Shown here: positions 1 through 64,000 of the stretch, piece after piece
How the letters are laid out: each line of letters starts with the position of its first letter
Position numbering within the stretch: position 1 is the first letter of the stretch
Assembly: GCF_014876775.1 (NCBI RefSeq)
Contig: NZ_CP062310.1
Coordinates: 1,465,699 to 1,529,698, forward strand
Length of the DNA stretch: 64,000 nucleotides
Reading direction: 5' to 3'
DNA from: Infirmifilum lucidum
GTDB lineage: Archaea > Thermoproteota > Thermoprotei > Thermofilales > Thermofilaceae
Made by a program: the position numbers and the translations under genes
Notes under the pieces: model-generated
What the model saw: only the letters and a program-made list of their open reading frames with translations
Databases searched by the model: none
Told to the model about the DNA's origin: nothing

Positions 1-205
1 CCGCCCACACGCCGAGTATTCCGGCGATTTTGCTGGCCGAGTATAGTGTTATATTGAAGACGCCGCCCGGCGAAACGGGCATGGGCACGGCTTGCGAGGG
101 GTCTGCAATGTAGAGGTTCAAGGCCTCCTTGTAGGGTTTAGCCGAAGCCAGTGCTAGAGCGGCTACTGTTACAAACGTTAAGGCGAGCAGTAGCTCCTTG
201 TCCAT
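1..205 (-). CDS. Secreted protein, N-terminal fragment (runs off left edge)
   Basis: About 68 codons are visible, beginning at an ATG at 205 and continuing off the window. The N-terminus reads MDKELLLALTF followed by a hydrophobic stretch ending ALASA, a plausible signal peptide, and then a region rich in small and aromatic residues. An A/T-rich TATA-like element (TTTAATAT on the minus strand, near 232-240) lies about 28 bases upstream, so the message may be nearly leaderless. It follows the transporter ATPase gene in the same direction after about 117 bases, so it may belong to the same locus. The function is not recognisable from this fragment; the N-terminal style resembles the secreted metallophosphoesterase at 6323-8314, which is only a hint. 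Confidence 0.55.
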   Translation of the reverse strand, partial: MDKELLLALTFVTVAALALASAKPYKEALNLYIADPSQAVPMPVSPGGVFNITLYSASKIAGILGVWA

Positions 206-322
206 CAGTATAGGCGGCCAGAAAAGCCCAGATATTAAATTCTACCCACTTCCCTGCTGGGCTCTCAGAGCCGGCAGGACCTTGGGAAAAACCTGAGTTA
301 GAACTAGCCCCTCGGGCAACGA

Positions 323-1417
323 CTAGGTGAACTCCTCCTCTTCCCAGCCTGTAGATGGGTAGATGTTCACGTCAGACGCCCTGATGTAGAGTTTAACCCT
401 GGAGCCTGGTTGCAACTCTATCCCCGGGTCAGTGTAGGCCACTATTTTCTGGCCCCCTACGTCGATCCTCAACTGGTTGAACATGCCGATGAACATAGCG
501 AGCTCGACAGTACCCTCTATCACGTTATCGAGGGGCTCCGTTACACTGAAGTCCTCGGGGCGCATTATGGCGACGACGCTATCGCCTTCTCTCATGCTGT
601 AGCCGTGCGCCACGTTGCCCTCTATTACTGTCCCATCGACTCTAATCTTCGCCTTTGAGCCTGTAACCTCCAAGACCCTGCCCCTCAGTAGGGTGCTCCG
701 CCCTATGAACGTGGCTACGAATAGGTCCCTGGGCCTCGAGTACACCTCCTTGGGCGGGCCGACCTGGTGGACGCGGCCCCTGTTCATGACAGCGATCCTG
801 TCGGCAAGGCTCATTGCCTCCTCCTGGTCGTGCGTGACGTAGAGGGCCGTGATCTTAAGCTCAGTCTGGATCCTCCTAATCTCCTCCCTCATCTGGAGCC
901 TGAGCTTCGCGTCTAGGTTGCTTAGAGGTTCGTCGAGCAGGAGCACCCTGGGCTCCACGACCAACGCCCTGGCAAGAGCAACCCTCTGCTGCTGGCCCCC
1001 GCTTAGCTGGAGCGGGTAGCGGTCTTCCATCCCCTCCAGCCGCACTAGCCTCAAGGCCTCCCGCACTTTCCTCTCGATATCCTCGTCGGTGAGCTTGAGC
1101 TGCTTGCGCCTGACCTTTAGGCCGTATGCCACGTTCTCGAACACTGTCATGTGGGGCCAGAGCGCGTAGTTCTGGAAGACCATAGCAGTCCCTCTCGCGT
1201 AGGGCTTCACGAAGGTTACGTCTTCCTCGCCGAAGTACACCCTGCCCTCCTCCGGAACCTCGAAGCCCGCCACTATCCTGAGCAGGGTCGTTTTCCCGCA
1301 CCCGCTGGGGCCTAGGATCGTGAATAGCTCCCCGTCCCTCACTTCCAGCGTGACGTGATCTACTGCCCTGACGCGGCCGTAGACCTTGCTAACCTCGACC
1401 AGCCGGATCCCGACCAT
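323..1417 (-). CDS. ABC importer ATPase, UgpC/PotA/FbpC type
   Basis: This 364-residue cytoplasmic ATPase powers a solute importer. Walker A GPSGCGKT is at about residues 36-43, the Q-loop at about 82, the signature LSGGQ at about 138-142, Walker B VLLLDE at about 158-163 and the H-loop histidine at about 196. The C-terminal third looks like the TOBE regulatory domain of carbohydrate, phosphate-ester or iron importers. Its start lies 3 bases after the end of the fused permease gene, so both are translated from one transcript. All catalytic motifs are intact. The transported substrate cannot be read from the ATPase; the locus context (phosphoesterase, solute-binding protein) hints at a phosphorylated compound or its product. 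Confidence 0.93.
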   Translation of the reverse strand: MVGIRLVEVSKVYGRVRAVDHVTLEVRDGELFTILGPSGCGKTTLLRIVAGFEVPEEGRVYFGEEDVTFVKPYARGTAMVFQNYALWPHMTVFENVAYGLKVRRKQLKLTDEDIERKVREALRLVRLEGMEDRYPLQLSGGQQQRVALARALVVEPRVLLLDEPLSNLDAKLRLQMREEIRRIQTELKITALYVTHDQEEAMSLADRIAVMNRGRVHQVGPPKEVYSRPRDLFVATFIGRSTLLRGRVLEVTGSKAKIRVDGTVIEGNVAHGYSMREGDSVVAIMRPEDFSVTEPLDNVIEGTVELAMFIGMFNQLRIDVGGQKIVAYTDPGIELQPGSRVKLYIRASDVNIYPSTGWEEEEFT

Positions 1418-1420
1418 ACC

Positions 1421-3619
1421 CTACACCCCTATAAACGCGTACCTCTGCTTTAATACTCTTACTACGATTAGTATAGCCACCAGCTGTATGAGTATCAGCA
1501 ATACGCCCATCGCCGCTGCTATCTGCACTCCTATGGGCGACCCGCCCTTGTAGACGTTCATCATGTAGTACGTCATAGGCGCCTGGGAGGGGTTGAAGTT
1601 GCCGATAGTTATGCTCGTGCTAACCTCAGTCGCCATGTATATGAACCCCAGAACGGCGCCGCTGAAGATGTACGAGATGATGTAGGGCAACACGACGCCG
1701 AAGACGACCCTGGCGCGTGTGGCCCCGAGGTTCATAGCGGCCTCCTCGAGGCCGACGTGAACCTGCTGGAAGCCGGCGTAGACCGAGCGCACGACGTAGG
1801 GTAGCTTCCGCACACTGTAGGACACGACCAGCACGACCCAAGCCTGGAAAGCCCCGATAGACGCAGGGTCGAGAGGTGTCCCGGCGAAGAAAGTCGTGAA
1901 GAAGTAGTAGTAGCCGAGGGCTATCACCAGCCCCGGGATGGCCAGAGGCACTGTAGCCAGAGTGTCCAGCAGGTTTGAGAGCCATGCGACACGTATCCTG
2001 CTAACCCCGTACCCCACCATCACTGCTACCGCCAGGGCCAGGAGTACCGAGAGCGCGGCGTACGTGAGAGTGTTCCTGATGTACGTGAATACCGTGGGGT
2101 CTAGGAAGAGGTTCTCGAAATAGCTCAGCGTAAATCTGCCCGGGTTGATCTCGAAACCCCTCGGCGGCATGATATTGAAGGCCAAGAGCGCAACGCCGAG
2201 CTGCGGGAAAGATGTTAAAAGCACTAGGGGGAAGATTACGGCGTAGACGACCACCTTGCCGGGTAACCCTAGAGGGCGCTGCCTGGGCGCTATACGTCCC
2301 CCGCGACTGATCATGGCGTAGCTCCTCATCCCCACGTAGTTCCTGATTGCGAGGAAGCCCACGACAGCCACGAAGAGCATGACGACCCCGAGGGCCGCTG
2401 ACTCCGGCGAAACTATACCAGTCTGTGTCACGAACCCCCTGAAGATCTGTGCGCTCATGAGGTTCCACTCCTGGAAGATGAGCGGAGCCCCCACGTCCTC
2501 GAGGCTGAATATGAACACGATAATGGCGCCAGCCACGATCCCGGGCAGCGCGAGTGGGAGCGTTACAGTCCTAAAGAGCCTGAAGCCCCTCGCCCCGAGG
2601 TTCTCGGCTTGCTCCTCGGTGCTCGGGTCGACGTTCAGGAAAGCGCTGTAGGCGTTGAGGTAGACTATGGGATAGAAGGAAATTATCTGTGCTAGCGCGA
2701 CTCCCACGAGCCCGTCTAGCCTGATCCTCCAGCCGAAGAGTGCTTGTGTGAGCATGGAGATGGGGCCGTACTCGCTGAAGAGGATTTTCACGACGTAGGA
2801 GTTGACGAACGGGGTGACGAACAGTGGGACGAGCGAGAGTATGCGCAGCGTCTCCTTCCCGGGGAACCTGTAGCGCGCGAGGACAAAAGCTATCGCTATG
2901 CCAAGAAGTGTTGCAGTGAAGGTTACGGCAGTCGAGAGTACTAGGCTATTCGCCAGGATGCCGTAGTTAACCCCCTTGATCACGTAGAGCGTGTAGTTCC
3001 CCAGCTGAACAGTGAACCAGGGCATTTCACCGGGCAGGCTCTCAAGCCTAACGTACTCCCTGGCCGAGAAGATTCTCTGAAAGTTCGAGTACCAAGCCGC
3101 CCCAGTAGGAGCCCTGAAGGCGTTGATGAGCACGAAACCAATCGGCGTCAGGAGGAAAACTACGAGGAACGCAGAGCCGAAAACGAGGAAGAACCACATC
3201 AGCGGGTCAAGTTCGTAGAGGGTGCTCCGTATGCGACGGGAAAGCGAGACAACCCCTCTGCGCGCCCCCCTGGACTCCTGGAAGCCACGTAGCCTCTCGT
3301 AGAGGTAGCCTGCGCTTGCCGCGAAGACCAGGGGGGCTAGGAAGAATGCCAGCGAGCGCGGTACGCCCCCGGCGCCAATGAGTACTGTGAAGAAGTCGTA
3401 TAGGAGGGAGAAGACGGCTAGAAAGCTGAGCCCGAAGCTGAACTTTATCCACCGGTAGTCGAAGCCTAGCCTGTAAAGAACTAGAGTAGCGGCAAGGCAG
3501 GCCAGCCAGAGCAAGGGGTCGGCTGTGGCCGAGGCCTCCGGGTACGCCGTGTAGAGGAGAAGGTACAGCAGAGCTACTGAGAGACCGACGACCCAAACAA
3601 ACCAAGGCCTAGCCCGCAT
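1421..3619 (-). CDS. ABC importer permease, two permease domains fused
   Basis: A 732-residue polytopic membrane protein made of two BPD_transp_1 permease halves, as in FbpB-type iron(III) and related importers. Each half carries an EAA-like loop that docks the ATPase: EEQAENLGARG about residue 340 and EEAAMNLGATR about residue 635. A further set of N-terminal hydrophobic helices precedes the first half. The ATG at 3619 is chosen over an earlier in-frame one at 3646 because GAGGT sits just upstream of it. It lies between the solute-binding protein (61-base gap) and the ATPase (3-base gap), giving a complete importer: one binding protein, one fused permease and one ATPase acting as a dimer. 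Confidence 0.92.
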   Translation of the reverse strand: MRARPWFVWVVGLSVALLYLLLYTAYPEASATADPLLWLACLAATLVLYRLGFDYRWIKFSFGLSFLAVFSLLYDFFTVLIGAGGVPRSLAFFLAPLVFAASAGYLYERLRGFQESRGARRGVVSLSRRIRSTLYELDPLMWFFLVFGSAFLVVFLLTPIGFVLINAFRAPTGAAWYSNFQRIFSAREYVRLESLPGEMPWFTVQLGNYTLYVIKGVNYGILANSLVLSTAVTFTATLLGIAIAFVLARYRFPGKETLRILSLVPLFVTPFVNSYVVKILFSEYGPISMLTQALFGWRIRLDGLVGVALAQIISFYPIVYLNAYSAFLNVDPSTEEQAENLGARGFRLFRTVTLPLALPGIVAGAIIVFIFSLEDVGAPLIFQEWNLMSAQIFRGFVTQTGIVSPESAALGVVMLFVAVVGFLAIRNYVGMRSYAMISRGGRIAPRQRPLGLPGKVVVYAVIFPLVLLTSFPQLGVALLAFNIMPPRGFEINPGRFTLSYFENLFLDPTVFTYIRNTLTYAALSVLLALAVAVMVGYGVSRIRVAWLSNLLDTLATVPLAIPGLVIALGYYYFFTTFFAGTPLDPASIGAFQAWVVLVVSYSVRKLPYVVRSVYAGFQQVHVGLEEAAMNLGATRARVVFGVVLPYIISYIFSGAVLGFIYMATEVSTSITIGNFNPSQAPMTYYMMNVYKGGSPIGVQIAAAMGVLLILIQLVAILIVVRVLKQRYAFIGV

Positions 3620-3680
3620 GTCAACCTCAGTAGGAAATACATGCATGTTCTTAAATTTTTAATAATTAAAAATGTGGGAT

Positions 3681-5159
3681 CTAAGAGCCCGTCATCTGTT
3701 TTAGTAGGTCTGCGGCCTTCAAGTACCTGGCTCTGGCGGCGTCTTTCCACTGGTTCATGAGGTTCTGGTATATCGAGGGATCGCTGGCTAGGTACTTGCT
3801 AATCTTGACCGCGTACTCAAGCGTGAACGTTGTCTGAGTATTCGTGAGAGGGTCTGTGAATGTGATCGGGGCTGTTAGCGAGTCTATGAGCCTACCGAAC
3901 TGATCCTTGGTGATTTTACCGTTCAAGTAAGCTTGCGCAATCTGGGCCCAGACAGACTGGAGGTCAGCGTGGACATCGACTAGTGTCGCCTTGAAGTAGT
4001 CGACGACTGCCGTGACCCATAGTGAGGAGAGAGTCTCGTTGAAGTTTATGCCGCCAGCCTTCTCAATTTCGGCGAGAGCAGCCTTGAGGTCAGGCCTCTT
4101 TGAGCCCTCAGGCGTGTTAAACACTCTCGGGTTAATCGGGAGCCTGTTGATGTTAGGGTCAAACCACACGAGCTGGCCCCCTGTCTCGTTGAGAACCCAA
4201 GCCACGAAGACTGCTGCCTCCCGTGGGTGCCTCGCACCCTTAAGAACGGCTATCGGATCCGCGTTAACGATGCTCTCGTTTGCAGGTATTATGTAGAGGC
4301 AGGCAGGGTTCTGCTGTTGCGCAGTGTAGCCGTAGAAGTCGATAGTCGTCCCAACTGCTATGTCCCCCCTGATGACTGCATCGCGGACATCACTACTCCC
4401 ACTATACACCTTCGCGTTTGCAGCAATGAGGGTGAGGGCCCTCCAGCCGGCATCCCAGCCGTATGCCTGGAGGATGATCTCGAACATCCTAGTGTTACTA
4501 GTGCTCATAGTGGGATCCGCGATGCCCACGAGCGGGACAGCCGGTAGCGTACGCGCGTAGACCGGGTTGCCGAGGTCTGCCCACTTCTTGGGGGTCGGGA
4601 GGTTGTAACGGGAGAGCAGATCCTTGTTCACCGTGAAACCGAAGCTACTCACACTAGCGCCGATCCAGTGGACCAGCCCGTCGCTTCCAACCTTATAGGT
4701 GGGCGCACCGGCAATTGTCGACGGGATTTTCTTCATCTCCTCGAGCACTAGGGCGAACTCGGGAACCTTCGAGGGGTCTAGGGGCTCTATAAGCCCTTGC
4801 TCGTCGATTATGTTGAAAAGCGTGGGCCCGCCGCCCCAGGCAACGTCGATGCCCTGGCCCTTAGACGCAGCGTTCTTTATGTACTCGGGCCACTGCTCCG
4901 CGTTTACGGGCAAGAAGACAATGTTCACGATGTTGTACTTCTTGGCGATCTCGCTGTTGAGGAACATTTTCCGCGTGACATCCTGGATTGTCTGCTCATG
5001 TCTCGTGATCACGTAGAGAGTAACCCCCTGAGCTGGCGGGGCTACTCCCTGAGTGGGCGGAGCTTTAGGGGTTAGAGCTGCGAAGAAGGCTATGAGAGCT
5101 ACGACAACTACGACCGCTAGAAGGAGGAGCAACAACCTTTTATTCACGTCTACCACCAT
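3681..5159 (-). CDS. ABC importer extracellular solute-binding protein
   Basis: A 492-residue exported protein. It begins MVVDVNKRLLLLLL and has one strong hydrophobic segment, either a lipoprotein-like signal or an N-terminal anchor, followed by a Pro/Thr/Gln linker and a periplasmic-binding-protein fold of the Fe(III)/putrescine/thiamine class (bacterial SBP family 1/6-like). The open frame extends 78 codons further upstream, but that part overlaps the preceding gene and lacks a signal sequence, so the ATG at 5159 is preferred. It should capture the substrate outside the cell and deliver it to the fused permease downstream. The ligand is not deducible; the family includes binders of iron, polyamines, thiamine and phosphonates. 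Confidence 0.88.
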   Translation of the reverse strand: MVVDVNKRLLLLLLAVVVVVALIAFFAALTPKAPPTQGVAPPAQGVTLYVITRHEQTIQDVTRKMFLNSEIAKKYNIVNIVFLPVNAEQWPEYIKNAASKGQGIDVAWGGGPTLFNIIDEQGLIEPLDPSKVPEFALVLEEMKKIPSTIAGAPTYKVGSDGLVHWIGASVSSFGFTVNKDLLSRYNLPTPKKWADLGNPVYARTLPAVPLVGIADPTMSTSNTRMFEIILQAYGWDAGWRALTLIAANAKVYSGSSDVRDAVIRGDIAVGTTIDFYGYTAQQQNPACLYIIPANESIVNADPIAVLKGARHPREAAVFVAWVLNETGGQLVWFDPNINRLPINPRVFNTPEGSKRPDLKAALAEIEKAGGINFNETLSSLWVTAVVDYFKATLVDVHADLQSVWAQIAQAYLNGKITKDQFGRLIDSLTAPITFTDPLTNTQTTFTLEYAVKISKYLASDPSIYQNLMNQWKDAARARYLKAADLLKQMTGS

Positions 5160-5221
5160 GTCACTCTTACGAAACCCAAAACTATATATTTTTAGTGAGG
5201 TAGGAAAATAGGAAAAAGTTT

Positions 5222-6268
5222 TTAACTTTTGGCTTGTTCTGCTTTGGCCTGAGGTCTCCGCTTTCTCACTAGGAATAGAGCCACAACCACAGCCGCGACT
5301 ACAACTACTGCTCCAACTGTCAAGAGGATCAGCTGTTGCTGCTGCTGGGCTGCCCTCTGGCTCGGGACCTCTCTCACCACGTATACCCACCACTTAACGA
5401 GGTTCGTCACGAAGGTCGGGCCGTCGAGAGACTTACCATAGTACTGCGACGACCACGCCGGCTCGTAGTCTCCGTAGATGGATTCGCCGGCTAGGACTAT
5501 GAGGACGTTCTTGTCGGGCCAGTACTCCGCGGCGTACATCACGAAGTCGTGGTCGCCGGTACCCTTCCCGTAGGTCATCAAGTCGTACAGGTATGGGGTT
5601 GGCGGCGTGTTGTCGCCGATATAGCTCTTGTGCGCCCAGACAAGCCTGATGAGCCCGGGGTAGGTCTCCTTGACAGGGTCGTGGTACTTGCCCTGCTCGT
5701 CAACCCAGATGACGCAGCCAGGGCCGTGCATCAGGATTGGGAGCTTTATGTTCTCCTTGACCATGTCTGTGCGGAGCAGGGTGTCTGGGTCGGGTTCGAC
5801 GAACACTAGCATCCTGTAGAAGGCTTTTGCAGTAACGTCTGGGTTGTCGCTGTACACTGCGCCGTGCTCGAGCCTGAGCTTAGTGCCTATTGCGGCGAGG
5901 AGGTCGTTGATCTGGGTGATTGTCTTCCCGCCCGGGCCGTAGTCGCTATCGCCCCCAATGTAGAGGACTTTGTTACCGGAGTTAAGCCAGTTCTTTATTG
6001 CCGTCATCTCGTCTGGGCTAAGCGCGACTGTCGGTTGTCCGAGCAAGAGAATGTCTACGTCTTTCAGCACTGATTCATTTATGGGGCCCTTGATTACTTT
6101 CCAATTGACAAACGTTATGTTGCCCATTATGTAGTTCAGGTACTTGTCGCTCTCCCCGTGGCCTAAGTCGACGGCAACGACAACAGCGGGCTGGGTGGTT
6201 GCCTTCAGGATGGAGAAGGCCAGGAGAACTGCGAGCACTATTCCAAGTGTTATTAGTTTTTGTTTCAT
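5222..6268 (-). CDS. Exported membrane-anchored protein, amidotransferase-like fold suspected
   Basis: A 348-residue protein with an N-terminal signal or anchor (about residues 5-24) and a single C-terminal transmembrane helix followed by RKRR, so the body lies outside the cell. The body opens with VVAVDLGHGES and contains LLLGQP and VLYIGGDSDYG, alternating strands and glycines as in flavodoxin-like or DUF4350/GATase-like Rossmann folds. No catalytic triad is obvious. A Gln-rich linker precedes the last helix. It sits between the phosphoesterase and the solute-binding protein, all on one strand with gaps of about 50-60 bases, so a role in surface handling of the imported compound is likely. 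ATG 6268 is preferred over TTG 6271. Confidence 0.75.
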   Translation of the reverse strand: MKQKLITLGIVLAVLLAFSILKATTQPAVVVAVDLGHGESDKYLNYIMGNITFVNWKVIKGPINESVLKDVDILLLGQPTVALSPDEMTAIKNWLNSGNKVLYIGGDSDYGPGGKTITQINDLLAAIGTKLRLEHGAVYSDNPDVTAKAFYRMLVFVEPDPDTLLRTDMVKENIKLPILMHGPGCVIWVDEQGKYHDPVKETYPGLIRLVWAHKSYIGDNTPPTPYLYDLMTYGKGTGDHDFVMYAAEYWPDKNVLIVLAGESIYGDYEPAWSSQYYGKSLDGPTFVTNLVKWWVYVVREVPSQRAAQQQQQLILLTVGAVVVVAAVVVALFLVRKRRPQAKAEQAKS

Positions 6269-6322
6269 CAAGGAATAAAAATGGTTGGGGGAAATAAATA
6301 TTTATGTTGTTTAGAGTAAGGC

Positions 6323-8314
6323 TCAACTCTTCTGCTTCTTCCTCCGAACTACCAAGAATACTGTGACTGCTATAACTGCTGCAGCGAGTACTGCCAGCAC
6401 CACTACTGGCTGTGCTACGGGTTGAGGCACTGGCTGTTGGGCCTCGGCTTTCCCTAGTAGAGTGTACTCCAGCGTGGTCGAGTGGCCTGCGTAGTCGGTG
6501 GCGCTTAGTACGAGCTTCGCGTTGCCCGCGTTAGCGGGCAGAGTCCCTACGAGCTTGAAAGCCATGCTGTCTATCGGGTCGACTAGAGTGCCTGGAGTAT
6601 AGAGGCTAACAGTTAACGGCTGCCTCACCCCGTCCACGAGGAGCGATGCCGTGAAGTTGGCTACACCCCAACCCCCGTCGCTGGCCTCTACGAAGGCCTG
6701 GAACTGGCCACCCGGTGCAGGCTTCTCGGGGATAAGCACCTTCACGCGTATCTTAGGCGGCTCGGTGTCCGGGCCACTGGACAGAGCGACCACGAGCTTG
6801 CCGCCAGGCGGGAGCTTTACCCTAGCGGCAACGTAGAGCAAGTCGCCCACCCGTAGAGCGTCCAGGACGTCAAAGCGGGCCCCGCCGCTAGCCTCTACTA
6901 CTTTCGGCGAGAAGTCCCCGGACCAGGGCAGGCACCAGACCACCGTGTTGTCGAGGTCGAGGTACCCGAGCTTGTTCTCGACCGTGAGCACGTAGGCGCG
7001 CGGCCACATGAAGAACGCAGATGGGGTGAACACCTGGTTCGAGACCCCGAGGTTGTTCTTTGGCGGGTAGATGCCTATGGGAATAGAGTTCTGGGCTAGC
7101 TTCTTAGGGTCGTATGCGAAGCCTTTGAAGGTGGGCGGCCTGACGGGGAAGGTTATGTTGCCGTTCTCGAGGTTTATCTCGAAGAACGCGAGGCCATCGT
7201 ATATGGCAGAGCCCATGCCGAGAGTCGTCGTCGTAACAAAGTATGTGGTCTTCCCGGTTCTAGTGCTCATGTACTTGACGTAGAGGTCGCGGTGCACGTG
7301 GCCTGACAGGACGAGGTTCACGTTGTAGCCCTCAACAAGCCTCAGGAAGTACCTCGTCGCCTCCATGTTTCCGCTCCAGGACGAGTAGAGGGGCGAGTTC
7401 GGGTTCTTCTGCGGGTCGTATGGGGCGATTACACTCGCATCGTCGTACGTGGTTTTGAGCTCGCCCTGGTAGTAGAAGACGGGGTGGTGAACAAAGATCA
7501 CCTTGAAGGGGGTGCCGGAATACTGCTTAAGAACGCTCTCCGCCCACTGGAGCTGGTCGAGAGGCGGGTAGCCCTGCTCGTAGGAGTAGAGCCCTATGAC
7601 AAGCAGTCGGTCTGCTATAAGCCTGTACCACGTCGTGCTCCCGTAGTACTTCGACCAGGCGCCGGGAGGGGTGTCGTGGTTCCCGGGTACGGCGAATATG
7701 GGGAAGCCGTAGAGGAAGGCTCTCTCGTAGCTGTAGGCCCAGCGGTACTGGGGCTCGTTTGCCGTGTCTCCGAGGTCGCCTGTATCGATTATCAGGTCGG
7801 GGTTCAAGAGGGAGGCTACGAGGTAGCCTGCAACGCGGTTCATGTCGCCCGTGAGGATGTCCGGTTGCCCTGCCCCGTAGTGCTGGTCAGAGACGTGTAC
7901 TACTCTCAGCGTAGTCTTAGTGACGTTAACTACCCAGACGCTTCTCGGTATCTCGAGTTTCTGCTGCCCTATGAGTACGAGGTCGTAGACACCAGGCCTT
8001 ACATTGTTCGGCACGGAGACAGTGACTTTCCCCGCGGAGTAGCTGACGCTGAGCGAGTAGTTCAGGAGCCTCAGCTTCCCGTCGATTACCGTAACAGTTA
8101 CCATGTAGGCCGCGCTGGGCTGGCCCACGCCTCCCGTAAGCGTGAACGTGAAGCTACTGCCTGGGGTCACTGCCGCTGGCTTTCCCAGGCTGATGTCGCT
8201 GGAGTACGCAGTCACAACTAGCGGGGAGAGGCCCGGTAGCGCTGGTTGGGCTGGGGTTATGAGGGAGAATAGTAGCACTGCAACAATCATGGCCACTATG
8301 GTTGCCTTCTTCAT
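6323..8314 (-). CDS. Secreted calcineurin-like metallophosphoesterase, membrane-anchored
   Basis: A 663-residue surface enzyme predicted to hydrolyse phosphomono- or diesters outside the cell. After a signal peptide comes a beta-rich domain (about 30-130), then the metallophosphoesterase core with all dimetal motifs: SDQHYG, DTGDLGD, PGNHDT, VHHP and SGHVHRD, between about residues 140 and 350. A beta-sandwich-like region follows, then an AQQPVPQPVAQPV linker and a C-terminal transmembrane helix ending RRKKQKS. This architecture anchors the enzyme to the outer face of the membrane. It is the first gene of a same-strand set with an ABC importer, which suggests it releases the compound that the importer takes up. 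The substrate is unknown. Confidence 0.9.
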   Translation of the reverse strand: MKKATIVAMIVAVLLFSLITPAQPALPGLSPLVVTAYSSDISLGKPAAVTPGSSFTFTLTGGVGQPSAAYMVTVTVIDGKLRLLNYSLSVSYSAGKVTVSVPNNVRPGVYDLVLIGQQKLEIPRSVWVVNVTKTTLRVVHVSDQHYGAGQPDILTGDMNRVAGYLVASLLNPDLIIDTGDLGDTANEPQYRWAYSYERAFLYGFPIFAVPGNHDTPPGAWSKYYGSTTWYRLIADRLLVIGLYSYEQGYPPLDQLQWAESVLKQYSGTPFKVIFVHHPVFYYQGELKTTYDDASVIAPYDPQKNPNSPLYSSWSGNMEATRYFLRLVEGYNVNLVLSGHVHRDLYVKYMSTRTGKTTYFVTTTTLGMGSAIYDGLAFFEINLENGNITFPVRPPTFKGFAYDPKKLAQNSIPIGIYPPKNNLGVSNQVFTPSAFFMWPRAYVLTVENKLGYLDLDNTVVWCLPWSGDFSPKVVEASGGARFDVLDALRVGDLLYVAARVKLPPGGKLVVALSSGPDTEPPKIRVKVLIPEKPAPGGQFQAFVEASDGGWGVANFTASLLVDGVRQPLTVSLYTPGTLVDPIDSMAFKLVGTLPANAGNAKLVLSATDYAGHSTTLEYTLLGKAEAQQPVPQPVAQPVVVLAVLAAAVIAVTVFLVVRRKKQKS

Positions 8315-8540
8315 CAGTTAGTGCATTCACGTCTATTGTTATTAAATTAATTGTTATGGCGAAAAGCTAACGTACCGTTTGCGCGGCATCTCGGCCTCCT
8401 AGGGCTACAGGCTGTAGTCTACAAGCCCTGGTTTTCCCGGCTTCACCGTTCCCCTGCGTGCCACCACTGCTGCCTCTACTGTGCTCTAAATGGCTCTAGC
8501 TTACGGGCACAGTGGATGGGGCTAGGGGAAGTCCCAGGAA

Positions 8541-9176
8541 TTACTCTACTCTTACTTCCTCTATGAGTTTCTCCAGAGCCTTTGCCGAGACCGATTTAGT
8601 GAGCGTCACGGCGTTAATCCACACAGGTAGAACACCGTGCTCCAGTAAGCCGACAGCATAGTCCAGTGTGTCCTGCGAGAAATACAGCTTAGCCCTGCGG
8701 GTAATGCCGTAGTCGCGGTACACGTTATCTATCACCTGGGAGAGGTGGGGCGGCACACCGCTCCCTGAGACTTCTCTAACCCGTCCCGTCATCACGGCAT
8801 GGAACCTGCGCTGCCACACGTCTGCGACGTGGCCGTTGTAGAGATCTCCCGGGGAGCTTAGGTAAGCCGGTATCCCCGTCAACACCAGCTCGACTTCGCC
8901 GCTGTTCTTGATCTCTGCCACTTCCCCGCAGTCCAGGGTGTAGCGCCTGAGACACACGCTGTAGCCCCCGTTAGGGTTCACGACGGCGATCACCCTGAAG
9001 AACGCTTTCCTACCCCCGTAGTGTACGACGACCCCCCTACTACTCGTCTTCGCCGGCTCTATTGGTAGGCCTAGCATTGCGGCCCTTAGCAGGGACTCGA
9101 AGACTATGTCTGCGAGTTGCCTGCCTGCGAGCCTCTCCGCTTCGCTCGTTATGGCGTGTTCCTGGTAGTACGACAC
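8541..9176 (-). CDS. Conserved-looking protein of unknown function, XPD partner by position
   Basis: A 211-residue soluble protein without signal or membrane segments. I do not recognise the family. It has mixed charged and hydrophobic composition, an N-terminal helix-rich part (AERLAGRQLADIVFESLL) and a central strand-rich part. It starts with GTG at 9176, with AGGTGG about 5 bases upstream, and begins only 9 bases after the stop of the XPD helicase gene, so the two are almost certainly translated from one mRNA. That placement suggests a DNA-repair or helicase-related role, but no nuclease or nucleotide-binding motif is visible. Confidence 0.8.
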   Translation of the reverse strand: MSYYQEHAITSEAERLAGRQLADIVFESLLRAAMLGLPIEPAKTSSRGVVVHYGGRKAFFRVIAVVNPNGGYSVCLRRYTLDCGEVAEIKNSGEVELVLTGIPAYLSSPGDLYNGHVADVWQRRFHAVMTGRVREVSGSGVPPHLSQVIDNVYRDYGITRRAKLYFSQDTLDYAVGLLEHGVLPVWINAVTLTKSVSAKALEKLIEEVRVE

Positions 9177-9185
9177 CTACACCAC

Positions 9186-11030
9186 CTACAGTCTTATCCT
9201 CTCCCAGGGCGGCTCGATACTGTCTAGGGTGTCGTGGGTAATAGGCTTTGCTAGCTCCCGCACGTAGTCGGGCATAAGGGGCATGTAGTGCTGGTACCGG
9301 TAGTCGCCTAGTACGATCACAGCCTGGTCTCTTGGCCCCCTGAGAGCCCTCCCGATGGCCTGCGACGCCTTGCGGATAGCGGGGTAGACGTACGCGTATA
9401 GCCTGCCCTTCTCCTCGCCGTACAGTCTCTGGTAGTACTCTATGTAGAGCCTAGTCTTGGTCGTAGGCTTCTCGAAGGGCACGCCGACGAGGAAGACGCA
9501 CATGAGCTCTTCCCCCGGGTAGTCAGCCCCCTCCGCGAACCTGCCGCCCATTGGCGCTACGAGCAGTCCGCTACCCGTCTCCGCGAGAGACTTGAACCTC
9601 TGGAGGGTAGCGTGCGCCTCAACCCCGCTCATCTCGCGCCGCTCGAGGAACACCGTGTAGCCGAGGCTCCTTGCGGTGTCGACCAGGCCTTTCTCCAGGA
9701 GCTTGTTCTGTATGCGGTAGCTGGCCGTGAACACTGCCGTGTTGCGCCTAACCCTGCCGAGCGTCTTGGCTATGGCTCTCACATACTTCTCGGCCATCTC
9801 GTCGCTGAGCTCCTCCCCTCTAGTTGTGAGATCCCTCACCAGGTACACTGACGCGTTTGTCTCGTCATAGGGGCTTGGGACACTTATAGGGTAGTAGTCC
9901 TCTAGACCGACAGTCTCGGCGAAGGCCTCTAGCGGTGTAAGAGTGCCTGACATGAAGATCACTCGTTTGAACGACTTCCAAACTTCAGAAAGTATCTCGC
10001 CTGCGCGCATGTCCCAGATACTCAGGTGTAGCCTGCCATTGTTCCTCTCGACGACTAGTGCTATGCCGTCGATGCCCTCAGCTTCCACGGCAGCCTTGAA
10101 GAAGCTCGCAAAGTGGTATAGGCTCGATTGCGGCCTCTTCCCCTCTCTAAACCTCTTCTCGCGTATTGCCTCGCCGGATCTGAGTGCGTTCTCGAGGGTA
10201 TCTTCGAACCCTTGGGGGAGAAGTTCCTCCGGGTCGAAGACCTCGCTCTCCTCCTCCTGGAGCCCTGAGTACTTCTCCTTCACTCGTTCACGCGTGTATC
10301 TGACCAGTTCGGCGCTGTCGCTGTCCCCGATTTCTAGCGCCTCACTGTAGGCCCTCTCCATCGTCCCCTCTGTTATGGTGTCTCCACCCAGGTTCAGGTT
10401 CTGCAGGTTGTGTGCCTCGTCGACCACGAGTATCGACTCCTTGAAGGGGAACACTGTCCTTATGCTCCAGCTCATCCCCTCGTCCACGACGTAGTTGTAG
10501 CTAAGTGCCACTACGTCAGCCACCTTAAGGAGCTCTCGTTGTAGGAAGTAGGGGCAGACCCCCAGAGCGCTGGCCTTCTCGTATACATACGTGTAGGTGA
10601 GCGCCCCAGCATCGATGAACGGCTGTAGGTTCACGCCCTCCCTAAGCCTCCTATAGTAGGGGCACCTGTTCTTCTCCCTGCTACAGATGTAGGACACGTC
10701 GTCGTAGTCGAGGTTATCGCCAAACCTCCTGGCGAGCAGGCACATGTCCCTCTTCCCCCTGAGGCTCAGGGCAACAAGCTTCACGCCGCTTCTCTCCCTG
10801 AACACCCTGAACTCCTCCACGGGCCTATCGGTCTCATTGCCCGTCCTGACAGTCCACACTACCCGTCCACCGCGCTCCAAGAAGGGCAGGAGAGCGTAGA
10901 TGACGACTGGAGTCTTGCCGAAGCCCGTAGGCGCCTCTAGGACAACGTTCCTCCTCCTCAACTGCTCCCTGATTATCCCCGCGACCTCCAACTGGTGCCT
11001 CCTGGGCTTGTACGGGAACCTTGCCTCCAT
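9186..11030 (-). CDS. xpd: XPD/Rad3-family DNA helicase with Fe-S cluster
   Basis: A 614-residue superfamily 2 5'-to-3' DNA helicase, the archaeal counterpart of the repair helicase XPD. Walker A APTGFGKT lies at about residues 33-40. Four cysteines that bind the 4Fe-4S cluster are at about 97, 116, 123 and 159, DEAH at about 204-207, and the C-terminal motif AIGRALRGPRD (motif VI) near 565-575. All catalytic motifs and the Fe-S cysteines are present and the length is typical of archaeal XPD. A hypothetical gene follows after 9 bases. In archaea XPD's partners in nucleotide excision repair are unclear, so the linked gene is worth attention. Confidence 0.95.
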   Translation of the reverse strand: MEARFPYKPRRHQLEVAGIIREQLRRRNVVLEAPTGFGKTPVVIYALLPFLERGGRVVWTVRTGNETDRPVEEFRVFRERSGVKLVALSLRGKRDMCLLARRFGDNLDYDDVSYICSREKNRCPYYRRLREGVNLQPFIDAGALTYTYVYEKASALGVCPYFLQRELLKVADVVALSYNYVVDEGMSWSIRTVFPFKESILVVDEAHNLQNLNLGGDTITEGTMERAYSEALEIGDSDSAELVRYTRERVKEKYSGLQEEESEVFDPEELLPQGFEDTLENALRSGEAIREKRFREGKRPQSSLYHFASFFKAAVEAEGIDGIALVVERNNGRLHLSIWDMRAGEILSEVWKSFKRVIFMSGTLTPLEAFAETVGLEDYYPISVPSPYDETNASVYLVRDLTTRGEELSDEMAEKYVRAIAKTLGRVRRNTAVFTASYRIQNKLLEKGLVDTARSLGYTVFLERREMSGVEAHATLQRFKSLAETGSGLLVAPMGGRFAEGADYPGEELMCVFLVGVPFEKPTTKTRLYIEYYQRLYGEEKGRLYAYVYPAIRKASQAIGRALRGPRDQAVIVLGDYRYQHYMPLMPDYVRELAKPITHDTLDSIEPPWERIRL

Positions 11031-11127
11031 GCCCCAGACTACCCACGTGCGTAGGCTTAAATCTAAAACCCGCGCGTAATAAGTTTTCCATCCAGACGTG
11101 CAGGGCGGAGCCCCACGCCAGGCCGGC

Positions 11128-11982
11128 CTAGTAGTGCGCGAGTTCCCCTGTCCTCTTGAGTCTATGTTCTACGACGCGTATCAGCGTCACGCCCGCTAAG
11201 TCCAGTAAGACGGTCATCACTAGAAGTATGCACCACTCTAGGCTAACTGGGAGTAGCGTAGGATACCTCATCGCATGGTATCTGAGGAGCTCTGACACGT
11301 ACGTGAAGGGGATTAGAAGCGAGACCAACTGTACCGGGCTCGGCAGGCTCGAGACCGGGAAGAAAATGCCGCTTAAGCCTAGCAACACGAACTGCAGTAT
11401 GTTGTTTAGAGGTCCCACGTTCTTGAACTTCAGTACGAGCGAGCCGTAGACAAGTCCAAAACCCATCGACGTAAATAAACCCACCAGGAGTACTGCGGCG
11501 ACAAGAGCCACGTCGTGGGCTATCACACTGGTATTGAACAGCAGTACGAAGAACACGTACGTGTAGGCGAGTGTGAGCCCGAGGCTTACAATCCTGGAGG
11601 CGAGAAACCTGGAGAAGAGGACAGCCCGGTTAGCGTTCGTTAAGAGTATGTACTCTAGAGTCCCGGTCTGCTGTTCACGCCTTATGGCCATCCCGAAGCC
11701 CCAGAGCCCAGCTGAGACTATGTCCCAGAGGATCATAGCCCAGAAAAACATGTTTAGTACAGTAGGGTTACTCCACTGATCCCTCGGCAGGAACATCAAT
11801 GCTGGGAACAGGAGCAAGACGAGCCAGGCAGGCGTTGCTATAACGTCGGAGACGAGCCAAGCGGAGTACCTGAAGTATATCTTCAGGGCGGCTTTAGCAG
11901 TCCAAGTGGCCTCGACGATTAGCGCCCTAAACCCCTTGACAAACCTAGTACTTTGAGAGCTCCCCCCTCCTTTTCGCCTCAT
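11128..11982 (-). CDS. ABC-2 type transporter permease
   Basis: A 284-residue integral membrane protein with about six hydrophobic segments and the ABC-2 permease pattern, including the central REQQTGTLEYIL segment that resembles the coupling region of DrrB/NodJ-type exporters. Its start overlaps the end of the upstream permease gene by 38 bases, and that gene in turn overlaps the ATPase gene, so the three are one transcription unit. Two different permeases with one ATPase gene suggest a heterodimeric membrane part. The likely role is export of a lipid, polysaccharide or drug, or resistance to one. The substrate is unknown. Confidence 0.88.
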   Translation of the reverse strand: MRRKGGGSSQSTRFVKGFRALIVEATWTAKAALKIYFRYSAWLVSDVIATPAWLVLLLFPALMFLPRDQWSNPTVLNMFFWAMILWDIVSAGLWGFGMAIRREQQTGTLEYILLTNANRAVLFSRFLASRIVSLGLTLAYTYVFFVLLFNTSVIAHDVALVAAVLLVGLFTSMGFGLVYGSLVLKFKNVGPLNNILQFVLLGLSGIFFPVSSLPSPVQLVSLLIPFTYVSELLRYHAMRYPTLLPVSLEWCILLVMTVLLDLAGVTLIRVVEHRLKRTGELAHY

Positions 11983-12790
11983 CCTCCCACCCCTCGTAGA
12001 CGGTCTTGCCCAAGAGGAGGTATACTGAGCCGAGAGCAGCCAAAACCAGGATTTTCTGCGTGAAGTCGAGCCCCGAGGCAGTGCCAGTCACGAGGGCTCT
12101 TAGGATTTGAGCTGCATGCGACGTTGGGAGGAGGTTTGACACCGCCTGGACAACGGTGGGGAAAACCTCCAACGGGTAGTAGAAGCCTGAGAGCATCGCT
12201 ACGAAAGCATTTACAGTGTTTGTCACAGCCCACACTTCTTTAAAGCGCATAGTGAGAGCTGCAACAACCATCCCCAACCCTGCTAGCGGGAGTAGCCCGA
12301 GGAGTATCACTAGGGACGCCTCAGCACACTCGTAGGGTGTTAGGAGAGACCCCCCTAGCGCGACGGCAAGAGTCAGGTCTAGGGTGAACACGAGTATCAG
12401 GAGGATGGACTGTGCAAGGGCATGTAGCAGCCATATCGCGACAGTGCTGTTAGGCGTCAAGTAGTGTAGCTCGAACGTCCCGATCAACTGTTCCTCGCGT
12501 ATCACACTCGAAGTGTTCTCGACCATAACCATGCTCGCGATCATCAGGACGCCGCCGAGCGTTAGGTATAGGACGGGGCTCTGGACTCCCGTATTTGAAG
12601 CAAAGTTGGCTGTATATGATGGGCCTGCAATGGCGTAGCCTATCCCTACGAAGAGGCCCGAGAGCATGAAGGGAAGAGCGAGGATCGTGAACAGACTGCC
12701 AACATACCGCGTGAGGAGTTTAGCCTCTTTGGCAAGGATGCCCGTGAAGACCAGGAGTACACTCCTAACTCTCGCCCTCAAGCCTCTCAC
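11945..12790 (-). CDS. ABC-2 type transporter permease
   Basis: A 281-residue membrane protein related in layout to the following gene (about six hydrophobic segments, with REEQLIGTFELHYL as the likely coupling helix). It starts with GTG at 12790, inside the last codons of the ATPase gene, and overlaps the next permease by 38 bases. Translational coupling of all three is expected. With its neighbour it would form the heterodimeric transmembrane channel of a DrrAB-like exporter. No ligand can be inferred. Confidence 0.88.
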   Translation of the reverse strand: MRGLRARVRSVLLVFTGILAKEAKLLTRYVGSLFTILALPFMLSGLFVGIGYAIAGPSYTANFASNTGVQSPVLYLTLGGVLMIASMVMVENTSSVIREEQLIGTFELHYLTPNSTVAIWLLHALAQSILLILVFTLDLTLAVALGGSLLTPYECAEASLVILLGLLPLAGLGMVVAALTMRFKEVWAVTNTVNAFVAMLSGFYYPLEVFPTVVQAVSNLLPTSHAAQILRALVTGTASGLDFTQKILVLAALGSVYLLLGKTVYEGWEDEAKRRGELSKY

Positions 12791-13769
12791 CCGCGTAGCG
12801 CACGAAAACGTCCTCTAACGTAGGCCCCGCAGTTCTGACGCTAAGTATCTTCAAGTTATTGTCAACCAGCACGTCAAGCACACTCTTGAGCCCTGCATCC
12901 CCCTCGAATATTACTCTCACAGTTCCCCTCCCAGAAGAAGGGTCGGCTACCTGCGTGGCGTACCCCAGGACGCCCTTAATCTTGCCGAGCAGAGGCAGGG
13001 AGTTGTCTCCGCTCAACCCTACTACTTCGATTTCAACAACGTTGTTCGCTGCTATGCTCCTCTTAAGCTCTGATGGACTACCGACGGCCACTATCCTGCC
13101 TCTACTCATGATGGCAACCCTATCTGAGAGCATGTCAGCCTCGAACATGTTGTGGGTTGTCAAGAGGATTGCCTTACCCTTCTTTCTCAGCTCGACGATG
13201 ATTTCCCTGACCTTTCTCGCAGAGTTCGGGTCTAGACCTATAGTCGGCTCGTCTAGGAAGAGTATAGGAGGGTCGTGTAGAAGTGCCCGTGCAATGTTGA
13301 GCTTAGACTTCATCCCAGTACTGTACTCCTCCACTAGCCTGTCAGCATCCTCCTCCAAGCCGAGCAAGGCTAGCAACTCGTCAACCCTGTCTTTTGCGTA
13401 CCCCGGCTCTATGTGGTAGAGGCTTGCGAAATACAACAGGTTTTCGCGCCCACTCAGCTTCCAGTAAAACCCCCTATCGCTGTACAGGCTAACGCCTATA
13501 CTCTCCCGAACCTTCCTGGCCTCTTTGACTACATTGTAACCGTTTACCCATGCCTCCCCCGCATCTGGGAGCAAGAGCGTACTTAGGATCTTTATTGTAG
13601 TGGTCTTGCCCGCGCCGTTTGGCCCAAGTAGGCCGAAAACCTCCCCTGTCCTTACCTCAAACGTCACCCCCTTTAGAGCCTCAATTACTCTCTTCCTACC
13701 GCGGAAGAGCGCCGAGCCTTCCCGCGTCATAAACGACTTTCTTAGACCTCTAGCCTCGACAGCGTACAC
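12765..13769 (-). CDS. ABC exporter ATPase, DrrA/CcmA type
   Basis: A 334-residue ATPase. Walker A GPNGAGKT lies at about residues 53-60, the signature-like STGMKSKL near 150, Walker B ILFLDEP near 170 and the H-loop in LTTHNM. The signature deviates from LSGGQ, as is common in DrrA-type proteins. The C-terminal 80 residues resemble the regulatory domain of this class. It is first in an operon with two ABC-2 permeases and uses GTG at 13769. The gene is divergent from the plus-strand exporter that begins at 13922, so about 150 bases hold both promoters. Confidence 0.92.
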   Translation of the reverse strand: MYAVEARGLRKSFMTREGSALFRGRKRVIEALKGVTFEVRTGEVFGLLGPNGAGKTTTIKILSTLLLPDAGEAWVNGYNVVKEARKVRESIGVSLYSDRGFYWKLSGRENLLYFASLYHIEPGYAKDRVDELLALLGLEEDADRLVEEYSTGMKSKLNIARALLHDPPILFLDEPTIGLDPNSARKVREIIVELRKKGKAILLTTHNMFEADMLSDRVAIMSRGRIVAVGSPSELKRSIAANNVVEIEVVGLSGDNSLPLLGKIKGVLGYATQVADPSSGRGTVRVIFEGDAGLKSVLDVLVDNNLKILSVRTAGPTLEDVFVRYAGERLEGES

Positions 13770-13921
13770 TCCCAGATACCACCTACACCCGAGTTTCTCG
13801 AAAACATCGTAGAACCCACTCTTTAGCCTATCGCCCTAGCACCAGGTGATCACACACCTCCAGGGACTACTCTGCCCCCTGCAATAAGCATAAGTACACC
13901 CAAGCCCTTGCTTGCAAACAA

Positions 13922-15490
13922 ATGAGGAAGAGTTTAGTTTCCATCGCGGCTATTGCTGTACTCCTACTGGCCACCTACTCCACCCAGCTACTCCAGTCCT
14001 CCCCATTAAGCCAGAGAAGCGGGGACGTCTACGTGTTCAACTTGGAGTCCGTCGCTGTGTCGGGCGGCCCTGGATCAGTGAGGACTATAACTCTCTCCCT
14101 TTCCTACTACGGGAGGTATACTCTCCTCGGCTCGGCTGTCTCACTGCAGCCCCAGTGTAACGCGACGGTTCTGTCGGATCAGCCTGTCCAGCTCGGCTCC
14201 TGGAGGCCTGGCACTGTTAAAGTTGCCTCGTTTACGGTAGACACGAGTAAGGCTACGGTTCGTTGCCCCGTAGAGCTCGTAGTCTCGTGGAGTGACAGTT
14301 GGGACGACGCGTACGGCATGAACACCCAGTTGAGCGGCTCTTCTACACTAAAAGCTACAGTTACGGCTTGCTGGTTCGAAGACTTGCGAGTAGGCGTCGT
14401 CCCGCAGATAGTATACGTGGACTCTGTCAACAGTGTACTCCTCGACGTGCTGAACAGTGGATCCTCGAGCATGAGGGAGGTCACGATTATAGTCTCGGGC
14501 CAGGGCGCTACCCTCATAAACGCATCCCTGCCTCTATCGTACCAGCTACGAGAGATCCCGCCCGGGAAACGCTTCACAGCAGCTCTCCAACTCGTACCCC
14601 AGTCGAGCTTCCCGTCGCTCGCAGTCACAGTGTCTTACGTCGACTGTGCCGGGAACTTCAAAACAGTGTCATACAACGTACCGATGTACGCGAGTCCTGG
14701 TCAGAGCATAGTAGTTGTCCCCGACCCCGCCACGGTTGTCGCGGGAACCCGTAGCGAGGTGGCCCTCAAAGTAGTCAACGTTGGGAGTGTCGAGGCCAAG
14801 AATTTACGGGTCGTCTTGAACTTGCAGGCTAGCCCCCTGGCTATCAACCCCGCAGTCATAGACTCTGGAGACCTGAAGCCAGGTGATGTTAAGACTTTCA
14901 CAGTACACGTAGATGTACCCAGCACGGCTTCAGCCAGCACGCTTGTCTCCTACCAGACCATCTACTACATACCGGGCAGCGGCCCTACCTTTACGCAAGG
15001 CTCTTTCACTCTCTTCATCCTGCAGCGCTCGAGCCTATCGATAACGTCGATAGAGGTCGTCCCGAGCAGGGCTACGGTGGACTCCAACGTAGTGTTCGCC
15101 GTTAACTTAATCAACGACGGGACATACCCGGTCTACGCTGTCAACGTCACGGCGTACCCCCCAGAGGGGCTTACTCCCGCAAGGTCTCCCTCCACGTTTC
15201 TGGGCCAGTTAAACCCCCAAGTACTCACCAGCATACCGTTCACGTTCAAGGCGGCAAGGGAGGGTAGCTACGAGGTAAAGTTTAGGGCAACGTATAGAGA
15301 TGCCTACGGCAATACAGCGTACGTGGAGAGAACAGCTGTCGTCGAAGTAATCCCTGCCTCGCCCGAAACTCTGAAGAGTAGATCCTACATTCCTGGGGGA
15401 GTTTTCCTGTGGGTCGCTGTACTAGCTCTACTGGCCGCAGGGGGGTACTACTTCTACAGGAAGACCCGCAGTAGGGGTGCCGGCGGGTGA
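13922..15490 (+). CDS. Surface protein with CARDB/NEW3-like domains and C-terminal anchor
   Basis: A 522-residue exported protein: signal peptide at residues 1-20, several immunoglobulin-like beta-sandwich units of about 110 residues (recognised by repeated strings such as VDSNVVFAVNLINDGTYPVY), and one C-terminal transmembrane helix followed by YRKTRSRGAGG. Archaeal S-layer-associated proteins (COG1361 type) have this architecture. Its stop overlaps the GTG of the FtsX/MacB-like permease, so it belongs to the exporter operon. It may play the part of an outside adaptor comparable to the MacA protein of bacterial MacAB systems; that functional analogy is inference. Confidence 0.82.
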   Translation: MRKSLVSIAAIAVLLLATYSTQLLQSSPLSQRSGDVYVFNLESVAVSGGPGSVRTITLSLSYYGRYTLLGSAVSLQPQCNATVLSDQPVQLGSWRPGTVKVASFTVDTSKATVRCPVELVVSWSDSWDDAYGMNTQLSGSSTLKATVTACWFEDLRVGVVPQIVYVDSVNSVLLDVLNSGSSSMREVTIIVSGQGATLINASLPLSYQLREIPPGKRFTAALQLVPQSSFPSLAVTVSYVDCAGNFKTVSYNVPMYASPGQSIVVVPDPATVVAGTRSEVALKVVNVGSVEAKNLRVVLNLQASPLAINPAVIDSGDLKPGDVKTFTVHVDVPSTASASTLVSYQTIYYIPGSGPTFTQGSFTLFILQRSSLSITSIEVVPSRATVDSNVVFAVNLINDGTYPVYAVNVTAYPPEGLTPARSPSTFLGQLNPQVLTSIPFTFKAAREGSYEVKFRATYRDAYGNTAYVERTAVVEVIPASPETLKSRSYIPGGVFLWVAVLALLAAGGYYFYRKTRSRGAGG

Positions 15491-16665
15491 ACCCCTCTGA
15501 CTACCTCTACCTCGCCCTGACTAGTATAAAGGAGAAGCGCGGGAGAGCTATTGGGGCAATCATCGGCGTCATGATAGCCGTCGTCGCACTCAGCGCTGCT
15601 CTGGGCATAGGCGAGAGCTTCCAGGAGAACTTCGTGGAAGAGCTGCAAAGGACGATAGCGGCTAACAGCATTATAGTGACGGGCGGGTATGCCGGGGGCT
15701 TCACAGACGCGGATATAGCGTACTTCAAGAAGGTGCCGGGCGTAAGGGACGCCTTCGGGATAGCGACGGCAACGGGGACTGTTATAACAGCGGGGGGCGA
15801 GCAACCCGTAACCATCGTGGCTATAGACCCCCAGCACCTGCCAGTCTACCTGGGCGTGTCCGACATGAGCCGAGCAGTAGAGGAGGGGTCGCTGAGGCCG
15901 AGCGGGCTTGGTGTCCTCGTGTCGAACAGCCTCTGGAGGGATCCTAGTACTGGGCAGAAGCTCCTAGACCTGGGCTCCCCCCTTATAGTCCGCGTGCGCT
16001 CGAAAGACGTCACGTTGGTTGTGGTAGGGCTCATGAGGCAGACCTCCACCATAATGGGCGGCCACGCTGTGACAAACCAGATATACATGGATAGTTCTAC
16101 TTACTTCACTTACATCTCGAACTCGAGGAGCTACAGCGGAGTAATCATACTCGTGTCTGACTTGAAGAGGCTAGACGATATAGTGAGCGAAGTAAGGGCT
16201 CTCGCACCGCCAGGCTCCAACGTCATATCTGCAGCGGCCATGGTTAGGCAGTTTACATCACTAGTAAACGCACTCCAGATGTTTATAGCACTGATCTCTG
16301 CTGTAGGTATAGGGGTTACAGCGCTCTGGATATTCGACAGCACGACTATAAGCGTTGTCCAGAGAACCAAGGAGATCGGCATACTTAAGGCACTAGGGTA
16401 CACTAGTAGAGACGTACTGTTGATATTCCTGCTGGAGGTAGTTATAGTCTCTGCCATAGGCATAGCCGGTGGGGTTCTAATATCTCTCGTACTATCCCTA
16501 CTGGTGAAAATACCCATGTTTACGTTCGAGATAGGGCTGACGCTCGCCCCCCACGTCTTGGCAGTATCGTCTCTACTCCCACTGGCCATGAACGTCCTGG
16601 CCGCATACATCCCGTCCAGGAGGGGTTCGTCCTTAAACCCCGTCGAGGCGCTCAGGTATGAGTGA
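15487..16665 (+). CDS. ABC transporter permease, MacB/FtsX family
   Basis: A 392-residue membrane protein with the MacB/LolC layout: one N-terminal transmembrane helix, a large extracytoplasmic domain (about residues 40-250), then three C-terminal helices with the QRTKEIGILKALG motif near 300 that contacts the ATPase. Translation starts at GTG 15487, overlapping the preceding stop, and the end overlaps the ATPase gene by 8 bases. Proteins of this family do mechanotransmission or lipid and peptide export rather than simple channel transport. Confidence 0.92.
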   Translation: MNPSDYLYLALTSIKEKRGRAIGAIIGVMIAVVALSAALGIGESFQENFVEELQRTIAANSIIVTGGYAGGFTDADIAYFKKVPGVRDAFGIATATGTVITAGGEQPVTIVAIDPQHLPVYLGVSDMSRAVEEGSLRPSGLGVLVSNSLWRDPSTGQKLLDLGSPLIVRVRSKDVTLVVVGLMRQTSTIMGGHAVTNQIYMDSSTYFTYISNSRSYSGVIILVSDLKRLDDIVSEVRALAPPGSNVISAAAMVRQFTSLVNALQMFIALISAVGIGVTALWIFDSTTISVVQRTKEIGILKALGYTSRDVLLIFLLEVVIVSAIGIAGGVLISLVLSLLVKIPMFTFEIGLTLAPHVLAVSSLLPLAMNVLAAYIPSRRGSSLNPVEALRYE

Positions 16666-17389
16666 GATAATAAGGCTCGAGAACGTCTGGAAGATATACA
16701 ACGGGTCGGCAGGGCAAGTTGTGGCTGTTAGAGGAGTCACCATGAACGTGAAGCAGGGGGAGTTCTTCGCAATAGTAGGCCCGAGCGGTAGCGGCAAAAC
16801 TACAATGTTGCACCTGATGGGTGGTCTAGACAGGCCGACAAGGGGGAGTATCGTTGTAGCTGGGGTAGAAATCACGTCCCTGAGGAGTGACGCGGAGTTG
16901 AGCAGGTATAGGAACGAGACAGTGGGCTTCGTCTTCCAGCTCTTCTACCTCGTCCCGAGGCTCAGAGTCGTGGAGAACGTCGAGCTCCCGCTGATTAAGA
17001 GGGGGATCCCCAGAGAGGCCAGGAGGAAAATGGCCCTAGAGGCGCTCCGAATGGTCGGCTTGGAGGGCGTGGAGAACAAGTACCCTAACCAGCTGAGCGG
17101 GGGCGAGCAACAGAGGGTAGCCATAGCAAGAGCTATAGTGGCAAGGCCTAAGGTTTTGCTCGCAGACGAGCCAACGGGGAACCTCGACGCCGCAAACTCG
17201 CAGGCGGTAATAGAGCTCTTCAAGAAGCTAGACAGAGAGAAGGGGATAACGATAGTCATGGTTACCCACAACTTAGAGCTAATCTGGCACTGCAACAGGG
17301 TTGCCAGGATGCACAGCGGGTCGATAGTAGACATCTACACTCCCGACAGGTACGGCGAGCTCATCGCGAGCTTTGTTAAGAGGAGCTAG
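16658..17389 (+). CDS. ABC transporter ATPase, LolD/MacB type
   Basis: A 243-residue ATPase with Walker A GPSGSGKT (about residues 43-50), Q-loop in VFQLFYLVPRL, signature LSGGEQQRVAIARA (about 147-160), Walker B VLLADEPTGNLD (about 167-178) and H-loop in VTHNLE. The DEPTGNLD form is typical of LolD/MacB ATPases. It is the last gene of a three-gene exporter operon and overlaps the end of the convergent small gene at 17386 by 4 bases. Confidence 0.94.
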   Translation: MSEIIRLENVWKIYNGSAGQVVAVRGVTMNVKQGEFFAIVGPSGSGKTTMLHLMGGLDRPTRGSIVVAGVEITSLRSDAELSRYRNETVGFVFQLFYLVPRLRVVENVELPLIKRGIPREARRKMALEALRMVGLEGVENKYPNQLSGGEQQRVAIARAIVARPKVLLADEPTGNLDAANSQAVIELFKKLDREKGITIVMVTHNLELIWHCNRVARMHSGSIVDIYTPDRYGELIASFVKRS

Positions 17390-17733
17390 GACAGAAACCT
17401 CTCGAGCCCCCCTCTCGTGCGGGAAGCTAGCCCTGCCCGTATCCTGTCCACCAGCTCCTCCCAGGATAGATCCCCAGTTATCGCCCAGCGGGCAACCAGG
17501 CTTGTATACGCCTTTAGGGCTGAGAGGAACGTCGGCCAGGAGAAGCCCATCTTCTTGAGCTCCCCGCCCCACTCGCCCCAGAGGTACCTCGCCAGGAGGT
17601 TCCCACTCCACACTGCTGCGCGCTCAGACCCTGATCCGAGTTGCCCGGAAAGAACCTCGTAGAGCTCGCGTATCCGCTTTCTGACCTCGAGGGGCTCAGG
17701 GGGCGTCTCGAGAGCCAACCCAGACACTCTCAA
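17386..17733 (-). CDS. Small protein of unknown function downstream of hypD
   Basis: A 115-residue soluble, helix-rich protein (VRKRIRELYEVLSGQLGSG, ARYLWGEWGGEL). I do not recognise a family. The start is uncertain: TTG 17733 or GTG 17727. It follows hypD on the same strand by about 70 bases and converges on the exporter ATPase gene with a 4-base overlap. Position suggests a link to hydrogenase maturation or simply read-through expression. Confidence 0.6.
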   Translation of the reverse strand: MRVSGLALETPPEPLEVRKRIRELYEVLSGQLGSGSERAAVWSGNLLARYLWGEWGGELKKMGFSWPTFLSALKAYTSLVARWAITGDLSWEELVDRIRAGLASRTRGGLERFLS

Positions 17734-17802
17734 TGTACTCTACGCAACCCACGTAATAAGCGTTTAGCAAGTACTTCAAGCCGTGGTGGAGAGGGCTCGC
17801 GC

Positions 17803-19065
17803 TCACTTTAGTCCGAGCTCGCGGGCTATCTCGTCCGCGACCCCGCCGCCCCCAAACCTGGCCCATACAGCACATGTCCCCTCGAGGGATACCATGCACG
17901 GGCCGTAGGGCTTCTCGGGCGTGCACTTCTTGAGAAACATCGGGCAGTCAGTGGGCTTGGCCTTGCCCAGGGTGACCTCAGCACAGCGGCAGCCCGGCGG
18001 CGTGTCTTTCCTCCAGTCCTCGGGCTTGAGCTCCTGTACGCCGAACTGCTTGAACGCGTCTATGTCCGAGAAAGAATCCCTGAGCCTCAACCCGCTCAGC
18101 GGCAGGAAGCCTATCCCGCGCCACGCGTCGTCCACGGCGTAGAAAGCCTTGTGTATCATCGCCTGTGCCTTGAGGTCGCCATCCCAGCTTACTGCCCGCG
18201 TGTACTCAATCCTAACTCCGGCCTCTCTCGCCACGAGCTGCCTGAGAACCTCGGCTATCGATGCGAGGACGTCTATCGGCTCAAACCCGGACACCACGAC
18301 GGGGATGGAGTAGTTCTCGGCGACGGGCTCCCAGGCCTTAGCGCCCGTTATAGTGGATACGTGCCCGGGGGCAATTACGCCCATGACTGGCGGCTCCGGA
18401 GGCTTCTCGCGGAGGACGTCGAGTGCGTGGAACATAGCCGGCGGCGTGAGCTTGACAAGGCTCATTAGCTTGAGGTTCCCGGGGACGTGCCCGCTCAGCA
18501 CTGCCTGGGCGTAGCCGGGAGCGACTGTCTCGAAGCCTATCCCCAGGAACACAGAGTCCCTGCCGTGCCTCCTGGCGTCCCTTATCGCGTCGAGGAGCCC
18601 TGTAACCATCTTCACGTCTCCTCCAATCGTCCTCGCCTCCTCGAGCGAGTACACGCCCTTGACATCGTTTATCGTCCTCAGCTTGAAGGTGTCACCGTAG
18701 GTGTACACTCTCACGCCGTCTAGCGCCAGCCTGATAGCCTCCTCGATGTAGCGAGACGGCGTGACGCACACGGGGCACCCCGGCCCGGCTACTAGCTCGA
18801 GCCCCTCTGGCATGAGGCTGCGCAGGCCGAAGTGGACGATAGTCCACTCGTGAGTCCCGCAGAAGTCCATTATCTTCAGCCTATCCATGCCGAGTACCCT
18901 CCTCACCTCTGAGAAGCGCAAGTGTATGATGTCTACAATCCTCTTGGCCAGTTGCTCGTTCCTCCTAAAAGACTCCTCGAGGAGCTGGGTCTTGCCTATG
19001 AGCTCCGCTGTACTAGATATAGCCGCCATGCAGAGATACAAGCGTGTCCGGGTTATTATACTCAT
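17803..19065 (-). CDS. hypD: [NiFe]-hydrogenase maturation factor HypD
   Basis: A 420-residue Fe-S protein that, with HypC, carries the iron centre while its CN and CO ligands are attached for [NiFe]-hydrogenases. The hallmarks are present: DFCGTHEW, GPGCPVCVTP, and the C-terminal cysteine group CRCAEVTLGKAKPTDCP with further cysteines after it. ATG 19065 is preferred because GGAGGGGGT lies just upstream; the frame continues to 19161 but those codons overlap the divergent oxidoreductase gene. An alternative start at 19029 would give a length closer to typical HypD. No hydrogenase structural genes are in the window, but a maturation protease lies at 37876 and a HypE-like protein at 28686. Confidence 0.95.
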   Translation of the reverse strand: MSIITRTRLYLCMAAISSTAELIGKTQLLEESFRRNEQLAKRIVDIIHLRFSEVRRVLGMDRLKIMDFCGTHEWTIVHFGLRSLMPEGLELVAGPGCPVCVTPSRYIEEAIRLALDGVRVYTYGDTFKLRTINDVKGVYSLEEARTIGGDVKMVTGLLDAIRDARRHGRDSVFLGIGFETVAPGYAQAVLSGHVPGNLKLMSLVKLTPPAMFHALDVLREKPPEPPVMGVIAPGHVSTITGAKAWEPVAENYSIPVVVSGFEPIDVLASIAEVLRQLVAREAGVRIEYTRAVSWDGDLKAQAMIHKAFYAVDDAWRGIGFLPLSGLRLRDSFSDIDAFKQFGVQELKPEDWRKDTPPGCRCAEVTLGKAKPTDCPMFLKKCTPEKPYGPCMVSLEGTCAVWARFGGGGVADEIARELGLK

Positions 19066-19096
19066 CTGACCCCCTCCGCTGGGCTCAGGACTCGCC

Positions 19097-21070
19097 GTGC
19101 AGGTAAGTTTTTTAGCCAGGCCACCGGGCGTAAAAGGAGTGGGCTCCAGCAGGACAGTCACAGTGTCCTGTCCCAGGGACTGCTACGACACCTGCTTCAT
19201 AGACGTCGACCTGGACACGCTAACGCCTAGAGCCAGTAGCCTAAACCCGATAACTCAAGGCTTCCTCTGCCCGCGCGGCAGGGGCGATAAGGCTAGAGTC
19301 TTCTCGAAGGAGAGAGTGCTCTACCCCCACGTAAGGCCCGAGGGCAAGAACTCGAGCTTCAGGCGCGTCACGTGGGACGAGGCGCTCGAAGTAGTGGCCA
19401 AGAGACTAGAGCAGGTCATCAAAGAGTACGGGCCCGGGAGTGTCCTCCACGTTGAGTACGCGGGGCACATGGGCTTGTTGACGTGGTACTACCCCCAGAG
19501 GCTGTGGAACAGGATAGGTGCAGCCAGGACAGACTACAGCATATGCAGCAAGAGCGGGCACGAAGCAATATCGCTGCACTACGGGTTGAGTTATGGCAGG
19601 CAGCCCGAAGACATAGCCGAGTCCAGGCTCCTGGTGTTCTGGGGCTTTAACGCTGCCGTGAGCGCTGTACACCTCTGGCGACTGGCACTAGAGGCGCAGA
19701 GTAAAGGGGCCAAGATCGTAGCCGTCGACCCCAGGATGTCGGAGACGGCTAAGAGGAGCGACCTATGGGTGCAGCCGAGGCCCGGTACAGACGTAGCCCT
19801 GGCCTATGGAGTAGCCCGGGAGATAATCGAGTCCGGCTTTGCAGACTTGGAGTTCTTGTCGAAGTACACGCTCGGCTTCGAGGCCTTCAGAGAAGAGGCC
19901 CTAAAGTGGACCCCGGAGAGAGTAGAACGGGTTACAGGCGTCCGGGCAGCCGATGTTAAGAGCCTGGCCGAGGCGTACGGCACGCTAAAGCCAAGCATAA
20001 CTTTCATAGGGTTTGGGGTTCAGAAGAGCAGGAACGGAGCCGAGACCACCAGGGCAGTCTCCCTGCTCCCGGCACTCGTGGGGGTTCATAGGGGTTTCTA
20101 CTACTCGAACAGCAGGGGCTTCTACGTGAGAGTAGACAGGCTGACTCTAGAGGACAAGTACAAGCCGTCAAGGGTAGTCAGCCAAGTCGCGCTCGCAGAC
20201 CTCGTCGAGAGGGGCGAGTTCAAGTTCGTGTACGTCTACAACTCCAACCCGGTGCTCACGCTCCCCAGAGCAGACAAGCTCGTAAGAGGGCTTACCCGGC
20301 AGGACGTCTTCCTCGTAGTCCACGAAACCCACTGGACTGAGACAGCGAGGCTCGCGGACGTGGTACTACCCGCGCCGACGTTCTACGAGAAGGAGGACGT
20401 AGTCATACCCTATAGCCACAGCTACGTCATCTACTCCCGCAGAGTAATCCAGCCGCTCGGCGAGTCGCGAGATGAGGTCTGGCTCACCTGTAGGCTCGCC
20501 GAGAAGCTAGGTGTAGGAGACGTCTGTGCGGATCCCCTTGAAGCTCTAAAAGAGGCCCTAGAAGGGGCTCTCGAGGGAAGCTTTGAAGACCTCCTGGAAG
20601 GCAAGGTTCTCAGGCTAAAGTACAGGCCCCTCGGAGAGTACCAGACGCCGAGTGGGAGGATAGAGTTCTACTCAACGACAGCCGCCGAGCGGGGCATGAG
20701 CCCCCTCCCAGTACACAGGGAGCCCGACAAGGGCTTCATACTCCTCAACACAGCTCACTCGCTCTACACTCACACGCAGTTCCGCGACGTGTACGGCGAG
20801 ATACCCCCCGTAGTCTACGTGAACCCCGATGACGCCAAGGATATGGGCTTGGCGGAGGGCGACACTGTTGAAGTCTACAACGAGAACGGCTCAGTTGAGC
20901 TAAGAGTCCGCATAACTAGCGATGTCCCGAGAGGCGTCTTGTGGTCCCCTAGGGAGCTCGTAGGGCTTAACGGAGTCCCCCAAAACGCGCTGGTTAGCAC
21001 CGAGACGCAGGCTATAGGGGGAGGCCCAGTATTCAACTCTACAACAGTGAGTCTGAGAAAGAAAAAATAG
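19097..21070 (+). CDS. Molybdopterin oxidoreductase (formate dehydrogenase/DMSO reductase family)
   Basis: A 657-residue catalytic subunit binding a molybdo- or tungstopterin and one 4Fe-4S cluster. The N-terminal cluster motif is CPRDCYDTC followed by CPRG about residue 55. The likely metal-ligand region is SICSKSGHEA near 150, and the C-terminal domain carries the MGLAEGDTVEVYNENG pterin-binding fold near 595. There is no twin-arginine signal, so it is likely cytoplasmic. The N-terminus is uncertain: GTG 19097 is the longest option and GTG 19139 a shorter one. No electron-transfer subunit is adjacent; divergent hypD lies 31 bases away. Formate, thiosulfate, polysulfide or aldehyde substrates are all possible. 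Confidence 0.88.
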   Translation: MQVSFLARPPGVKGVGSSRTVTVSCPRDCYDTCFIDVDLDTLTPRASSLNPITQGFLCPRGRGDKARVFSKERVLYPHVRPEGKNSSFRRVTWDEALEVVAKRLEQVIKEYGPGSVLHVEYAGHMGLLTWYYPQRLWNRIGAARTDYSICSKSGHEAISLHYGLSYGRQPEDIAESRLLVFWGFNAAVSAVHLWRLALEAQSKGAKIVAVDPRMSETAKRSDLWVQPRPGTDVALAYGVAREIIESGFADLEFLSKYTLGFEAFREEALKWTPERVERVTGVRAADVKSLAEAYGTLKPSITFIGFGVQKSRNGAETTRAVSLLPALVGVHRGFYYSNSRGFYVRVDRLTLEDKYKPSRVVSQVALADLVERGEFKFVYVYNSNPVLTLPRADKLVRGLTRQDVFLVVHETHWTETARLADVVLPAPTFYEKEDVVIPYSHSYVIYSRRVIQPLGESRDEVWLTCRLAEKLGVGDVCADPLEALKEALEGALEGSFEDLLEGKVLRLKYRPLGEYQTPSGRIEFYSTTAAERGMSPLPVHREPDKGFILLNTAHSLYTHTQFRDVYGEIPPVVYVNPDDAKDMGLAEGDTVEVYNENGSVELRVRITSDVPRGVLWSPRELVGLNGVPQNALVSTETQAIGGGPVFNSTTVSLRKKK

Positions 21071-21364
21071 TTACTTTTCCCCGGAGAGCTCTTTAACCTC
21101 CTTCTCCCCTTTCTCGAGCTCTTTAACCTGCTCGGGGTCTAGTTTCTTGAGGAGGGACAGGAACTCGCCGACGTGGGTCTTCTCCTCCTTAGCCACGTCC
21201 AGGAAAACCTTCTTGACCAGGGGGTCGTCTGACGCACTTGCGAGTTGCTCGTAGAGGTTTATGGCGTCTAGCTCCGCTATAATGGCAAGCCTCAAAGCCT
21301 GGGCGAGTTCCTCCTTTGAGAAAACCTTCCTAGCGGGTAGCTCGACAGGATTCTTTGCCAGCAT
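21071..21364 (-). CDS. Encapsulated-ferritin-like protein (EncFtn family), stand-alone
   Basis: A 97-residue helical ferroxidase-type protein. It contains RLAIIAELDAINLYEQ and VAKEEKTHVGEF, the two-helix ferritin-like pattern of encapsulated ferritins. Glu at about 31, Glu at about 61 and His at about 64 match the spacing of the ferroxidase ligands of bacterial EncFtn. The text closely resembles the N-terminal ferritin-like domain that precedes the shell protein in the Pyrococcus furiosus encapsulin (recalled sequence, not searched), but here no shell domain follows. A TATA-like GTTAAATAG lies about 25 bases upstream, suggesting a leaderless message from ATG 21364 (or GTG 21367). NUDIX and iron-transport genes are nearby. 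It likely oxidises or stores iron. Confidence 0.85.
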   Translation of the reverse strand: MLAKNPVELPARKVFSKEELAQALRLAIIAELDAINLYEQLASASDDPLVKKVFLDVAKEEKTHVGEFLSLLKKLDPEQVKELEKGEKEVKELSGEK

Positions 21365-21399
21365 CACTAAATACTTTTCAACATACTATTTAACACTTT

Positions 21400-21858
21400 T
21401 CAGCCAAAAATAGGGACGTACCTTAGACCGTTACGCATCACGTTTTCAACAATCATCTTAGTAGACCTGGCAACGTCGCTCCTCCCGACGACTTCCCTCA
21501 TCTCGAACCACCCAATGTCTACGGCATCGCCGCCCGGCCTGAGCTCCCCCGAGAGCCCTGAAGAGTCGAAAGCCACGGCGACCAAGACGTAGTGGAACCT
21601 AACACCCCCACCCTCCCGGACGATGATGTCGGCCACACCCGCGACGCCGAGCACGGGGGCCGAGAGACCCGTCTCCTCCAGGAGCTCCCTAGTAGCGGCC
21701 TCGGCGACACTCTCGCCAGCTTCTACGGCACCGCCAGGCAGGGCCCAGAGGCCAGCACCGGGCTGGCCGCCCCTCTTAACCAGTAGAATCCGCCCGTTGC
21801 GTATGACTAGGGCGCTTACGCCAGCGATGGCATAAGTAGGGAACTCGCGCCCAGACAT
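21400..21858 (-). CDS. NUDIX hydrolase
   Basis: A 152-residue pyrophosphohydrolase of nucleoside-diphosphate-linked compounds. The NUDIX box is intact: GGAVEAGESVAEAATRELLE then ETG, with Gly, Glu and the RELLEE metal-binding residues in place, at about residues 42-64. The specific substrate is not predictable. ATG 21858 is chosen over the in-frame TTG 21861. It lies 35 bases upstream of the ferritin-like gene on the same strand, with a separate promoter-like element between them. Confidence 0.9.
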   Translation of the reverse strand: MSGREFPTYAIAGVSALVIRNGRILLVKRGGQPGAGLWALPGGAVEAGESVAEAATRELLEETGLSAPVLGVAGVADIIVREGGGVRFHYVLVAVAFDSSGLSGELRPGGDAVDIGWFEMREVVGRSDVARSTKMIVENVMRNGLRYVPIFG

Positions 21859-21983
21859 CAAGGACTGTATACGGGAGACCAGGGTATATAAGGCTCTGCC
21901 AGGGCTAGGGGAGCTGCAAGTCCGGAAGCACTTTCAAACTGGGACATGGATTAAATCTATATGTCTTTATTCGAGTTATTTGT

Positions 21984-22478
21984 ATGCACGATTGCAGAGA
22001 GTTCCTCCTCTCGCGTAGGAGTGTCAGGAAGTTCTCGCAGGAACCTGTACCAGAGGAGCTCGTCGAGAAGGCACTCGACATCGCGCGTTTCGCCCCCAGC
22101 GCGCACAACCGGCAGCCCTGGAAGTTCTACGTGGTCAGTGATAAGGCCAAGCTTGCAGAGCTAGCGAAGATACACAGGTGGTCTAAGCCCATAGAGGGCG
22201 CCCAGCTCGCAATAGTAGTGTTCTCGGATTCTTCGGTCTCCCCCGAGTCCCACGTCGTAGACGGCTCTATCGCGGCAACCTACCTGTGGCTAGCCCTTCA
22301 CTGCGTAGGCCTGGCTACGGTCTGGGTATACACTCTTAACGCTGTCCAGGAGATCCGCCGGATCCTGGGGGCGCCTGACAACCTCTACCCGATAGCCATT
22401 TTCCCGGTTGGCTTCCCAGCGGAGAAGCCTCCACAGAGGCCGAGGAAAAGCCTGGACGAGCTTGTAGTGAGGGTCTAG
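21984..22478 (+). CDS. Nitroreductase-family flavoprotein
   Basis: A 164-residue FMN-dependent oxidoreductase. The family signature is clear: SRRSVRKFSQEPV at the N-terminus binds FMN phosphate, and APSAHNRQPWKFYVV follows. The C-terminal YPIAIFPVGFPAE motif is typical. A TATA-like TAAATCTATAT lies about 25-30 bases before the ATG, suggesting a leaderless start. The physiological substrate could be a quinone, a nitro compound or a flavin. Its 3' end overlaps the convergent YkgJ-like gene by 143 bases, which is unusual. Confidence 0.9.
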   Translation: MHDCREFLLSRRSVRKFSQEPVPEELVEKALDIARFAPSAHNRQPWKFYVVSDKAKLAELAKIHRWSKPIEGAQLAIVVFSDSSVSPESHVVDGSIAATYLWLALHCVGLATVWVYTLNAVQEIRRILGAPDNLYPIAIFPVGFPAEKPPQRPRKSLDELVVRV

Positions 22479-22890
22479 GCTCTCGCCTGGGGCTCCAGTC
22501 TTTCTCAAGCATCTCGGGGAACTTCTCGACGAGTGACGCGCACTTGACGAGCACGTCAAGGGGTATCGTGCCAGCTTTAGGGCACTTAGGGTCGGCGTAG
22601 ACCCACTTCCCCCTCGAGTATACGAGTGGGTAGAGCCTGCACGCCAGAGGCCTGTCCTCGTACACTTTACAGGCACCCGTAGATCTGTCCAGGAACATGC
22701 ACGCGTTATCGGCGGTCTTGAGTACAGGCACGCCGTAGACCCACGTGATGTAACCCCTCGATGTCCCCCCCAGGCGCCTCTTGAGCCTCTCGACGTCCTC
22801 CTTTAGCAGCGGCACGATGGGGTTTTCTGTGCAGCACCTCGCGCAGAACCCGGCTCTGCCCCGGCAGTCTACTCTCACTTCGCAGCTCAT
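22336..22890 (-). CDS. YkgJ-family cysteine-cluster (Fe/Zn-binding) protein
   Basis: A 184-residue protein with the CxxCxxCC-type pattern of the YkgJ/UPF0153 family: CEVRVDC, then CARCC, then ACMFLDRSTGACKVYEDRP and CRLYP, within the first 100 residues. These cysteines probably bind a metal cluster. It starts 3 bases after the stop of the ferritin-VIT transporter gene, so the two are coupled and the role is likely metal handling. The last 48 codons overlap the end of the nitroreductase gene on the other strand and are Pro/Ser/Gly-rich (LGSQPGKWLSGRG), unlike a normal YkgJ tail, so the original stop may have been lost. Confidence 0.82.
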   Translation of the reverse strand: MSCEVRVDCRGRAGFCARCCTENPIVPLLKEDVERLKRRLGGTSRGYITWVYGVPVLKTADNACMFLDRSTGACKVYEDRPLACRLYPLVYSRGKWVYADPKCPKAGTIPLDVLVKCASLVEKFPEMLEKDWSPRREPRPSLQARPGFSSASVEASPLGSQPGKWLSGRGCQAPPGSGGSPGQR

Positions 22891-22893
22891 GCC

Positions 22894-23790
22894 TTAGACG
22901 GCTATCCCGGTGAGCTTCTTCACGAGCTCGCCGAATAAGTAGCCTATGACCACGACCAGGAATATTACGCCGACGTTCTCCAGGTAGTCTCGAGCGAACG
23001 CCCTGTCCATCACGACGGAGCTGTAGAACGAGAAGAAGGCTAGGACTATGAATGCCAGCACGAGCGATGCCGTCAGCGCCTTGAGTATCGGCAGGCCGAG
23101 CAGGAACGGTGCAGTCAGGAGGATCACGGTCAACATGTACATGACCCCGGTCACTGCTGCGGTCGCGCCCGGGGCTTTCCCTTTCTCCTGCTTCGACTGG
23201 AGGTAGGCGGCAGCCGCCATGGACATGCTCGCGCTCACGCCTACTATGAGCCCGGCAATCCCCGTGTATACCGAGGAGGAAGTGTACCCGAGGAAGCCCG
23301 CGTGGACGCCTGAGAGCTCGATTATAGCGTCGCTCATCCCGAGGGCTATTGCACCCAAGTGTCTCACTGCGAACTCTTCGATCTGGTCTGCGAGGGCGCT
23401 TTCGTGTTCTTTCTCGTCCTCGATTATTCTCTTGAGCTCTGCGGAGTCCTCCCCGCTTAGAGCCCCAGACTCTAGAATCTCGGTGTACTCCGCTACTACG
23501 CTCTTCTCGTGCCTCTCCAGGAACTTTATTGTGAACACTTTACCGAGGATCCTAGAGGATAGCATGAAGAGCCTGAGCCTGAGCTCGTCCCTAGGGTTCA
23601 ACTCGGCGTCCCCGCAGAACTTCTTCCAGAACTCGTAGTGCATGTACTCCTGCTCAGCCATCCTGAGTAGGACAGCCCTGTTTTTAGGGTCGCGCTCGCG
23701 CTCAGCCATGGCACGGTAGAGCCTTGAATCGAAGAGCTCGTCCAGGGCGTAGACCCTAGCTTTCTCCGCTAGGCCTGCCTGCGGCTCCAT
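22894..23790 (-). CDS. Ferritin-like/VIT1 fusion, iron (manganese) transporter, MbfA type
   Basis: A 298-residue protein with an N-terminal ferritin-like (erythrin-vacuolar iron transporter) domain at about residues 1-145 and a VIT1/CCC1 membrane domain at about 145-298. The first part carries metal-binding helices with EQEYMHYEFW and EDEKEHESAL. The second has GMSDAIIELSGVHAGF, the signature first helix of VIT transporters. Bacterial MbfA has this architecture and exports iron to prevent oxidative damage; the same role is inferred. AGGTG is placed before ATG 23790. It is first of a two-gene unit with the YkgJ-like protein. Confidence 0.92.
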   Translation of the reverse strand: MEPQAGLAEKARVYALDELFDSRLYRAMAERERDPKNRAVLLRMAEQEYMHYEFWKKFCGDAELNPRDELRLRLFMLSSRILGKVFTIKFLERHEKSVVAEYTEILESGALSGEDSAELKRIIEDEKEHESALADQIEEFAVRHLGAIALGMSDAIIELSGVHAGFLGYTSSSVYTGIAGLIVGVSASMSMAAAAYLQSKQEKGKAPGATAAVTGVMYMLTVILLTAPFLLGLPILKALTASLVLAFIVLAFFSFYSSVVMDRAFARDYLENVGVIFLVVVIGYLFGELVKKLTGIAV

Positions 23791-23824
23791 ATGGCACCTG
23801 CCGTAGAATTAGAAGAAGGGAAAT

Positions 23825-24763
23825 TTATTCTTTAGTGCTGAAGCCTATCTTCTTCAGCTCGGCCTCGACCTCCTGCATCGACGGTATCTCGTGGGATCCG
23901 AGCCTGGTGACCTTTATCCCCGCGACAACTGTTGCGAATCTCACTGCCTCGCGCAAGGGGAACCTCCTCAACCCGACGAGGATCCCGGCCGCCAAGGCGT
24001 CGCCAGCGCCAGTCGTGTCCACGACTTTACCCGGCAGGTACGCCGGAACCTCGAACTCCTCGTCCCGCGTAGAGACGTAGACGCCCCTACTCCCGCGCTT
24101 GACCACCACTATCCTGGCTCCAGCCTCGTGGAGCACGTCCGCAGCCCTCCTTACGTCCTCCTCCCCCGTTATCTCTCGTGCCTCGACCTCGTTTGGCAGA
24201 ACGAGGTCAGCAAGGGAGATTATAGGCCTGAGCTTCTCGAGACCCAGCCTGGCCTGAACCCTGCCCGGATCCCATGAGACGAAGACTCCCTTCTCGCGTG
24301 CGGCTCTCGCCGCGTGCGTAGCCGTGTCGAGCCTAAGGCTTGCAATGTGGACGGCCCTCGCTCTGTCAAAGATGTTAGTGTTAACCTCCTCTGGCAGGAG
24401 CTCCTCTGCAACCCCCTTAAAGCCGTACATTAATATCTGCCCTGTCGCGTCGATAACTACTATCGTGAACCCCGTCCTACCGTTCGTAGCCTGTATCTTC
24501 ACGTTCGAGACGTCAACGCCCTCCCTGACGAGATCCTCAAGAGCATTTTTACCGAAGTCGTCGAACCCGACTTTCCCGATGACCGTTGACCTGCCGCCGA
24601 GCCTCCTCACGCCAATAGCGACGTTCGCCGCAGAGCCGCCTACACCGTGGCTCTGGCTGACTATGGCGCTCTCCCTGTCCGGCGTCGCGAAGCGGTCGAC
24701 GCAGAACCTCAAGTCGAGGAGGATGTGGCCTACGGTGACCACGTCGTAGAGGCCCTGGGACAT
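23825..24763 (-). CDS. PfkB-family carbohydrate kinase
   Basis: A 312-residue ribokinase-like sugar or nucleoside kinase. The N-terminal GGSAANVAIGVRRLG signature (about residues 42-56) and the C-terminal DTTGAGDALAAG motif with the catalytic Asp (about 245-256) are intact. It transfers phosphate from ATP to a sugar hydroxyl; the sugar is unknown. It starts 2 bases after the aldolase stop, so it is translated with a class I aldolase, suggesting a kinase-then-aldolase sugar breakdown step. Fructose-1-phosphate, deoxyribose, sulfofructose or ribulose pathways all use such pairs. Confidence 0.9.
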   Translation of the reverse strand: MSQGLYDVVTVGHILLDLRFCVDRFATPDRESAIVSQSHGVGGSAANVAIGVRRLGGRSTVIGKVGFDDFGKNALEDLVREGVDVSNVKIQATNGRTGFTIVVIDATGQILMYGFKGVAEELLPEEVNTNIFDRARAVHIASLRLDTATHAARAAREKGVFVSWDPGRVQARLGLEKLRPIISLADLVLPNEVEAREITGEEDVRRAADVLHEAGARIVVVKRGSRGVYVSTRDEEFEVPAYLPGKVVDTTGAGDALAAGILVGLRRFPLREAVRFATVVAGIKVTRLGSHEIPSMQEVEAELKKIGFSTKE

Positions 24764-24765
24764 TC

Positions 24766-25578
24766 CTACTCAGCCCTCTTCAAAGCCTCTTCCGGCGACA
24801 AGCCCCCGTGGACTACGGCGGAGATAGCCCTAGCCGCCCCGCGGGGGTTCTCGTGCTGGAAAATGTTCCTGCCCACAACAACGCCCTGAGCCCCGGCATC
24901 CATGACGCTCTTCACCACGTAGAGGAAGTCGAGAAGCGTCTTCGCCTTGGCACCCCCACTCATGAGTACGGGCACTCCAGACGCGGTTCTGACCACTTCC
25001 CTGAAGGTCTCAGTGCTACCCGTGTAGTAGGTCTTTATGAGGTCTGCGCCGCTCTCGATTGCGGCTCTAACCCCGTAGCGGACGACCTCGACGTCGTACA
25101 TGTTCTTTATAGCGGGGCCCCTGGGGTAGGAGAGCTGTAGGCAGGGTAGACCGTACTCCTCAGCCTCCCGCTTGACCGCGAACCACTGCCTCAGCATCTG
25201 GTCCTCGTATCTGCTACCCCAGTAGACTGTCGCCGCGACGGCGTCAGCCCCCAGCCTCACAGCGTCCTCCACCCAGCCGAACTGGCTCTGCAGGAGCTTC
25301 TCCTCCTCGGGCCTCAGGCTCGTCTTGCTCGTAACCTTGACTATCAGGGGAACCTTACCGGCCCACACTTCGCTCGTGAGATAGGCCATCCCGGGTAGGA
25401 GCATCACGGCGTCGACCACGTCAACGACTTTCTCGAGTATCTTCCTCGGATCAATAGTCTCGCCTGGGAAGTCTGCTGGCCCGTGCTCTACTCCGTGGTC
25501 GAAGGCGAATATCAAGCTCTTGCCGTCGGGCAGTATCCTCTTAAGCCTTAAGCGTTTGCCGACACTAGAGTAGCTCAT
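24766..25578 (-). CDS. DhnA-type class I aldolase (fructose-bisphosphate/LsrF-like)
   Basis: A 270-residue TIM-barrel Schiff-base aldolase. Conserved features are FAFDHGVEHGPADF at the N-terminus, SYPRGPAI in the middle, the active-site lysine in ADLIKTYYTG and the C-terminal phosphate site GVVVGRNIFQHENP. The lysine context matches LsrF and archaeal ADH-synthase-type members better than the main archaeal fructose-bisphosphate aldolase, so the substrate is open. ATG 25578 is preferred; the frame extends 40 codons upstream through sequence without family resemblance. It is coupled to the PfkB kinase. Confidence 0.88.
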   Translation of the reverse strand: MSYSSVGKRLRLKRILPDGKSLIFAFDHGVEHGPADFPGETIDPRKILEKVVDVVDAVMLLPGMAYLTSEVWAGKVPLIVKVTSKTSLRPEEEKLLQSQFGWVEDAVRLGADAVAATVYWGSRYEDQMLRQWFAVKREAEEYGLPCLQLSYPRGPAIKNMYDVEVVRYGVRAAIESGADLIKTYYTGSTETFREVVRTASGVPVLMSGGAKAKTLLDFLYVVKSVMDAGAQGVVVGRNIFQHENPRGAARAISAVVHGGLSPEEALKRAE

Positions 25579-25769
25579 GCAATACACCAACTCTATGGGG
25601 CTACTCCTACTAGAAATAGGATATGTAATTATGTGGAGTAATACCCTACAGTGGCTACCACACGCGCCAGGTTGTTCATTTTCACTTTCGCCATACACTA
25701 AGACCCCGTGGAGCGAACAGGACGCGTGGAAGGTATAATAGCCTGAGCGTGGTGGGATTATCGCCCTCT

Positions 25770-27344
25770 ATGAAAGTTGCGAGCGTCTCCGATATTAAGA
25801 GGATAGACGAGCTAGCCAGCGCGCGCTACGGGGTCTCGCACGAGATCCTGATGGAGAACGCAGGCGCGGCCGTGGCCAGAGTCGTGGACATGGTGGCTGG
25901 GGTCCGGAATCTCCTTGTGGCCGTCGTGGCGGGAACCGGGAACAATGGAGGCGACGGGCTCGTCGCGGCCAGGCACCTCGCCTCCAACGGAGCCGAGGTC
26001 AGAGTGTTCGTGGTGGGTAGGGAGGACAAGATGACAGACCTTGCAAGAATCAACCTAGCCCGGGTGAGGAGCGCCGGCATACCAGTGGAGTTCGTGTCCG
26101 AGGAGAACATATCAGAATTGAGGAGCGAGCTCGAATACTCGGACGTCGTCGTCGACGCGCTGTTCGGCATTGGCCTGAACAAGCCTGTTGAGGGGGTCTA
26201 CAGGAAGGCCATAGAGGCTGTAAACTCCTCGGGCGCCATAATAGTGGGCGTAGACATACCTTCTGGGGTGAACGGCGACACGGGCCAGGTCATGGGCGTG
26301 GCCGTGAGAGCAGATTATACTGTGACTTTCGGCCTGCCAAAGCCGGGGCTACTGCTTTACCCGGGGGCAGAGTACGCCGGGGAGATCTTCGTCTCCCGCA
26401 TATCCTACCCGCGGGCACTGCTAGAGGATGAGAGCATACAGGTAGAGACGAACGACCCTGTCTTCATACCCCCCAGGAGGCCCGACACCCACAAAGGTGA
26501 CTATGGCAAGGCGCTGTTTGTCGCAGGCTCCCGGCAGTACCTCGGCGCGCCCTTGTTCTCTTCTATGTCCTTCCTCCTCGCGGGCGGGGGCTACTCGCGC
26601 CTCGCAACGGTAGCCTCCATCGTCCCGCACCTCGGCTCGAAGGCCAGCGAGGTCGTGTACGAGCCCCTAGCCGAAACTGCCAACGGGACGGTAGCGTACG
26701 CCAACCTGGAGAGGCTACTAAAACTTGCAGAGTGGGCCGACATAGTCGTGGTGGGCCCCGGCCTCACGACGGAGGAGGAGACTTCTAGGCTTGTGAGAGA
26801 AGTCGTTGCCAGAGTGGACAAGCCCGTGGTAATCGACGGGGACGGGCTGACTGCTGTCTCGGCTAGCCCAGAGGTGCTCAGGAAGAGGAGCAAGCCGACA
26901 GTGCTCACACCCCACCTCGGCGAGATGTCGAGGCTTACGGGCGTGGGTGTAGACGAGATAAAGCAGGACAGGATAGGCGTCCTCAGGAGGGCTTGCCGGG
27001 ATCTCAACTCGATAATAGTTCTTAAGGGGGCTCACACCCTAGTGGGGATGCCTGACGGAAGGGTCTACATAAATCTGTCCGGGAACCCCGGCATGGCGAA
27101 AGCCGGGTCTGGTGACGTGCTAGTCGGAACTATTGCCGCCATGTACGGTCTGGGCTTCCCGATAGAGGTAGCAGTCAGGATGGGGGTATTTGTCCACGGA
27201 GCTGCAGGCGACTACGTCGCAGCCAGGAGGGGCATAGACGGGGTGACCGCGACCTCCATCATGCATGCCCTGCCGCGAGTCCTGCAGGCTCTCAGGGAGG
27301 ACATCGACGGGCTCTATGCGCTCTACGCGCTCCGCGAGCTGTGA
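25770..27344 (+). CDS. nnr: Bifunctional NAD(P)H-hydrate repair enzyme (epimerase + dehydratase)
   Basis: A 524-residue enzyme that rescues hydrated NADH and NADPH: an N-terminal epimerase (NnrE/YjeF-N, about 1-215) and a C-terminal ADP- or ATP-dependent dehydratase (NnrD, ribokinase-like, about 225-510). The epimerase shows AGTGNNGGDGLVAARHL; the dehydratase shows VLTPHLGEMSRL and NPGMAKAGSGDVLVG. Fusion is usual in archaea and bacteria. The start is uncertain: ATG 25770 or GTG 25749, which lies just after a TATAATAG-like element. Hydration of NAD(P)H increases with heat, so the enzyme fits a thermophile. Confidence 0.93.
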   Translation: MKVASVSDIKRIDELASARYGVSHEILMENAGAAVARVVDMVAGVRNLLVAVVAGTGNNGGDGLVAARHLASNGAEVRVFVVGREDKMTDLARINLARVRSAGIPVEFVSEENISELRSELEYSDVVVDALFGIGLNKPVEGVYRKAIEAVNSSGAIIVGVDIPSGVNGDTGQVMGVAVRADYTVTFGLPKPGLLLYPGAEYAGEIFVSRISYPRALLEDESIQVETNDPVFIPPRRPDTHKGDYGKALFVAGSRQYLGAPLFSSMSFLLAGGGYSRLATVASIVPHLGSKASEVVYEPLAETANGTVAYANLERLLKLAEWADIVVVGPGLTTEEETSRLVREVVARVDKPVVIDGDGLTAVSASPEVLRKRSKPTVLTPHLGEMSRLTGVGVDEIKQDRIGVLRRACRDLNSIIVLKGAHTLVGMPDGRVYINLSGNPGMAKAGSGDVLVGTIAAMYGLGFPIEVAVRMGVFVHGAAGDYVAARRGIDGVTATSIMHALPRVLQALREDIDGLYALYALREL

Positions 27345-27349
27345 AAAAT

Positions 27350-27364
27350 TAAAAATTTTTTTAT
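27350..27364 (+). terminator. A/T-rich element with T run after the nnr gene
   Basis: Directly after the stop codon at 27344 lies AAATTAAAAA followed by seven T (27356-27362). Archaeal RNA polymerase terminates on such T runs. The same element is about 26 bases before the MATE ATG at 27388, so it could equally act as the TATA region of that gene. The sequence alone does not separate these roles. Confidence 0.4.
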
Positions 27365-27387
27365 CCTGCGAGTCCCCGATTAGGGCG

Positions 27388-28689
27388 ATGAGCCGTAGCG
27401 TCGGAAGCCTGGCTCTACCCATAACGATCAGCATCCTGGCAGACTCGCTACTAAGCGTGGTTGCGCTCAGTACAGTATCCAGGCTCTCGACAACCGCCGT
27501 TGCCGCCACAGGCCTCGCCTCCTACCTGTTCTTCCTGGTGAACGCCCTAGCCACAGTCTTCACTGGAGGCTTGATGGTCGTGGCCTCGCAGGCTATTGGC
27601 GCGGGAGAGGAGGGAACCGCGGGACGCGCTACCGGCGAAACTATCACCTTGTCCTTAATCGCGTCCGCGGCCTTCATGCTGACAGCGTCCCTGTGGCTCC
27701 CCCACTACCTAGCCGCCGTCTCCTCAGGCAACAGAGAGGTTGCAGCCATGGCGCTAGACTACGCGGTGGCGCGCCTCTTCTCGCTACCCGCGCTGATGCT
27801 CAACGTGAGCCTCAGTGCGGCTTACAGGAGCGCGGACAAGCCGTGGCCGAGCGCGTACTCCTCCGTAATAAGCGTAGCTGCGGGCTCCCTGCTGATACCT
27901 GCATTGACGCTCGGAGGCCCCGGCATCCAGGCTATGGGCTTGAAGGGGGCGGGGATTGCGATGACACTAGCGAGCTACGCGGGGCTGGTGGCCTACGCTG
28001 TGTGGAGGCCCCCGCTCAAGATAGTAGTTGCTAGGCCCAGCCTCCTGAGCCTCAAGGTTATCGCCCTCGGAGCCCCAACTGCGCTGGAGAGGCTCGTCGC
28101 GAGCATAGCCCAGAACATCTACATAAGCGCCGTAGCCAAGGCCGGGACTGAAGCGCTAGCCGCGCACAACATAGGCATAACAGTCGAGATGCTGGTGATA
28201 CAGCCGAGTTTCGCCATAAGCCTGGCCGCGCTCGTTAGGGCAGGCCAGAACACGGGGTCGGACAGCGTTGAGGAGGCCGAGAGGAGCCTGAAAGAGAGCA
28301 TCAAGGTCGGCGCCTCTTGGATGGGCCTAGCCGCGCTCCTACTGTCCTTGATCTCCCCCTATGTCGGCCCCCTTTTCACGAGCGACCCGGAGGTCGCGAG
28401 GTTAGTCCAGGTATACCTGCTTCTTGCAGCCGCGAGTGAAGTGGGCCTCGGGGTAAGTAGCGCAGTTTATGGTGCTGTGCGCGGAATGGGTAGCGTCTGG
28501 CTCCCCCTAGCCATCAATAGCTTCACGGTGGTCTTCTTTAGAGCGATCCCAGCGCAGGTTCTTGCCGACATGTATGGCGCTTTGGGCGCGTGGGTGACCC
28601 AGAACACGGACATATACGGCAGAGCCTTACTGGCACTCCTAGCCTGGAAGCTACTAGGAGCTAGAAGGCTCGCCAGGAAAGTGGTCTAG
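27388..28689 (+). CDS. MATE-family multidrug/toxin efflux transporter
   Basis: A 433-residue polytopic membrane protein with twelve hydrophobic segments in two halves and MATE-like text (SLALPITISILADSLL in helix 1; the GPGIQAMGLKGAGIAM loop in the middle). It exports cationic compounds using a Na+ or H+ gradient. ATG 27388 gives the natural N-terminus; the frame is open upstream but that part overlaps the nnr gene. The end overlaps the convergent gene at 28686 by 4 bases. Confidence 0.88.
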   Translation: MSRSVGSLALPITISILADSLLSVVALSTVSRLSTTAVAATGLASYLFFLVNALATVFTGGLMVVASQAIGAGEEGTAGRATGETITLSLIASAAFMLTASLWLPHYLAAVSSGNREVAAMALDYAVARLFSLPALMLNVSLSAAYRSADKPWPSAYSSVISVAAGSLLIPALTLGGPGIQAMGLKGAGIAMTLASYAGLVAYAVWRPPLKIVVARPSLLSLKVIALGAPTALERLVASIAQNIYISAVAKAGTEALAAHNIGITVEMLVIQPSFAISLAALVRAGQNTGSDSVEEAERSLKESIKVGASWMGLAALLLSLISPYVGPLFTSDPEVARLVQVYLLLAAASEVGLGVSSAVYGAVRGMGSVWLPLAINSFTVVFFRAIPAQVLADMYGALGAWVTQNTDIYGRALLALLAWKLLGARRLARKVV

Positions 28690-29690
28690 CCCTGCGATAG
28701 GAGCCTCCAGAGCTCGTCCGTTACGGGCTCCAAGATCTTTTCCTCCACTCCACCCTTCCTGACAAGGGTAAGCCCCTCACCCCTCTCGAGGCGCCCTATA
28801 GTCGCTGCTGGCACCCCGGCCTCCGAGAGCACTCCGAGAAGTCTCTCGGCACGGCTGGGTTCGACGGCAATGAGCAGAGACCCCGAGCTTATCAGCCTGA
28901 GAGGATCGCAACCGAGTACGCGGCAGATCTCGGCGGTCTCGGCCCTGACCGGCACCTGCTCCTCGAAGACTACAGCCGAGAGCCCCGACGCAATAGCCAT
29001 CTCCTGCACTGCGCCGAGTACCCCACCTTCGGTCGCGTCATGCATCGCGTGGACTCCCCCCACCTCTACAGCGAGCATTGCCTCGCGCACGACGCTGAGC
29101 TCCCGAACGAACAGCTTCGCCCTCTCGAGCGTGTCCTCGCTGACTCTTCCCGCGAGCCTGTCCCCGAACTCGGCTGCGAGAATAGCGGTGCCCTCGACTC
29201 CAGCCCCCTTCGTGAGCACGAGCACGTCGCCTGGCCGGGCGTTGGCCGTGGAGACCACTCTCCCCTTCTCGGCGACGCCGAATGCCGTCGACACGACTAT
29301 AGGCCTGCCTAGACCAGGGGTGACCTCTGTGTGGCCTCCAATAACCACTGCTCCTATCTCGTCAGCAGCCTCCCTGGCCTGCCTCGCTATCCCGAGCGCG
29401 TACGCTGGTGTGGAACCCTCGGGTAGCAGGATTACCGTTGTAAGCCACCTGGGCCTGGCACCCCTAGTCGCGACGTCGTTTGCGGAGACGTGTACAGAGT
29501 ACCAGCCTATCCTCTCTACGGCGCCAGTTATAGGGTCTGAGTGCACCACGAGGACGCGGTCCCCGAGGTCTATTAGGGCCGCGTCCTCCCCCACGCCTGG
29601 GCCGAGGATGACCGAGGGGTCTGGCCTGGAGATGACAGAAAGAAGCTTCCTGAGCTCGCTATAGGGGAGCTTGCCTATTGGGAGAGACAA
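28686..29690 (-). CDS. PurM/HypE-like AIR-synthase-related protein
   Basis: A 334-residue ATP-binding protein of the AIR synthase superfamily (PurM, ThiL, SelD, HypE). The N-terminal GEDAALIDLGDRVLVVHSDP and the Gly-rich IVIGGHTEVT-like loop are typical, and the text LTKGAGVEGTAILAAE with MHDATEGGVLGAV is HypE-like. True HypE ends in a cysteine that receives the carbamoyl group for cyanide synthesis. This protein ends in LWRLLSQG without Cys, so it is a HypE paralogue with another substrate. The start is TTG 29690. The next gene (an S-component-like protein) lies 6 bases upstream on the same strand. Confidence 0.85.
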   Translation of the reverse strand: MSLPIGKLPYSELRKLLSVISRPDPSVILGPGVGEDAALIDLGDRVLVVHSDPITGAVERIGWYSVHVSANDVATRGARPRWLTTVILLPEGSTPAYALGIARQAREAADEIGAVVIGGHTEVTPGLGRPIVVSTAFGVAEKGRVVSTANARPGDVLVLTKGAGVEGTAILAAEFGDRLAGRVSEDTLERAKLFVRELSVVREAMLAVEVGGVHAMHDATEGGVLGAVQEMAIASGLSAVVFEEQVPVRAETAEICRVLGCDPLRLISSGSLLIAVEPSRAERLLGVLSEAGVPAATIGRLERGEGLTLVRKGGVEEKILEPVTDELWRLLSQG

Positions 29691-29696
29691 GGGGAG

Positions 29697-30185
29697 TCAC
29701 GCCCCCTTGAGAGCCCTCTTAACCGCGGGACCAACAGTGCTGGCCACAGCGATGCCTGCAAGCGCCTGGAATACGTTCCCCGGTAGCTCTGCAAAAGCCC
29801 CAGCGCCGTACAGGACATACTCTACAGCAAAGTAGCCCAGAACCATTATAGCTCCTCCGAGCGCACAGCCTGCCAGCGTCCTCAACCTACCACCCTTCTG
29901 CGCTATGAGGCCAACAACGAAGCCCTCCAAGCCCTTAATCACGAGCGTGAAGGGGGCCCACCAGGAGTAGCCCGAGAGCACGTCGGCTAGAGCCGACCCG
30001 ACGCCCCCAGCCACGGCCCCAACCAGGGGGCCGAATAGAACGCCGGAGAGCATGACCATTGTGTCGCCGAGGTTTATGTAGCCGCGCGTCTCGGGCACCG
30101 GGATCTGGACTATCATCGTGGCGACAGCCGTGAGAGCGGCCATCACGCTAGACTCAGCTACGAGCACAGCTCTTCTAGCCCTCAT
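29697..30185 (-). CDS. ECF transporter substrate-binding (S) component-like membrane protein
   Basis: A 162-residue membrane protein with five to six helices. GYINLGDTMVMLSGVLFGPLV and GGVGSALADVLSGYSWW match the pattern of ECF-type vitamin importers' S components (riboflavin, HMP or queuosine-precursor types). Such proteins need EcfA, EcfA' and EcfT, none of which are in this window, so it must use a shared energising module elsewhere. It lies 6 bases upstream of the PurM/HypE-like gene. ThiL and related kinases belong to that superfamily, so thiamine-related cargo is one possibility (inference). Confidence 0.8.
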   Translation of the reverse strand: MRARRAVLVAESSVMAALTAVATMIVQIPVPETRGYINLGDTMVMLSGVLFGPLVGAVAGGVGSALADVLSGYSWWAPFTLVIKGLEGFVVGLIAQKGGRLRTLAGCALGGAIMVLGYFAVEYVLYGAGAFAELPGNVFQALAGIAVASTVGPAVKRALKGA

Positions 30186-30281
30186 ACGCTACTTGTCGTA
30201 GCAGAGCCCCTATAAGGGCTTTCTTGAACGTTCAATTAAACTGCAAAGCGTTATTAGGATGGATTCGTTAGATCTAAGGCT

Positions 30282-30683
30282 ATGGGTAGCTGGGAGCGCT
30301 GGGTCGACTGGCTGGAAGATGCCGAGGACGACTTAGCCGCCGCGCGGGAGCTCTTCAGAGTCGGCAGGTACGCGAAGGTGTGCTTCCTAGCCCAGCAGGC
30401 CGCCGAGAAGGCTCTCAAAGCCCTCCTAATGAAGAGGTTGGGCGTTTACGAGAGAACGCACAGTATAGCCGCGCTAATAGAGAGGGTCAGGCGCTCTGTG
30501 GACGTGCCAGGCGACTTACTCGACTACGGCGAGTTACTGGACAGGTACTACGTGCCCTCCAGGTACCCTAACGCGTGGCCGTCGGGCTCCCCGAGCAGGC
30601 GCCTCAAGGAGAGCGACGCCAGAGCAGCCCTCGAGGCTGCGGTGAGGATCCTTGAGTACGTCAAGGGGAATATACAGGCTTAA
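30282..30683 (+). CDS. HEPN-domain protein (partner of nucleotidyltransferase)
   Basis: A 133-residue helical protein: WVDWLEDAEDDLAAARELF near the N-terminus and FLAQQAAEKALKALLMKR at about residues 36-53 are the classical HEPN motif seen in HEPN-MNT pairs, and a RYPNAW segment occurs near 100. HEPN proteins in this arrangement act as RNase toxins or as adenylylation targets. The next gene, a minimal nucleotidyltransferase, overlaps it by 32 bases. The pair is a type VII-like toxin-antitoxin system in other prokaryotes. Confidence 0.9.
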   Translation: MGSWERWVDWLEDAEDDLAAARELFRVGRYAKVCFLAQQAAEKALKALLMKRLGVYERTHSIAALIERVRRSVDVPGDLLDYGELLDRYYVPSRYPNAWPSGSPSRRLKESDARAALEAAVRILEYVKGNIQA

Positions 30684-31074
30684 GGAGCTAAACCCGTCTC
30701 TCGACGTCGGCGAGCTCTCCGTGCTGCTCGGATCCCTCTCCTCGGGAGCGCTCTCGATAACAGTCTATGGCTCAGCCGCTAGGGGCAAGTACGTGCGCGG
30801 GCTCAGCGACGTCGACGTGTTGGTGGTGACGGCCGGAGAGCCCCCCTGCAGGGCCAGAACCTTTGGCCTATCACTCGGCGACGTGAACGTGGTGTACATG
30901 TCCAGGGAGGAGTTCTGTGGGGCCCTCACCTTAGGGAACCAGATAGCCCTAGAAGCTGTCTCTGCGGGGGTGGTTGTATTTGGGGAAGACCCCAAGAACC
31001 TGTGTGGGAACCCACCGGAACAAGAGAAGTCTCCACCCGTGGGGTTAACGCCAACAACCTGTGGTCGGCACTAG
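30652..31074 (+). CDS. Minimal nucleotidyltransferase (MNT), HEPN partner
   Basis: A 140-residue protein with the nucleotidyltransferase signature YGSAARGKYVRGLSDVDVLV at about residues 38-57 (GS motif and the two metal-binding Asp of DVD). The start is TTG 30652, supported by GGTGAGG about 5 bases upstream, which lies inside the HEPN gene. MNT proteins neutralise HEPN toxins by transferring AMP groups to them. The C-terminal tail after residue 110 is short and Pro-rich, perhaps recently altered. Confidence 0.87.
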   Translation: MSTSRGIYRLKELNPSLDVGELSVLLGSLSSGALSITVYGSAARGKYVRGLSDVDVLVVTAGEPPCRARTFGLSLGDVNVVYMSREEFCGALTLGNQIALEAVSAGVVVFGEDPKNLCGNPPEQEKSPPVGLTPTTCGRH

Positions 31075-31161
31075 CCCACGAGTAGAGGCCCAGCGAAGCC
31101 GCAAGCTGGGACAAAGACATAATAGACTGCTAGAACCACAGTCGCGTTGTAGGGGTGGGAG

Positions 31162-31545
31162 GTGGACGAGATAGCCAGGAAGGCCAGGGAGGTTCTCAGG
31201 GGGAACCCGCCTCCGGAACTAGAGTCGCTTGCCCTGGCCTACAGGCAGCTCAGGTCTGAGTTCCCCGGGAAGAGTGAGAGCTGGTTCTACAGGGCCGTCT
31301 ACAGGGCTCTGGCTGGAGTCGAGACCCTCAGGGAGGGGCACTGGCTCGTGAAAGGGTTCCCGGAGCTAGGGGACTCGAGGCCCTTCTACAACGTGTGGCT
31401 GGCTGGCGGCAGGTACAAGTGCGACTGCTTCTACCACGCCCACGGGTATTCCCGGGAAAGAGGAATCTGCACGCACATTGCCGCCGTCATGCTCTGGAGG
31501 CGCCAGACTAGGCTCAGCGAGTTCAGCCCAAGTGGTAGACAGTAG
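31162..31545 (+). CDS. SWIM zinc-finger protein
   Basis: A 127-residue protein with a C-terminal SWIM motif, CDCFYHAHGYSRERGICTH (pattern CxC, a spacer, then CxH) at about residues 90-108, a zinc-binding fold often involved in DNA or protein binding. The N-terminal 75 residues are helical. The start is GTG 31162 with a GGTGGGAG sequence immediately before. It converges with and overlaps the amidotransferase gene by 23 bases. Target unknown. Confidence 0.82.
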   Translation: MDEIARKAREVLRGNPPPELESLALAYRQLRSEFPGKSESWFYRAVYRALAGVETLREGHWLVKGFPELGDSRPFYNVWLAGGRYKCDCFYHAHGYSRERGICTHIAAVMLWRRQTRLSEFSPSGRQ

Positions 31546-32254
31546 GGGTCAGGGTTCTGTCGACTACCACGAGTTTCCCGTTGCCAACCCTCTCCCATCC
31601 CTCCAGCCCCCCGAGCGGTTGAGACGCTACAGCCACCAGCTCTACTCCTTCTATCATGAACCTCCCTATGTACATCGTGTAGTACTCCGTATTCGTGCTC
31701 CGGAACTTGTTTAGAGCGTATAGCCGCGAGCCGTCGCTGAATACAGAGTTGATGCTCGTGTACTCGAGCCTGTCAACCTCCGAGACCGCCAGCGCCACGC
31801 CCTCAACAGGATCCCTGGCCTCCTCGACAAACTTGAGGATGAGGTGGAAGAACGCCTCGGAGTCTGTCTTGCCCTGGAGCCTAGAGGCTCTGTCGCCCAG
31901 TAGCCGTCTCAGCTCGCTGTAGCTCCTAACAGTGCCGTTGTGGGCGAAAGCCCAGCCGTCGGCTACGAAGGGGTGGGTGTTCTCGTAGTTCACCTCGCCG
32001 AACTCCGGGCTAGCCTTGCGTATGTGGGCTATGGCGAGCATCGAGTTGACCTGCTGTAGCACCTTCCTGGCGTTCTCGGACTTGTACAGCGCCACACCCT
32101 CTTTGTAGAGCTCCCAGCCAGCGCTACTAGTCCACGCGACACCCCAGCCGTCATTGTGGATCTGGGATAGAGTGTAGAGGTTGGCCTCCCCGGAGAAGAA
32201 CGCGAAACTAGGGTTGACAGGCCTCCTGGCGATGTAGCCGAATAGCCTGCACAC
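31523..32254 (-). CDS. Class II glutamine amidotransferase (YafJ-like)
   Basis: A 243-residue enzyme with the N-terminal nucleophile hydrolase fold. GTG 32254 gives the N-terminus MCRLFGYI, so Cys2 becomes the catalytic nucleophile after removal of Met, the form required by this family; AGGAG sits 2 bases upstream of GTG. HNDGWGVAW and HIRKASPE and FAHNGTVRSY carry the glutamine-binding residues. It releases ammonia from glutamine or a related amide; the acceptor is unknown and the partner synthase domain is absent. Confidence 0.9.
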   Translation of the reverse strand: MCRLFGYIARRPVNPSFAFFSGEANLYTLSQIHNDGWGVAWTSSAGWELYKEGVALYKSENARKVLQQVNSMLAIAHIRKASPEFGEVNYENTHPFVADGWAFAHNGTVRSYSELRRLLGDRASRLQGKTDSEAFFHLILKFVEEARDPVEGVALAVSEVDRLEYTSINSVFSDGSRLYALNKFRSTNTEYYTMYIGRFMIEGVELVAVASQPLGGLEGWERVGNGKLVVVDRTLTPTVYHLG

Positions 32255-32564
32255 AACTCCTAGCACTACACGTGGTTTTTTAAAGTCTTGCTCAACGCTG
32301 ACCAGTACACAGTGGTTGAGCTACGGGCGACCGGCTGGTAGCTGGTTCTTCTAAAGAGAAGTACCACAGCAGGCCCATACACCTGACTCAACAGGCTTCT
32401 CTCAGCAGTTGGCGGCCACAGCGTCTCACCCCCAGCAGTCCACCTTACTCAGACCCCCAAACAGCAATCTAGTCACGCCCCCGCTCTCAGGAGCGGGGGA
32501 ACTGTGGGAGGGTCTTGCTCGTAAGTAGATTAATAAGCTTCCTGTTACAGTTCTTAGGTTAGGG
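32255..32564. other. 310-base intergenic region with a 9-bp perfect hairpin
   Basis: No coding frame is supported here. The left end holds the promoter of the amidotransferase gene. A perfect inverted repeat CCCCCGCTC-tcag-GAGCGGGGG lies at 32478-32499 (stem 9, loop 4). It resembles the hairpins at the ends of IS200/IS605-type elements or a small structured RNA, but no transposase is present. A TTAATAA element near 32530 is a candidate promoter for the following gene. Confidence 0.5.
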
Positions 32565-33155
32565 ATGGAGCTAGAGTTCCTGATCGGCTTATTGAGCGTC
32601 GTGGCAACAGTAGTCACATCCACGGTCTCCCTAGCGTACTGGCTCGGGAGGAAGTTTTCGGAGATAGATGCCAGGTTCAGGGAGGTGGACTCGAAGTTCG
32701 AGAGGCTAGCTTCAGAGTTTGACTCAAGGTTCAAAGAAGTTGACTCGAGGCTCGAGAGCATTGAGAGGAAGATAGGTAGCTTGTCTAAGGCGTCTAGTGA
32801 GGCTTACAGGACGGTAGTGGACTTCCTGGCCCTTAAGGGCCTCCTTGAGAGGAGTGAGGCAGAGTACCTGGTCAAGAGAGTCGAGGGGATGTTTGCCTTG
32901 CTGCCGCGAGCGAACCCGCTCACAGAGGAGGAGTTGAAGTTCGTGAAGGAGTTTCTGGCTAGGGCGTCGAGAAATGTCGACGAGGTGACGGTAGACGAGG
33001 CCGAGAAGGCATACGAGATAGGAGTTAGGCTCTTTGCCGACGACGGGGACTGGAGGGGCTACATGCTGGCTATGGCTGCCGCCTACGTTAGGGGCTACCT
33101 AGTCAGCAGGGAGGTGAGGAGAAAGAAGGAAAAAACCCCTGAGCAACGCACCTAG
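32565..33155 (+). CDS. Membrane-anchored coiled-coil protein of unknown function
   Basis: A 196-residue protein with one N-terminal transmembrane helix (about residues 5-28), a coiled coil (about 30-75, repeating FREVDSKFERLASEFDSRF) and a helical C-terminal domain (about 80-190). A GGTTAGGG sequence precedes the ATG. A broken paralogue with the same layout lies at 62886-63456, so this family is duplicated in the genome. No catalytic motif is visible; a scaffold or anchoring role is possible. Confidence 0.82.
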   Translation: MELEFLIGLLSVVATVVTSTVSLAYWLGRKFSEIDARFREVDSKFERLASEFDSRFKEVDSRLESIERKIGSLSKASSEAYRTVVDFLALKGLLERSEAEYLVKRVEGMFALLPRANPLTEEELKFVKEFLARASRNVDEVTVDEAEKAYEIGVRLFADDGDWRGYMLAMAAAYVRGYLVSREVRRKKEKTPEQRT

Positions 33156-33224
33156 AAGCTTAGCTCTATGTGGAAGCAGGCTCGCGCATAAAAGCCTATA
33201 TAGGTGGCCTTGTTCTCAGGAGCC

Positions 33225-33788
33225 GTGTCAGAGAGGTTTGTCGGGGCTATTGGGGAGTCATGTGTCTCAGTATTCCTCGCCGAGCTGGGGGACAAGACTA
33301 TGCTCGCTACGGCTGTTATGGCCCTACGCCACAACCCGGTACACGTACTCGCCGCGTCGCTACTGGCATACTCCTTTGCGAACATTGTACCGGTGTTTGC
33401 CGCGTCGAGCCTAGTCTCCCTCGTATCCAGCTACGCCTGGCTACTCAGAGTGCTGGCAGGGGCGCTCTTCGTCGCACTAGGAATCGCCAGCCTCTTCTCG
33501 AGGGTGAGGGCGTCTGAGTGCGAGAGCCTGGGCGCGACTTTCACGGCGCTACTACTCTCAGAACTCGGGGACAAGACCCAGCTGGCGACCATAGCTGTGG
33601 CTCTAGCCTCTGGAAACCCCCACGCCACGCTAATCGGTGGCGTGCTGGGCTACCTCGCCGCAAATGCCATGAGTGTCCTCGTGTCGTCCCGTGTATCGCG
33701 TAGAGTAAGCCTAGACGTGCTGGGGAAGGCCTCGGGCGCCCTCTTCGTAGCGCTGGGCATTGTAGTAGTCCTTTCAGCGCTACTCTGA
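33225..33788 (+). CDS. UPF0016/GDT1-family Mn2+/Ca2+ transporter
   Basis: A 187-residue membrane protein with two copies of the family motif, ELGDKTMLAT near the N-terminus and ELGDKTQLAT in the second half. Members exchange manganese or calcium for protons. GTG 33225 is preferred because AGGAG lies 3-4 bases upstream; GTG 33204 is an alternative. A TATA-like ATAAAAGC near 33188 is positioned for transcription start close to the gene. The gene overlaps the convergent G1P dehydrogenase by 9 bases. Confidence 0.92.
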   Translation: MSERFVGAIGESCVSVFLAELGDKTMLATAVMALRHNPVHVLAASLLAYSFANIVPVFAASSLVSLVSSYAWLLRVLAGALFVALGIASLFSRVRASECESLGATFTALLLSELGDKTQLATIAVALASGNPHATLIGGVLGYLAANAMSVLVSSRVSRRVSLDVLGKASGALFVALGIVVVLSALL

Positions 33789-34829
33789 GCCCACCGTCGC
33801 CGTGATGGCCTCGCGCGCCTCCCGCTCGCTCAGGTTCAACTTGTGGAGTATTGTGTACCTCTGCCTCAGCCTGGGCGCCTCGAGGAGCGCGCGGGCGGCT
33901 TCCTCGACGGACAGGCCTATCTCCCTTACGCTCGTCGGGGCGCCTACTCTCTTCAGCGCATCTCTAAGCCTCCTCCAGTCAATCCCGTGGAGGTAGGCCG
34001 ACACGATGGAGCCAACTCCCACCTGCTCGCCGTGCAGCCCGCCTCTCTCGGGGTAGAGTTTGTCGACGGCGTGGCTGAAGAGGTGTTCTGCCCCGCTACA
34101 GGGCCTACTACTGCCAGCTACAGACATGGCCATACCAGCCATCAGGCCTGCCTCGGCCAGGACGCGTAGCCCCCGCGTAGACCACCTCGAAACCTCTTCG
34201 ATGTTCTCTAGCACCATGGAGGCGGCTGACTCCGCGAGCCTCAGGGAGGACTCGGGTATATCCTCGCCCCTCTCCCGGATAGCCAGCCTGGCGTCAGCGA
34301 CGCTAGTCACTTTCGCTACGATGTCCCCAACACCGCTCGCGAGGAGCCTCCTGGGGGCCTTCGAGACTACCTCCAGGTCGACTATAACGGCCCTCGGGGG
34401 CGCTGTGAAGAGGGAGAGGGGGTTGCCCCCGTCGTCCTTGAGGGCTACGATGGGGCTCGCGAAGCCGTCGTGGCTTATCGACGTCGGAACGCTGACGAAG
34501 GGCTTAGAGGACTTGTAGGCCAGGTACTTACCCACGTCGACAGGCCTACCGCCGCCCATGCCCAACACACAGCCGAAGTCGCCCCAGGGGATCTCTACAT
34601 GTAGCTTGTCGAGCGTGGGCTGGTGGTTAGTGGCTACTTCCACGAAGCCTACCCTGATAGAGTTGCCGCCCAGGAGCCCCTCGATTCTCCAGCCGAAGAG
34701 CTTCTTGACGGTAGAGTCCGTGACTACCAGCGCCGAGGAGCAACCCACGTCGTGTAGGGCCTCGGGGAGGCTCTCGAAGGCGCCCTCGCCCATGGATACG
34801 ATCCACGGCAGCCTAAACTTCAAGCACAA
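33780..34829 (-). CDS. egsA: sn-Glycerol-1-phosphate dehydrogenase
   Basis: A 349-residue NAD(P)H enzyme that reduces dihydroxyacetone phosphate to glycerol-1-phosphate, setting the stereochemistry of archaeal membrane lipids. The NAD-binding GMGGGRPVDVGKY, substrate-region PTSISHDGFASP, and metal-ligand regions SGAEHLFSHAVD and RGGLHGEQVGVG are all present. The start is TTG 34829 or an internal TTG at 34823; a TTATTTAAGG element lies about 30 bases upstream. It lies near the SEC59-like and UbiA genes, forming a loose lipid cluster. Confidence 0.95.
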   Translation of the reverse strand: MCLKFRLPWIVSMGEGAFESLPEALHDVGCSSALVVTDSTVKKLFGWRIEGLLGGNSIRVGFVEVATNHQPTLDKLHVEIPWGDFGCVLGMGGGRPVDVGKYLAYKSSKPFVSVPTSISHDGFASPIVALKDDGGNPLSLFTAPPRAVIVDLEVVSKAPRRLLASGVGDIVAKVTSVADARLAIRERGEDIPESSLRLAESAASMVLENIEEVSRWSTRGLRVLAEAGLMAGMAMSVAGSSRPCSGAEHLFSHAVDKLYPERGGLHGEQVGVGSIVSAYLHGIDWRRLRDALKRVGAPTSVREIGLSVEEAARALLEAPRLRQRYTILHKLNLSEREAREAITATVGSE

Positions 34830-34910
34830 CCACTATATCAGGTCTCCAGCAATCCCTTAAATAACTCTTATCCTGTTCCCGCGGGTCTGGCTTGTGGCGC
34901 CGGGCGGGCA

Positions 34911-36296
34911 ATGTTTTTGAGACTCCCTAATAGAGAGTCTCTGGGGCAGAGAACTATTAGGCGTGAATGTACAGCCCACCCGCTCGTCAGGGTCGTCGTT
35001 AGAGCTAGAAGCGACGCAGACGCGCTGGAGCACGCCCTCGGGCGGTACGTCGGCCTGGAAGCTAGAGTCGAGACGCTAGGGGGCGCTAGGGAGCCTAGCG
35101 AGGCGGAGAAGCTGCTAGACCGGGGCTTCAACGGCCTGACAATCGTCATGCTCGGGAGAGACGACGAGAGGCTCAGGGTGCTCGAGGGGAAGTACCCCTT
35201 CAACTACGTGTTCTATGTGGTTCCCAAGGCTAAGCCGAGGAACGAGCACATACACAAGCTGCTAGAGCACTACCTGAAGGCGAAAGCCGTCTTCAGGCTG
35301 TCGATAGGGTGGCTGGACGAGAAGAGATCCTACGCCATTGGGGGCGGCAGGCCCCTCGAGGGCTGGGAGCCGAACCCGAGGTTCGACGCCTACCTCGCGA
35401 CCGCTGGGATGAGGGAGCTAGCCGGGAGGATCTTCGGCGTGAAGCCTACGCTGGTGCTTAAGAGGCTTGAGGGGGAGCACTACCTCTACTCTGGCCCGAG
35501 GGTGGTGGCGAAGGTCAAGATGAGCTACGAGGGCCTAGGGGTTCCCTTCGAGAAGCTCTCGCAAGCTGAGTCGGATTGCGCGAGCATAGAGGAGCAGGCG
35601 CTACTGAACCGGGAAGCCCTCGAGAAACTGGAGTGCGGGAGCGTCGACTTCCTGAAGGGCCTCGACGCGGACTACGTACTCGTGCCCTGGAGTGGTGGGA
35701 AAGACAGCACGGCGGCGCTCCTGCTGGCCAGGAAGGCGTTCGGGGCTAAGGCTACGCCAGTGTTCGTGGACACGGGCATGGAGTTCGACGAGACGCTGAA
35801 GCACGTAGACAGTGTCTCGCAGCTCCTGGGGGTAGACCCCGTACGCGTCCGGGCGACGGTGCGGGAGGCGCTGGAGGCCGGGGCGTCTCTCCCGACGGTG
35901 ACAGACAGGTGGTGCACGAAGCTCAAGGTCTCGGCCGTGCAGAGCCTCATAAGGGAGTATGCCAGGAGCGGTAGAGTCCTGGTCGTGGTCGGAGACAGGG
36001 AGGCAGAGTCGCCCTCGAGGCTCGAGAGGCCGGCCATCATAGAGCACGAGGATCACGTGGAGGCGGCCCCCATAAAGCTGTGGAGCGCAGTGCACGTGCA
36101 GCTGTACTTAGCCCTGAACAAGGTTCCCGTCAACCCCCTCTATGAGTACGGCTTCTTCAGGATAGGGTGCTATATGTGCCCAGCGCTCAGGAGCTGGGAG
36201 CTGAACGTAATGCTGCGCGACGGGAGACTGAGCTACCTACAGGGAAAGCCCTTCTTCCGCAGCTTCCTCGACTCCAGGGTGAAGCGGCAGGACTAG
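34911..36296 (+). CDS. PAPS-reductase/PP-loop family protein with extra N-terminal domain
   Basis: A 461-residue protein. The C-terminal half has the PP-loop ATP pyrophosphatase signature PWSGGKDSTAALLLA at about residues 261-275, LPTVTDRWCTKLK, and a terminal cysteine pair in GCYMCPALRSWEL (about 420), as in phosphoadenosine phosphosulfate reductase-like proteins of archaea. The N-terminal 240 residues form an additional domain typical of archaeal members of unknown role. The enzyme may act in sulfur transfer or RNA modification; genuine PAPS reduction is not established for this subgroup. Confidence 0.85.
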   Translation: MFLRLPNRESLGQRTIRRECTAHPLVRVVVRARSDADALEHALGRYVGLEARVETLGGAREPSEAEKLLDRGFNGLTIVMLGRDDERLRVLEGKYPFNYVFYVVPKAKPRNEHIHKLLEHYLKAKAVFRLSIGWLDEKRSYAIGGGRPLEGWEPNPRFDAYLATAGMRELAGRIFGVKPTLVLKRLEGEHYLYSGPRVVAKVKMSYEGLGVPFEKLSQAESDCASIEEQALLNREALEKLECGSVDFLKGLDADYVLVPWSGGKDSTAALLLARKAFGAKATPVFVDTGMEFDETLKHVDSVSQLLGVDPVRVRATVREALEAGASLPTVTDRWCTKLKVSAVQSLIREYARSGRVLVVVGDREAESPSRLERPAIIEHEDHVEAAPIKLWSAVHVQLYLALNKVPVNPLYEYGFFRIGCYMCPALRSWELNVMLRDGRLSYLQGKPFFRSFLDSRVKRQD

Positions 36297-36342
36297 CCGC
36301 CGAGGCCTGGCGCACACCCCGTAGGCCTGCATGTGGCCGGGG

Positions 36343-36948
36343 CTATCTTGCACCAGCTAGTAGTTGGAGCGAGAGGGCTGCTGTGACAGGAACCGTAAGC
36401 TCGTCTAGGGTCGACAGAGGCGTGGCGAGCTCAACCGCGGCAGACAGTAGAGAAGCTAGAAGAGCCGCCTCTACCCTGACGCCACAAATGAGTGTAGAGG
36501 CCATGGAGGCGAGGAACATCCCGGCAAACCCCGTGAGCGTCTTGTTGCTTAGGGGAACCCTAGGCCCACCCAGAGCCTTACCGAAGATAGCGGCCGCGGC
36601 GTCGCCGAAGCTCGACACCATGACGGTGGCGGCAGCGAGGTGCGGCTCCATGAGCCACACTACAGCTGTAGTCACAGCCCAAAAGTACACAGTGCCAGTG
36701 AAGTAGCCTCTCTCCAGCTCATCTCTCCTAGCCATGAGCCTGTACGTGTGCCACGCGATAGGGATCCTCCAGTTGAGCTTGAGGCGGAGGGAGGCTTCAT
36801 TCAGCGCGTAGAGCACCAGGAAGAAGCAAGCGATGGCCGTGGCATAGGGGTTTCCAAGCCACACTACGACGGGTATGGCCATGAAGCCGGGAATCGCGTG
36901 TATAGACTTCCTCCTGATCTCGGCTACAACCTCCTCCCTCACGCGCAC
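36343..36948 (-). CDS. SEC59/dolichol-kinase-like membrane enzyme
   Basis: A 201-residue polytopic membrane protein of the polyprenol/phytol kinase family. EIRRKSIHAIPGF near the N-terminus, SFGDAAAAIFGKALGG and SNKTLTGFAGMF match the CTP-dependent kinase pattern. A dolichol or geranylgeraniol kinase role in lipid or lipid-carrier synthesis is likely. It begins with GTG 36948 and overlaps the end of the UbiA gene by 10 bases, supporting co-expression with lipid biosynthesis. Confidence 0.87.
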   Translation of the reverse strand: MRVREEVVAEIRRKSIHAIPGFMAIPVVVWLGNPYATAIACFFLVLYALNEASLRLKLNWRIPIAWHTYRLMARRDELERGYFTGTVYFWAVTTAVVWLMEPHLAAATVMVSSFGDAAAAIFGKALGGPRVPLSNKTLTGFAGMFLASMASTLICGVRVEAALLASLLSAAVELATPLSTLDELTVPVTAALSLQLLAGAR

Positions 36949-37775
36949 CGCCCCAGCGAGAAGGCCAGCAGCCCCATGAGTATGGGAAGCTTCAGGAGCC
37001 TCGTGGAGCGCCAGGCCCTGGAGACGGGGTCTCTGCGCGCGTACAGTAGAGTAAGAGCTACCGGCGCGTCCACCCCGAGAACCGCCAGTAAGAGGTACAG
37101 GGCGCCGTAGCCGTAGAGCAGGGGTAGGGGGCTGAGGGCCACCACGGACAGCAACGTAAGGGCTGAGGCCGTAAATGCCGCTCGGGGTCCCCGCGTGGAG
37201 GCCAGCGTCCTGTAGCCGGCACGCAGGTCTCCCGAGATGTCCTCTAGCCCTTTCATAAACTCCCTGCCGAGCACTAGGAGGAAGGCGAAGAGGGCCGGCA
37301 GTAGCGACCAGAGGGGCTTTGGCGCCGCGAGGCCCCCATAGACGATGTTCAGGCTCGAGAGAAGAGCTATTGTGATGTTCCCGGAGACGCCCGTGGCCTT
37401 GAGCGAGACGTCGTAAAGCACGAGGAGGAGAGAGGCAAGAGCCGCCAGAATACCTGCAGGCAGGCTGTGGGCAAACCCTAGAGCAGTGCCACCCAACACA
37501 GTTGCCGCCGAGAAGGCCAGTGCGTCTTCCCGCCGGATGTAGCCGCGGGCAACAGGCCGCCAGGGTTTGTTGATTTTGTCGGCCTCGACGTCCATGACGT
37601 CATTTAGTGCGTTCCCCCCAGCGGCTATGAGGGGAGCCGAGGCCACTAGAAGCCACGGCGGATCCGAGACAGAGCCCCCTCCGGCCACGTAGCCCGTGAG
37701 AACTCCGAGGGCTATTACAAGGCAGTTACCGACCCTGGCTAGCCTCAGCCAGTCCTGGACAGTCACAAAAACCAA
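36939..37775 (-). CDS. UbiA-family prenyltransferase, likely digeranylgeranylglyceryl phosphate synthase
   Basis: A 278-residue membrane enzyme that attaches a second geranylgeranyl chain to the glycerol backbone. The first Asp-rich motif NALNDVMDVEADKINKP lies at about residues 56-72 and the second, FMKGLEDISGDLRAGYRTLA, at about 173-192. The length fits archaeal DGGGP synthases. The start is TTG 37775 or GTG 37766, the latter placed about 28 bases after an AAATTTAAC element. It is translated with the SEC59-like gene, and G1P dehydrogenase is about 2 kb away. Confidence 0.9.
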   Translation of the reverse strand: MVFVTVQDWLRLARVGNCLVIALGVLTGYVAGGGSVSDPPWLLVASAPLIAAGGNALNDVMDVEADKINKPWRPVARGYIRREDALAFSAATVLGGTALGFAHSLPAGILAALASLLLVLYDVSLKATGVSGNITIALLSSLNIVYGGLAAPKPLWSLLPALFAFLLVLGREFMKGLEDISGDLRAGYRTLASTRGPRAAFTASALTLLSVVALSPLPLLYGYGALYLLLAVLGVDAPVALTLLYARRDPVSRAWRSTRLLKLPILMGLLAFSLGRCA

Positions 37776-37842
37776 ATCTTGGGCAACGAGTTAAATTTGA
37801 CTACGACGGTAGACGGAGAGCAGGCGTGGGGGCACGGTAAGT

Positions 37843-37848
37843 TATATA
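37843..37848 (+). promoter_or_regulatory. TATA box of hydrogenase protease gene
   Basis: The hexamer TATATA lies in AGTTATATAGTCC. The spacing to the ATG at 37876 (about 30 bases) and to TTG 37873 fits transcription starting at, or a few bases before, the start codon, so the message would be leaderless. This is inferred from spacing only. Confidence 0.55.
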
Positions 37849-37875
37849 GTCCGGCCAACCTGTATCAGCCGGTTG

Positions 37876-38352
37876 ATGTCGACAGCCCTGGATAGCCTGC
37901 TGGAAGAAGTGAGGTCTGCTAGGAGAGTAGTGCTCGTCGGCCTCGGCAACACCCTGAGGGGTGACGACGGCGTAGGCGTGTTCATAGCCAGGAGGCTCGC
38001 GAAGAGGGGGCTGAAGGACAAGGTGGTCGTAGCCGGCCCGAACCCCGAGTTCTTCGTGCGCGAGATAGCCTCGAGGGAGCCAGAGCTCGTCGTGTTCCTG
38101 GATGCCGTAGACGCCGGCCTGCCGCCAGGTAGCGTGGTTGTGGCCCCCATCCCGGGCGGCGAGGCTAGGGTACCCCCGCTCAGCACGCACGCAATCCCCC
38201 TCTCGCTACTCGTCGAGGCCCTGGGCGTTAGGGCCTACCTCCTTGGGGTGCAGGTCGAGGACACCGAGCTCGGCTCCCGCATGTCGCCTAGAGTCCGGAG
38301 AGCCGGAGAGAGCCTAGCTGAGAAACTGCTAGCCGCTCTCGCAAGCAGGTAG
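37876..38352 (+). CDS. [NiFe]-hydrogenase maturation protease (HycI/HyaD family)
   Basis: A 158-residue endopeptidase that clips the C-terminal tail of the hydrogenase large subunit after nickel insertion. The nickel-sensing and catalytic motif GLGNTLRGDDGVGVF is at about residues 22-36, with later conserved FLDAVDAG and LSTHAIPL carrying the other metal ligand positions (Asp and His). The gene is leaderless by TATA spacing. With hypD at 17803 it shows that the organism makes an active [NiFe] hydrogenase. Confidence 0.93.
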   Translation: MSTALDSLLEEVRSARRVVLVGLGNTLRGDDGVGVFIARRLAKRGLKDKVVVAGPNPEFFVREIASREPELVVFLDAVDAGLPPGSVVVAPIPGGEARVPPLSTHAIPLSLLVEALGVRAYLLGVQVEDTELGSRMSPRVRRAGESLAEKLLAALASR

Positions 38353-38578
38353 CTCAGGCCCAAAGCAATATTTTATAGGCAACAAACGTAGCATTGTACT
38401 GACGCAGTAATGGAGCTAGACTACTATACTGGGGAGACAGCCGGGGAGCGGCTCCCAGAAGCCTGTAAACAACCCCCTGACGGTTGTGGGGGTCGTCCCG
38501 CAGCTCTTCCCCTGAGAAGTCCGGCGAAGGGGGCCTGGGCGTAAAGCTTTTACGGAGACACGCCGAGTTTTGTCTCGG

Positions 38579-39277
38579 ATGATCACCGAGAGAGTGCTAG
38601 CTATCGTCCTAGGGGTTGTAGCGTCGCTGGCGATAGTTTTCGCGGCTGTTAGCCTCAAGGCCCCCCAGCAACCGGTACCACCTCCCCCACCGCCTACGCC
38701 TGTCAGCTATGCCCAGGGAGGCCAGCCACCGGCTCAGCTTGACAGCTCGGAGCTCTCCAAGGCCCTTGAAGTAGCCCAGAGGGATCCCGTGCTCTCGCAG
38801 GTTCTCGGCAAGACTAGCTGGCGTGTCCTGCATTCCGGCCCAGTAGTGCAGGGTGGGGCTAGAGTCGGGGCCGTACTCGTACTGTCACTCTCTGAGCCTG
38901 TAAAGCTGTCAGGCGAGTTCACCCTGATGAACGGCGAGAAGGTGAGGGCACACCTATGGACCCAGACTATCACAGTGAAAGTCAACTTTGCCTCGGGCAC
39001 TGTTGAGGCCATAGACCCCTCACTGGCTAAGCCCCCCTCTGATGTCGTCAGCGCTGAATGGGTTGCTCCTGCAAAGGCTAGGTGTAGTAGCTTTGTCTCG
39101 TCGCTGGGGGTTAAGCCGCTGAAGGTGACCCTAGCAGCAGTATACGAGACCGGGAAGTACCCTGGAGGGCTTGCAGTCTTCCAAATTGAGTTCGAGGGGG
39201 GTGAATACGTAGTCTCCTACGACGTCGCGAGGGGCGTCGTAGTGAGGGAAGCATCCGGGCCTGTGATTAAGAAGTGA
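38579..39277 (+). CDS. Exported protein of unknown function
   Basis: A 232-residue protein with a signal or membrane anchor (about residues 5-27), then a proline-rich linker (PPPPPPTP) and a compact strand-rich domain of about 180 residues. No family is recognised. ATG 38579 is chosen; the frame opens at TTG 38570. An AAAGCTTTTAC element near 38543 may be its TATA. The next exported gene overlaps its stop by one base (TGATG), so the two are co-expressed and probably co-act at the cell surface. Confidence 0.78.
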   Translation: MITERVLAIVLGVVASLAIVFAAVSLKAPQQPVPPPPPPTPVSYAQGGQPPAQLDSSELSKALEVAQRDPVLSQVLGKTSWRVLHSGPVVQGGARVGAVLVLSLSEPVKLSGEFTLMNGEKVRAHLWTQTITVKVNFASGTVEAIDPSLAKPPSDVVSAEWVAPAKARCSSFVSSLGVKPLKVTLAAVYETGKYPGGLAVFQIEFEGGEYVVSYDVARGVVVREASGPVIKK

Positions 39278-39912
39278 TGGATGTGAAGCTGAGGCATGTT
39301 GCCGTACTACTGCTCTTGCCTTTTCTACTTGTAGCTGTAGCTTCCCGCGAGGCCACTACGAACAATTTAACGGTGCTCGCCATCGCCGAGGACAGGTTCT
39401 ACAACTACGACTTCACTTCGCAGTATGTAAGCCCGGGCAGTGTAGACTGGCCTGTGTGCCTAGTCTTCTACGGGAACGCCTACGTCGACAAAGTCAAGAA
39501 CATCTACTGGGGTGTAACTATCTTCGCAAACCCGATGTACGCGTACCTCAACGACGGCTCGGGCTGGGCTTGGGACACAGATAGGGGGACGAAGGGGGTA
39601 TTCTACTCGAATTATCTTAACCAGTACGTGTACCTCCACATGCGCGTGTACGCCCCGAACCCGCCGGACTACATGGGCAACAGCTACTGGGGCAAGTACG
39701 TCATAGCCACGGCGCACTACGACCAATACCCCCTCGAGAGCTGGAGCGGGTACACGGAGTACGCCGAGAGAGACCTGGCCTCGATAGCCTCCTCCAAGGG
39801 CTACACGGTGTACGTAGACTGGGCGTACTTCTATAACCCCGAGCCCTACAGGGCTGAAGGCAACCACATCTGGCTCAACGGCGGCTACGCCACAGCAGTG
39901 TACGTGCCGTGA
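39277..39912 (+). CDS. Secreted tyrosine-rich protein of unknown function
   Basis: A 211-residue protein with an N-terminal signal peptide (VAVLLLLPFLLVAVAS) and a mature part very rich in Tyr, Trp and Gly (YVYLHMRVYAPNPPDYMG). I do not recognise a family. High aromatic content with few Lys suggests an extracellular beta-rich protein. It is coupled to the preceding exported protein by a one-base overlap (ATG 39277). Confidence 0.75.
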   Translation: MDVKLRHVAVLLLLPFLLVAVASREATTNNLTVLAIAEDRFYNYDFTSQYVSPGSVDWPVCLVFYGNAYVDKVKNIYWGVTIFANPMYAYLNDGSGWAWDTDRGTKGVFYSNYLNQYVYLHMRVYAPNPPDYMGNSYWGKYVIATAHYDQYPLESWSGYTEYAERDLASIASSKGYTVYVDWAYFYNPEPYRAEGNHIWLNGGYATAVYVP

Positions 39913-39923
39913 GTAAACCTAAA

Positions 39924-41339
39924 TTACTTCTTTTTCCTGGCGTAGTTCCTCAAGTGGCACAGCATGGCGGCTAGCTGTACAACTGCGTAGTGTGCCTCGG
40001 GGGTCGTAGCCCGCCTGAAGTTCTCCTTAGCAACGTGCTTTATGTCTGTGTACCTGCTCAGAACCATGCCCTCCCAGAGGTCGACGGCGTGGCGATCCGC
40101 AGACAGTATCGTCGCCTCCTTGAGTAGCTCTGGGTCTATTGCTGGTATTGCCATGTCGCAGTTCACCGGGTTGCTTGGCACCCTCGACGCGTAGTTCTCG
40201 AGCATCTCGAGCGCGAGCTTGACGCAGATCAACTGGTACTTCACGCACGGCGACCTGCTCCGGGCGAGCTTGTCGAGCACCTCGTACCTCACGCAATACG
40301 GTACCATTACCCTCGGCCCACCCGGCCTAGCCAGGTTGTGCACGCCCTTGTACACCATGTTCGTGTCAACCACGTAGACGCCGCGAGGGTCGAGGTTCAG
40401 GACTTCGAACCCCAGGAGGCTGTAGAACTCAGCGAGGCTCTTCTTGAAGGCCTCTTCCTTGAAGGCCTCGTACCTGTACAGGCAGGCGTCGCGTCCCCCA
40501 GCGAGGACGTAGAAGGCCTCTAGCAGGAGCCGCTGGAGCGCCTCAGGGGAGTGGGAGCCAGCGCTTATCGAGGCTCTAACGCTCTGTTGCATCGAGGGGG
40601 GCACGGGGAGCCCTCTCAAGCCCTGCTGGCGCGGGGTCTCAGCGAGCTCGCAAATCTTTACGCTGGAAGTCGGCGTCCGGAGGTACACTAAGTTTAGGAC
40701 TTCCTTCTCGCCGAGCTCCTCCCGTAGCTCGAGCGCCAGCTCAGGGGTGCTCGTGTCATTAACCCAGAGCCCCTGGAGGGAGGCGTTTAGTTTCAGGCAC
40801 ACCCTCGCTATTGCTCGTGAGAGCTTCGTGTTGATATAGGTGTTGTCCTTAGTCCCCAGGAAGTTCTCAGCTTTCCTCGAATCGAACCGGCTCAGGGCAG
40901 TGTCTACGGGGCCGCCAAGGACAAGTATCGGCTGGAGATACCTGGGGACGTAGGGGTAGAAGAAGCCGCTCCACGGGCCGAACGGGAACATCACGTGCGC
41001 CACCCGCGCGCCAACACTATCCGCGGCGTGTGTGAGGGCAACTGCCCCTAGGACTGAGCCGGCTGTCGGCACCGCGATGCTGTCGGCAGTGAGCGCCTTG
41101 ACGAGGACATCTATAGCCCCCGAGAGCGTGCCCGGCAGGGGCCTGAGCGAGACGTCTACCCCGAAGAGCCCGTTAATGAAGCCCTTCAGCCTCTGAGCGT
41201 CAGCCTCCGCAAAGCCACTATAGAAGACTTCCACCTCTCCAACCCTAAACGACTCCAGGACACGCGCAACGCTAGAAGCCCCCGACTCGAAGGTGTAGGA
41301 GGGGGAGCCCAGAACGAAAACAGCCTTATCCAGCGCCAT
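39924..41339 (-). CDS. CARF-like/PIN fusion nuclease, orphan CRISPR-type effector
   Basis: A 471-residue protein combining a Rossmann-like N-terminal domain (about 1-145) and a C-terminal PIN nuclease (about 320-450). The first has CARF features: an initial strand VFVLGSPSYTFESG, and a later conserved region SIAVPTAGSVLGAVALTHAA followed by YPYVPRYLQPILVLGG. The PIN part has VVDTN (Asp about 325), a Glu in YCVRYEVLDKL (about 353) and ADRHAVD (Asp about 415 and 420), so the catalytic acids look intact. CARF domains sense cyclic oligoadenylates made by type III CRISPR systems, and CARF-PIN fusions are known. No cas gene is adjacent. ATG 41339 gives the natural N-terminus. Confidence 0.68.
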   Translation of the reverse strand: MALDKAVFVLGSPSYTFESGASSVARVLESFRVGEVEVFYSGFAEADAQRLKGFINGLFGVDVSLRPLPGTLSGAIDVLVKALTADSIAVPTAGSVLGAVALTHAADSVGARVAHVMFPFGPWSGFFYPYVPRYLQPILVLGGPVDTALSRFDSRKAENFLGTKDNTYINTKLSRAIARVCLKLNASLQGLWVNDTSTPELALELREELGEKEVLNLVYLRTPTSSVKICELAETPRQQGLRGLPVPPSMQQSVRASISAGSHSPEALQRLLLEAFYVLAGGRDACLYRYEAFKEEAFKKSLAEFYSLLGFEVLNLDPRGVYVVDTNMVYKGVHNLARPGGPRVMVPYCVRYEVLDKLARSRSPCVKYQLICVKLALEMLENYASRVPSNPVNCDMAIPAIDPELLKEATILSADRHAVDLWEGMVLSRYTDIKHVAKENFRRATTPEAHYAVVQLAAMLCHLRNYARKKK

Positions 41340-41461
41340 GCCGCCCTGAACTAAACAGCTGGAAACCACACAATAAACCTTTGCCTGCAGCTCCCACAAG
41401 CCCACCCAAACAGGTGTTAAACGCTGCCAGCCTGCTTTCCCCGGGCTTCCCCCTAAGTTTC

Positions 41462-41812
41462 CTAAGCTCCTCCTCGAGCCCTGTTGCCACGGTGCCTGGA
41501 CTGACCCTCGAGAGCTCCTCCCCTGAGAACTTCAAGGCCTGGGGAACTGATGGCGCCTCGGGGGCAATTGACCTCGCAGTTATTGCAGCCCGCTATGCAG
41601 TTGTAAGGCTGGAGCACGATGGCTTTCTCTCTGTCGAAACCCCAGAACCGGGCACCATGCCCAGGAGGCCGTAGTCTAGCGCCCGGCGGCCGTAAAACAT
41701 TCGCTTTTCTAAGGGATGGAAATAAGTGCCGACCCACGCTCGCCAAGGGAGTAGCGAACGAGGCCGCGCTTGAATACTCAGACACTGACTGCTTCTTACT
41801 CCTCAGGGCCAA
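41462..41812 (-). pseudogene. 4Fe-4S ferredoxin-like remnant
   Basis: The strand contains AIVLQPYNCIAGCNNCEVNC followed by PRGAI, an unmistakable 4Fe-4S cluster motif (C-x3-C-x2-C-x3-C-P) typical of small archaeal ferredoxin-like proteins. Upstream the reading frame continues as low-complexity, Arg/Pro-rich text without family resemblance, and an ATG close to the motif is in another frame. Downstream, the tail also reads better after a frame change (EELSRVSPGTVATGLEEE). This looks like a short gene damaged by indels, though a short functional protein starting at an unusual codon cannot be excluded. Confidence 0.5.
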
Positions 41813-42004
41813 ATGCCTCGTACCAGCATTGATACTCCAAGTGCCCCGGGGGGAACCCTAGTAATCGTGCACGCCTCCACGCTCAGGAGAATAGTTCCGG
41901 CGCTACAGGCCAACAGGAGTAGCCTCCAGCCCTACTAGCAGCTAGTGCCTTCAACCCCGTACCTTGACGGAGAAGTGTTAAAAGAGTTAAACACGTTTAG
42001 CGCA

Positions 42005-42862
42005 ATGTTCTTACCTGGACAGGCTCTCTCCTTTCCCGTGGCGCAGAGGATCCCAAGATCCCTAAGGTTTTCGGTCTTGGTAGTCTGCTCAGTGCTCTAC
42101 GCCCTAGGGGCGTACGCAACAGGCTGGATCGTCTCCCCCTGGGGCCGCGGGCAGTTCCGGCCAGCTGTAGCTATACCCGCAGCCTTCGCCCTAATAGACC
42201 CCCTAGCCGCCTCGGCGGGGGCCGCCCTGGGAACCCTCATCGCCGACTCGTGGAAGCACGGCACGCTATACCTGCCCAGCCTCCTGGCAGCCGTCCCGGG
42301 CAACTTCATAGGCTTCTACGTCTTCGGCCTCTTGCTGAAGAGGAGGAGCACGTGGAGCGGCTTCATCCTGGCATCCCTAGTTGCAATGGCCCTCGGGAAC
42401 TTCATAGTAGCCTTCCTCTACGTCCCCGTAATCGTGCTACTCGGGATAATCCCGCCCCTACCCCCCGAGCCGCTCCTACTCCTCGCGACGGGGCTCTGGG
42501 TGTGGTTCTTCGCGACCGAGTACCCCTTCCTGCTGGTATTCATCCCGCCAGTCGCCAAGGCCCTGGCCGCCTCCCTCCCATCGATCACCTACTTCAAGCC
42601 AGGCCCCCTCACGCTCGAGGAGGGCAAGAGGCTCGCCACCATACAGTTCCTCGCGGCTCTACTGCTAGCCGTAGCCTCAATAGCTGTGCTCTTCACGCCG
42701 GCAGGCCAGAGCCTGGCGAGGGGCCTCTCGGTCAGGCTAGGTGCTACAGCCTCGCTGAACGCCCTGGCCGTGACTGGAGCCCTGCTCTTCGCCTCCGCGG
42801 CGATCCTGTCCGCCTCGGGCACAGCCTCTTACATGCTCGCTACTAGGAGGAGGCTCTCGTAG
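42005..42862 (+). CDS. Polytopic membrane protein, ECF S-component-like
   Basis: A 285-residue membrane protein with seven to eight hydrophobic segments. GQFRPAVAIPAAFALIDPLA and GAALGTLIADSWKHG recall the first helices of ECF-transporter S components (membrane-embedded vitamin binders), but the protein is longer than usual. ATG 42005 is favoured: a TTAAAAG element about 26 bases upstream fits a leaderless start; GTG 41945 is in-frame upstream. No ECF energising genes are nearby. Substrate unknown. Confidence 0.72.
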   Translation: MFLPGQALSFPVAQRIPRSLRFSVLVVCSVLYALGAYATGWIVSPWGRGQFRPAVAIPAAFALIDPLAASAGAALGTLIADSWKHGTLYLPSLLAAVPGNFIGFYVFGLLLKRRSTWSGFILASLVAMALGNFIVAFLYVPVIVLLGIIPPLPPEPLLLLATGLWVWFFATEYPFLLVFIPPVAKALAASLPSITYFKPGPLTLEEGKRLATIQFLAALLLAVASIAVLFTPAGQSLARGLSVRLGATASLNALAVTGALLFASAAILSASGTASYMLATRRRLS

Positions 42863-42936
42863 AGCCTACCAGCCCTGAAAATGTTTCATTGTAGAGGCAG
42901 AAAAGCTTAAATAGAATTTCTTAAAAAGAGGGAGAC

Positions 42937-43873
42937 GTGGTGCCTCGCCTTTGTCAGTAGAGTACTTGTAGCGGACAGTGTCCCCGAGAGCTTCTTGCAG
43001 AGGCTGAGCTCCCTGGGCTTCAGTGTCGACTACAGGCCGGGCGTGTCCAGGGAGGCTCTGGTCGAGATGCTGGACGGCTACGAGGTTCTCGTGTTCAGGA
43101 GCAGGTTACGGGTAAACCGCGAGCTAATAGACTCTGCAACGAGCCTTAGAGTCCTCGCGCGGTACGGGGTCGGCCTGGACAACGTCGACGTGGACTACGC
43201 CGTCAGCAGGGGTATAGCCGTTGTGAACGCACCATGCTCTTCTGCCGTCAGCGTTGCTGAGCTGACACTAGGCCTCCTACTAATGCTCTTCAGAAACCTC
43301 TACCAGCACGTAGACTCGGTCAAGAAGGGCTACTGGAGCAAAGGGGCTTTCGTGGGCCGCGAGCTACACGGGAAAACGCTCGGCGTCGTTGGCTTTGGGA
43401 GAATCGGCAGGCTCGTTGCGAGGTACGCCGCCTCCCTGAACATGAGAGTCCTCGTGGCAGACGTGAGGGACGTCTCCCGGGAAGCCAGCGAAGTGGGGGC
43501 GGAGCAGGTCGGCCTCGAGGAGTTGCTGTCCTCGTCGCACGCAGTCACGCTCCACGTCCCGCTGACCCCGAAGACGCACCGCATGATCAGCTGGAGGGAG
43601 TTCTCGATAATGAGGGAGGGGGCCTTCCTGGTCAACACGAGCAGGGGGGAGGTCGTGGACTCCGAGGCCCTTCTCGCGAACCTGGACAGGCTGGGCGGCG
43701 TGGCACTAGACGTCCTGGAGGAGGAGCCCCCGAGGAGCGAGCGATTACTCAGGATTATAGCGCACCCGAAGGTCATCGTAACGCCCCACATAGGCGCCGA
43801 GACTCTGGAGGCCCAGGAGAGGATAGGCGAGGAGCTCGCCGTGGCCATAAGGGAGGCGGTGGAGAGGCTATGA
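42937..43873 (+). CDS. serA: D-3-phosphoglycerate dehydrogenase-like enzyme, N-terminal frameshift
   Basis: A D-2-hydroxyacid dehydrogenase: GFGRIGRLVARYA (NAD fold), NTSRGEVVDS, EEEPP and TPHIGAET carry the catalytic Arg, Glu and His. With the aminotransferase that overlaps it by 4 bases, it fits the phosphorylated serine pathway. In the frame of the main body no ATG, GTG or TTG occurs before TTG 42995, yet the text VLVADSVPESF upstream of it is clearly family-like. GTG 42937, preceded by GGGAG, would give MVPRL but runs into a stop unless one base in the T run near 42950 is skipped. Either a sequencing indel, a real frameshift, or an alternative start applies. Confidence 0.78.
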
Positions 43874-44904
43874 AGCTCCTGACGCCCGGGCCCGTACAGG
43901 TTCCTAGGCGGGTGCTGGAGGCATTAGCCAGACAGCCCCTGTTCCACAGGAGCGAGGAGTTCAGGAGAGTATTCGGGGAGGTTCTCGAGAACCTCTCAAA
44001 GCTCTACCCGGGCAGCGAGCCAGTAGTCATCCCCGGGACGGGCACCCTAGCCGTGGATGCCATGGTGTACAACTACGTCGAGCCCGGCGACAAAGTCCTG
44101 GCCGTCGTAAACGGGGTCTTCGGGGAGAGGCTCGTCGAGGCCCTGGGGAGCAGGGGGGCAGAGGTGCTCGTCCTCGAGTCGAGGCCCGGAGAGTCAGTCC
44201 CGTACGAGGCCGTCGAGGAGGAGGCCCTGAGGGTACGCGGCTTGAAGGCCATAGCCGTAGTACACAACGAGACCAGTACTGGCGTCGCTGTAAGGTGCCT
44301 AGACAAGCTCAGAGACCTGGCCCACGGCCTGGGGGCCCTCCTGCTCGTGGACAGCGTTTCGGGCTTCCCGGCAGAGCCAATACCCCCGGGCATAGACGTC
44401 ATCGCCACGGCGTCACACAAGGCCATGCTCGCTACACCCGGCGCGTCCATCCTATACGTCTCGGCGAAGCCCAGGAGCAGTAAGGGCGTACCTCCGAGCA
44501 TGAGGCTGGACAAATTCATCGAGAGCAGGGCTGCCTCCGAGACCCCCTACACGCCGCCCATAAACACCCTCTACGCGCTCAGAGCCTCCACCGAGTACAT
44601 ACTCGAGATGGGAGTCACGAGATACCAGGAGCTACACGCCGAGAGGGCCAAGGCGGTATACTCCCTTGTCAGGGCTAAGCCCCTCGTGAAGGACGTGGCC
44701 GCGCGCAGCCGCACAGTGGCAGCGTTCGAGCTTGCCAGGGCACGGGAGGCCATAGGGGAGCTAGCCTCGAACGGCTACGCGGTGGCCGGGGGGATGGGCG
44801 CCCTCAGGGACAGGGTGGTTAGAGTGGGGCTGATGGGGGAGATAGAGCGGCAAGACCTCGAAGCCGTGGCTAGAGTCCTGAACAAGTACGCCGGCACGGC
44901 CTGA
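43870..44904 (+). CDS. Class V aminotransferase (serine-pathway/alanine-glyoxylate type)
   Basis: A 344-residue PLP enzyme. The N-terminal LLTPGPVQVP, the central LVDSVSGFP with the cofactor-binding Asp, and the PLP lysine in TASHKAMLATPG (about residue 184) are intact. Members convert phosphohydroxypyruvate, glyoxylate or pyruvate using glutamate, serine or alanine. ATG 43870 overlaps the stop of the D-3-phosphoglycerate dehydrogenase gene by 4 bases, so a phosphoserine or serine-glyoxylate aminotransferase role is the best guess. Confidence 0.9.
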   Translation: MKLLTPGPVQVPRRVLEALARQPLFHRSEEFRRVFGEVLENLSKLYPGSEPVVIPGTGTLAVDAMVYNYVEPGDKVLAVVNGVFGERLVEALGSRGAEVLVLESRPGESVPYEAVEEEALRVRGLKAIAVVHNETSTGVAVRCLDKLRDLAHGLGALLLVDSVSGFPAEPIPPGIDVIATASHKAMLATPGASILYVSAKPRSSKGVPPSMRLDKFIESRAASETPYTPPINTLYALRASTEYILEMGVTRYQELHAERAKAVYSLVRAKPLVKDVAARSRTVAAFELARAREAIGELASNGYAVAGGMGALRDRVVRVGLMGEIERQDLEAVARVLNKYAGTA

Positions 44905-44934
44905 CGGCATTAAACGAGAAATATCTTTAGTTTT

Positions 44935-46476
44935 CTAGGCCGTTTTCCTCGAACTCTTCACTGCCGAGTAGTAGCCTATGGCGTAGAACGCCGAAGCCAC
45001 GGCCACTAGGGCTAGCGCGTCTAGGGGCGTTGCGAGGATCCCGAGGGGCTCTATGGGCAGGAAGTTGTTGTACGTGAATGTCTTGTCCCCCAGTAGCGAG
45101 AAGAGAGGCACCAAGGCTATGTACGCTGGGAGCCACAGCGCCTCTCTAGCCCGGCCCTCCGGCTTCGAGTAGGCCAGGTACACTGGTACTCCCAGGAGCA
45201 TCAACAGTGACCCCGTGAGCGTCCACGGCCAGCAAGCCCAGTACATGTACAGGGTTGCGAACACGAAGCCCACCCACCCTAGGAGTAGGGGGGCTGGCGC
45301 GGCGAAGGGCCTGTTCCTGTCCAGCATGGTCTTCCGCGAGACGGGCAGGGACAGCGAGCCCGTGGCGTAAGCGAGGAAGGAGGCCATCATTGAGAGGAGG
45401 ACGACGTTCGGGAAGGATGGGACGGCGAGCATCACCAGCCCAGTCAGCGCGGACGAGAAGACGATGGCGTTGGCGGGCGTCCCGTACTTCCCGTGGATCT
45501 CGGCGAGCCTGCCCCAGAGCCTGGACTCCCGGGCGAGCGCGAAGGCGACCCTGCCCTGGAGCAGAACCCAGGCCGAGAAACACCCAAGCGTGCTGAGAGA
45601 GGCCCCGATGAACGCTAGGTGCGCTACGGGCTCGAGGCCCAGAGCCCCGGCCAAGTCTGCCAGCGGTGACGAGAGGTTCGCCAGAGACCCCCAGTCCCCC
45701 TCTTTGAGGCCGAGGCGCGCCCAGTCTATGCTACCTACAAACGACGTGAAGACGAGCACGTAGACGAGCGTCACGAGGAGCACTGTCAAGAGTAGGCCCC
45801 TTAGGATGTTTCTGTCAGGGTCTCTAACTTCCTCCCCCACGAGGGTCACAGACTCTACGCCAGCGTACATCCAGAACCCGAAGGCTATGGCCAGCGCCAC
45901 CCCCTGGAGGCCGAAGGGGGCTACCGGCGTGAAGTTCTGGGGCTTGAAGGAGGAGAGGAGGGCTAGGGCGACTGCGGCCAGGGCGAGGATCTTAGCCACT
46001 GTCAGGGCGAGGCTCACGCCCGCGCCAACCCTAACCCCCCTAACGTTAGCGTACGTGACGACGGCCAGTATGGCCAGGGCTACCGCCACGCCGTGCGGCG
46101 TCAGCGTGAGCCCTGATGCGAGCCAGGGGATGTAGAACGACAAGTAGAGCACGAAGGCGTAGACTATAGCCGCTGTGCCCACGACGCACGAGATGTAGTA
46201 GCCCCACCCGGTGATAAAGCCCGCAAAGTCCCCCAGAACCTCCCGCGGGAAATAATATATCCCTCCAGCTCTCGGGAGCATTGAGCCGAGCTCGGCATAA
46301 ATTAGGCCCAGGACGAGGGTGAGGAAGCCCATGAGCAGCACTGCCAGCACCGCTGAAGGCCCGGCGACAGACGCTAGTAGGCCCGGCGTCGAGAAGATCC
46401 CGGAGCCTATAATGCTCCCCATGCTGACCCCCGAGAGTAGCAGTAGGCCCAGTACCCGTCTAAGCTGGTTGCTCAT
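44935..46476 (-). CDS. APC-superfamily amino acid transporter
   Basis: A 513-residue membrane protein with about twelve hydrophobic segments. GSIIGSGIFSTPGLL in helix 1 is the substrate-binding signature of APC transporters and GVESVTLVGEEVRDPDRNI lies in the middle. ATG 46476 is preferred, with GGGAG about 7 bases upstream; earlier in-frame codons to 46587 lack hydrophobicity. It is convergent with the aminotransferase gene. An amino acid is likely the substrate, though the exact one is not predictable. Confidence 0.92.
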   Translation of the reverse strand: MSNQLRRVLGLLLLSGVSMGSIIGSGIFSTPGLLASVAGPSAVLAVLLMGFLTLVLGLIYAELGSMLPRAGGIYYFPREVLGDFAGFITGWGYYISCVVGTAAIVYAFVLYLSFYIPWLASGLTLTPHGVAVALAILAVVTYANVRGVRVGAGVSLALTVAKILALAAVALALLSSFKPQNFTPVAPFGLQGVALAIAFGFWMYAGVESVTLVGEEVRDPDRNILRGLLLTVLLVTLVYVLVFTSFVGSIDWARLGLKEGDWGSLANLSSPLADLAGALGLEPVAHLAFIGASLSTLGCFSAWVLLQGRVAFALARESRLWGRLAEIHGKYGTPANAIVFSSALTGLVMLAVPSFPNVVLLSMMASFLAYATGSLSLPVSRKTMLDRNRPFAAPAPLLLGWVGFVFATLYMYWACWPWTLTGSLLMLLGVPVYLAYSKPEGRAREALWLPAYIALVPLFSLLGDKTFTYNNFLPIEPLGILATPLDALALVAVASAFYAIGYYSAVKSSRKTA

Positions 46477-46715
46477 CGGAGAGCTCCCGTAAGCCCGCGT
46501 CTTTTCAAGTTTTCTACTCCATGCCCAGAAGTAATTGGCCCGGGAATAGGCCACAGAGGGCAAACGCCCCCTAGACATGCACACCAAGCATGCTAAATGC
46601 GCTCCTGGTTACAGCCTTTCCCCCACCTCGCCTGGGGCTTGTATACTTATACCTAAGTTTAGCTGTAGCTAAGCCTACATTTAAAAATAAATACGCAGTT
46701 CGATATAAGGCATGT

Positions 46716-47243
46716 ATGGGCGTCCCGCTGAAGTCCCCAGCGTTCAGGCTGTCGCTCGCCACGACAATGGGAGTCTCGGCGTTTCTCTCAAAGGTTCTGC
46801 TGCCAACGCCCTATGACAAGCTCGCAATCGTCCTCCACGCGTACCTGCTGGCGCTGAGCTCGTTCATACTCGGGGGCCTGGGAGCCACCTATACTGGGCT
46901 AATCATAGGCATCCTCGTGTCTTGGTGGAGGTCGGCATTCTTCCCGTTGAGCCTCGCGATGGACGTCTTCTACGGGCTTACAGTAGACCTGTTCCTCAAG
47001 GCGCTGAGGGCTAGGGAGAGGGGAGCGGCTAGGCAGGCGGCGCTAGCTGTAGCCGCTGGCTCGGCTGTGACAGGACTGCTCTCGATGACCGTAGCCGTGG
47101 CCGCCGGCTTCATGAGGATGAACCCAGTCCTCTACGCCCTGATTCCAGCCGCTGGCTCGGCTGAAGGGGCTGTTGCAGGCTACCTGGCGTCAGTAACCTG
47201 GGACAAGTACCTGTCGAGGAGCCTGCGGTCATACGGCGGGTGA
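46716..47243 (+). CDS. Membrane protein, ECF S-component-like
   Basis: A 175-residue membrane protein with five to six hydrophobic helices. Text such as HAYLLALSSFILGGLGATYTG and FFPLSLAMDVFYGLTVDLFL resembles S components or related small vitamin transporters of archaea. ATG 46716 is chosen: a TTTAAAAATAAATAC promoter lies about 25-30 bases upstream, and the more 5' in-frame sequence is not protein-like. It is divergent from the APC transporter. Substrate unknown. Confidence 0.72.
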   Translation: MGVPLKSPAFRLSLATTMGVSAFLSKVLLPTPYDKLAIVLHAYLLALSSFILGGLGATYTGLIIGILVSWWRSAFFPLSLAMDVFYGLTVDLFLKALRARERGAARQAALAVAAGSAVTGLLSMTVAVAAGFMRMNPVLYALIPAAGSAEGAVAGYLASVTWDKYLSRSLRSYGG

Positions 47244-47320
47244 GGGCAGCGGCAGGCCTGGAGGCTGTCCCCGACTGCGGAGAGTAAAAAAATATTATTT
47301 TCCGGTGCGTACTGCCTGCG

Positions 47321-48847
47321 ATGAGTAAAAGGGTCAGCGGGAAGACGTTGGGCCTCGCTCTAGGGCCTCTGTTCCTGGTAGCCCTGCTCCTGTCTCCGCC
47401 CCTGCCGGGAGCGCTGGAGGCCGCTCAGAGAGCCAGGCTGCCGTCCTACACTCATGTCCACTTCTCGCTCGGAGTTCTACTGTGGACTGCGACTTGGTGG
47501 GTCAGCGAGTGTGTGCCTCTGGGGCTGGCGGGGCTAGTGCCCGTCATTGCTTTCTCCATGGCCGGCATACTGGCGTGGAAGGAGGCTCTAGTCTCATTCA
47601 TGGATCCCACGATATGGATCTTCATGGGCGGTTTCACTATCGCCCAGGCCTTTAAAGTGTGGGGGCTCGACAGGCGCATTGCTGTTAGAGTGGGATCTCT
47701 GTACAGGGGCAGTAGGCCAGAGCTCCTCGCCTTCTTCGCCGCAGCACTGCCGACATTCATCCTCACGATAAGCGGGTCCATAACAGCCGCGACGTCCATA
47801 GTCTTCCCGATAGTCCTCGCGCTCCTACGCTCGATGGGCTTCAAGCCCGGGAGCAGGTACGCTGAGGCGACAATGCTCGCCCTCGGGCAGGCCGCCACAG
47901 CCGGGGCAATGCTCTTCCTAGTCAGCACCCCACCGAACCTGATAGCGAAGAAAGTCATCGAGGACGCAGTCCCGGGCTTCAACCTCACCTTCATAGACTG
48001 GCTAGTAGTCGGCACCCCCCACGCGCTCATAGGGCTCGTGCTGACGTGGGCCGTAGTCTTCGCCCTGGTGAAGCCGGAGGTCGTGGGCACCTCGGAGGCC
48101 CGCAGGCAACTGCTACGGGAGGCGGAGAGCCTCCCGTCAATGAGCAGGGGCGAGAAGATGGTTCTGGCAGTCTTCGCCATGACTCTCATACTGTGGATAG
48201 CGCCCGGGCTCGCGGCGATACTCGCCGCCGGAAACCCCCAGCTCGAGCCCCTCGCCGCCAACATGCGTAAACTGCTCCCCGAAGCCGCGCCCGCAGTACT
48301 GGCCATCCTGCTGCTCGGCCTCTTAAGGGCCTCCGGCAGGCCCCTGCTGACTTGGAAGGACATAGAAGAGGGGATTGACTGGAACGTCGTCTTCCTGTTC
48401 GGAGGCGGGATCGCGCTCAGCAAGGGCCTCGAGAAGGGGGGCTTCGCCCACTGGGTGTCGCAGGTGGCCTCGGCCGCCCTGGGGGCAAAGCCTACAGAGT
48501 GGCAGCTAATAGCGGTAAGCGCCCTTATGGGCTTCGCGATAACCTATCCGGCCTCCAACACTGCGTCCGCTCTGATCTCCGCGCCGATCGCAGCCACGAT
48601 AGCCAGAGCACTCGGGTACAACCCTGTCCCTGCCGTCATAGCCACGGCACTGGCCTGCTCTATCTCGAGCGCTCTGCCGAGCACCACGCCGCCCATGGCC
48701 ATGATATACGGGAGCGGGATGGTCTCCATGAAGAACATGTTCAAAGTAGGGATGGTCGCGGACACGCTGAGGCTAGTCCTCCTAATACTCCTAACACCAT
48801 ACCTCGCGAACACGCTCCTGGCAATCAAGGGCTACAAGGCCCCGTGA
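47321..48847 (+). CDS. DASS-family (SLC13) anion transporter
   Basis: A 508-residue membrane protein of the divalent anion:sodium symporter family. TPPNLIAKKVI (first substrate motif) and YPASNTASALISAPI (second motif) mark the two inverted halves with the S-N-T signature. Members import dicarboxylates, sulfate or phosphate with Na+. A TAAAAAAATATTATT promoter lies just upstream. It is expressed alone; neighbours do not clarify the substrate. Confidence 0.93.
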   Translation: MSKRVSGKTLGLALGPLFLVALLLSPPLPGALEAAQRARLPSYTHVHFSLGVLLWTATWWVSECVPLGLAGLVPVIAFSMAGILAWKEALVSFMDPTIWIFMGGFTIAQAFKVWGLDRRIAVRVGSLYRGSRPELLAFFAAALPTFILTISGSITAATSIVFPIVLALLRSMGFKPGSRYAEATMLALGQAATAGAMLFLVSTPPNLIAKKVIEDAVPGFNLTFIDWLVVGTPHALIGLVLTWAVVFALVKPEVVGTSEARRQLLREAESLPSMSRGEKMVLAVFAMTLILWIAPGLAAILAAGNPQLEPLAANMRKLLPEAAPAVLAILLLGLLRASGRPLLTWKDIEEGIDWNVVFLFGGGIALSKGLEKGGFAHWVSQVASAALGAKPTEWQLIAVSALMGFAITYPASNTASALISAPIAATIARALGYNPVPAVIATALACSISSALPSTTPPMAMIYGSGMVSMKNMFKVGMVADTLRLVLLILLTPYLANTLLAIKGYKAP

Positions 48848-48926
48848 GCGCGGGGCCCAGGGCGGGAGTTGCAGGCAAAGGCGAAAAAAGTTATACTAGC
48901 CCAGCGCCATATTACACGATGTAGCC

Positions 48927-49178
48927 TTGAGCGTTAGGGAGTACGTGCTCGAAGTTGACGTCGCCCAGGCCATCGCGGACGCTGTATCTGAAGAGCTCTC
49001 GAAGAGGCTCGGGAAGCGCGTACTCCTAGTCGAGCCCAGACTCGAGGGGTTCAGGCGGAGACTTTCCTTCAATGTAGTCGACGAGAACGACACGGTAGTG
49101 GGGACAGCGAGAGTAGAAGTCAAGGGTAGCAGGGCTAAAGCGGCTCTAAGGCTCTCAGCCCCCTCTACCACGTCTTGA
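48927..49178 (+). CDS. Small protein of unknown function
   Basis: An 83-residue soluble protein starting with TTG 48927 and containing a helix (DVAQAIADAVSEELSKRLGK) followed by strand-rich text (RRLSFNVVDENDTVVGTARV). No family recognised. A TTATACTAG element is located about 37 bases upstream. The gene follows the DASS transporter by 80 bases on the same strand. Coding status is plausible rather than certain. Confidence 0.55.
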   Translation: MSVREYVLEVDVAQAIADAVSEELSKRLGKRVLLVEPRLEGFRRRLSFNVVDENDTVVGTARVEVKGSRAKAALRLSAPSTTS

Positions 49179-49476
49179 CCGCGGTGTTCACCTCTCGCCG
49201 GGAACTCACGGCCCGTAACCGCACCATTCCGCACTGGACACTGTCCCAAGCTCGCCTGTAAGGAGTCGCTCATCAAGGCCCCACCTCGGCGCTCGAGACC
49301 AGCGAGCCGCGGGCGGCGCGTCTGCGGACTGTAGCAGTGCGCTGCGCAGCGCGGGCCTCGAGAGCCCAGAACAGGGTAGCAGCCCGCCCGCGCCTGAGGG
49401 CCTCGGGGGAGGGGAGAAAAATGCCGGGCGCGCCCCGCACGCCAGTAGCCATGGCCTGTGCGTGTTTTCCGGGGGC
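49179..49476. other. About 300 bases without a gene, GC-rich, structured
   Basis: No reading frame in either strand is convincing. The part from about 49310 to 49440 is rich in G and C and contains self-complementary stretches such as GCGCGGGC near 49350 pairing with GCCCGCCCGCGC near 49382. The AGCAGCC-containing strand recalls the loop of SRP RNA, but the tetraloop is not of GNAR type, so I do not call an RNA gene. Confidence 0.4.
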
Positions 49477-50091
49477 CTAACCCCGGGCTCCGGGCCCAGA
49501 GACCGCTTTCCTACTGGCCGAGACTATCCGGAACTCCACGCACTTGAAGGCCACGTCTAGGCCGCACGATCTGTTGCACTTGAACTCCCTCCACTCCAGC
49601 CCCACGTAAGTGTTCCTGTACCTGAACCAGTACGCGCCCCAGCCGCTACCCTCGGCCGCGACGTCGGTGTTCAGCCCCCACGCCTTCATGAGGGCGAAGG
49701 CCCAGTAGTCGCCCGCGAACCACGGCCCGTCCAGGCAGGCCTTCCAGGTGGAGTAGTTCAGGAAGCTCCTCCACTTCTTGAGGCCTACAAAGCTCAGCAC
49801 AGCCTCTACCGCGCCATTCCCCGGGAGGAAGTAGGGGGCCAAGACGGCTAGCCTCCCGCCGGCCAGGGGGTAGGCCCACCTGAAGCCGCTCATGTAGGCC
49901 TCTAGGTAGCGCTCGAGCACCTCGAGCTGCCTGTCCGAGAGCTTGAGCTCCAGCAGGTCTACGTAGGGCCTCCTGCGGCGCAGCATCCAGAGGTAAACCC
50001 TGCGGAGCAGCGCGGCGTGCCTCCTGGGCACCCGGATCCTTCCGGGCTCCGTGGCCGACCGCCAGATCGAGGGGAAACCCCAGGGCTCCAC
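49477..50091 (-). CDS. Protein of unknown function, aromatic-rich
   Basis: A 204-residue protein with many Trp, Tyr and Phe and a helix-rich N-terminal half (VPRRHAALLRRVYLWMLRR). Three cysteines in the C-terminal part (KCNRSCGLDVAFKC) may bind metal. No family recognised. GTG 50091 is preferred to ATG 50115: a TTTAAA box at 50115-50120 is then about 26 bases upstream, giving a leaderless start. It stands downstream of the ATPase gene on the same strand, about 90 bases apart. Confidence 0.68.
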   Translation of the reverse strand: MEPWGFPSIWRSATEPGRIRVPRRHAALLRRVYLWMLRRRRPYVDLLELKLSDRQLEVLERYLEAYMSGFRWAYPLAGGRLAVLAPYFLPGNGAVEAVLSFVGLKKWRSFLNYSTWKACLDGPWFAGDYWAFALMKAWGLNTDVAAEGSGWGAYWFRYRNTYVGLEWREFKCNRSCGLDVAFKCVEFRIVSASRKAVSGPGARG

Positions 50092-50177
50092 GCCAGGAAG
50101 ATTCCTGCAGGGCATTTAAACCTACGTTTTACAGCGGCTGAATCGGTGCGCAACGCGGGCGCGTGGGGCTGGACAGT

Positions 50178-51410
50178 CTACCTGTGCTGGCCCGTGTGCC
50201 ACCCGCCCTCCGGGCCGGTGCGCGCCCTCTCCTTGGCCATTTGGACGAGATCCTCCACGCTCCAGACCTCGAGCCCGCTACTGGTAGCGTGCACGGCCTC
50301 CGGGACTACGAGTATCCTCCTGGGGGCGTGTAGCCTGCCCAGCCTTTCCTCAGCCCTCCTGACCTCTGAAGGCGTTAGGCTGCGCCTCCACTTGACCTCT
50401 GCGGCGATCTCGATCCTCTTGAACGAGACCAGGGCCACGTCTACCTCGGGCTCCAGCACTTTGACGGGCTTCAGCCCGAAGTACTCGGCCATAAACCTCT
50501 CGACGAACCTCTCGACGAGCAGCGGCATCCTCTCCATCACGACCCTCTCCACGAAGCCCCACGGCGCCGGGTAGTCCCTCAAGCCGTACCTCGCGTCCAG
50601 GTAGTACGCGATGTCGGTCAGCGGGGACGCGTGCCTGTAGAAGCTACCCCTCTCCCGGCCCCATATCTCGACCCTCTCCAGGAGGCCCATCTTGACCATT
50701 GCGTCGACGTACTTCGTTATGTGGGAGGTCGAGGCCTTCTCTATGAGCCCCTTGCCGTGCAGGTACGAGGCTATCTCGGAGAGCCTAGTGGCGCCCCCAG
50801 CCACGGCCTCCAGTATGGCGTCGAACCGCCTGCTGTACGAGGCGTCCTCCTCGTCCAGGATCTCGCCCACAAGCGACCTCGCGAAGGCGGAGCCCGACAC
50901 CACGCACTCCTCCAGGCTCCTGCCCACGAGGACTGGCTCTTGCCAGAACACGAGCCTCTCCACGAGCTCCCTGCCCCCGAGGCCCCAGTCGGCGGCGAGC
51001 AGCTCGAGAGGCGAGAGCAGGTCGACCCTGCGCAGCGAGAAGAGGCCCTTAAGGGGGGCCTCGGGGCCCCCGACGAACCTCTTGTAGAAGTGGAGCGTGG
51101 AGGTTATGAGGACTACGTCCCCGCCGCACGAGCCCGCCTGCACCGCATCGAAGAACCTCGCGTCAGCCCTGTGGAACTCGTCCACGACGACGCGGTTCCC
51201 GCACATCCTCAGGAACGCGCCCAGGCTGAACTCCTCGCCCGTCTCGGGGTCCATGAACAGCCCGCCCCTCCTCACGATGAAGTACTTATAGTCCGGCAGG
51301 ACGAGCCTCGCGTAGAAAGTCTTCCCGGTCTTCCTCCTACCGTACAGCAGCCTGCGCCCCCCGCTACGCAGGAACGCCTCGAGCGAGGGCCTCCTGACAA
51401 TAATACCCAT
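50178..51410 (-). CDS. Archaeal ATPase with DUF234-type nuclease-like C-terminal domain
   Basis: A 410-residue STAND/MoxR-like archaeal ATPase. Walker A is GRRKTGKT at about residues 24-31 and Walker B is RVVVDEFHR at about 72-80. A winged-helix part (SEIASYLHGKGLIEKASTSH) follows near 210-235 and the C-terminal 120 residues contain VDVALVSFKRIEIAAEVKW, the PD-(D/E)xK-like pattern of the DUF234 domain. Such proteins are frequent, lineage-expanded and often mobile in archaea, with unknown role. A 49-bp palindrome covers the start codon and the predicted transcription start. Confidence 0.87.
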   Translation of the reverse strand: MGIIVRRPSLEAFLRSGGRRLLYGRRKTGKTFYARLVLPDYKYFIVRRGGLFMDPETGEEFSLGAFLRMCGNRVVVDEFHRADARFFDAVQAGSCGGDVVLITSTLHFYKRFVGGPEAPLKGLFSLRRVDLLSPLELLAADWGLGGRELVERLVFWQEPVLVGRSLEECVVSGSAFARSLVGEILDEEDASYSRRFDAILEAVAGGATRLSEIASYLHGKGLIEKASTSHITKYVDAMVKMGLLERVEIWGRERGSFYRHASPLTDIAYYLDARYGLRDYPAPWGFVERVVMERMPLLVERFVERFMAEYFGLKPVKVLEPEVDVALVSFKRIEIAAEVKWRRSLTPSEVRRAEERLGRLHAPRRILVVPEAVHATSSGLEVWSVEDLVQMAKERARTGPEGGWHTGQHR

Positions 51411-51447
51411 AGTATGATACCAATAGTATCATACCATGGGTATTATT
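51399..51447. promoter_or_regulatory. 49-bp nearly perfect palindrome over ATPase start, likely operator
   Basis: Outer arms AATAATACCCAT (51399-51410) and ATGGGTATTATT (51436-51447) are exact reverse complements, as are inner arms GTATGATAC (51412-51420) and GTATCATAC (51426-51434). Both pairs share one axis at 51423. The left arm holds the minus-strand start codon of the ATPase; the minus-strand TATA GTTTAAATAATA lies at the right end, so the axis falls about where transcription should begin. An autorepressor or silencing site is likely. Confidence 0.8.
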
Positions 51448-51530
51448 TAAACGTATTGGCTGCCTGCTGGAAAGCCGCGCCAACTGGGCGAGTACCCCGC
51501 GCGCCTTGGACAGGGGTGCAGCTCCTGGGC

Positions 51531-52220
51531 TCAGGTGCCCGGGGCGCTCGCGGAAGCTTTCCCGGCGCCTTGTCTGGAGCCGCATAGAAGCCCTACTGGG
51601 CACTTCCGGCAGCGGGGCGACCTGGCGGTGCAGACCTTCCTCGCGAGGTCGAGGAGGCCGAGGTTGAAGGCGAGCGCCCTCCCGGGATCCCGGGGCACGA
51701 GCCTCTCGGCGAAGGCCAGGAACTCCGGGTCGCGGTAGGGCCTCGCCCCGGAGGGCTTCACGCCGAAGACTCTCCCGAGGACTCTCACAGCGTTCCCGTC
51801 GAGCAGGGGGACAGGCTCCCCGCACGCCACGAGGAGGACGACGGAGGCCACGTAGTCCCCCACGCCAGGCAGCCCCTCGAGCCCCTCCCTGTTGCATGGC
51901 ACGCTACCCCCGTACTCCGCTACCACGCGCTCGGCCAGCATCTTCAGGAGCCTGGCCCTCCTGTGCTCCATGCCGAGGGGCCTCAGGAGCCCCTCGAGCT
52001 CTCCCTCGCTAGCGCGGAGGAGGCTCCGGGGGTCGGGGAACCTCGAGGCGATCTCGCCGTAGACCTTGAGGACCTGCCTCGCAGTCGTCCTCACGAGGAG
52101 GAGCGCGGCTAGCAGGACTTGCCACGCGTCGCGGGAGCCCCTCCAGGGGAGCCACGAGTCCCCGTGCCCGGCGTACCACCCGATCACGGCCTCGACGAAC
52201 TCCTCCTCCTTGCCCGCCAC
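51531..52220 (-). CDS. HhH-GPD DNA glycosylase, likely T:G mismatch (MIG) type
   Basis: A 229-residue base-excision repair enzyme of the endonuclease III/MutY superfamily. The helix-hairpin-helix motif LEGLPGVGDYVASVVLL and the catalytic Asp in PLLDGNAVRVLG are present, as is the 4Fe-4S loop CTARSPRCRKCPVGLLC (C-x6-C-x2-C-x5-C). At the position where endonuclease III has its catalytic Lys (GVGRKT), this protein has Tyr (GVGDYV), as in thymine-DNA glycosylases such as MIG. It probably removes T or U opposite G made by deamination at high temperature. Confidence 0.85.
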   Translation of the reverse strand: MAGKEEEFVEAVIGWYAGHGDSWLPWRGSRDAWQVLLAALLLVRTTARQVLKVYGEIASRFPDPRSLLRASEGELEGLLRPLGMEHRRARLLKMLAERVVAEYGGSVPCNREGLEGLPGVGDYVASVVLLVACGEPVPLLDGNAVRVLGRVFGVKPSGARPYRDPEFLAFAERLVPRDPGRALAFNLGLLDLARKVCTARSPRCRKCPVGLLCGSRQGAGKASASAPGT

Positions 52221-52271
52221 GGCTACAGCGAGGCGCGCCGGCCAGTTATAAGCCTTACCCCGGGGCCACGC

Positions 52272-53411
52272 CTACTCCGGTAGCCCAGCCGGATCCCCGC
52301 AGAGCTCGTAGGTCTTGACCTTCCTGCCCGCGCCCCTGACCACGTACTTGGCGCAGACAAGCCCCCGCCCCTCGAGGGTCTTCAGCGCCTTGTACACGCC
52401 CCTCATGCTGTACCCGTCCAGGAGCCTCCACAGCTCGTAGGCCGTGAGGCCCCCGCGCCTCCCGAGCAGCTCGAGTATCTCCGAGCCCAGCCTGCCCACG
52501 CCCCTACGCCGCCCCGCACGCCTCTCCCCGATCGTTATGACCGCGACGCTCCTACCCAGGCCCTTCGCGACGGCGTAGGCGGCAGCCGATATGGCCTTCG
52601 TCCGGATGCCCAGGTTGTCCAGCCTGAAGAGCGACTTCACGACCTCAGCCGGCTCCACAGCCTCGACCCTAACTAGCCCCCTGCAGTGGTCGAGCAGCCA
52701 TGGCCTGCTCTGGCCCTCCACGAGGGCCCCGACCACAGTGTAGCCGGGGTCAACGCCGAACTCCGCCAGCTCTCTCAGGGCCTTGCACAGGGAGAAGGCG
52801 AGCACCCCCCTCTCGACCGGCACGACGACGTACTCGGCTTTAACCCCTCTCTCGTATATCTCGAGCAGTATGGTCTTCAGCCCCTCGAAGGTGAGCGGGT
52901 TAGCGTAGGGCACGTCTGGCCCGGCAGCCCCGCCGAACTCCACGCCGACGCCTAGCCTGTGGATCTTCACGAGCTCCTCCGCGTCAGCCCCCAGAGCGTC
53001 GCTAACCACGACGCTGACTTCAGCGAGCCCCCTGGCATAGTACGACACCGAGTACGCGTAGTCCTCGACGTACTCAACCCTAACACGCCCGCCCCACCCA
53101 GAAGACGCCAAGTAGCTCGCGAGGAGGCTGGCAGCCCTATCGGAGTAGGCGCCCGTCGGGTTCTTCCTCTCGTTCTTGACCACCACCCCGTCCACGACCC
53201 TCAGGGGGGTTAAACCCTCCCCCATGGAGACCACCCTGGAGAAGCTGGGCAGAAGCCCCCTGTACCTCCACAGGCTCGCCTCCCCTCTCTCCACCCTCAG
53301 GGACGGCTCGCCGTACTCCAGCACGGTCACGCCACCGCAGGCCGCACACCTGAGGTGGATCCCCTCCCCTCTCCAGCCGCACTCCAGGCACCTAGAAGCG
53401 ACAGCGCCCAA
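52272..53411 (-). CDS. Threonine-synthase-like pseudoenzyme fused to a winged helix
   Basis: A 379-residue protein. The N-terminal zinc-ribbon-like CLECGWRGEGIHLRCAACGG and the threonine-synthase strings MGEGLTPLRVVDGV and KNPTGAY (about residue 85) match the PLP family, but the cofactor lysine is missing: the usual NPTGSFKDR is here NPTGAYSDR, with Ser (codon TCC) at the Lys position. From about 310 to 370 a winged helix follows (AYELWRLLDGYSMRGVYKA). It is therefore likely a regulatory protein that binds an amino acid or related ligand, not an active threonine synthase. TTG 53411 is the start. Confidence 0.8.
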   Translation of the reverse strand: MGAVASRCLECGWRGEGIHLRCAACGGVTVLEYGEPSLRVERGEASLWRYRGLLPSFSRVVSMGEGLTPLRVVDGVVVKNERKNPTGAYSDRAASLLASYLASSGWGGRVRVEYVEDYAYSVSYYARGLAEVSVVVSDALGADAEELVKIHRLGVGVEFGGAAGPDVPYANPLTFEGLKTILLEIYERGVKAEYVVVPVERGVLAFSLCKALRELAEFGVDPGYTVVGALVEGQSRPWLLDHCRGLVRVEAVEPAEVVKSLFRLDNLGIRTKAISAAAYAVAKGLGRSVAVITIGERRAGRRRGVGRLGSEILELLGRRGGLTAYELWRLLDGYSMRGVYKALKTLEGRGLVCAKYVVRGAGRKVKTYELCGDPAGLPE

Positions 53412-53598
53412 GGCCCACCCCCCATACCGGGAAGCCTGACATGCTACATGTCGCTACTGCTCCAGCGGGCCCCCACCCTGTCCGGGGCTGTCTGCGTGCC
53501 TCCAGAGACCCCTCTTGGAGCTGAGCACGCCATCCCGGGCTCGTCCATCCCCCGCCTCGCCGTCGACCTTTCTATTGTCTCTTGGCTTCTGGGCGGGG

Positions 53599-54372
53599 CT
53601 AGACTTCGTGTATCTTCCTTTGGGTCAGGTCTCCGCTCCACTTCAGCACCCATATCCCGCGCTCCTCAGCCAGCCTCAGCGCCTCCGGGGTAGCGTAGTC
53701 GGCGTAGATGACTTTGATCAGCTTTCTTCTCAGCAGCTCCGGCCTCTTAGCCCTCACCAGCTCCACCTTGCGCTCCAGCTCCTCCACGAGGCCCACCCCC
53801 AGCCTTACTGTCGCCTCGCCAAGGACGCAGAGATCGCCCGAAGCACCGTAGATGTCCAGCTCCTCGCCGTCCACGAACACTCTGCTCAGCTCGACCCTCA
53901 CCCCGAGCTCCTTCTCCAGCCTGTAGCCCACCACCTCTAGAGCCTCCTCCTCGACAGAGAGAGTCAACCTCTCAAGAGTAGTAGCAATCCTGCTCTGGCC
54001 CTCCCTGAGCGCTCTAACCTCCTCCCACAGTCTGCCCTGGCCCTCCCTGAGCGCTCTAACCTCCTCCCACAGTCTGCCCTGGCTCTCTCTCAAGCTCTTG
54101 ACCTCTTCCCAAAGTCTCTCCTGGCCCTCTCTCAAACTTTTAACCTCCTCCCACAGCCTGTTCGCATTCTCCCACAACTTGTTCTGGTTCTCCCACAGCT
54201 TCTTCTGGTCCTCTCGCAGGAGCTTTATTTCCCCCAGTATCGCGTTGAACTTCTCGTCGTGCTCGCGGAGCCTCCTCAAGATCTCGTCGTAGCCCAGGTA
54301 GGAGGCAACAGCCAGCCTGAACTTCTCGTCCTTCTTCAACAGCTCCAGGAACTGCTCCTCCAGCGACCCCAT
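53599..54372 (-). CDS. Coiled-coil protein with C-terminal nuclease-like domain (DUF3782-like)
   Basis: A 257-residue archaeal protein: short helical N-terminal part (FLELLKKDEKFRLAVASYLG), a long coiled coil from about 35 to 145 with 14-residue units such as LREGQERLWEEVKS, then a C-terminal domain (about 150-257) with VDGEELDIYGASGDLCVLGEA that suits a PD-(D/E)xK-type fold. Catalytic residues are not obvious, so nuclease activity is unproved. It shares the layout with the gene at 55089-55727. Confidence 0.8.
   Translation of the reverse strand: MGSLEEQFLELLKKDEKFRLAVASYLGYDEILRRLREHDEKFNAILGEIKLLREDQKKLWENQNKLWENANRLWEEVKSLREGQERLWEEVKSLRESQGRLWEEVRALREGQGRLWEEVRALREGQSRIATTLERLTLSVEEEALEVVGYRLEKELGVRVELSRVFVDGEELDIYGASGDLCVLGEATVRLGVGLVEELERKVELVRAKRPELLRRKLIKVIYADYATPEALRLAEERGIWVLKWSGDLTQRKIHEV
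53997..54164. repeat. Four 42-bp units coding for a coiled coil, two of them identical
   Basis: Units lie at 53997-54038, 54039-54080, 54081-54122 and 54123-54164. The first two are identical; the other two diverge at a number of positions. Each encodes 14 residues (two heptads). Exact identity of the first two suggests a recent slippage or unequal crossover, so the length of this rod may vary between strains. Confidence 0.85.
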
Positions 54373-54493
54373 TCCACACTCCTAGACGGGAGAAACCCAA
54401 TTAAAGCTTTCGTACCCCCCAGAGACCCTCACGGGTCACGGCCCAAAACTCTACTACCAGAAACTATAAATAACCGCGTTACTAAACGCGCAC

Positions 54494-54844
54494 GTGCCCC
54501 AGGCGGAAGCGAGGAAGCTAGATTACGTGTCCTTCGGCCTGGCAACGGGGTTGTCCCAAGTGATTATTTTGACGATAATCTTCGCAATAATATTTCTCAT
54601 TGCACTTCTACTAGCACCATTTCATGCGTATTACAGAATAGGAGTACTTGGCCTAATCGGCGGCCTCTCCATGATAGTAGTATACCTAGCACTAGTCTTC
54701 GTACTAGGCTTCATAGGCGGAATGATCCACGCGGCAGTCTACAACTCCATAGTCTCCAACTGGGTAAAGATAAAGGTGGAAGTAGAAGAACAACGAGGAG
54801 TAGAGGAGCAGCAAGCCCCCTCCACCACTGAACCCAGCTCCTGA
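54494..54844 (+). CDS. Small membrane protein of unknown function
   Basis: A 116-residue protein with three hydrophobic helices (about residues 18-42, 50-75 and 78-95) and a charged, Glu-rich tail (VKIKVEVEEQRGVEEQQ). GTG 54494 lies about 26 bases after a TATAAATA box (54465-54472), a clear leaderless gene. Codon use has more A and T in the membrane part than its neighbours. Divergent from the coiled-coil gene. Function unknown. Confidence 0.75.
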   Translation: MPQAEARKLDYVSFGLATGLSQVIILTIIFAIIFLIALLLAPFHAYYRIGVLGLIGGLSMIVVYLALVFVLGFIGGMIHAAVYNSIVSNWVKIKVEVEEQRGVEEQQAPSTTEPSS

Positions 54845-55088
54845 ACACGCGCCACCCCCCGCAGAAAAACCCTCCAACGACTCAGGCCTACCACTCTAGC
54901 CGCCAGGAAACCCAGGGAGACACTCCACGCGCGCACCAACCCGTGGAGCAAACCTGGAACCACCACCGATTACGAGACAACCACTACAAGGCAGGTCTTC
55001 AGCACTCCACCCCGCCAGGCAGGGAGGCCCCGCAGCCCACGGCGGCGCCACGGGGGTTCGTGCCCCTTCCCCAACGGCCGCAGAGCTC

Positions 55089-55727
55089 TTAGACCCTGGT
55101 GTATATCTCCACGCCGTGCCTCCTCGCCGCCTCGAGGGCGGGACCCTCTGCATACGGCGTCACCATTACCAGCCTGTCAGGCTTGCGGCCCGTGGCCTCC
55201 TCGTAGAAGCGCGCCTTCCTGGCGAAGAGCACCACGTCCGAGGGCCTCACGTGGGACGAGACCTCGACTAGCACGACCCTGGCGTCGGAGATAGCCACGT
55301 CTACCTCGACGACAGACGGGTACCCGTACACCACCCCCCTCTCGTCGTAGGCCGTCCACCGCTCGACCCTCGCCCCCAGCTCTTTCTCCAGGATCCCCCT
55401 CAGCCCCTCCCTGAACGCCTCCTCGGCCACAAGCCCCCACCTCGCCCCGAGGGCGTCCAGGCGCCTGTTCACCAGCTGGAAGCCCAGCATCATGTCTTCT
55501 CTTAGCTTGTTCATATCCTCCCTTAGCTTGTTCATGTCTTCCCTGAGCCTGTTCATGTCCTCTACAAGCCTGTTCATGTCCTCCCTGAGCTTCACGAGCT
55601 CCTCCTCGTGCCTGTCCATCCGTTTCAGTATCTCCTCCAGGCCGATCAGCCCCGCGACGGCGTACCTGAACTCCTCGTCCTCCCTGAGCAGCCTCAACAC
55701 CTCCCTCTTGATGTCCACGCCCCCCAC
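55089..55727 (-). CDS. Coiled-coil protein with C-terminal nuclease-like domain (DUF3782-like)
   Basis: A 212-residue protein, related to the gene at 53599: helical start (KREVLRLLREDEEFRYAVAG), a coiled coil of heptads LREDMNK and LREDMNR (about 45-80) and a C-terminal domain with VDVAISDARVVLVEVSSH, which places Asp, Glu and a strand in PD-(D/E)xK order. VEVDVAI and VEVSS may be the D and ExS/K positions. It may cut or bind nucleic acid. Start GTG 55727. No functional partner is adjacent. Confidence 0.8.
   Translation of the reverse strand: MGGVDIKREVLRLLREDEEFRYAVAGLIGLEEILKRMDRHEEELVKLREDMNRLVEDMNRLREDMNKLREDMNKLREDMMLGFQLVNRRLDALGARWGLVAEEAFREGLRGILEKELGARVERWTAYDERGVVYGYPSVVEVDVAISDARVVLVEVSSHVRPSDVVLFARKARFYEEATGRKPDRLVMVTPYAEGPALEAARRHGVEIYTRV
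55491..55595. repeat. Five 21-bp units encoding heptads
   Basis: Consecutive 21-base units begin at 55491, 55512, 55533, 55554 and 55575, each starting CATGTC or CATATC on the plus strand. On the minus strand each encodes one heptad of the form LREDMN(K/R). The units have drifted to differing degrees, unlike the identical 42-bp units of the neighbouring gene. Confidence 0.8.
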
Positions 55728-55794
55728 TCCGCCCCCGCGGTATACTACGCGAAATCAGTATTTAAACCCTCAAGAACCCCGGGAAGGCACGGGC

Positions 55795-56117
55795 CAGCAG
55801 TGAGACTCCTCGACGAGTCCAAGACCGCACTCTTGCCGGGAGTTGTTCTGTTAGAGTACACCTGGGTAATGCTGGAGAAAGCTAAAGCTCCCCCTGACTT
55901 CTTGGCATGGGGAAAATCTCCGAGTACTACTCCGACCCGAGGATACAGTTCTACTGTGAAACAGAAGACGTAAAACCCGCTCTCTTGATCATGAAGAAAG
56001 AGGAGGCACCTCCAAGCACTTTTAACGACTACTAGCCACTGCAAGAAGTGACAGAGCCGAGGTTTTAACGTTCGACGACGGGCCCAGAGAAACCCCCAGG
56101 AAGTACGCAGTGAAGTA
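55795..56117 (+). pseudogene. Decayed PIN-domain (VapC-like) gene
   Basis: Three consecutive pieces in different frames read like the middle and end of a PIN ribonuclease: LLDESKTALLPGVVLLEYTW (about 55803), then SEYYSDPRIQFYCETEDV and PPSTFNDY (55920-56033), and finally LTFDDGPRETPRKYAVK (about 56064-56117). The order matches PIN proteins, whose ends often carry TFDD. The N-terminal catalytic region is missing, and at least one frameshift and stop codons separate the pieces. It fills most of the gap between 55728 and 56226, which otherwise holds no gene. Confidence 0.6.
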
Positions 56118-56226
56118 GCTCTCCAGCGGCCCCCTTAGAGACTTCTACCCCCCTCTAATCAAGAAGGTTTTTATTAGTCAATCAGCCGAGAGTAGACGGA
56201 CGAGCACGTTAAGGGCTTGGTACGGC

Positions 56227-57039
56227 ATGGGCCGAAAACGAGAAGGGGAAAAGCTTGGAGATTGGACGATAGAGCTCTTCGTCGAGAACGCTGAGCTCTA
56301 CCTCCGCTCATTGGAGAAGCGCGTCCCGCAAGCGCCGGTGGAGGTTAAGGCCCTACTAGAGCGGTTAAGCGAACAGGGGTTTGAGGTTAGGAGGGTTCTC
56401 GACCTCAACTGTGGTATCGGCAGGCACTCTATAGAGCTGGCGAGACGTGGAATCGAGGTCTTGGGGACAGACATCTCACCACTATACATCAAAATTGCAA
56501 GGGAGAGAGCCCGGAGCGAAAACGTCCACGACAAGGCACGGTTTCTGGTGGCTGACATGCGTGAAATCGCCCGCACACTCTCTAGAGAAGAAGCATTCGA
56601 CGGCATCATAAACCTCTTCACATCTTTCGGGTACTACGACGACGAAACAAACGATGATATTTTACGCCAGTGCAGAAGGCTCGTACGCGAAGGGGGGTTC
56701 TTCGCGCTAGAAACTGCCAACAAGGACTGGATCGTTAAGAACTTCCTCGAACAGAGCTTCCACTGGGAGGACGACCTACTCCTCCTTGAAGAAAGGGAGT
56801 TCGACCCCTACACTTCCAGAATACACAATACCTGGACCTACCTACAACGGGTAGACGAGAAAACCTACACCCTTAAGGGGCGGATCAAGTTCGACCATAG
56901 AGTATGGAGCCTCAACGAACTCATAGAAATGTTTAGGAGGACAGGGTGGAGCTTCAAGGCCGCCTACCCCGGGCTCAACGAAGAGAAAAACACCCCACTG
57001 ACAGCAGCAAGGAGACTACTAATCATAGCCCAGAGATAA
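56227..57039 (+). CDS. SAM-dependent methyltransferase
   Basis: A 270-residue class I methyltransferase. LDLNCGIGRHSIELA (about residues 59-73) is the SAM-binding motif I and VLGTDIS (about 79-85) the acidic strand 2 motif; DGIINLFTSFGYYDDE gives motif IV. A tail of about 100 residues is strand-rich. The substrate is unknown. Codon use has more A and T than the surrounding genes, a possible sign of transfer. ATG 56227. Confidence 0.88.
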   Translation: MGRKREGEKLGDWTIELFVENAELYLRSLEKRVPQAPVEVKALLERLSEQGFEVRRVLDLNCGIGRHSIELARRGIEVLGTDISPLYIKIARERARSENVHDKARFLVADMREIARTLSREEAFDGIINLFTSFGYYDDETNDDILRQCRRLVREGGFFALETANKDWIVKNFLEQSFHWEDDLLLLEEREFDPYTSRIHNTWTYLQRVDEKTYTLKGRIKFDHRVWSLNELIEMFRRTGWSFKAAYPGLNEEKNTPLTAARRLLIIAQR

Positions 57040-57084
57040 AAAAACCCATAACATCCCAGCCCCAACCAAATACGCATCAGTGGG

Positions 57085-57120
57085 GCTAAATTTTATAAAT
57101 CTCGGTTAAATTTTATAAAT
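57085..57120 (+). promoter_or_regulatory. Tandemly duplicated TATA element
   Basis: A 16-base block differing at one place, GCTAAATTTTATAAAT (57085-57100) and GTTAAATTTTATAAAT (57105-57120), is repeated 20 bases apart just before the ATG at 57126. The first copy is placed for a near-leaderless start of that gene; the second is only about 10 bases upstream and would start transcription inside the coding region. Confidence 0.6.
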
Positions 57121-57125
57121 ACAGT

Positions 57126-57380
57126 ATGCCAAGGTCATGGGATTTGTGGTTTGGGATATTTGTGGTATCCACTCTCCTGGCATTGACGATCAGCTTCCTA
57201 GGCCTCGCCTCGGACGACCCCACCCTAAGCAAAATCTTCTCCTACATCGGGTACGCGCTCCTGATCATAATCGCAATAGCCGCAGGCGTGCTACTTGTGC
57301 TAGGAATGACGTCGGAGGACGAAGGACGCCGGCCCTCTGAGCTCCAAAGCTCAGAGGACGAAACCCGACGTCATTATTAG
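57126..57380 (+). CDS. Small two-helix membrane protein
   Basis: An 84-residue protein with two predicted transmembrane helices (WFGIFVVSTLLALTISFLG at about residues 8-26 and YIGYALLIIIAIAAGVLLVL at about 40-59) and a charged C-terminal tail (SEDEGRRPSELQSSEDETRR). No family recognised. It has a duplicated promoter (57085-57120) and stands alone between the methyltransferase and a stretch without genes up to 57591. Confidence 0.7.
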   Translation: MPRSWDLWFGIFVVSTLLALTISFLGLASDDPTLSKIFSYIGYALLIIIAIAAGVLLVLGMTSEDEGRRPSELQSSEDETRRHY

Positions 57381-57591
57381 CACGCCGCCCCACTGTCCTA
57401 TCCGCGCCGCCCTACACGACGAAAACAGTAAGAATTAAGCCGACAACAAACCTGATCAGACCCATCGACCTATATGGGAGATGCATGCACAGCACAAGGT
57501 TGTTAAAGAAGTACAGCGCCACATTGTATACTTATAAACTTAACACCTCAGGCTTCTCGAGCGGCGTGCCTAAAGCGAGCGCGTAGGGTGC

Positions 57592-58488
57592 TCAGCACGA
57601 TCGGGCCAGCTGAGCCCCTGGGGCGGGGTCGGCGGGAGAGCCCAGCCCTTTGCTGGCCCTCCTGAATAGGAGTAAGAGCCTCAGAAGGAGGAGCACGGCC
57701 TTCAGCCTCACGTACTCGAGTAGGATCATGAAGATAGCCCCCCTCATAGCCCCCTCGGGGTACAGGACGTCCCTGACGCCCCTCTCACTCCTCTCATACC
57801 TGAGGCCTCTTATTATCACTACCGGAACAGCCTCGTCTGTCTGGCCGAAGAGGAGGTTAGCGGCGGCCGCCACGAGGTCGGTCAAGTCGTCCAGCCCGCC
57901 GAACTTGGGCTTCCCGTAGAGATCCCTGGCCCCGAAGTTCCTCGAGACAGGCTGGATCCCCGAGGAGCCTATCGCCACGTCTACAGTGCCGAACTTGTCC
58001 AGCTTCCACTCGGTATCCGCTATCACGACGGCCACGTCCTTGCCCGTGAGCTCCCTCACCCTCGCCCTTATCCTCCTGGCCGACAAGTCGGGATCCTCCG
58101 GCGGGAGGGTGCAGTACCCCTCCGTGGAGTTGGAGAAGTCCAGGCCCGCATCGCTCAGCACCATCCCCCTCACCCTAGTCATGAATATGTACGGATCCTT
58201 CCTCAACAGCTCCAGAGCCGCCCCCTCGTCCCTGGCGTACTCCCTGAACAGGTACCCGTACCTCTCGGCGAGCCCCCTCACCGGGATCACGAAGCTTATC
58301 CCCTCGGAGGCCCTGAGTATCAGCTTCACGGCCCTGGGATCCTTCCCGTACACCCTGGAGAGGAACCTGGCGGCGAGGGAGGGCTTCACGCCTTCCAGCC
58401 TGTAAACCCTGCCCTCGGCCTTCGACACCATCTCGGAAGTCAGCACTATGATCCCGGCCCCCCTCTTTCCCTCTTTTCTAGCGTACAT
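57592..58488 (-). CDS. CofE-like (F420 gamma-glutamyl ligase family) protein, truncated N-terminus
   Basis: A 298-residue protein resembling coenzyme F420-0:gamma-glutamyl ligase. VLTSEMVSKAEGRVYRLEGV, AGLDFSNSTEGYCTLPPEDP, AVVIADTEWKLDKFGTVDVA and VPVVIIRGLRYERSE follow the family order. The usual first strand with a GDD motif is missing, because the region upstream of ATG 58488 does not encode it. The C-terminal 35 residues are hydrophobic and Leu-rich, then Pro-rich. It may be an active relative, a paralogue or decayed; no other F420 gene is in the window. Confidence 0.72.
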   Translation of the reverse strand: MYARKEGKRGAGIIVLTSEMVSKAEGRVYRLEGVKPSLAARFLSRVYGKDPRAVKLILRASEGISFVIPVRGLAERYGYLFREYARDEGAALELLRKDPYIFMTRVRGMVLSDAGLDFSNSTEGYCTLPPEDPDLSARRIRARVRELTGKDVAVVIADTEWKLDKFGTVDVAIGSSGIQPVSRNFGARDLYGKPKFGGLDDLTDLVAAAANLLFGQTDEAVPVVIIRGLRYERSERGVRDVLYPEGAMRGAIFMILLEYVRLKAVLLLLRLLLLFRRASKGLGSPADPAPGAQLARSC

Positions 58489-58569
58489 GCCTACCGGAGT
58501 AGAGGGCCATGGGCGGGCTACTCGCTAGGCCCCCTCCTCGGCATGCTTGCGTGTCCGCCGTGCCCAGTA

Positions 58570-59007
58570 TTAAGGGTTTCTGACCCTTATCTTGATGGCC
58601 CTGGCCTTTGCTATCGCCTCGAGGATTTTCCTCGCCTCCTCGTCCTTCACGGCCGGTATCGCGTCCATTATCGCCGCCCGCAGCTTGTCGTCTACCTCGA
58701 CGGTGAGCGCCCTGAGCCTCGAGACGTACTCCAGCCAGAGCGGGTCTGCCTTGTGGAGGTGCCACTTGTGCTTCACGCCGCCCCCGCCGTGGACGAGGTA
58801 GATGTGCTTGCCCAGGAACATGGCGAAGCTGGTGGCGGCCGCGCCGCACTTGGGGCACGTCAGCGCCACCCTGTCGGCGTCCGCGCCCCTGTACACGCCC
58901 TCTAGCCTCCAGGCCCCTGTCTCCTGGTCGTAGACGTATTTCTCTAGTACGTACTCGCCGCCCTCCTTCCTCAGCTCGAACCTCCAGCCCCTCTTCCTCC
59001 TGGCCAT
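58570..59007 (-). CDS. Zinc-ribbon protein, member of a three-copy local family
   Basis: A 145-residue protein: basic N-terminus (MARRKRGWRFELRKEG), strand-rich part, a CPKCGAAATSFAMFLGKH-type knuckle with following HGGGGVKHKWHLHKADPLW, and a helical tail (RKILEAIAKARAIKIRV). The first cysteine pair has no second pair; conserved His residues may complete the site. A full paralogue is at 62067-62522 and a 3' fragment at 59876-60024. A TAAAATAT element lies about 25 bases upstream of ATG 59007 (leaderless). It is divergent from the small-gene cluster. No known function. Confidence 0.72.
   Translation of the reverse strand: MARRKRGWRFELRKEGGEYVLEKYVYDQETGAWRLEGVYRGADADRVALTCPKCGAAATSFAMFLGKHIYLVHGGGGVKHKWHLHKADPLWLEYVSRLRALTVEVDDKLRAAIMDAIPAVKDEEARKILEAIAKARAIKIRVRNP
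58587..58724. repeat. 138-bp direct repeat, copy 1
   Basis: This stretch inside the zinc-ribbon gene's 3' half is identical base for base to 59887-60024, exactly 1300 bases away in the same orientation. Divergence starts at once beyond both ends. Perfect identity over a coding part suggests recent duplication or gene conversion. Confidence 0.9.
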
Positions 59008-59102
59008 ATGTCAAGTATCCACGGGGTGATATTTTACTCTATTGTCTTGGAAGAAAGAGATATATACCAGTCTGGAAAATAAATCCACGCGGGGTGGTGG
59101 GG

Positions 59103-59258
59103 TTGAGGAAGTACACGAGGGCACTGGCGACAGTCGTAACGGAGGAGCTGTACGCGAAGGTGGACGAGCTGGCGGCCAGGCTCGGCATCACGAAGTCTGA
59201 CTTCGTGCGGATGGCGGTGCAGGAGAAGGTCGCCAGGGAGGAGGGGAAGGCGCAGTGA
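59103..59258 (+). CDS. Ribbon-helix-helix (CopG-like) small DNA-binding protein
   Basis: A 51-residue protein. It reads TRALATVVTEELYAKVDELA then ARLGITKSDFVRMAVQEKVA, a textbook MetJ/Arc/CopG ribbon-helix-helix: a short strand, helix 1, turn and helix 2. TTG 59103 is preceded by GGTGGTGG; GTG 59094 and 59097 are in-frame alternatives. A TATATA element lies at about 59059-59066. It probably represses its own small operon, an arrangement common in archaeal plasmids and viruses. Confidence 0.82.
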   Translation: MRKYTRALATVVTEELYAKVDELAARLGITKSDFVRMAVQEKVAREEGKAQ

Positions 59259-59311
59259 GCACGCCGCGCTGGTTCGCCGATGCCCTGTCGAGGCTCAGCT
59301 CCGAGGCTTGA
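59255..59311 (+). CDS. Very short reading frame overlapping both neighbours
   Basis: GTG 59255 overlaps the stop of the ribbon-helix-helix gene, and the TGA at 59309-59311 overlaps the TTG of the next gene. It would encode STPRWFADALSRLSSEA. The middle resembles the DPLWLEYVSRLRAL part of the zinc-ribbon protein at 58570, so this could be a fragment kept by recombination rather than a functional peptide. Confidence 0.3.
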   Translation: MSTPRWFADALSRLSSEA

Positions 59312-59313
59312 GG

Positions 59314-59535
59314 ATGGAGGGCGAGCTACGTGTCCTCGCCTCGGTGGCCCTCAGGGAGCTGCTCCAGGAGTGCAGGTACGGGGGCAGGATAGTCGTCCCG
59401 GTGGTGTTCAAGGCTAACAAGTACGTCACGCCGGTCACGCTCGCCAGGTACGCCACGAAGGCCCTGTACAATATGGTGCTCGGAACCGAGGCGGCTATAG
59501 GCATGGACTACGTGCTCTACTTCTCGGAGGTGTAA
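59314..59535 (+). CDS. Small protein of unknown function in accessory cluster
   Basis: A 73-residue protein (ATG 59314; TTG 59308 is in-frame upstream). It contains VLASVALRELLQECRYGGRI and YATKALYNMVLGTEAAIGMD, predicted helices separated by strands. No family recognised. Tight overlap with the upstream tiny frame suggests one polycistronic unit beginning with the ribbon-helix-helix gene. Confidence 0.6.
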   Translation: MEGELRVLASVALRELLQECRYGGRIVVPVVFKANKYVTPVTLARYATKALYNMVLGTEAAIGMDYVLYFSEV

Positions 59536-59539
59536 GGAC

Positions 59540-59836
59540 GTGGACGTCGTGGTAAAGCCCCTCAACCTCGGGCCGAGGCCTCACGCGACGTTCAGGGTGT
59601 CGGCCGGCGGCAGGGCGTACACGCTGTACTGGAGCATGCGGAGGGTGACCTACAGGGTCAAGGCGCACTACGTCGTGGTGGAGGAGGAGGGGACGGGGAA
59701 GAGGTACAGGCTGGTCGTCGTCGAGGCGCTGAGGAAGCTGGACGTGGTGTACTTCGCCGGGGACGGCGCCCCGCCGGCGGGGGACGAGGTGGGGAGGGTC
59801 TCAGCGGTGGTGCTGAACGCCCTGAGGGGCGGGTGA
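59540..59836 (+). CDS. Small strand-rich protein of unknown function
   Basis: A 98-residue protein, strand-rich (ATFRVSAGGRAYTLYWSMRR, VTYRVKAHYVVVEEEGTGKR). GTG 59540 follows GGAGGTG by about 8 bases. A 45-base part of this gene reappears in damaged form at about 61898-61942, where it joins the end of the DUF5679-like gene. No known function; typical of accessory plasmid or virus DNA. Confidence 0.6.
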   Translation: MDVVVKPLNLGPRPHATFRVSAGGRAYTLYWSMRRVTYRVKAHYVVVEEEGTGKRYRLVVVEALRKLDVVYFAGDGAPPAGDEVGRVSAVVLNALRGG

Positions 59837-59875
59837 AGGGGGAGAAAAAAATATTTTATTTGTTTTTCCTCTACG

Positions 59876-60024
59876 CTACCCCGCTTTTATCTTGATGGCC
59901 CTGGCCTTTGCTATCGCCTCGAGGATTTTCCTCGCCTCCTCGTCCTTCACGGCCGGTATCGCGTCCATTATCGCCGCCCGCAGCTTGTCGTCTACCTCGA
60001 CGGTGAGCGCCCTGAGCCTCGAGA
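59876..60024 (-). pseudogene. 3' fragment of the zinc-ribbon family gene
   Basis: The minus strand reads SRLRALTVEVDDKLRAAIMD to KILEAIAKARAIKIKAG and stop, matching the C-terminal third of the gene at 58570. The final residues differ (IKIKAG versus IKIRVRNP), so the copy has its own 3' end; the 5' two thirds are absent and are replaced by the plus-strand membrane gene. It lies next to copy 2 of the 138-bp repeat. Confidence 0.7.
59887..60024. repeat. 138-bp direct repeat, copy 2
   Basis: Identical to 58587-58724. At its right end (60024/60025) the sequence changes abruptly to an unrelated membrane protein gene, which has no N-terminal start of its own. This abrupt joint suggests that recombination at the repeat replaced the 5' part of that gene. 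Confidence 0.9.
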
Positions 60025-60052
60025 GCGCATCAGGTATGCCGCGAACCTCTTC

Positions 60053-60519
60053 GTGTTCCTGGTCTCCGTCCTGACCTCGTACGTCATGGCGGTGAACTCC
60101 CAGACGGCCCTCCTCGGGTTACTGGGTATCGCGGCGGCGCTCTATATCTCCAAAACCTTAAAAAGGGGAGGTGCTGGGCGTGGGCCGTGTCGCTGTTCAT
60201 GTTTATCTTCACCGCCTCGTTTGCAATCATGTATGCTTTCGTCGTCGACCCGCTCTACGCCCTGCTCGCAGTAGGGCCTGCCGTCGGGATTGCCTTTCTC
60301 TTAGACCGCGAGTCCCGGGCCTTCTGCGGGGTAATACTCGATTCTGGCGAGAGTGTCGTCTCCCCCCGCCACGCGGCGGGTAACACTGGGATACCACTTG
60401 GTTCTGGCGTGAGTGAAGCCTCGGCAGGGAGGGTTTGCCCTACTTGTGGCCTGCCAGCAACATACATCAACAGCCTAAACAAGTTCTACTGCTTCAACTG
60501 CAAAAAATACGTTGAGTAG
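60053..60519 (+). pseudogene. Membrane plus zinc-ribbon protein, split by frameshift
   Basis: Two open stretches in adjacent frames make one plausible protein. The first has NLFVFLVSVLTSYVMAVN then LLGLLGIAAALYISKTLK (two helices). The second has WAWAVSLFMFIFTASFAIM and YALLAVGPAVGIAFLLDRE (two helices) followed by RVCPTCGLPATYINSLNKFY and CFNCKKYVE (a two-CxxC zinc ribbon). A -1 shift at TTAAAAAGGGG (60158-60168) joins them. A shorter independent gene from GTG 60187 (110 aa) is the alternative. The 5' end is cut by the 138-bp repeat. Confidence 0.6.
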
Positions 60520-60633
60520 GCTCATAAGGGCGGGTATGTGTAAGGAGAATGCTTGATCTATAGCACGGGCGGGCGAAAAAAGGGAGAAGGAGAAATATTA
60601 AAAAGGAAAAAAAGGATTTTTAGGGCGTGTACA

Positions 60634-60807
60634 TCAGCGCCAGCTACTTGGCCTTGTCGGCGTCCTCCCGCGGGCCCTCGCGAGGACTTCGTGCTCGGTC
60701 GAGCCGCAGTTGGGGCAGGGGGTGTTGCCCGCGTATATGTTGCGGCACGCCCTGCACTGCCGCACCTCGACCTCGTAGTACGCGTCCTTCCTCCCCACGC
60801 CGGCCAC
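60634..60807 (-). CDS. Small two-CxxC zinc-ribbon protein
   Basis: A 57-residue protein from GTG 60807. It contains VRQCRACRNIYAGNTPCPNC, a complete zinc ribbon with two cysteine pairs, and an Arg/Pro-rich tail (ARARGRTPTRPSSW). It starts 6 bases after the stop of the gene at 60814, so both are co-translated. Archaeal viruses and plasmids carry many such zinc-ribbon genes; the function may be transcription or RNA binding. Confidence 0.65.
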   Translation of the reverse strand: MAGVGRKDAYYEVEVRQCRACRNIYAGNTPCPNCGSTEHEVLARARGRTPTRPSSWR

Positions 60808-60813
60808 CCACGC

Positions 60814-61329
60814 CTAGACCACGAAGAGTTCTACGTCGTGGCGGCCCCTGAAGATGCCCGCCACTGCCTCCTTCACCTCCTCCGGCACCACGAGCGCCAC
60901 GCCGGCTACCACGCCCCTGCCGTTGGTCAGCCTGGCGAACCCCCTCTTCAACCTGTCGAGCAGGCCCTTAGTCTTCTCTACGTCTATGGCGGGCATGCGG
61001 AATATGGTGAACACCTTCGGCGCGGCGCCCCTCTCTTCCAGCGCGTCGGGGGCGGGCACGCCGTCCACGGCGGGCAACGAGATCAGCCCCGGCGCGCCGC
61101 TTACCCCGAGGTAGTACCTGTCCCCGTCTGTCCAGATGCCGTCCCTGTGCGGGATGACTGTGCCGTCGGCGACCTCCGGCAGCACGACAAACTTGTCGCC
61201 GCGCGCCAGCCCGGCGACCATCTCCTGCTCGAGCGCCCTCCTGATGGCCTCGGCCACCTCCACGTCAGACGTCACGACAACGACGTACCTGCCGTCCCCC
61301 TTGAGGACTCTCTCGACAACCGTTTTCAT
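60814..61329 (-). CDS. Protein of unknown function in accessory cluster
   Basis: A 171-residue soluble protein beginning MKTVVERVLKGDGRYVVVV, with a strand-helix pattern, basic and acidic patches, and APKVFTIFRMPAIDVEKTKG. No family recognised. ATG 61329 is supported by GGTGGGGAG just upstream and a TATATATTATATTGG promoter. It heads an operon with the 57-residue zinc-ribbon protein. Confidence 0.72.
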   Translation of the reverse strand: MKTVVERVLKGDGRYVVVVTSDVEVAEAIRRALEQEMVAGLARGDKFVVLPEVADGTVIPHRDGIWTDGDRYYLGVSGAPGLISLPAVDGVPAPDALEERGAAPKVFTIFRMPAIDVEKTKGLLDRLKRGFARLTNGRGVVAGVALVVPEEVKEAVAGIFRGRHDVELFVV

Positions 61330-61372
61330 CTCCCCACCAATATAATATATATCCAATGGGGTCTAACAAATG

Positions 61373-61745
61373 TTACTGGCGCTGCGCGTCCACTGGCCTT
61401 ACGTGCTTCCTCGCGGTGCCCCTCTCCTGGAGCCTCCCGCGTATCGGGTCTTCCTGCACTCCGAGCCCCCTGGCTGCCTCCGACACCGACATGCATACCT
61501 CGAGGTAGTTGACGGCCTTGTTCATGTTCACGTGCCTCCTCGGCCCGCCGACGTGCCTGCCCTCCACCTTGGCCCGTAGCATGGCCTGCCTGGTTTTCCC
61601 GGATATCAAGTCCCGGCTCCCTTTCCGCGACCCACGCGAAGACCGCCAGGACGGGCTTCCCGGGCGATGAGTCGAGGCTACTCAGGAAGGCCCCCTTCGG
61701 GCTGACGGGTATAACCGGGCCCCCGAGGGCCCGTGCACGTGTCAC
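61373..61745 (-). pseudogene. Serine site-specific recombinase remnant
   Basis: The C-terminal part of a serine recombinase remains. FLSSLDSSPGKPVLAVFAWV then AERE lies in one frame; RDLISGKTRQAMLRAKVEGR followed by the helix-turn-helix MSVSEAARGLGVQ lies in another, joined by a one-base shift near 61610. The catalytic N-terminal domain with the nucleophilic serine is missing, so it cannot be active. Such genes mobilise IS607-type elements or integrated plasmids, which supports a mobile origin for this patch. Confidence 0.72.
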
Positions 61746-61789
61746 GGATAATATACGCCTGCCGCGCCCCTACATGCGTGGTGACGCAG

Positions 61790-61936
61790 GTGTCACAGCC
61801 TAAGGTCACGACGTACTGCGTTAAATGCCGCAAGCATATGGAGGTGAAGAACCCGCAGCTCATGATACTCAAGAACGGCAGGCAGGCGTACAAGGGCGGG
61901 GTACGCGCTGTACTGGAGCGGTGTCCTACAGGGTGA
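61790..61936 (+). CDS. DUF5679-like small cysteine protein, 3' end replaced
   Basis: The frame from GTG 61790 reads TTYCVKCRKHMEVKNPQLMI then LKNGRQAYKGG, the hallmark of the small zinc-binding DUF5679 proteins seen in archaea and their mobile elements. Members normally end with a second CxxC pair. Here, after YKGG, the DNA changes to a stretch that closely matches part of the gene at 59540, and the frame ends at TGA 61934-61936 without that pair. Translation is supported by GGTGA ahead of GTG. The second half was probably lost by recombination. Confidence 0.65.
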   Translation: MSQPKVTTYCVKCRKHMEVKNPQLMILKNGRQAYKGGVRAVLERCPTG

Positions 61937-62066
61937 AGGCCCTGTCCTCTGACTGTAGCACCTTAACGAATTGCTCGGTCATATACGTCTCTAATACCGG
62001 GGTTGTATTTTAACCTATTGCCGTGGAGCAAAGCTTCAAATACCGCTCACGCCATAATCAACCACG

Positions 62067-62522
62067 ATGCAGGGAGAGGGGCAGCCGAGGCCCCGGCTCA
62101 GCAGGGGCAGGAAGAGCTGGAAGCGTGTCCTCAAGAAGGACGGCGGCGAGTACGTACTGGAGAAGTACGTCTTCGACCACTACAAGAGGGTGTGGAGGCT
62201 CGTCGGCACGGTGAGGGGCGAGGACGCGATACTAAACGAGATCAGGTGCCCCAGGTGCGGCGCCCTGCCCACCACGTACAGCCTCGGCGGCGGAAGAGCG
62301 ATAATCCTCAAACACTTCGACAAGGGGGAGAAGCACTCGTGGGAGGTCAACTACGGCCCCGACCCCGTCTGGCTCGAGTTCGTCCGCTACAAGCTCGGGG
62401 CACACAGGCTAGACGGCGAGGCGAAGGCCGCGCTCGCCGCAGCCCTCGAGAAGGCCGGCCACCAAGGCGCGGCCGCGCTCGTGAAGGGCGCCGAGAAAGT
62501 CACCGTGAAGCTGATCCCCTGA
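62067..62522 (+). CDS. Zinc-ribbon protein, paralogue of 58570-59007
   Basis: A 151-residue protein: basic start (RPRLSRGRKSWKRVLKKDGG), EYVLEKYVFDHYKRVWRL, the cysteine pair CPRCGALPTTYSLGGG, KHFDKGEKHSWEVNYGPDPV and a helical Ala-rich tail (GEAKAALAAALEKAGHQGAA). All elements align in order with the gene at 58570, so the two are paralogues. ATG 62067 lies about 27 bases after a TTCAAATAC element (leaderless). Function unknown; the basic N-terminus and zinc knuckle suit nucleic-acid binding. Confidence 0.75.
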   Translation: MQGEGQPRPRLSRGRKSWKRVLKKDGGEYVLEKYVFDHYKRVWRLVGTVRGEDAILNEIRCPRCGALPTTYSLGGGRAIILKHFDKGEKHSWEVNYGPDPVWLEFVRYKLGAHRLDGEAKAALAAALEKAGHQGAAALVKGAEKVTVKLIP

Positions 62523-62542
62523 AAAACCTCTTTTTCCCCTGT

Positions 62543-62599
62543 ATTTTGTTCACGTTTACGAAATATTCCGAGAGGAGAAAACGTAAACGTTTACAAAAT
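62543..62599. repeat. 18-bp inverted repeat around a 21-base spacer
   Basis: ATTTTGTTCACGTTTACG (62543-62560) and CGTAAACGTTTACAAAAT (62582-62599) are reverse complements with two mismatches. The region is A/T-rich and follows the zinc-ribbon paralogue by 20 bases. It could be an operator, a plasmid iteron pair, a transposon-end remnant or a terminator stem. The stretch from 62600 to 62885 holds no supported gene; a short VITVRVPQEL near 62714 hints at a broken ribbon-helix-helix gene. Confidence 0.6.
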
Positions 62600-62885
62600 G
62601 CTCACCCCGCACCAGGGTCGGGGCACCGCCATGCGCTTACATAAACGTTATCCTAATTACCCTGCCACGCGGCTATGCTTACATACCGCACAAGAACAAG
62701 CTCGGGAAGGCCGCGTCATCACCGTGAGAGTCCCCCAGGAGCTACAGGGGGCCTCCGAGGGACGAAAGGGCGGATCTGGAGCCGTCGAGGAAGGATCCGT
62801 ACATATTCACGTATAGGGCGGGCCCCCTGACACTAGACTCGGCGGTGGAGAGAACGGGTTCAATGTATGGGGGTTAAAAGTTGAA

Positions 62886-63456
62886 CTAGGGCGGCCCTGC
62901 CGGCCCCTTCTCCTCGCACTTCCTCTTCCTCGCGAGGCCCACCATGATGGAGGCGTAGAGGTGGAGCTTCCAGGCCTCGTAGTACTGCCCGTACTCCTCT
63001 ACGGCTTTTCCCGCCAGGTTCCTCAGCTCGTACGCCCCGTCGAGTGTTAGCTCGTCCTTCTCCAGGAGCGCCTCCAGCCTCTCGACCTCCTCCCCCGTGA
63101 AGGGGTTCGCCACGGCCAGCTCCACCACCCTGCGGGCCCCCCTTGACTAGATCCCCGGCCTTCTCGTCCAGCACCCCCTCCGACACCAAGTACTCGACGA
63201 AGGACTCCCGGTAGCCGGAGAAAGCCCTCCCAAGCCTAACTACCCTGCCCTCGACGCCCCCTATCCTCTGGCCAAGCCCCGCCTCCACCTCATTCATCCT
63301 CTGGTTCAGCCCCGCCTACAGAGAGCCCACCCTCTTCTCGAGGGCTCCCACCCTCATCTCCAGCCTCGCAAGCCTCCTCCCCAGCCAGTAGGCGAACCCG
63401 GCCAGCGACCCAGCGACAGAGGCCGTGGAGCTGAGCAGCAAGAGCACGGGCTCCAT
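62886..63456 (-). pseudogene. Broken paralogue of the membrane coiled-coil protein at 32565
   Basis: From ATG 63456 the frame reads MEPVLLLLSSTASVAG then FAYWLGRRLARLEMRVGALE, an N-terminal membrane helix and coiled coil as in the gene at 32565. It meets an in-frame TAG at 63316-63318, resumes, and shifts frame near a six-C run (63137-63142), after which RRVVELAVANPFTGEEVERL and LHLYASIMVGLARKRKCEEK align with the other gene's C-terminal domain. Removing one base from the run restores the frame; the TAG would still remain. Confidence 0.75.
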
Positions 63457-63553
63457 CACTCCTCTATCCCGCACAGGCTTATAAATCAGCTTTCACCCCC
63501 CACGTTCCACTAGCCCGCTCCCCCGCCCCCGAACGCCATGGACATGCCCCGCA

Positions 63554-64000
63554 CTAGCGGAGCAGCCTCTCGACCCACTTCCTGACCCTGTACTCGCTGC
63601 CCTCCCTCTTGACGATCCCGTTCTCTTCGAAGGCCTGGAGGATTTGGGGAGGGAGCTCGTGTAGCCTTCTGGCGGCGTGCCTGTAGCCGGGGTCGAGGGT
63701 GAGGGGCAGTATCGGGAGCTCCACGTGGCCCCTCGTGTACTCGTGGACGTAGTAGGCCCTGTTCGCGCCTATGAGGGGGGCCAGCGCGTAGAGCGCGGAG
63801 CCCTCGGGCTTGAAGCCCCCCGTCAGGTTCAGGTACACCAGCAACCCCCTCTTCCTGGCCTCCTCCGCCAGCCCGGCCGCCTCGTCCAGCAGGTTGTACA
63901 GGCCCTCGTCGAAGTCGAGGCCCAGCTGGGGAACCCTGCGGATCTCGGCCTCCACGCCGCTGTCCCTCAGGTACTTCGCTATCACCGACGCGCAGAAGAA
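63554..64000 (-). CDS. CRISPR-associated APE2256-family CARF protein (partial, right edge)
   Basis: At least 148 codons, open through the right edge. YLNLTGGFKPEGSALYALAP then LIGANRAYYVHE is the signature of the APE2256 (Cas_APE2256) family, CARF proteins that include ring nucleases cutting cyclic tetra-adenylate in Sulfolobus. A winged-helix-like tail (LQAFEENGIVKREGSEYRVR) ends it. The family occurs in type III CRISPR-Cas loci. GTG 63985 is possible but the open frame upstream suggests a longer protein starting outside the window. Confidence 0.75.
   Translation of the reverse strand, partial: FFCASVIAKYLRDSGVEAEIRRVPQLGLDFDEGLYNLLDEAAGLAEEARKRGLLVYLNLTGGFKPEGSALYALAPLIGANRAYYVHEYTRGHVELPILPLTLDPGYRHAARRLHELPPQILQAFEENGIVKREGSEYRVRKWVERLLR

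Follow-up and report, generated by a model that had tools for sequence, protein, structure and literature searches.

The DNA analysed here, hereafter the window, is a stretch of 64,000 nucleotides (G000:C1:1465699-1529698) from the genome of a thermophilic relative of Thermofilum pendens, itself placed in Thermofilum by the grouping used; this host genome, G000, consists of the single contig C1 of 1,625,846 bases. Five loci bearing CxxC pairs lie within 4 kb of each other, at positions 58570-62522 of the window. A sequence-only reading had singled them out, and all five were recovered, in frames carrying CPKC, CPTC with CFNC, CRAC with CPNC, CVKC and CPRC. Their density, claimed to exceed that of the rest of the window, was borne out by the counts: CxxC pairs are carried by nine of the 71 called genes, five of them inside the patch, and a cluster of five in any 4-kb bin was obtained in 0.56% of label shuffles among genes (permutation p ~0.006). 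The five loci do not form one family, as two of them, p145 and p151, are paralogues, whereas the remaining three loci are gene fragments. Of the five knuckles, three resemble ordinary archaeal ribbon types, as would be expected of a chance clustering of ordinary, unrelated small zinc proteins, but the permutation result and the exact repeats, fusions and paralogy which tie the parts together make such an accident very improbable.

Six intact frames, namely p145, a ribbon-helix-helix (RHH) gene, p75, p98, p180 and p151, have strong host-like coding scores, and the patch is therefore not mere debris. The RHH gene, already recognised from the sequence, is real: it lies at 59094-59258(+), encodes a CopG-like protein of 54 amino acids (PF01402, E 4e-7) and is divergently oriented to p145. 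It is followed on the same strand by the orphans p75 (59308-59535) and p98 (59540-59836), both with host-like codon usage, while the orphan p180 occupies 60814-61356(-); its structure model was unusable (pLDDT 47). Coding scores are low for a 57-aa frame at 60634-60807 and for a DUF5679 copy at 61733-61936, and negative for the frames 60553-61512(+), 61326-61745(-), 62598-62816(+) and 62860-63297(-). Tiny overlapping frames, as had been reported, are thus present, but several of them are not genes. No RNA families were found in 55000-64000. The RHH gene and the ribbon fragments belong to broad families, whereas for p145, p75, p98, p180 and p151 the class genomes that were searched yielded no homologue; taken together, and not each orphan against each collection, the orphans were absent from 80 other genomes of the class, IMG/VR, phages and plasmids.

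The outermost CxxC loci are the two orphan zinc proteins. p145 (58570-59007, minus strand, CPKC) has a beta-rich N-terminus, a helical C-terminus and the motif C51-x2-C54-x18-H73-x6-H80, and p151 (62067-62522, plus strand, CPRC) is its inverted paralogue with the same Cys/His spacing. The two are 38% identical, with C51, C54, H73 and H80 invariant (C-x2-C-x18-H-x6-H), and their dN/dS of ~0.72-0.84 at a dS of 0.6-0.84, estimated with the simple NG86 method, indicates fast evolution. The p145 model combines a beta-rich half with a long helix (pLDDT 83, pTM 0.70), and a fold search with it returned nothing at E<=0.001. Relatives of p145/p151 were found neither in 60 other genomes around the host, nor in GTDB contigs by peptide pattern, nor in IMG/VR, phages or plasmids. 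A borderline match (E 0.009) lies inside a 667-aa protein and was judged unrelated.

A likeness is seen to ORF131 of the Pyrobaculum spherical virus PSV (PDB 2X5C, PF22415), which is counted among zinc ribbons (PMC5906684) and shares with the p145/p151 family a CPRCGA knuckle, a beta-hairpin, a histidine before a turn, a second histidine and a helical tail. Pairwise hhalign between ORF131 and the p145 family gave P 3.4e-5 and a probability of 72, with 28% identity over 54 columns; the similarity is below family thresholds. The PF22415 profile scored 12.9 bits (E 0.11) and did not reach its curated cut-off of 27, and the fold matches listed for the p145 model did not include 2X5C. p145 and p151 may bind nucleic acid through the zinc knuckle and the helical tail, and the divergent RHH protein would repress the p145/RHH promoter region.

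The remaining knuckles belong to broken and copied gene pieces. An exact direct repeat of 138 bp covers the 3' part of p145 (58587-58724) and recurs at 59887-60024 as the severed 3' end of a p145-like gene, which is joined at 60024 to a copy of a gene for a 320-aa zinc-ribbon membrane protein. This copy (60023-60519, plus strand) is a 5'-truncated, frameshifted pseudogene. The gene that had been placed at 60053 is a wrong frame (coding score -22); the ribbon, with CPTC and CFNC, sits in the frame 60187-60519(+), and the two frames are halves of the one pseudogene. The intact 320-aa gene lies at G000:C1:1366866-1367828 on the minus strand, 158 kb upstream of the patch. The 320-aa protein is itself a fusion: it ends, over 35-40 residues, in a C-terminal ribbon that is common in archaea and is present on a 148-aa protein of genome G010, among others, while the N-terminal 120 residues resemble ~180-aa proteins that the genus encodes separately.

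The identity between the pseudogene and the intact gene is 57-82% up to 60247 and 91-100% over 60248-60517. This abrupt step at 60248, from ~65% to 96%, is attributed either to a gene-conversion tract or to a later, second round of copying. The locus of the intact gene, hereafter the second locus, shares 60023-60802 with the patch; within this stretch, 60396-60802 is 94% identical to G000:C1:1367966-1368376 and comprises the 3' end of the zinc-ribbon gene and the 57-aa frame (60634-60807, minus strand). The latter, with CRAC and CPNC, shares 94% DNA identity with its copy at the second locus. The nine non-synonymous and two synonymous codon differences between the copies (dN 0.075, dS 0.082, dN/dS ~0.9) indicate that the frame is probably not under selection.

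The second locus has a layout like that of the patch, in which the 138-bp repeat is paired with a 1300-bp unit: an exact direct repeat of 167 bp (L019:8824-8990 and 10211-10377) flanks a unit of 1387 bp. The 138-bp and 167-bp repeats were considered as transposon ends and rejected, being gene 3' ends that share no terminus and show no target duplication. A solo CRISPR repeat with one mismatch (L019:9925-9949(-), equal to G000:C1:1367924-1367948) stands directly upstream of the 320-aa gene, and after it come a pseudo-spacer of 44 nt and 8 nt of another repeat; it could have been carried there by rearrangement or be a regulatory mini-array of the CreA type. Further solo sequences resembling the CRISPR repeat occur outside arrays at 53568-53592(-) of the window and at L018:4787(-), with three and four mismatches respectively, and both start with CCAGAAG.

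Further right in the patch lies the remnant of a serine recombinase of the resolvase/invertase type (61373-61745, minus strand; phrog_125, E 0.003), which had been correctly spotted from the sequence. It matches the C-terminal half, with 46% identity to a relative in genome G010; the catalytic N-terminal part is absent and the remainder is frameshifted. Next to it, the CVKC frame at 61733-61936(+) copies the DUF5679 core gene (PF18930, E 4e-9), whose full version is found at G000:C1:1254372 and also in relatives. The copy scores 37 bits against a cut-off of 27, yet it has only one of the two CxxC pairs of the core gene, the second having been lost at the join, at about 61898, to a p98-like paralogue scrap (61898-61940).

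The disturbed zone continues past 62522, with a 34-codon scrap of a CofE gene at 62743-62844(+), recognised over 61 bp at 87% identity and inverted relative to the gene immediately left of the patch. That gene (57592-58488, minus strand) encodes a CofE-like F420-0:gamma-glutamyl ligase (PF01996, E 3e-49; TIGR01916 just below the cut-off). The 138-bp exact repeat, the inverted CofE scrap and the identity step together show segmental duplication, deletion and gene conversion. CofE and p145 on the left are mirrored on the right by p151 and the CofE scrap, and p98 has a scrap of its own, an arrangement suggestive of an inverted duplication of a small module that later decayed. The modular reshuffling of zinc-ribbon genes that had been proposed is thus visible in base-level repeats, joins of gene fragments and a conversion step, but its products are mostly broken pieces and not the new functional binding proteins which had been envisaged.

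To the right of the patch, a CARF protein of the Cas_APE2256 type (Csm6/ring-nuclease-like; 63554-63985, minus strand, 257 aa in the full genome) marks the start of a type III CRISPR-Cas neighbourhood with CARF proteins, an array of 45 repeats, type III RAMPs, Cas10, Cas4, Cas1 and a second array of ~109 repeats; a HerA-like ATPase gene is also read as one of these neighbours. This zone was considered as part of an element and rejected, being CRISPR-Cas. The proximity of the CARF gene, which starts ~1 kb to the right, would fit p145/p151 and their neighbours being accessory genes of the adjacent type III system. However, the patch proteins gave no PADLOC match to a known type III CRISPR accessory family, gene orientations are mixed, and in T. 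pendens the CARF gene stands in a different context without the patch genes, which leaves such a role unlikely.

On the left, the cofE-like gene and a methyltransferase gene are absent from the six other genomes of the genus (for CofE, by a family search), and therefore the patch lies inside an accessory zone with no definable empty site. The 80-aa frame at 62886-63128(-) has family members at G000:C1:351152 and 405645 as well as in other genomes of the genus. At 55490-55615 of the window, 21-bp tandem units in a DUF3782/PD-(D/E)XK gene encode a heptad coiled coil; the family of this gene has many copies across the genus.

The sequence-only reading had proposed that the patch derives from an integrated plasmid or virus. 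In its most explicit form, the patch would be the remnant of one element of an undescribed family, with p145/p151, RHH, p75, p98 and p180 as its genes and the serine recombinase as its integrase. The recombinase remnant and the adjacency of the orphan genes to the RHH gene speak for it. Against it, no att repeats and no tRNA were found at the patch, nor an integrase gene beyond the recombinase fragment, and the exact 138-bp repeat pair is internal to genes. Searches of Pfam, PHROGs, phages, plasmids and IMG/VR returned no capsid, packaging, ATPase, replication or other hallmark gene, while DNA and protein searches of plasmids and phages and scans of IMG/VR returned no relatives of the patch; the comparison of the small proteins with phage, plasmid and viral-contig collections, which had been suggested as a check, likewise gave no match. 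Host-like codon usage and the derivation of several pieces from host genes argue in the same direction. Conservation of the gene order in relatives, which had been named as the observation that would speak against such an origin, was not seen.

Two weak viral hints also speak for such an origin. One is the CPRCGA...H pattern shared with PSV ORF131, and the other comes from the host's own CRISPR arrays, in which one of 151 spacers (G000:C1:1556362) encodes YVYDRLHGVWRFE, similar to YVYDQETGAWRLE of p145. Against the two-sequence family profile this spacer scored 40.5, a value reached by one of 3,464 shuffled sets, with a reversed-control peak of 35; against single family members the observed score was 47 and that of the reversed-spacer control 48. 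The test was prompted by a noticed 13-nt match and is thus partly post hoc. Since the YVYD...WR motif recurs, by pattern search, in unrelated viral proteins, and given the reversed control of 48, the match is kept as a hint only. Separately, the spacers G000:C1:1533943, 1554070 and 1555691 have in common a hairpin-like sequence of 16-22 nt (around CTCTCCTCCACGAGGAGAGG), which looks as though variants of a single repeated hairpin had been their source.

Overall, an integrated-element origin is plausible, in view of the recombinase remnant, the orphans, the accessory zone beside CRISPR-Cas and the two viral hints, but it is not demonstrated, and descent of the whole patch from one such element appears doubtful. 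We favour, with a probability of about 0.6, a patch of lineage-specific "dark matter" that has been rearranged within an accessory zone bordering a type III CRISPR-Cas locus. The patch probably has mobile ancestry, towards which one recombinase fragment and the two weak hints (the spacer peptide and the ORF131 similarity) faintly point, and is not a recognisable virus or plasmid.

According to the favoured reading of a rearranged patch, its orphans would go back to at least one mobile element that has since decayed. These fast-evolving genes (p145/p151, p98, p75, p180 and the RHH regulator) would have been duplicated in direct and inverted orientation, and pieces of host zinc-ribbon genes (the 320-aa membrane protein and DUF5679) would have been copied in, or kept while the rest was deleted. 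Ectopic gene conversion with the second locus would have overwritten part of the patch. The duplications, the joins, the identity step, the frameshift and the loss of the catalytic half of the recombinase are directly seen, while which locus served as the template in each copying event is inferred, as no outgroup shows the ancestral order.

Dark matter islands, as described by Makarova et al. 2014 (PMC4158269), gather small and rare genes that evolve fast and commonly stem from mobile elements or defence systems; they are defined by at least 4/5 contiguous genes being uncharacterised and either ORFans or present in at most five archaeal genomes. The patch resembles these archaeal islands in its clustering of small, narrowly distributed, fast-evolving, uncharacterised genes, and differs from others in that the joins left by duplication, fusion and conversion are legible at base level and in that zinc-knuckle pieces are over-represented. 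It is probably best filed as one example of these already described islands, with unusually legible scrambling.

A bolder and rather speculative possibility is that an undescribed Thermofilales virus or plasmid carries a fast-evolving family of zinc ribbons of which p145 and p151 are the first members to be seen, that the host spacer targets a relative, and that copies beside the CRISPR locus serve as raw material for new host genes. If the mobile ancestry were confirmed, the patch would point to an unknown group of Thermofilales viruses or plasmids. As it stands, it is mainly one more dissected case of a known class, and a readable one of how archaea cut, copy and fuse small zinc-binding genes beside CRISPR-Cas.
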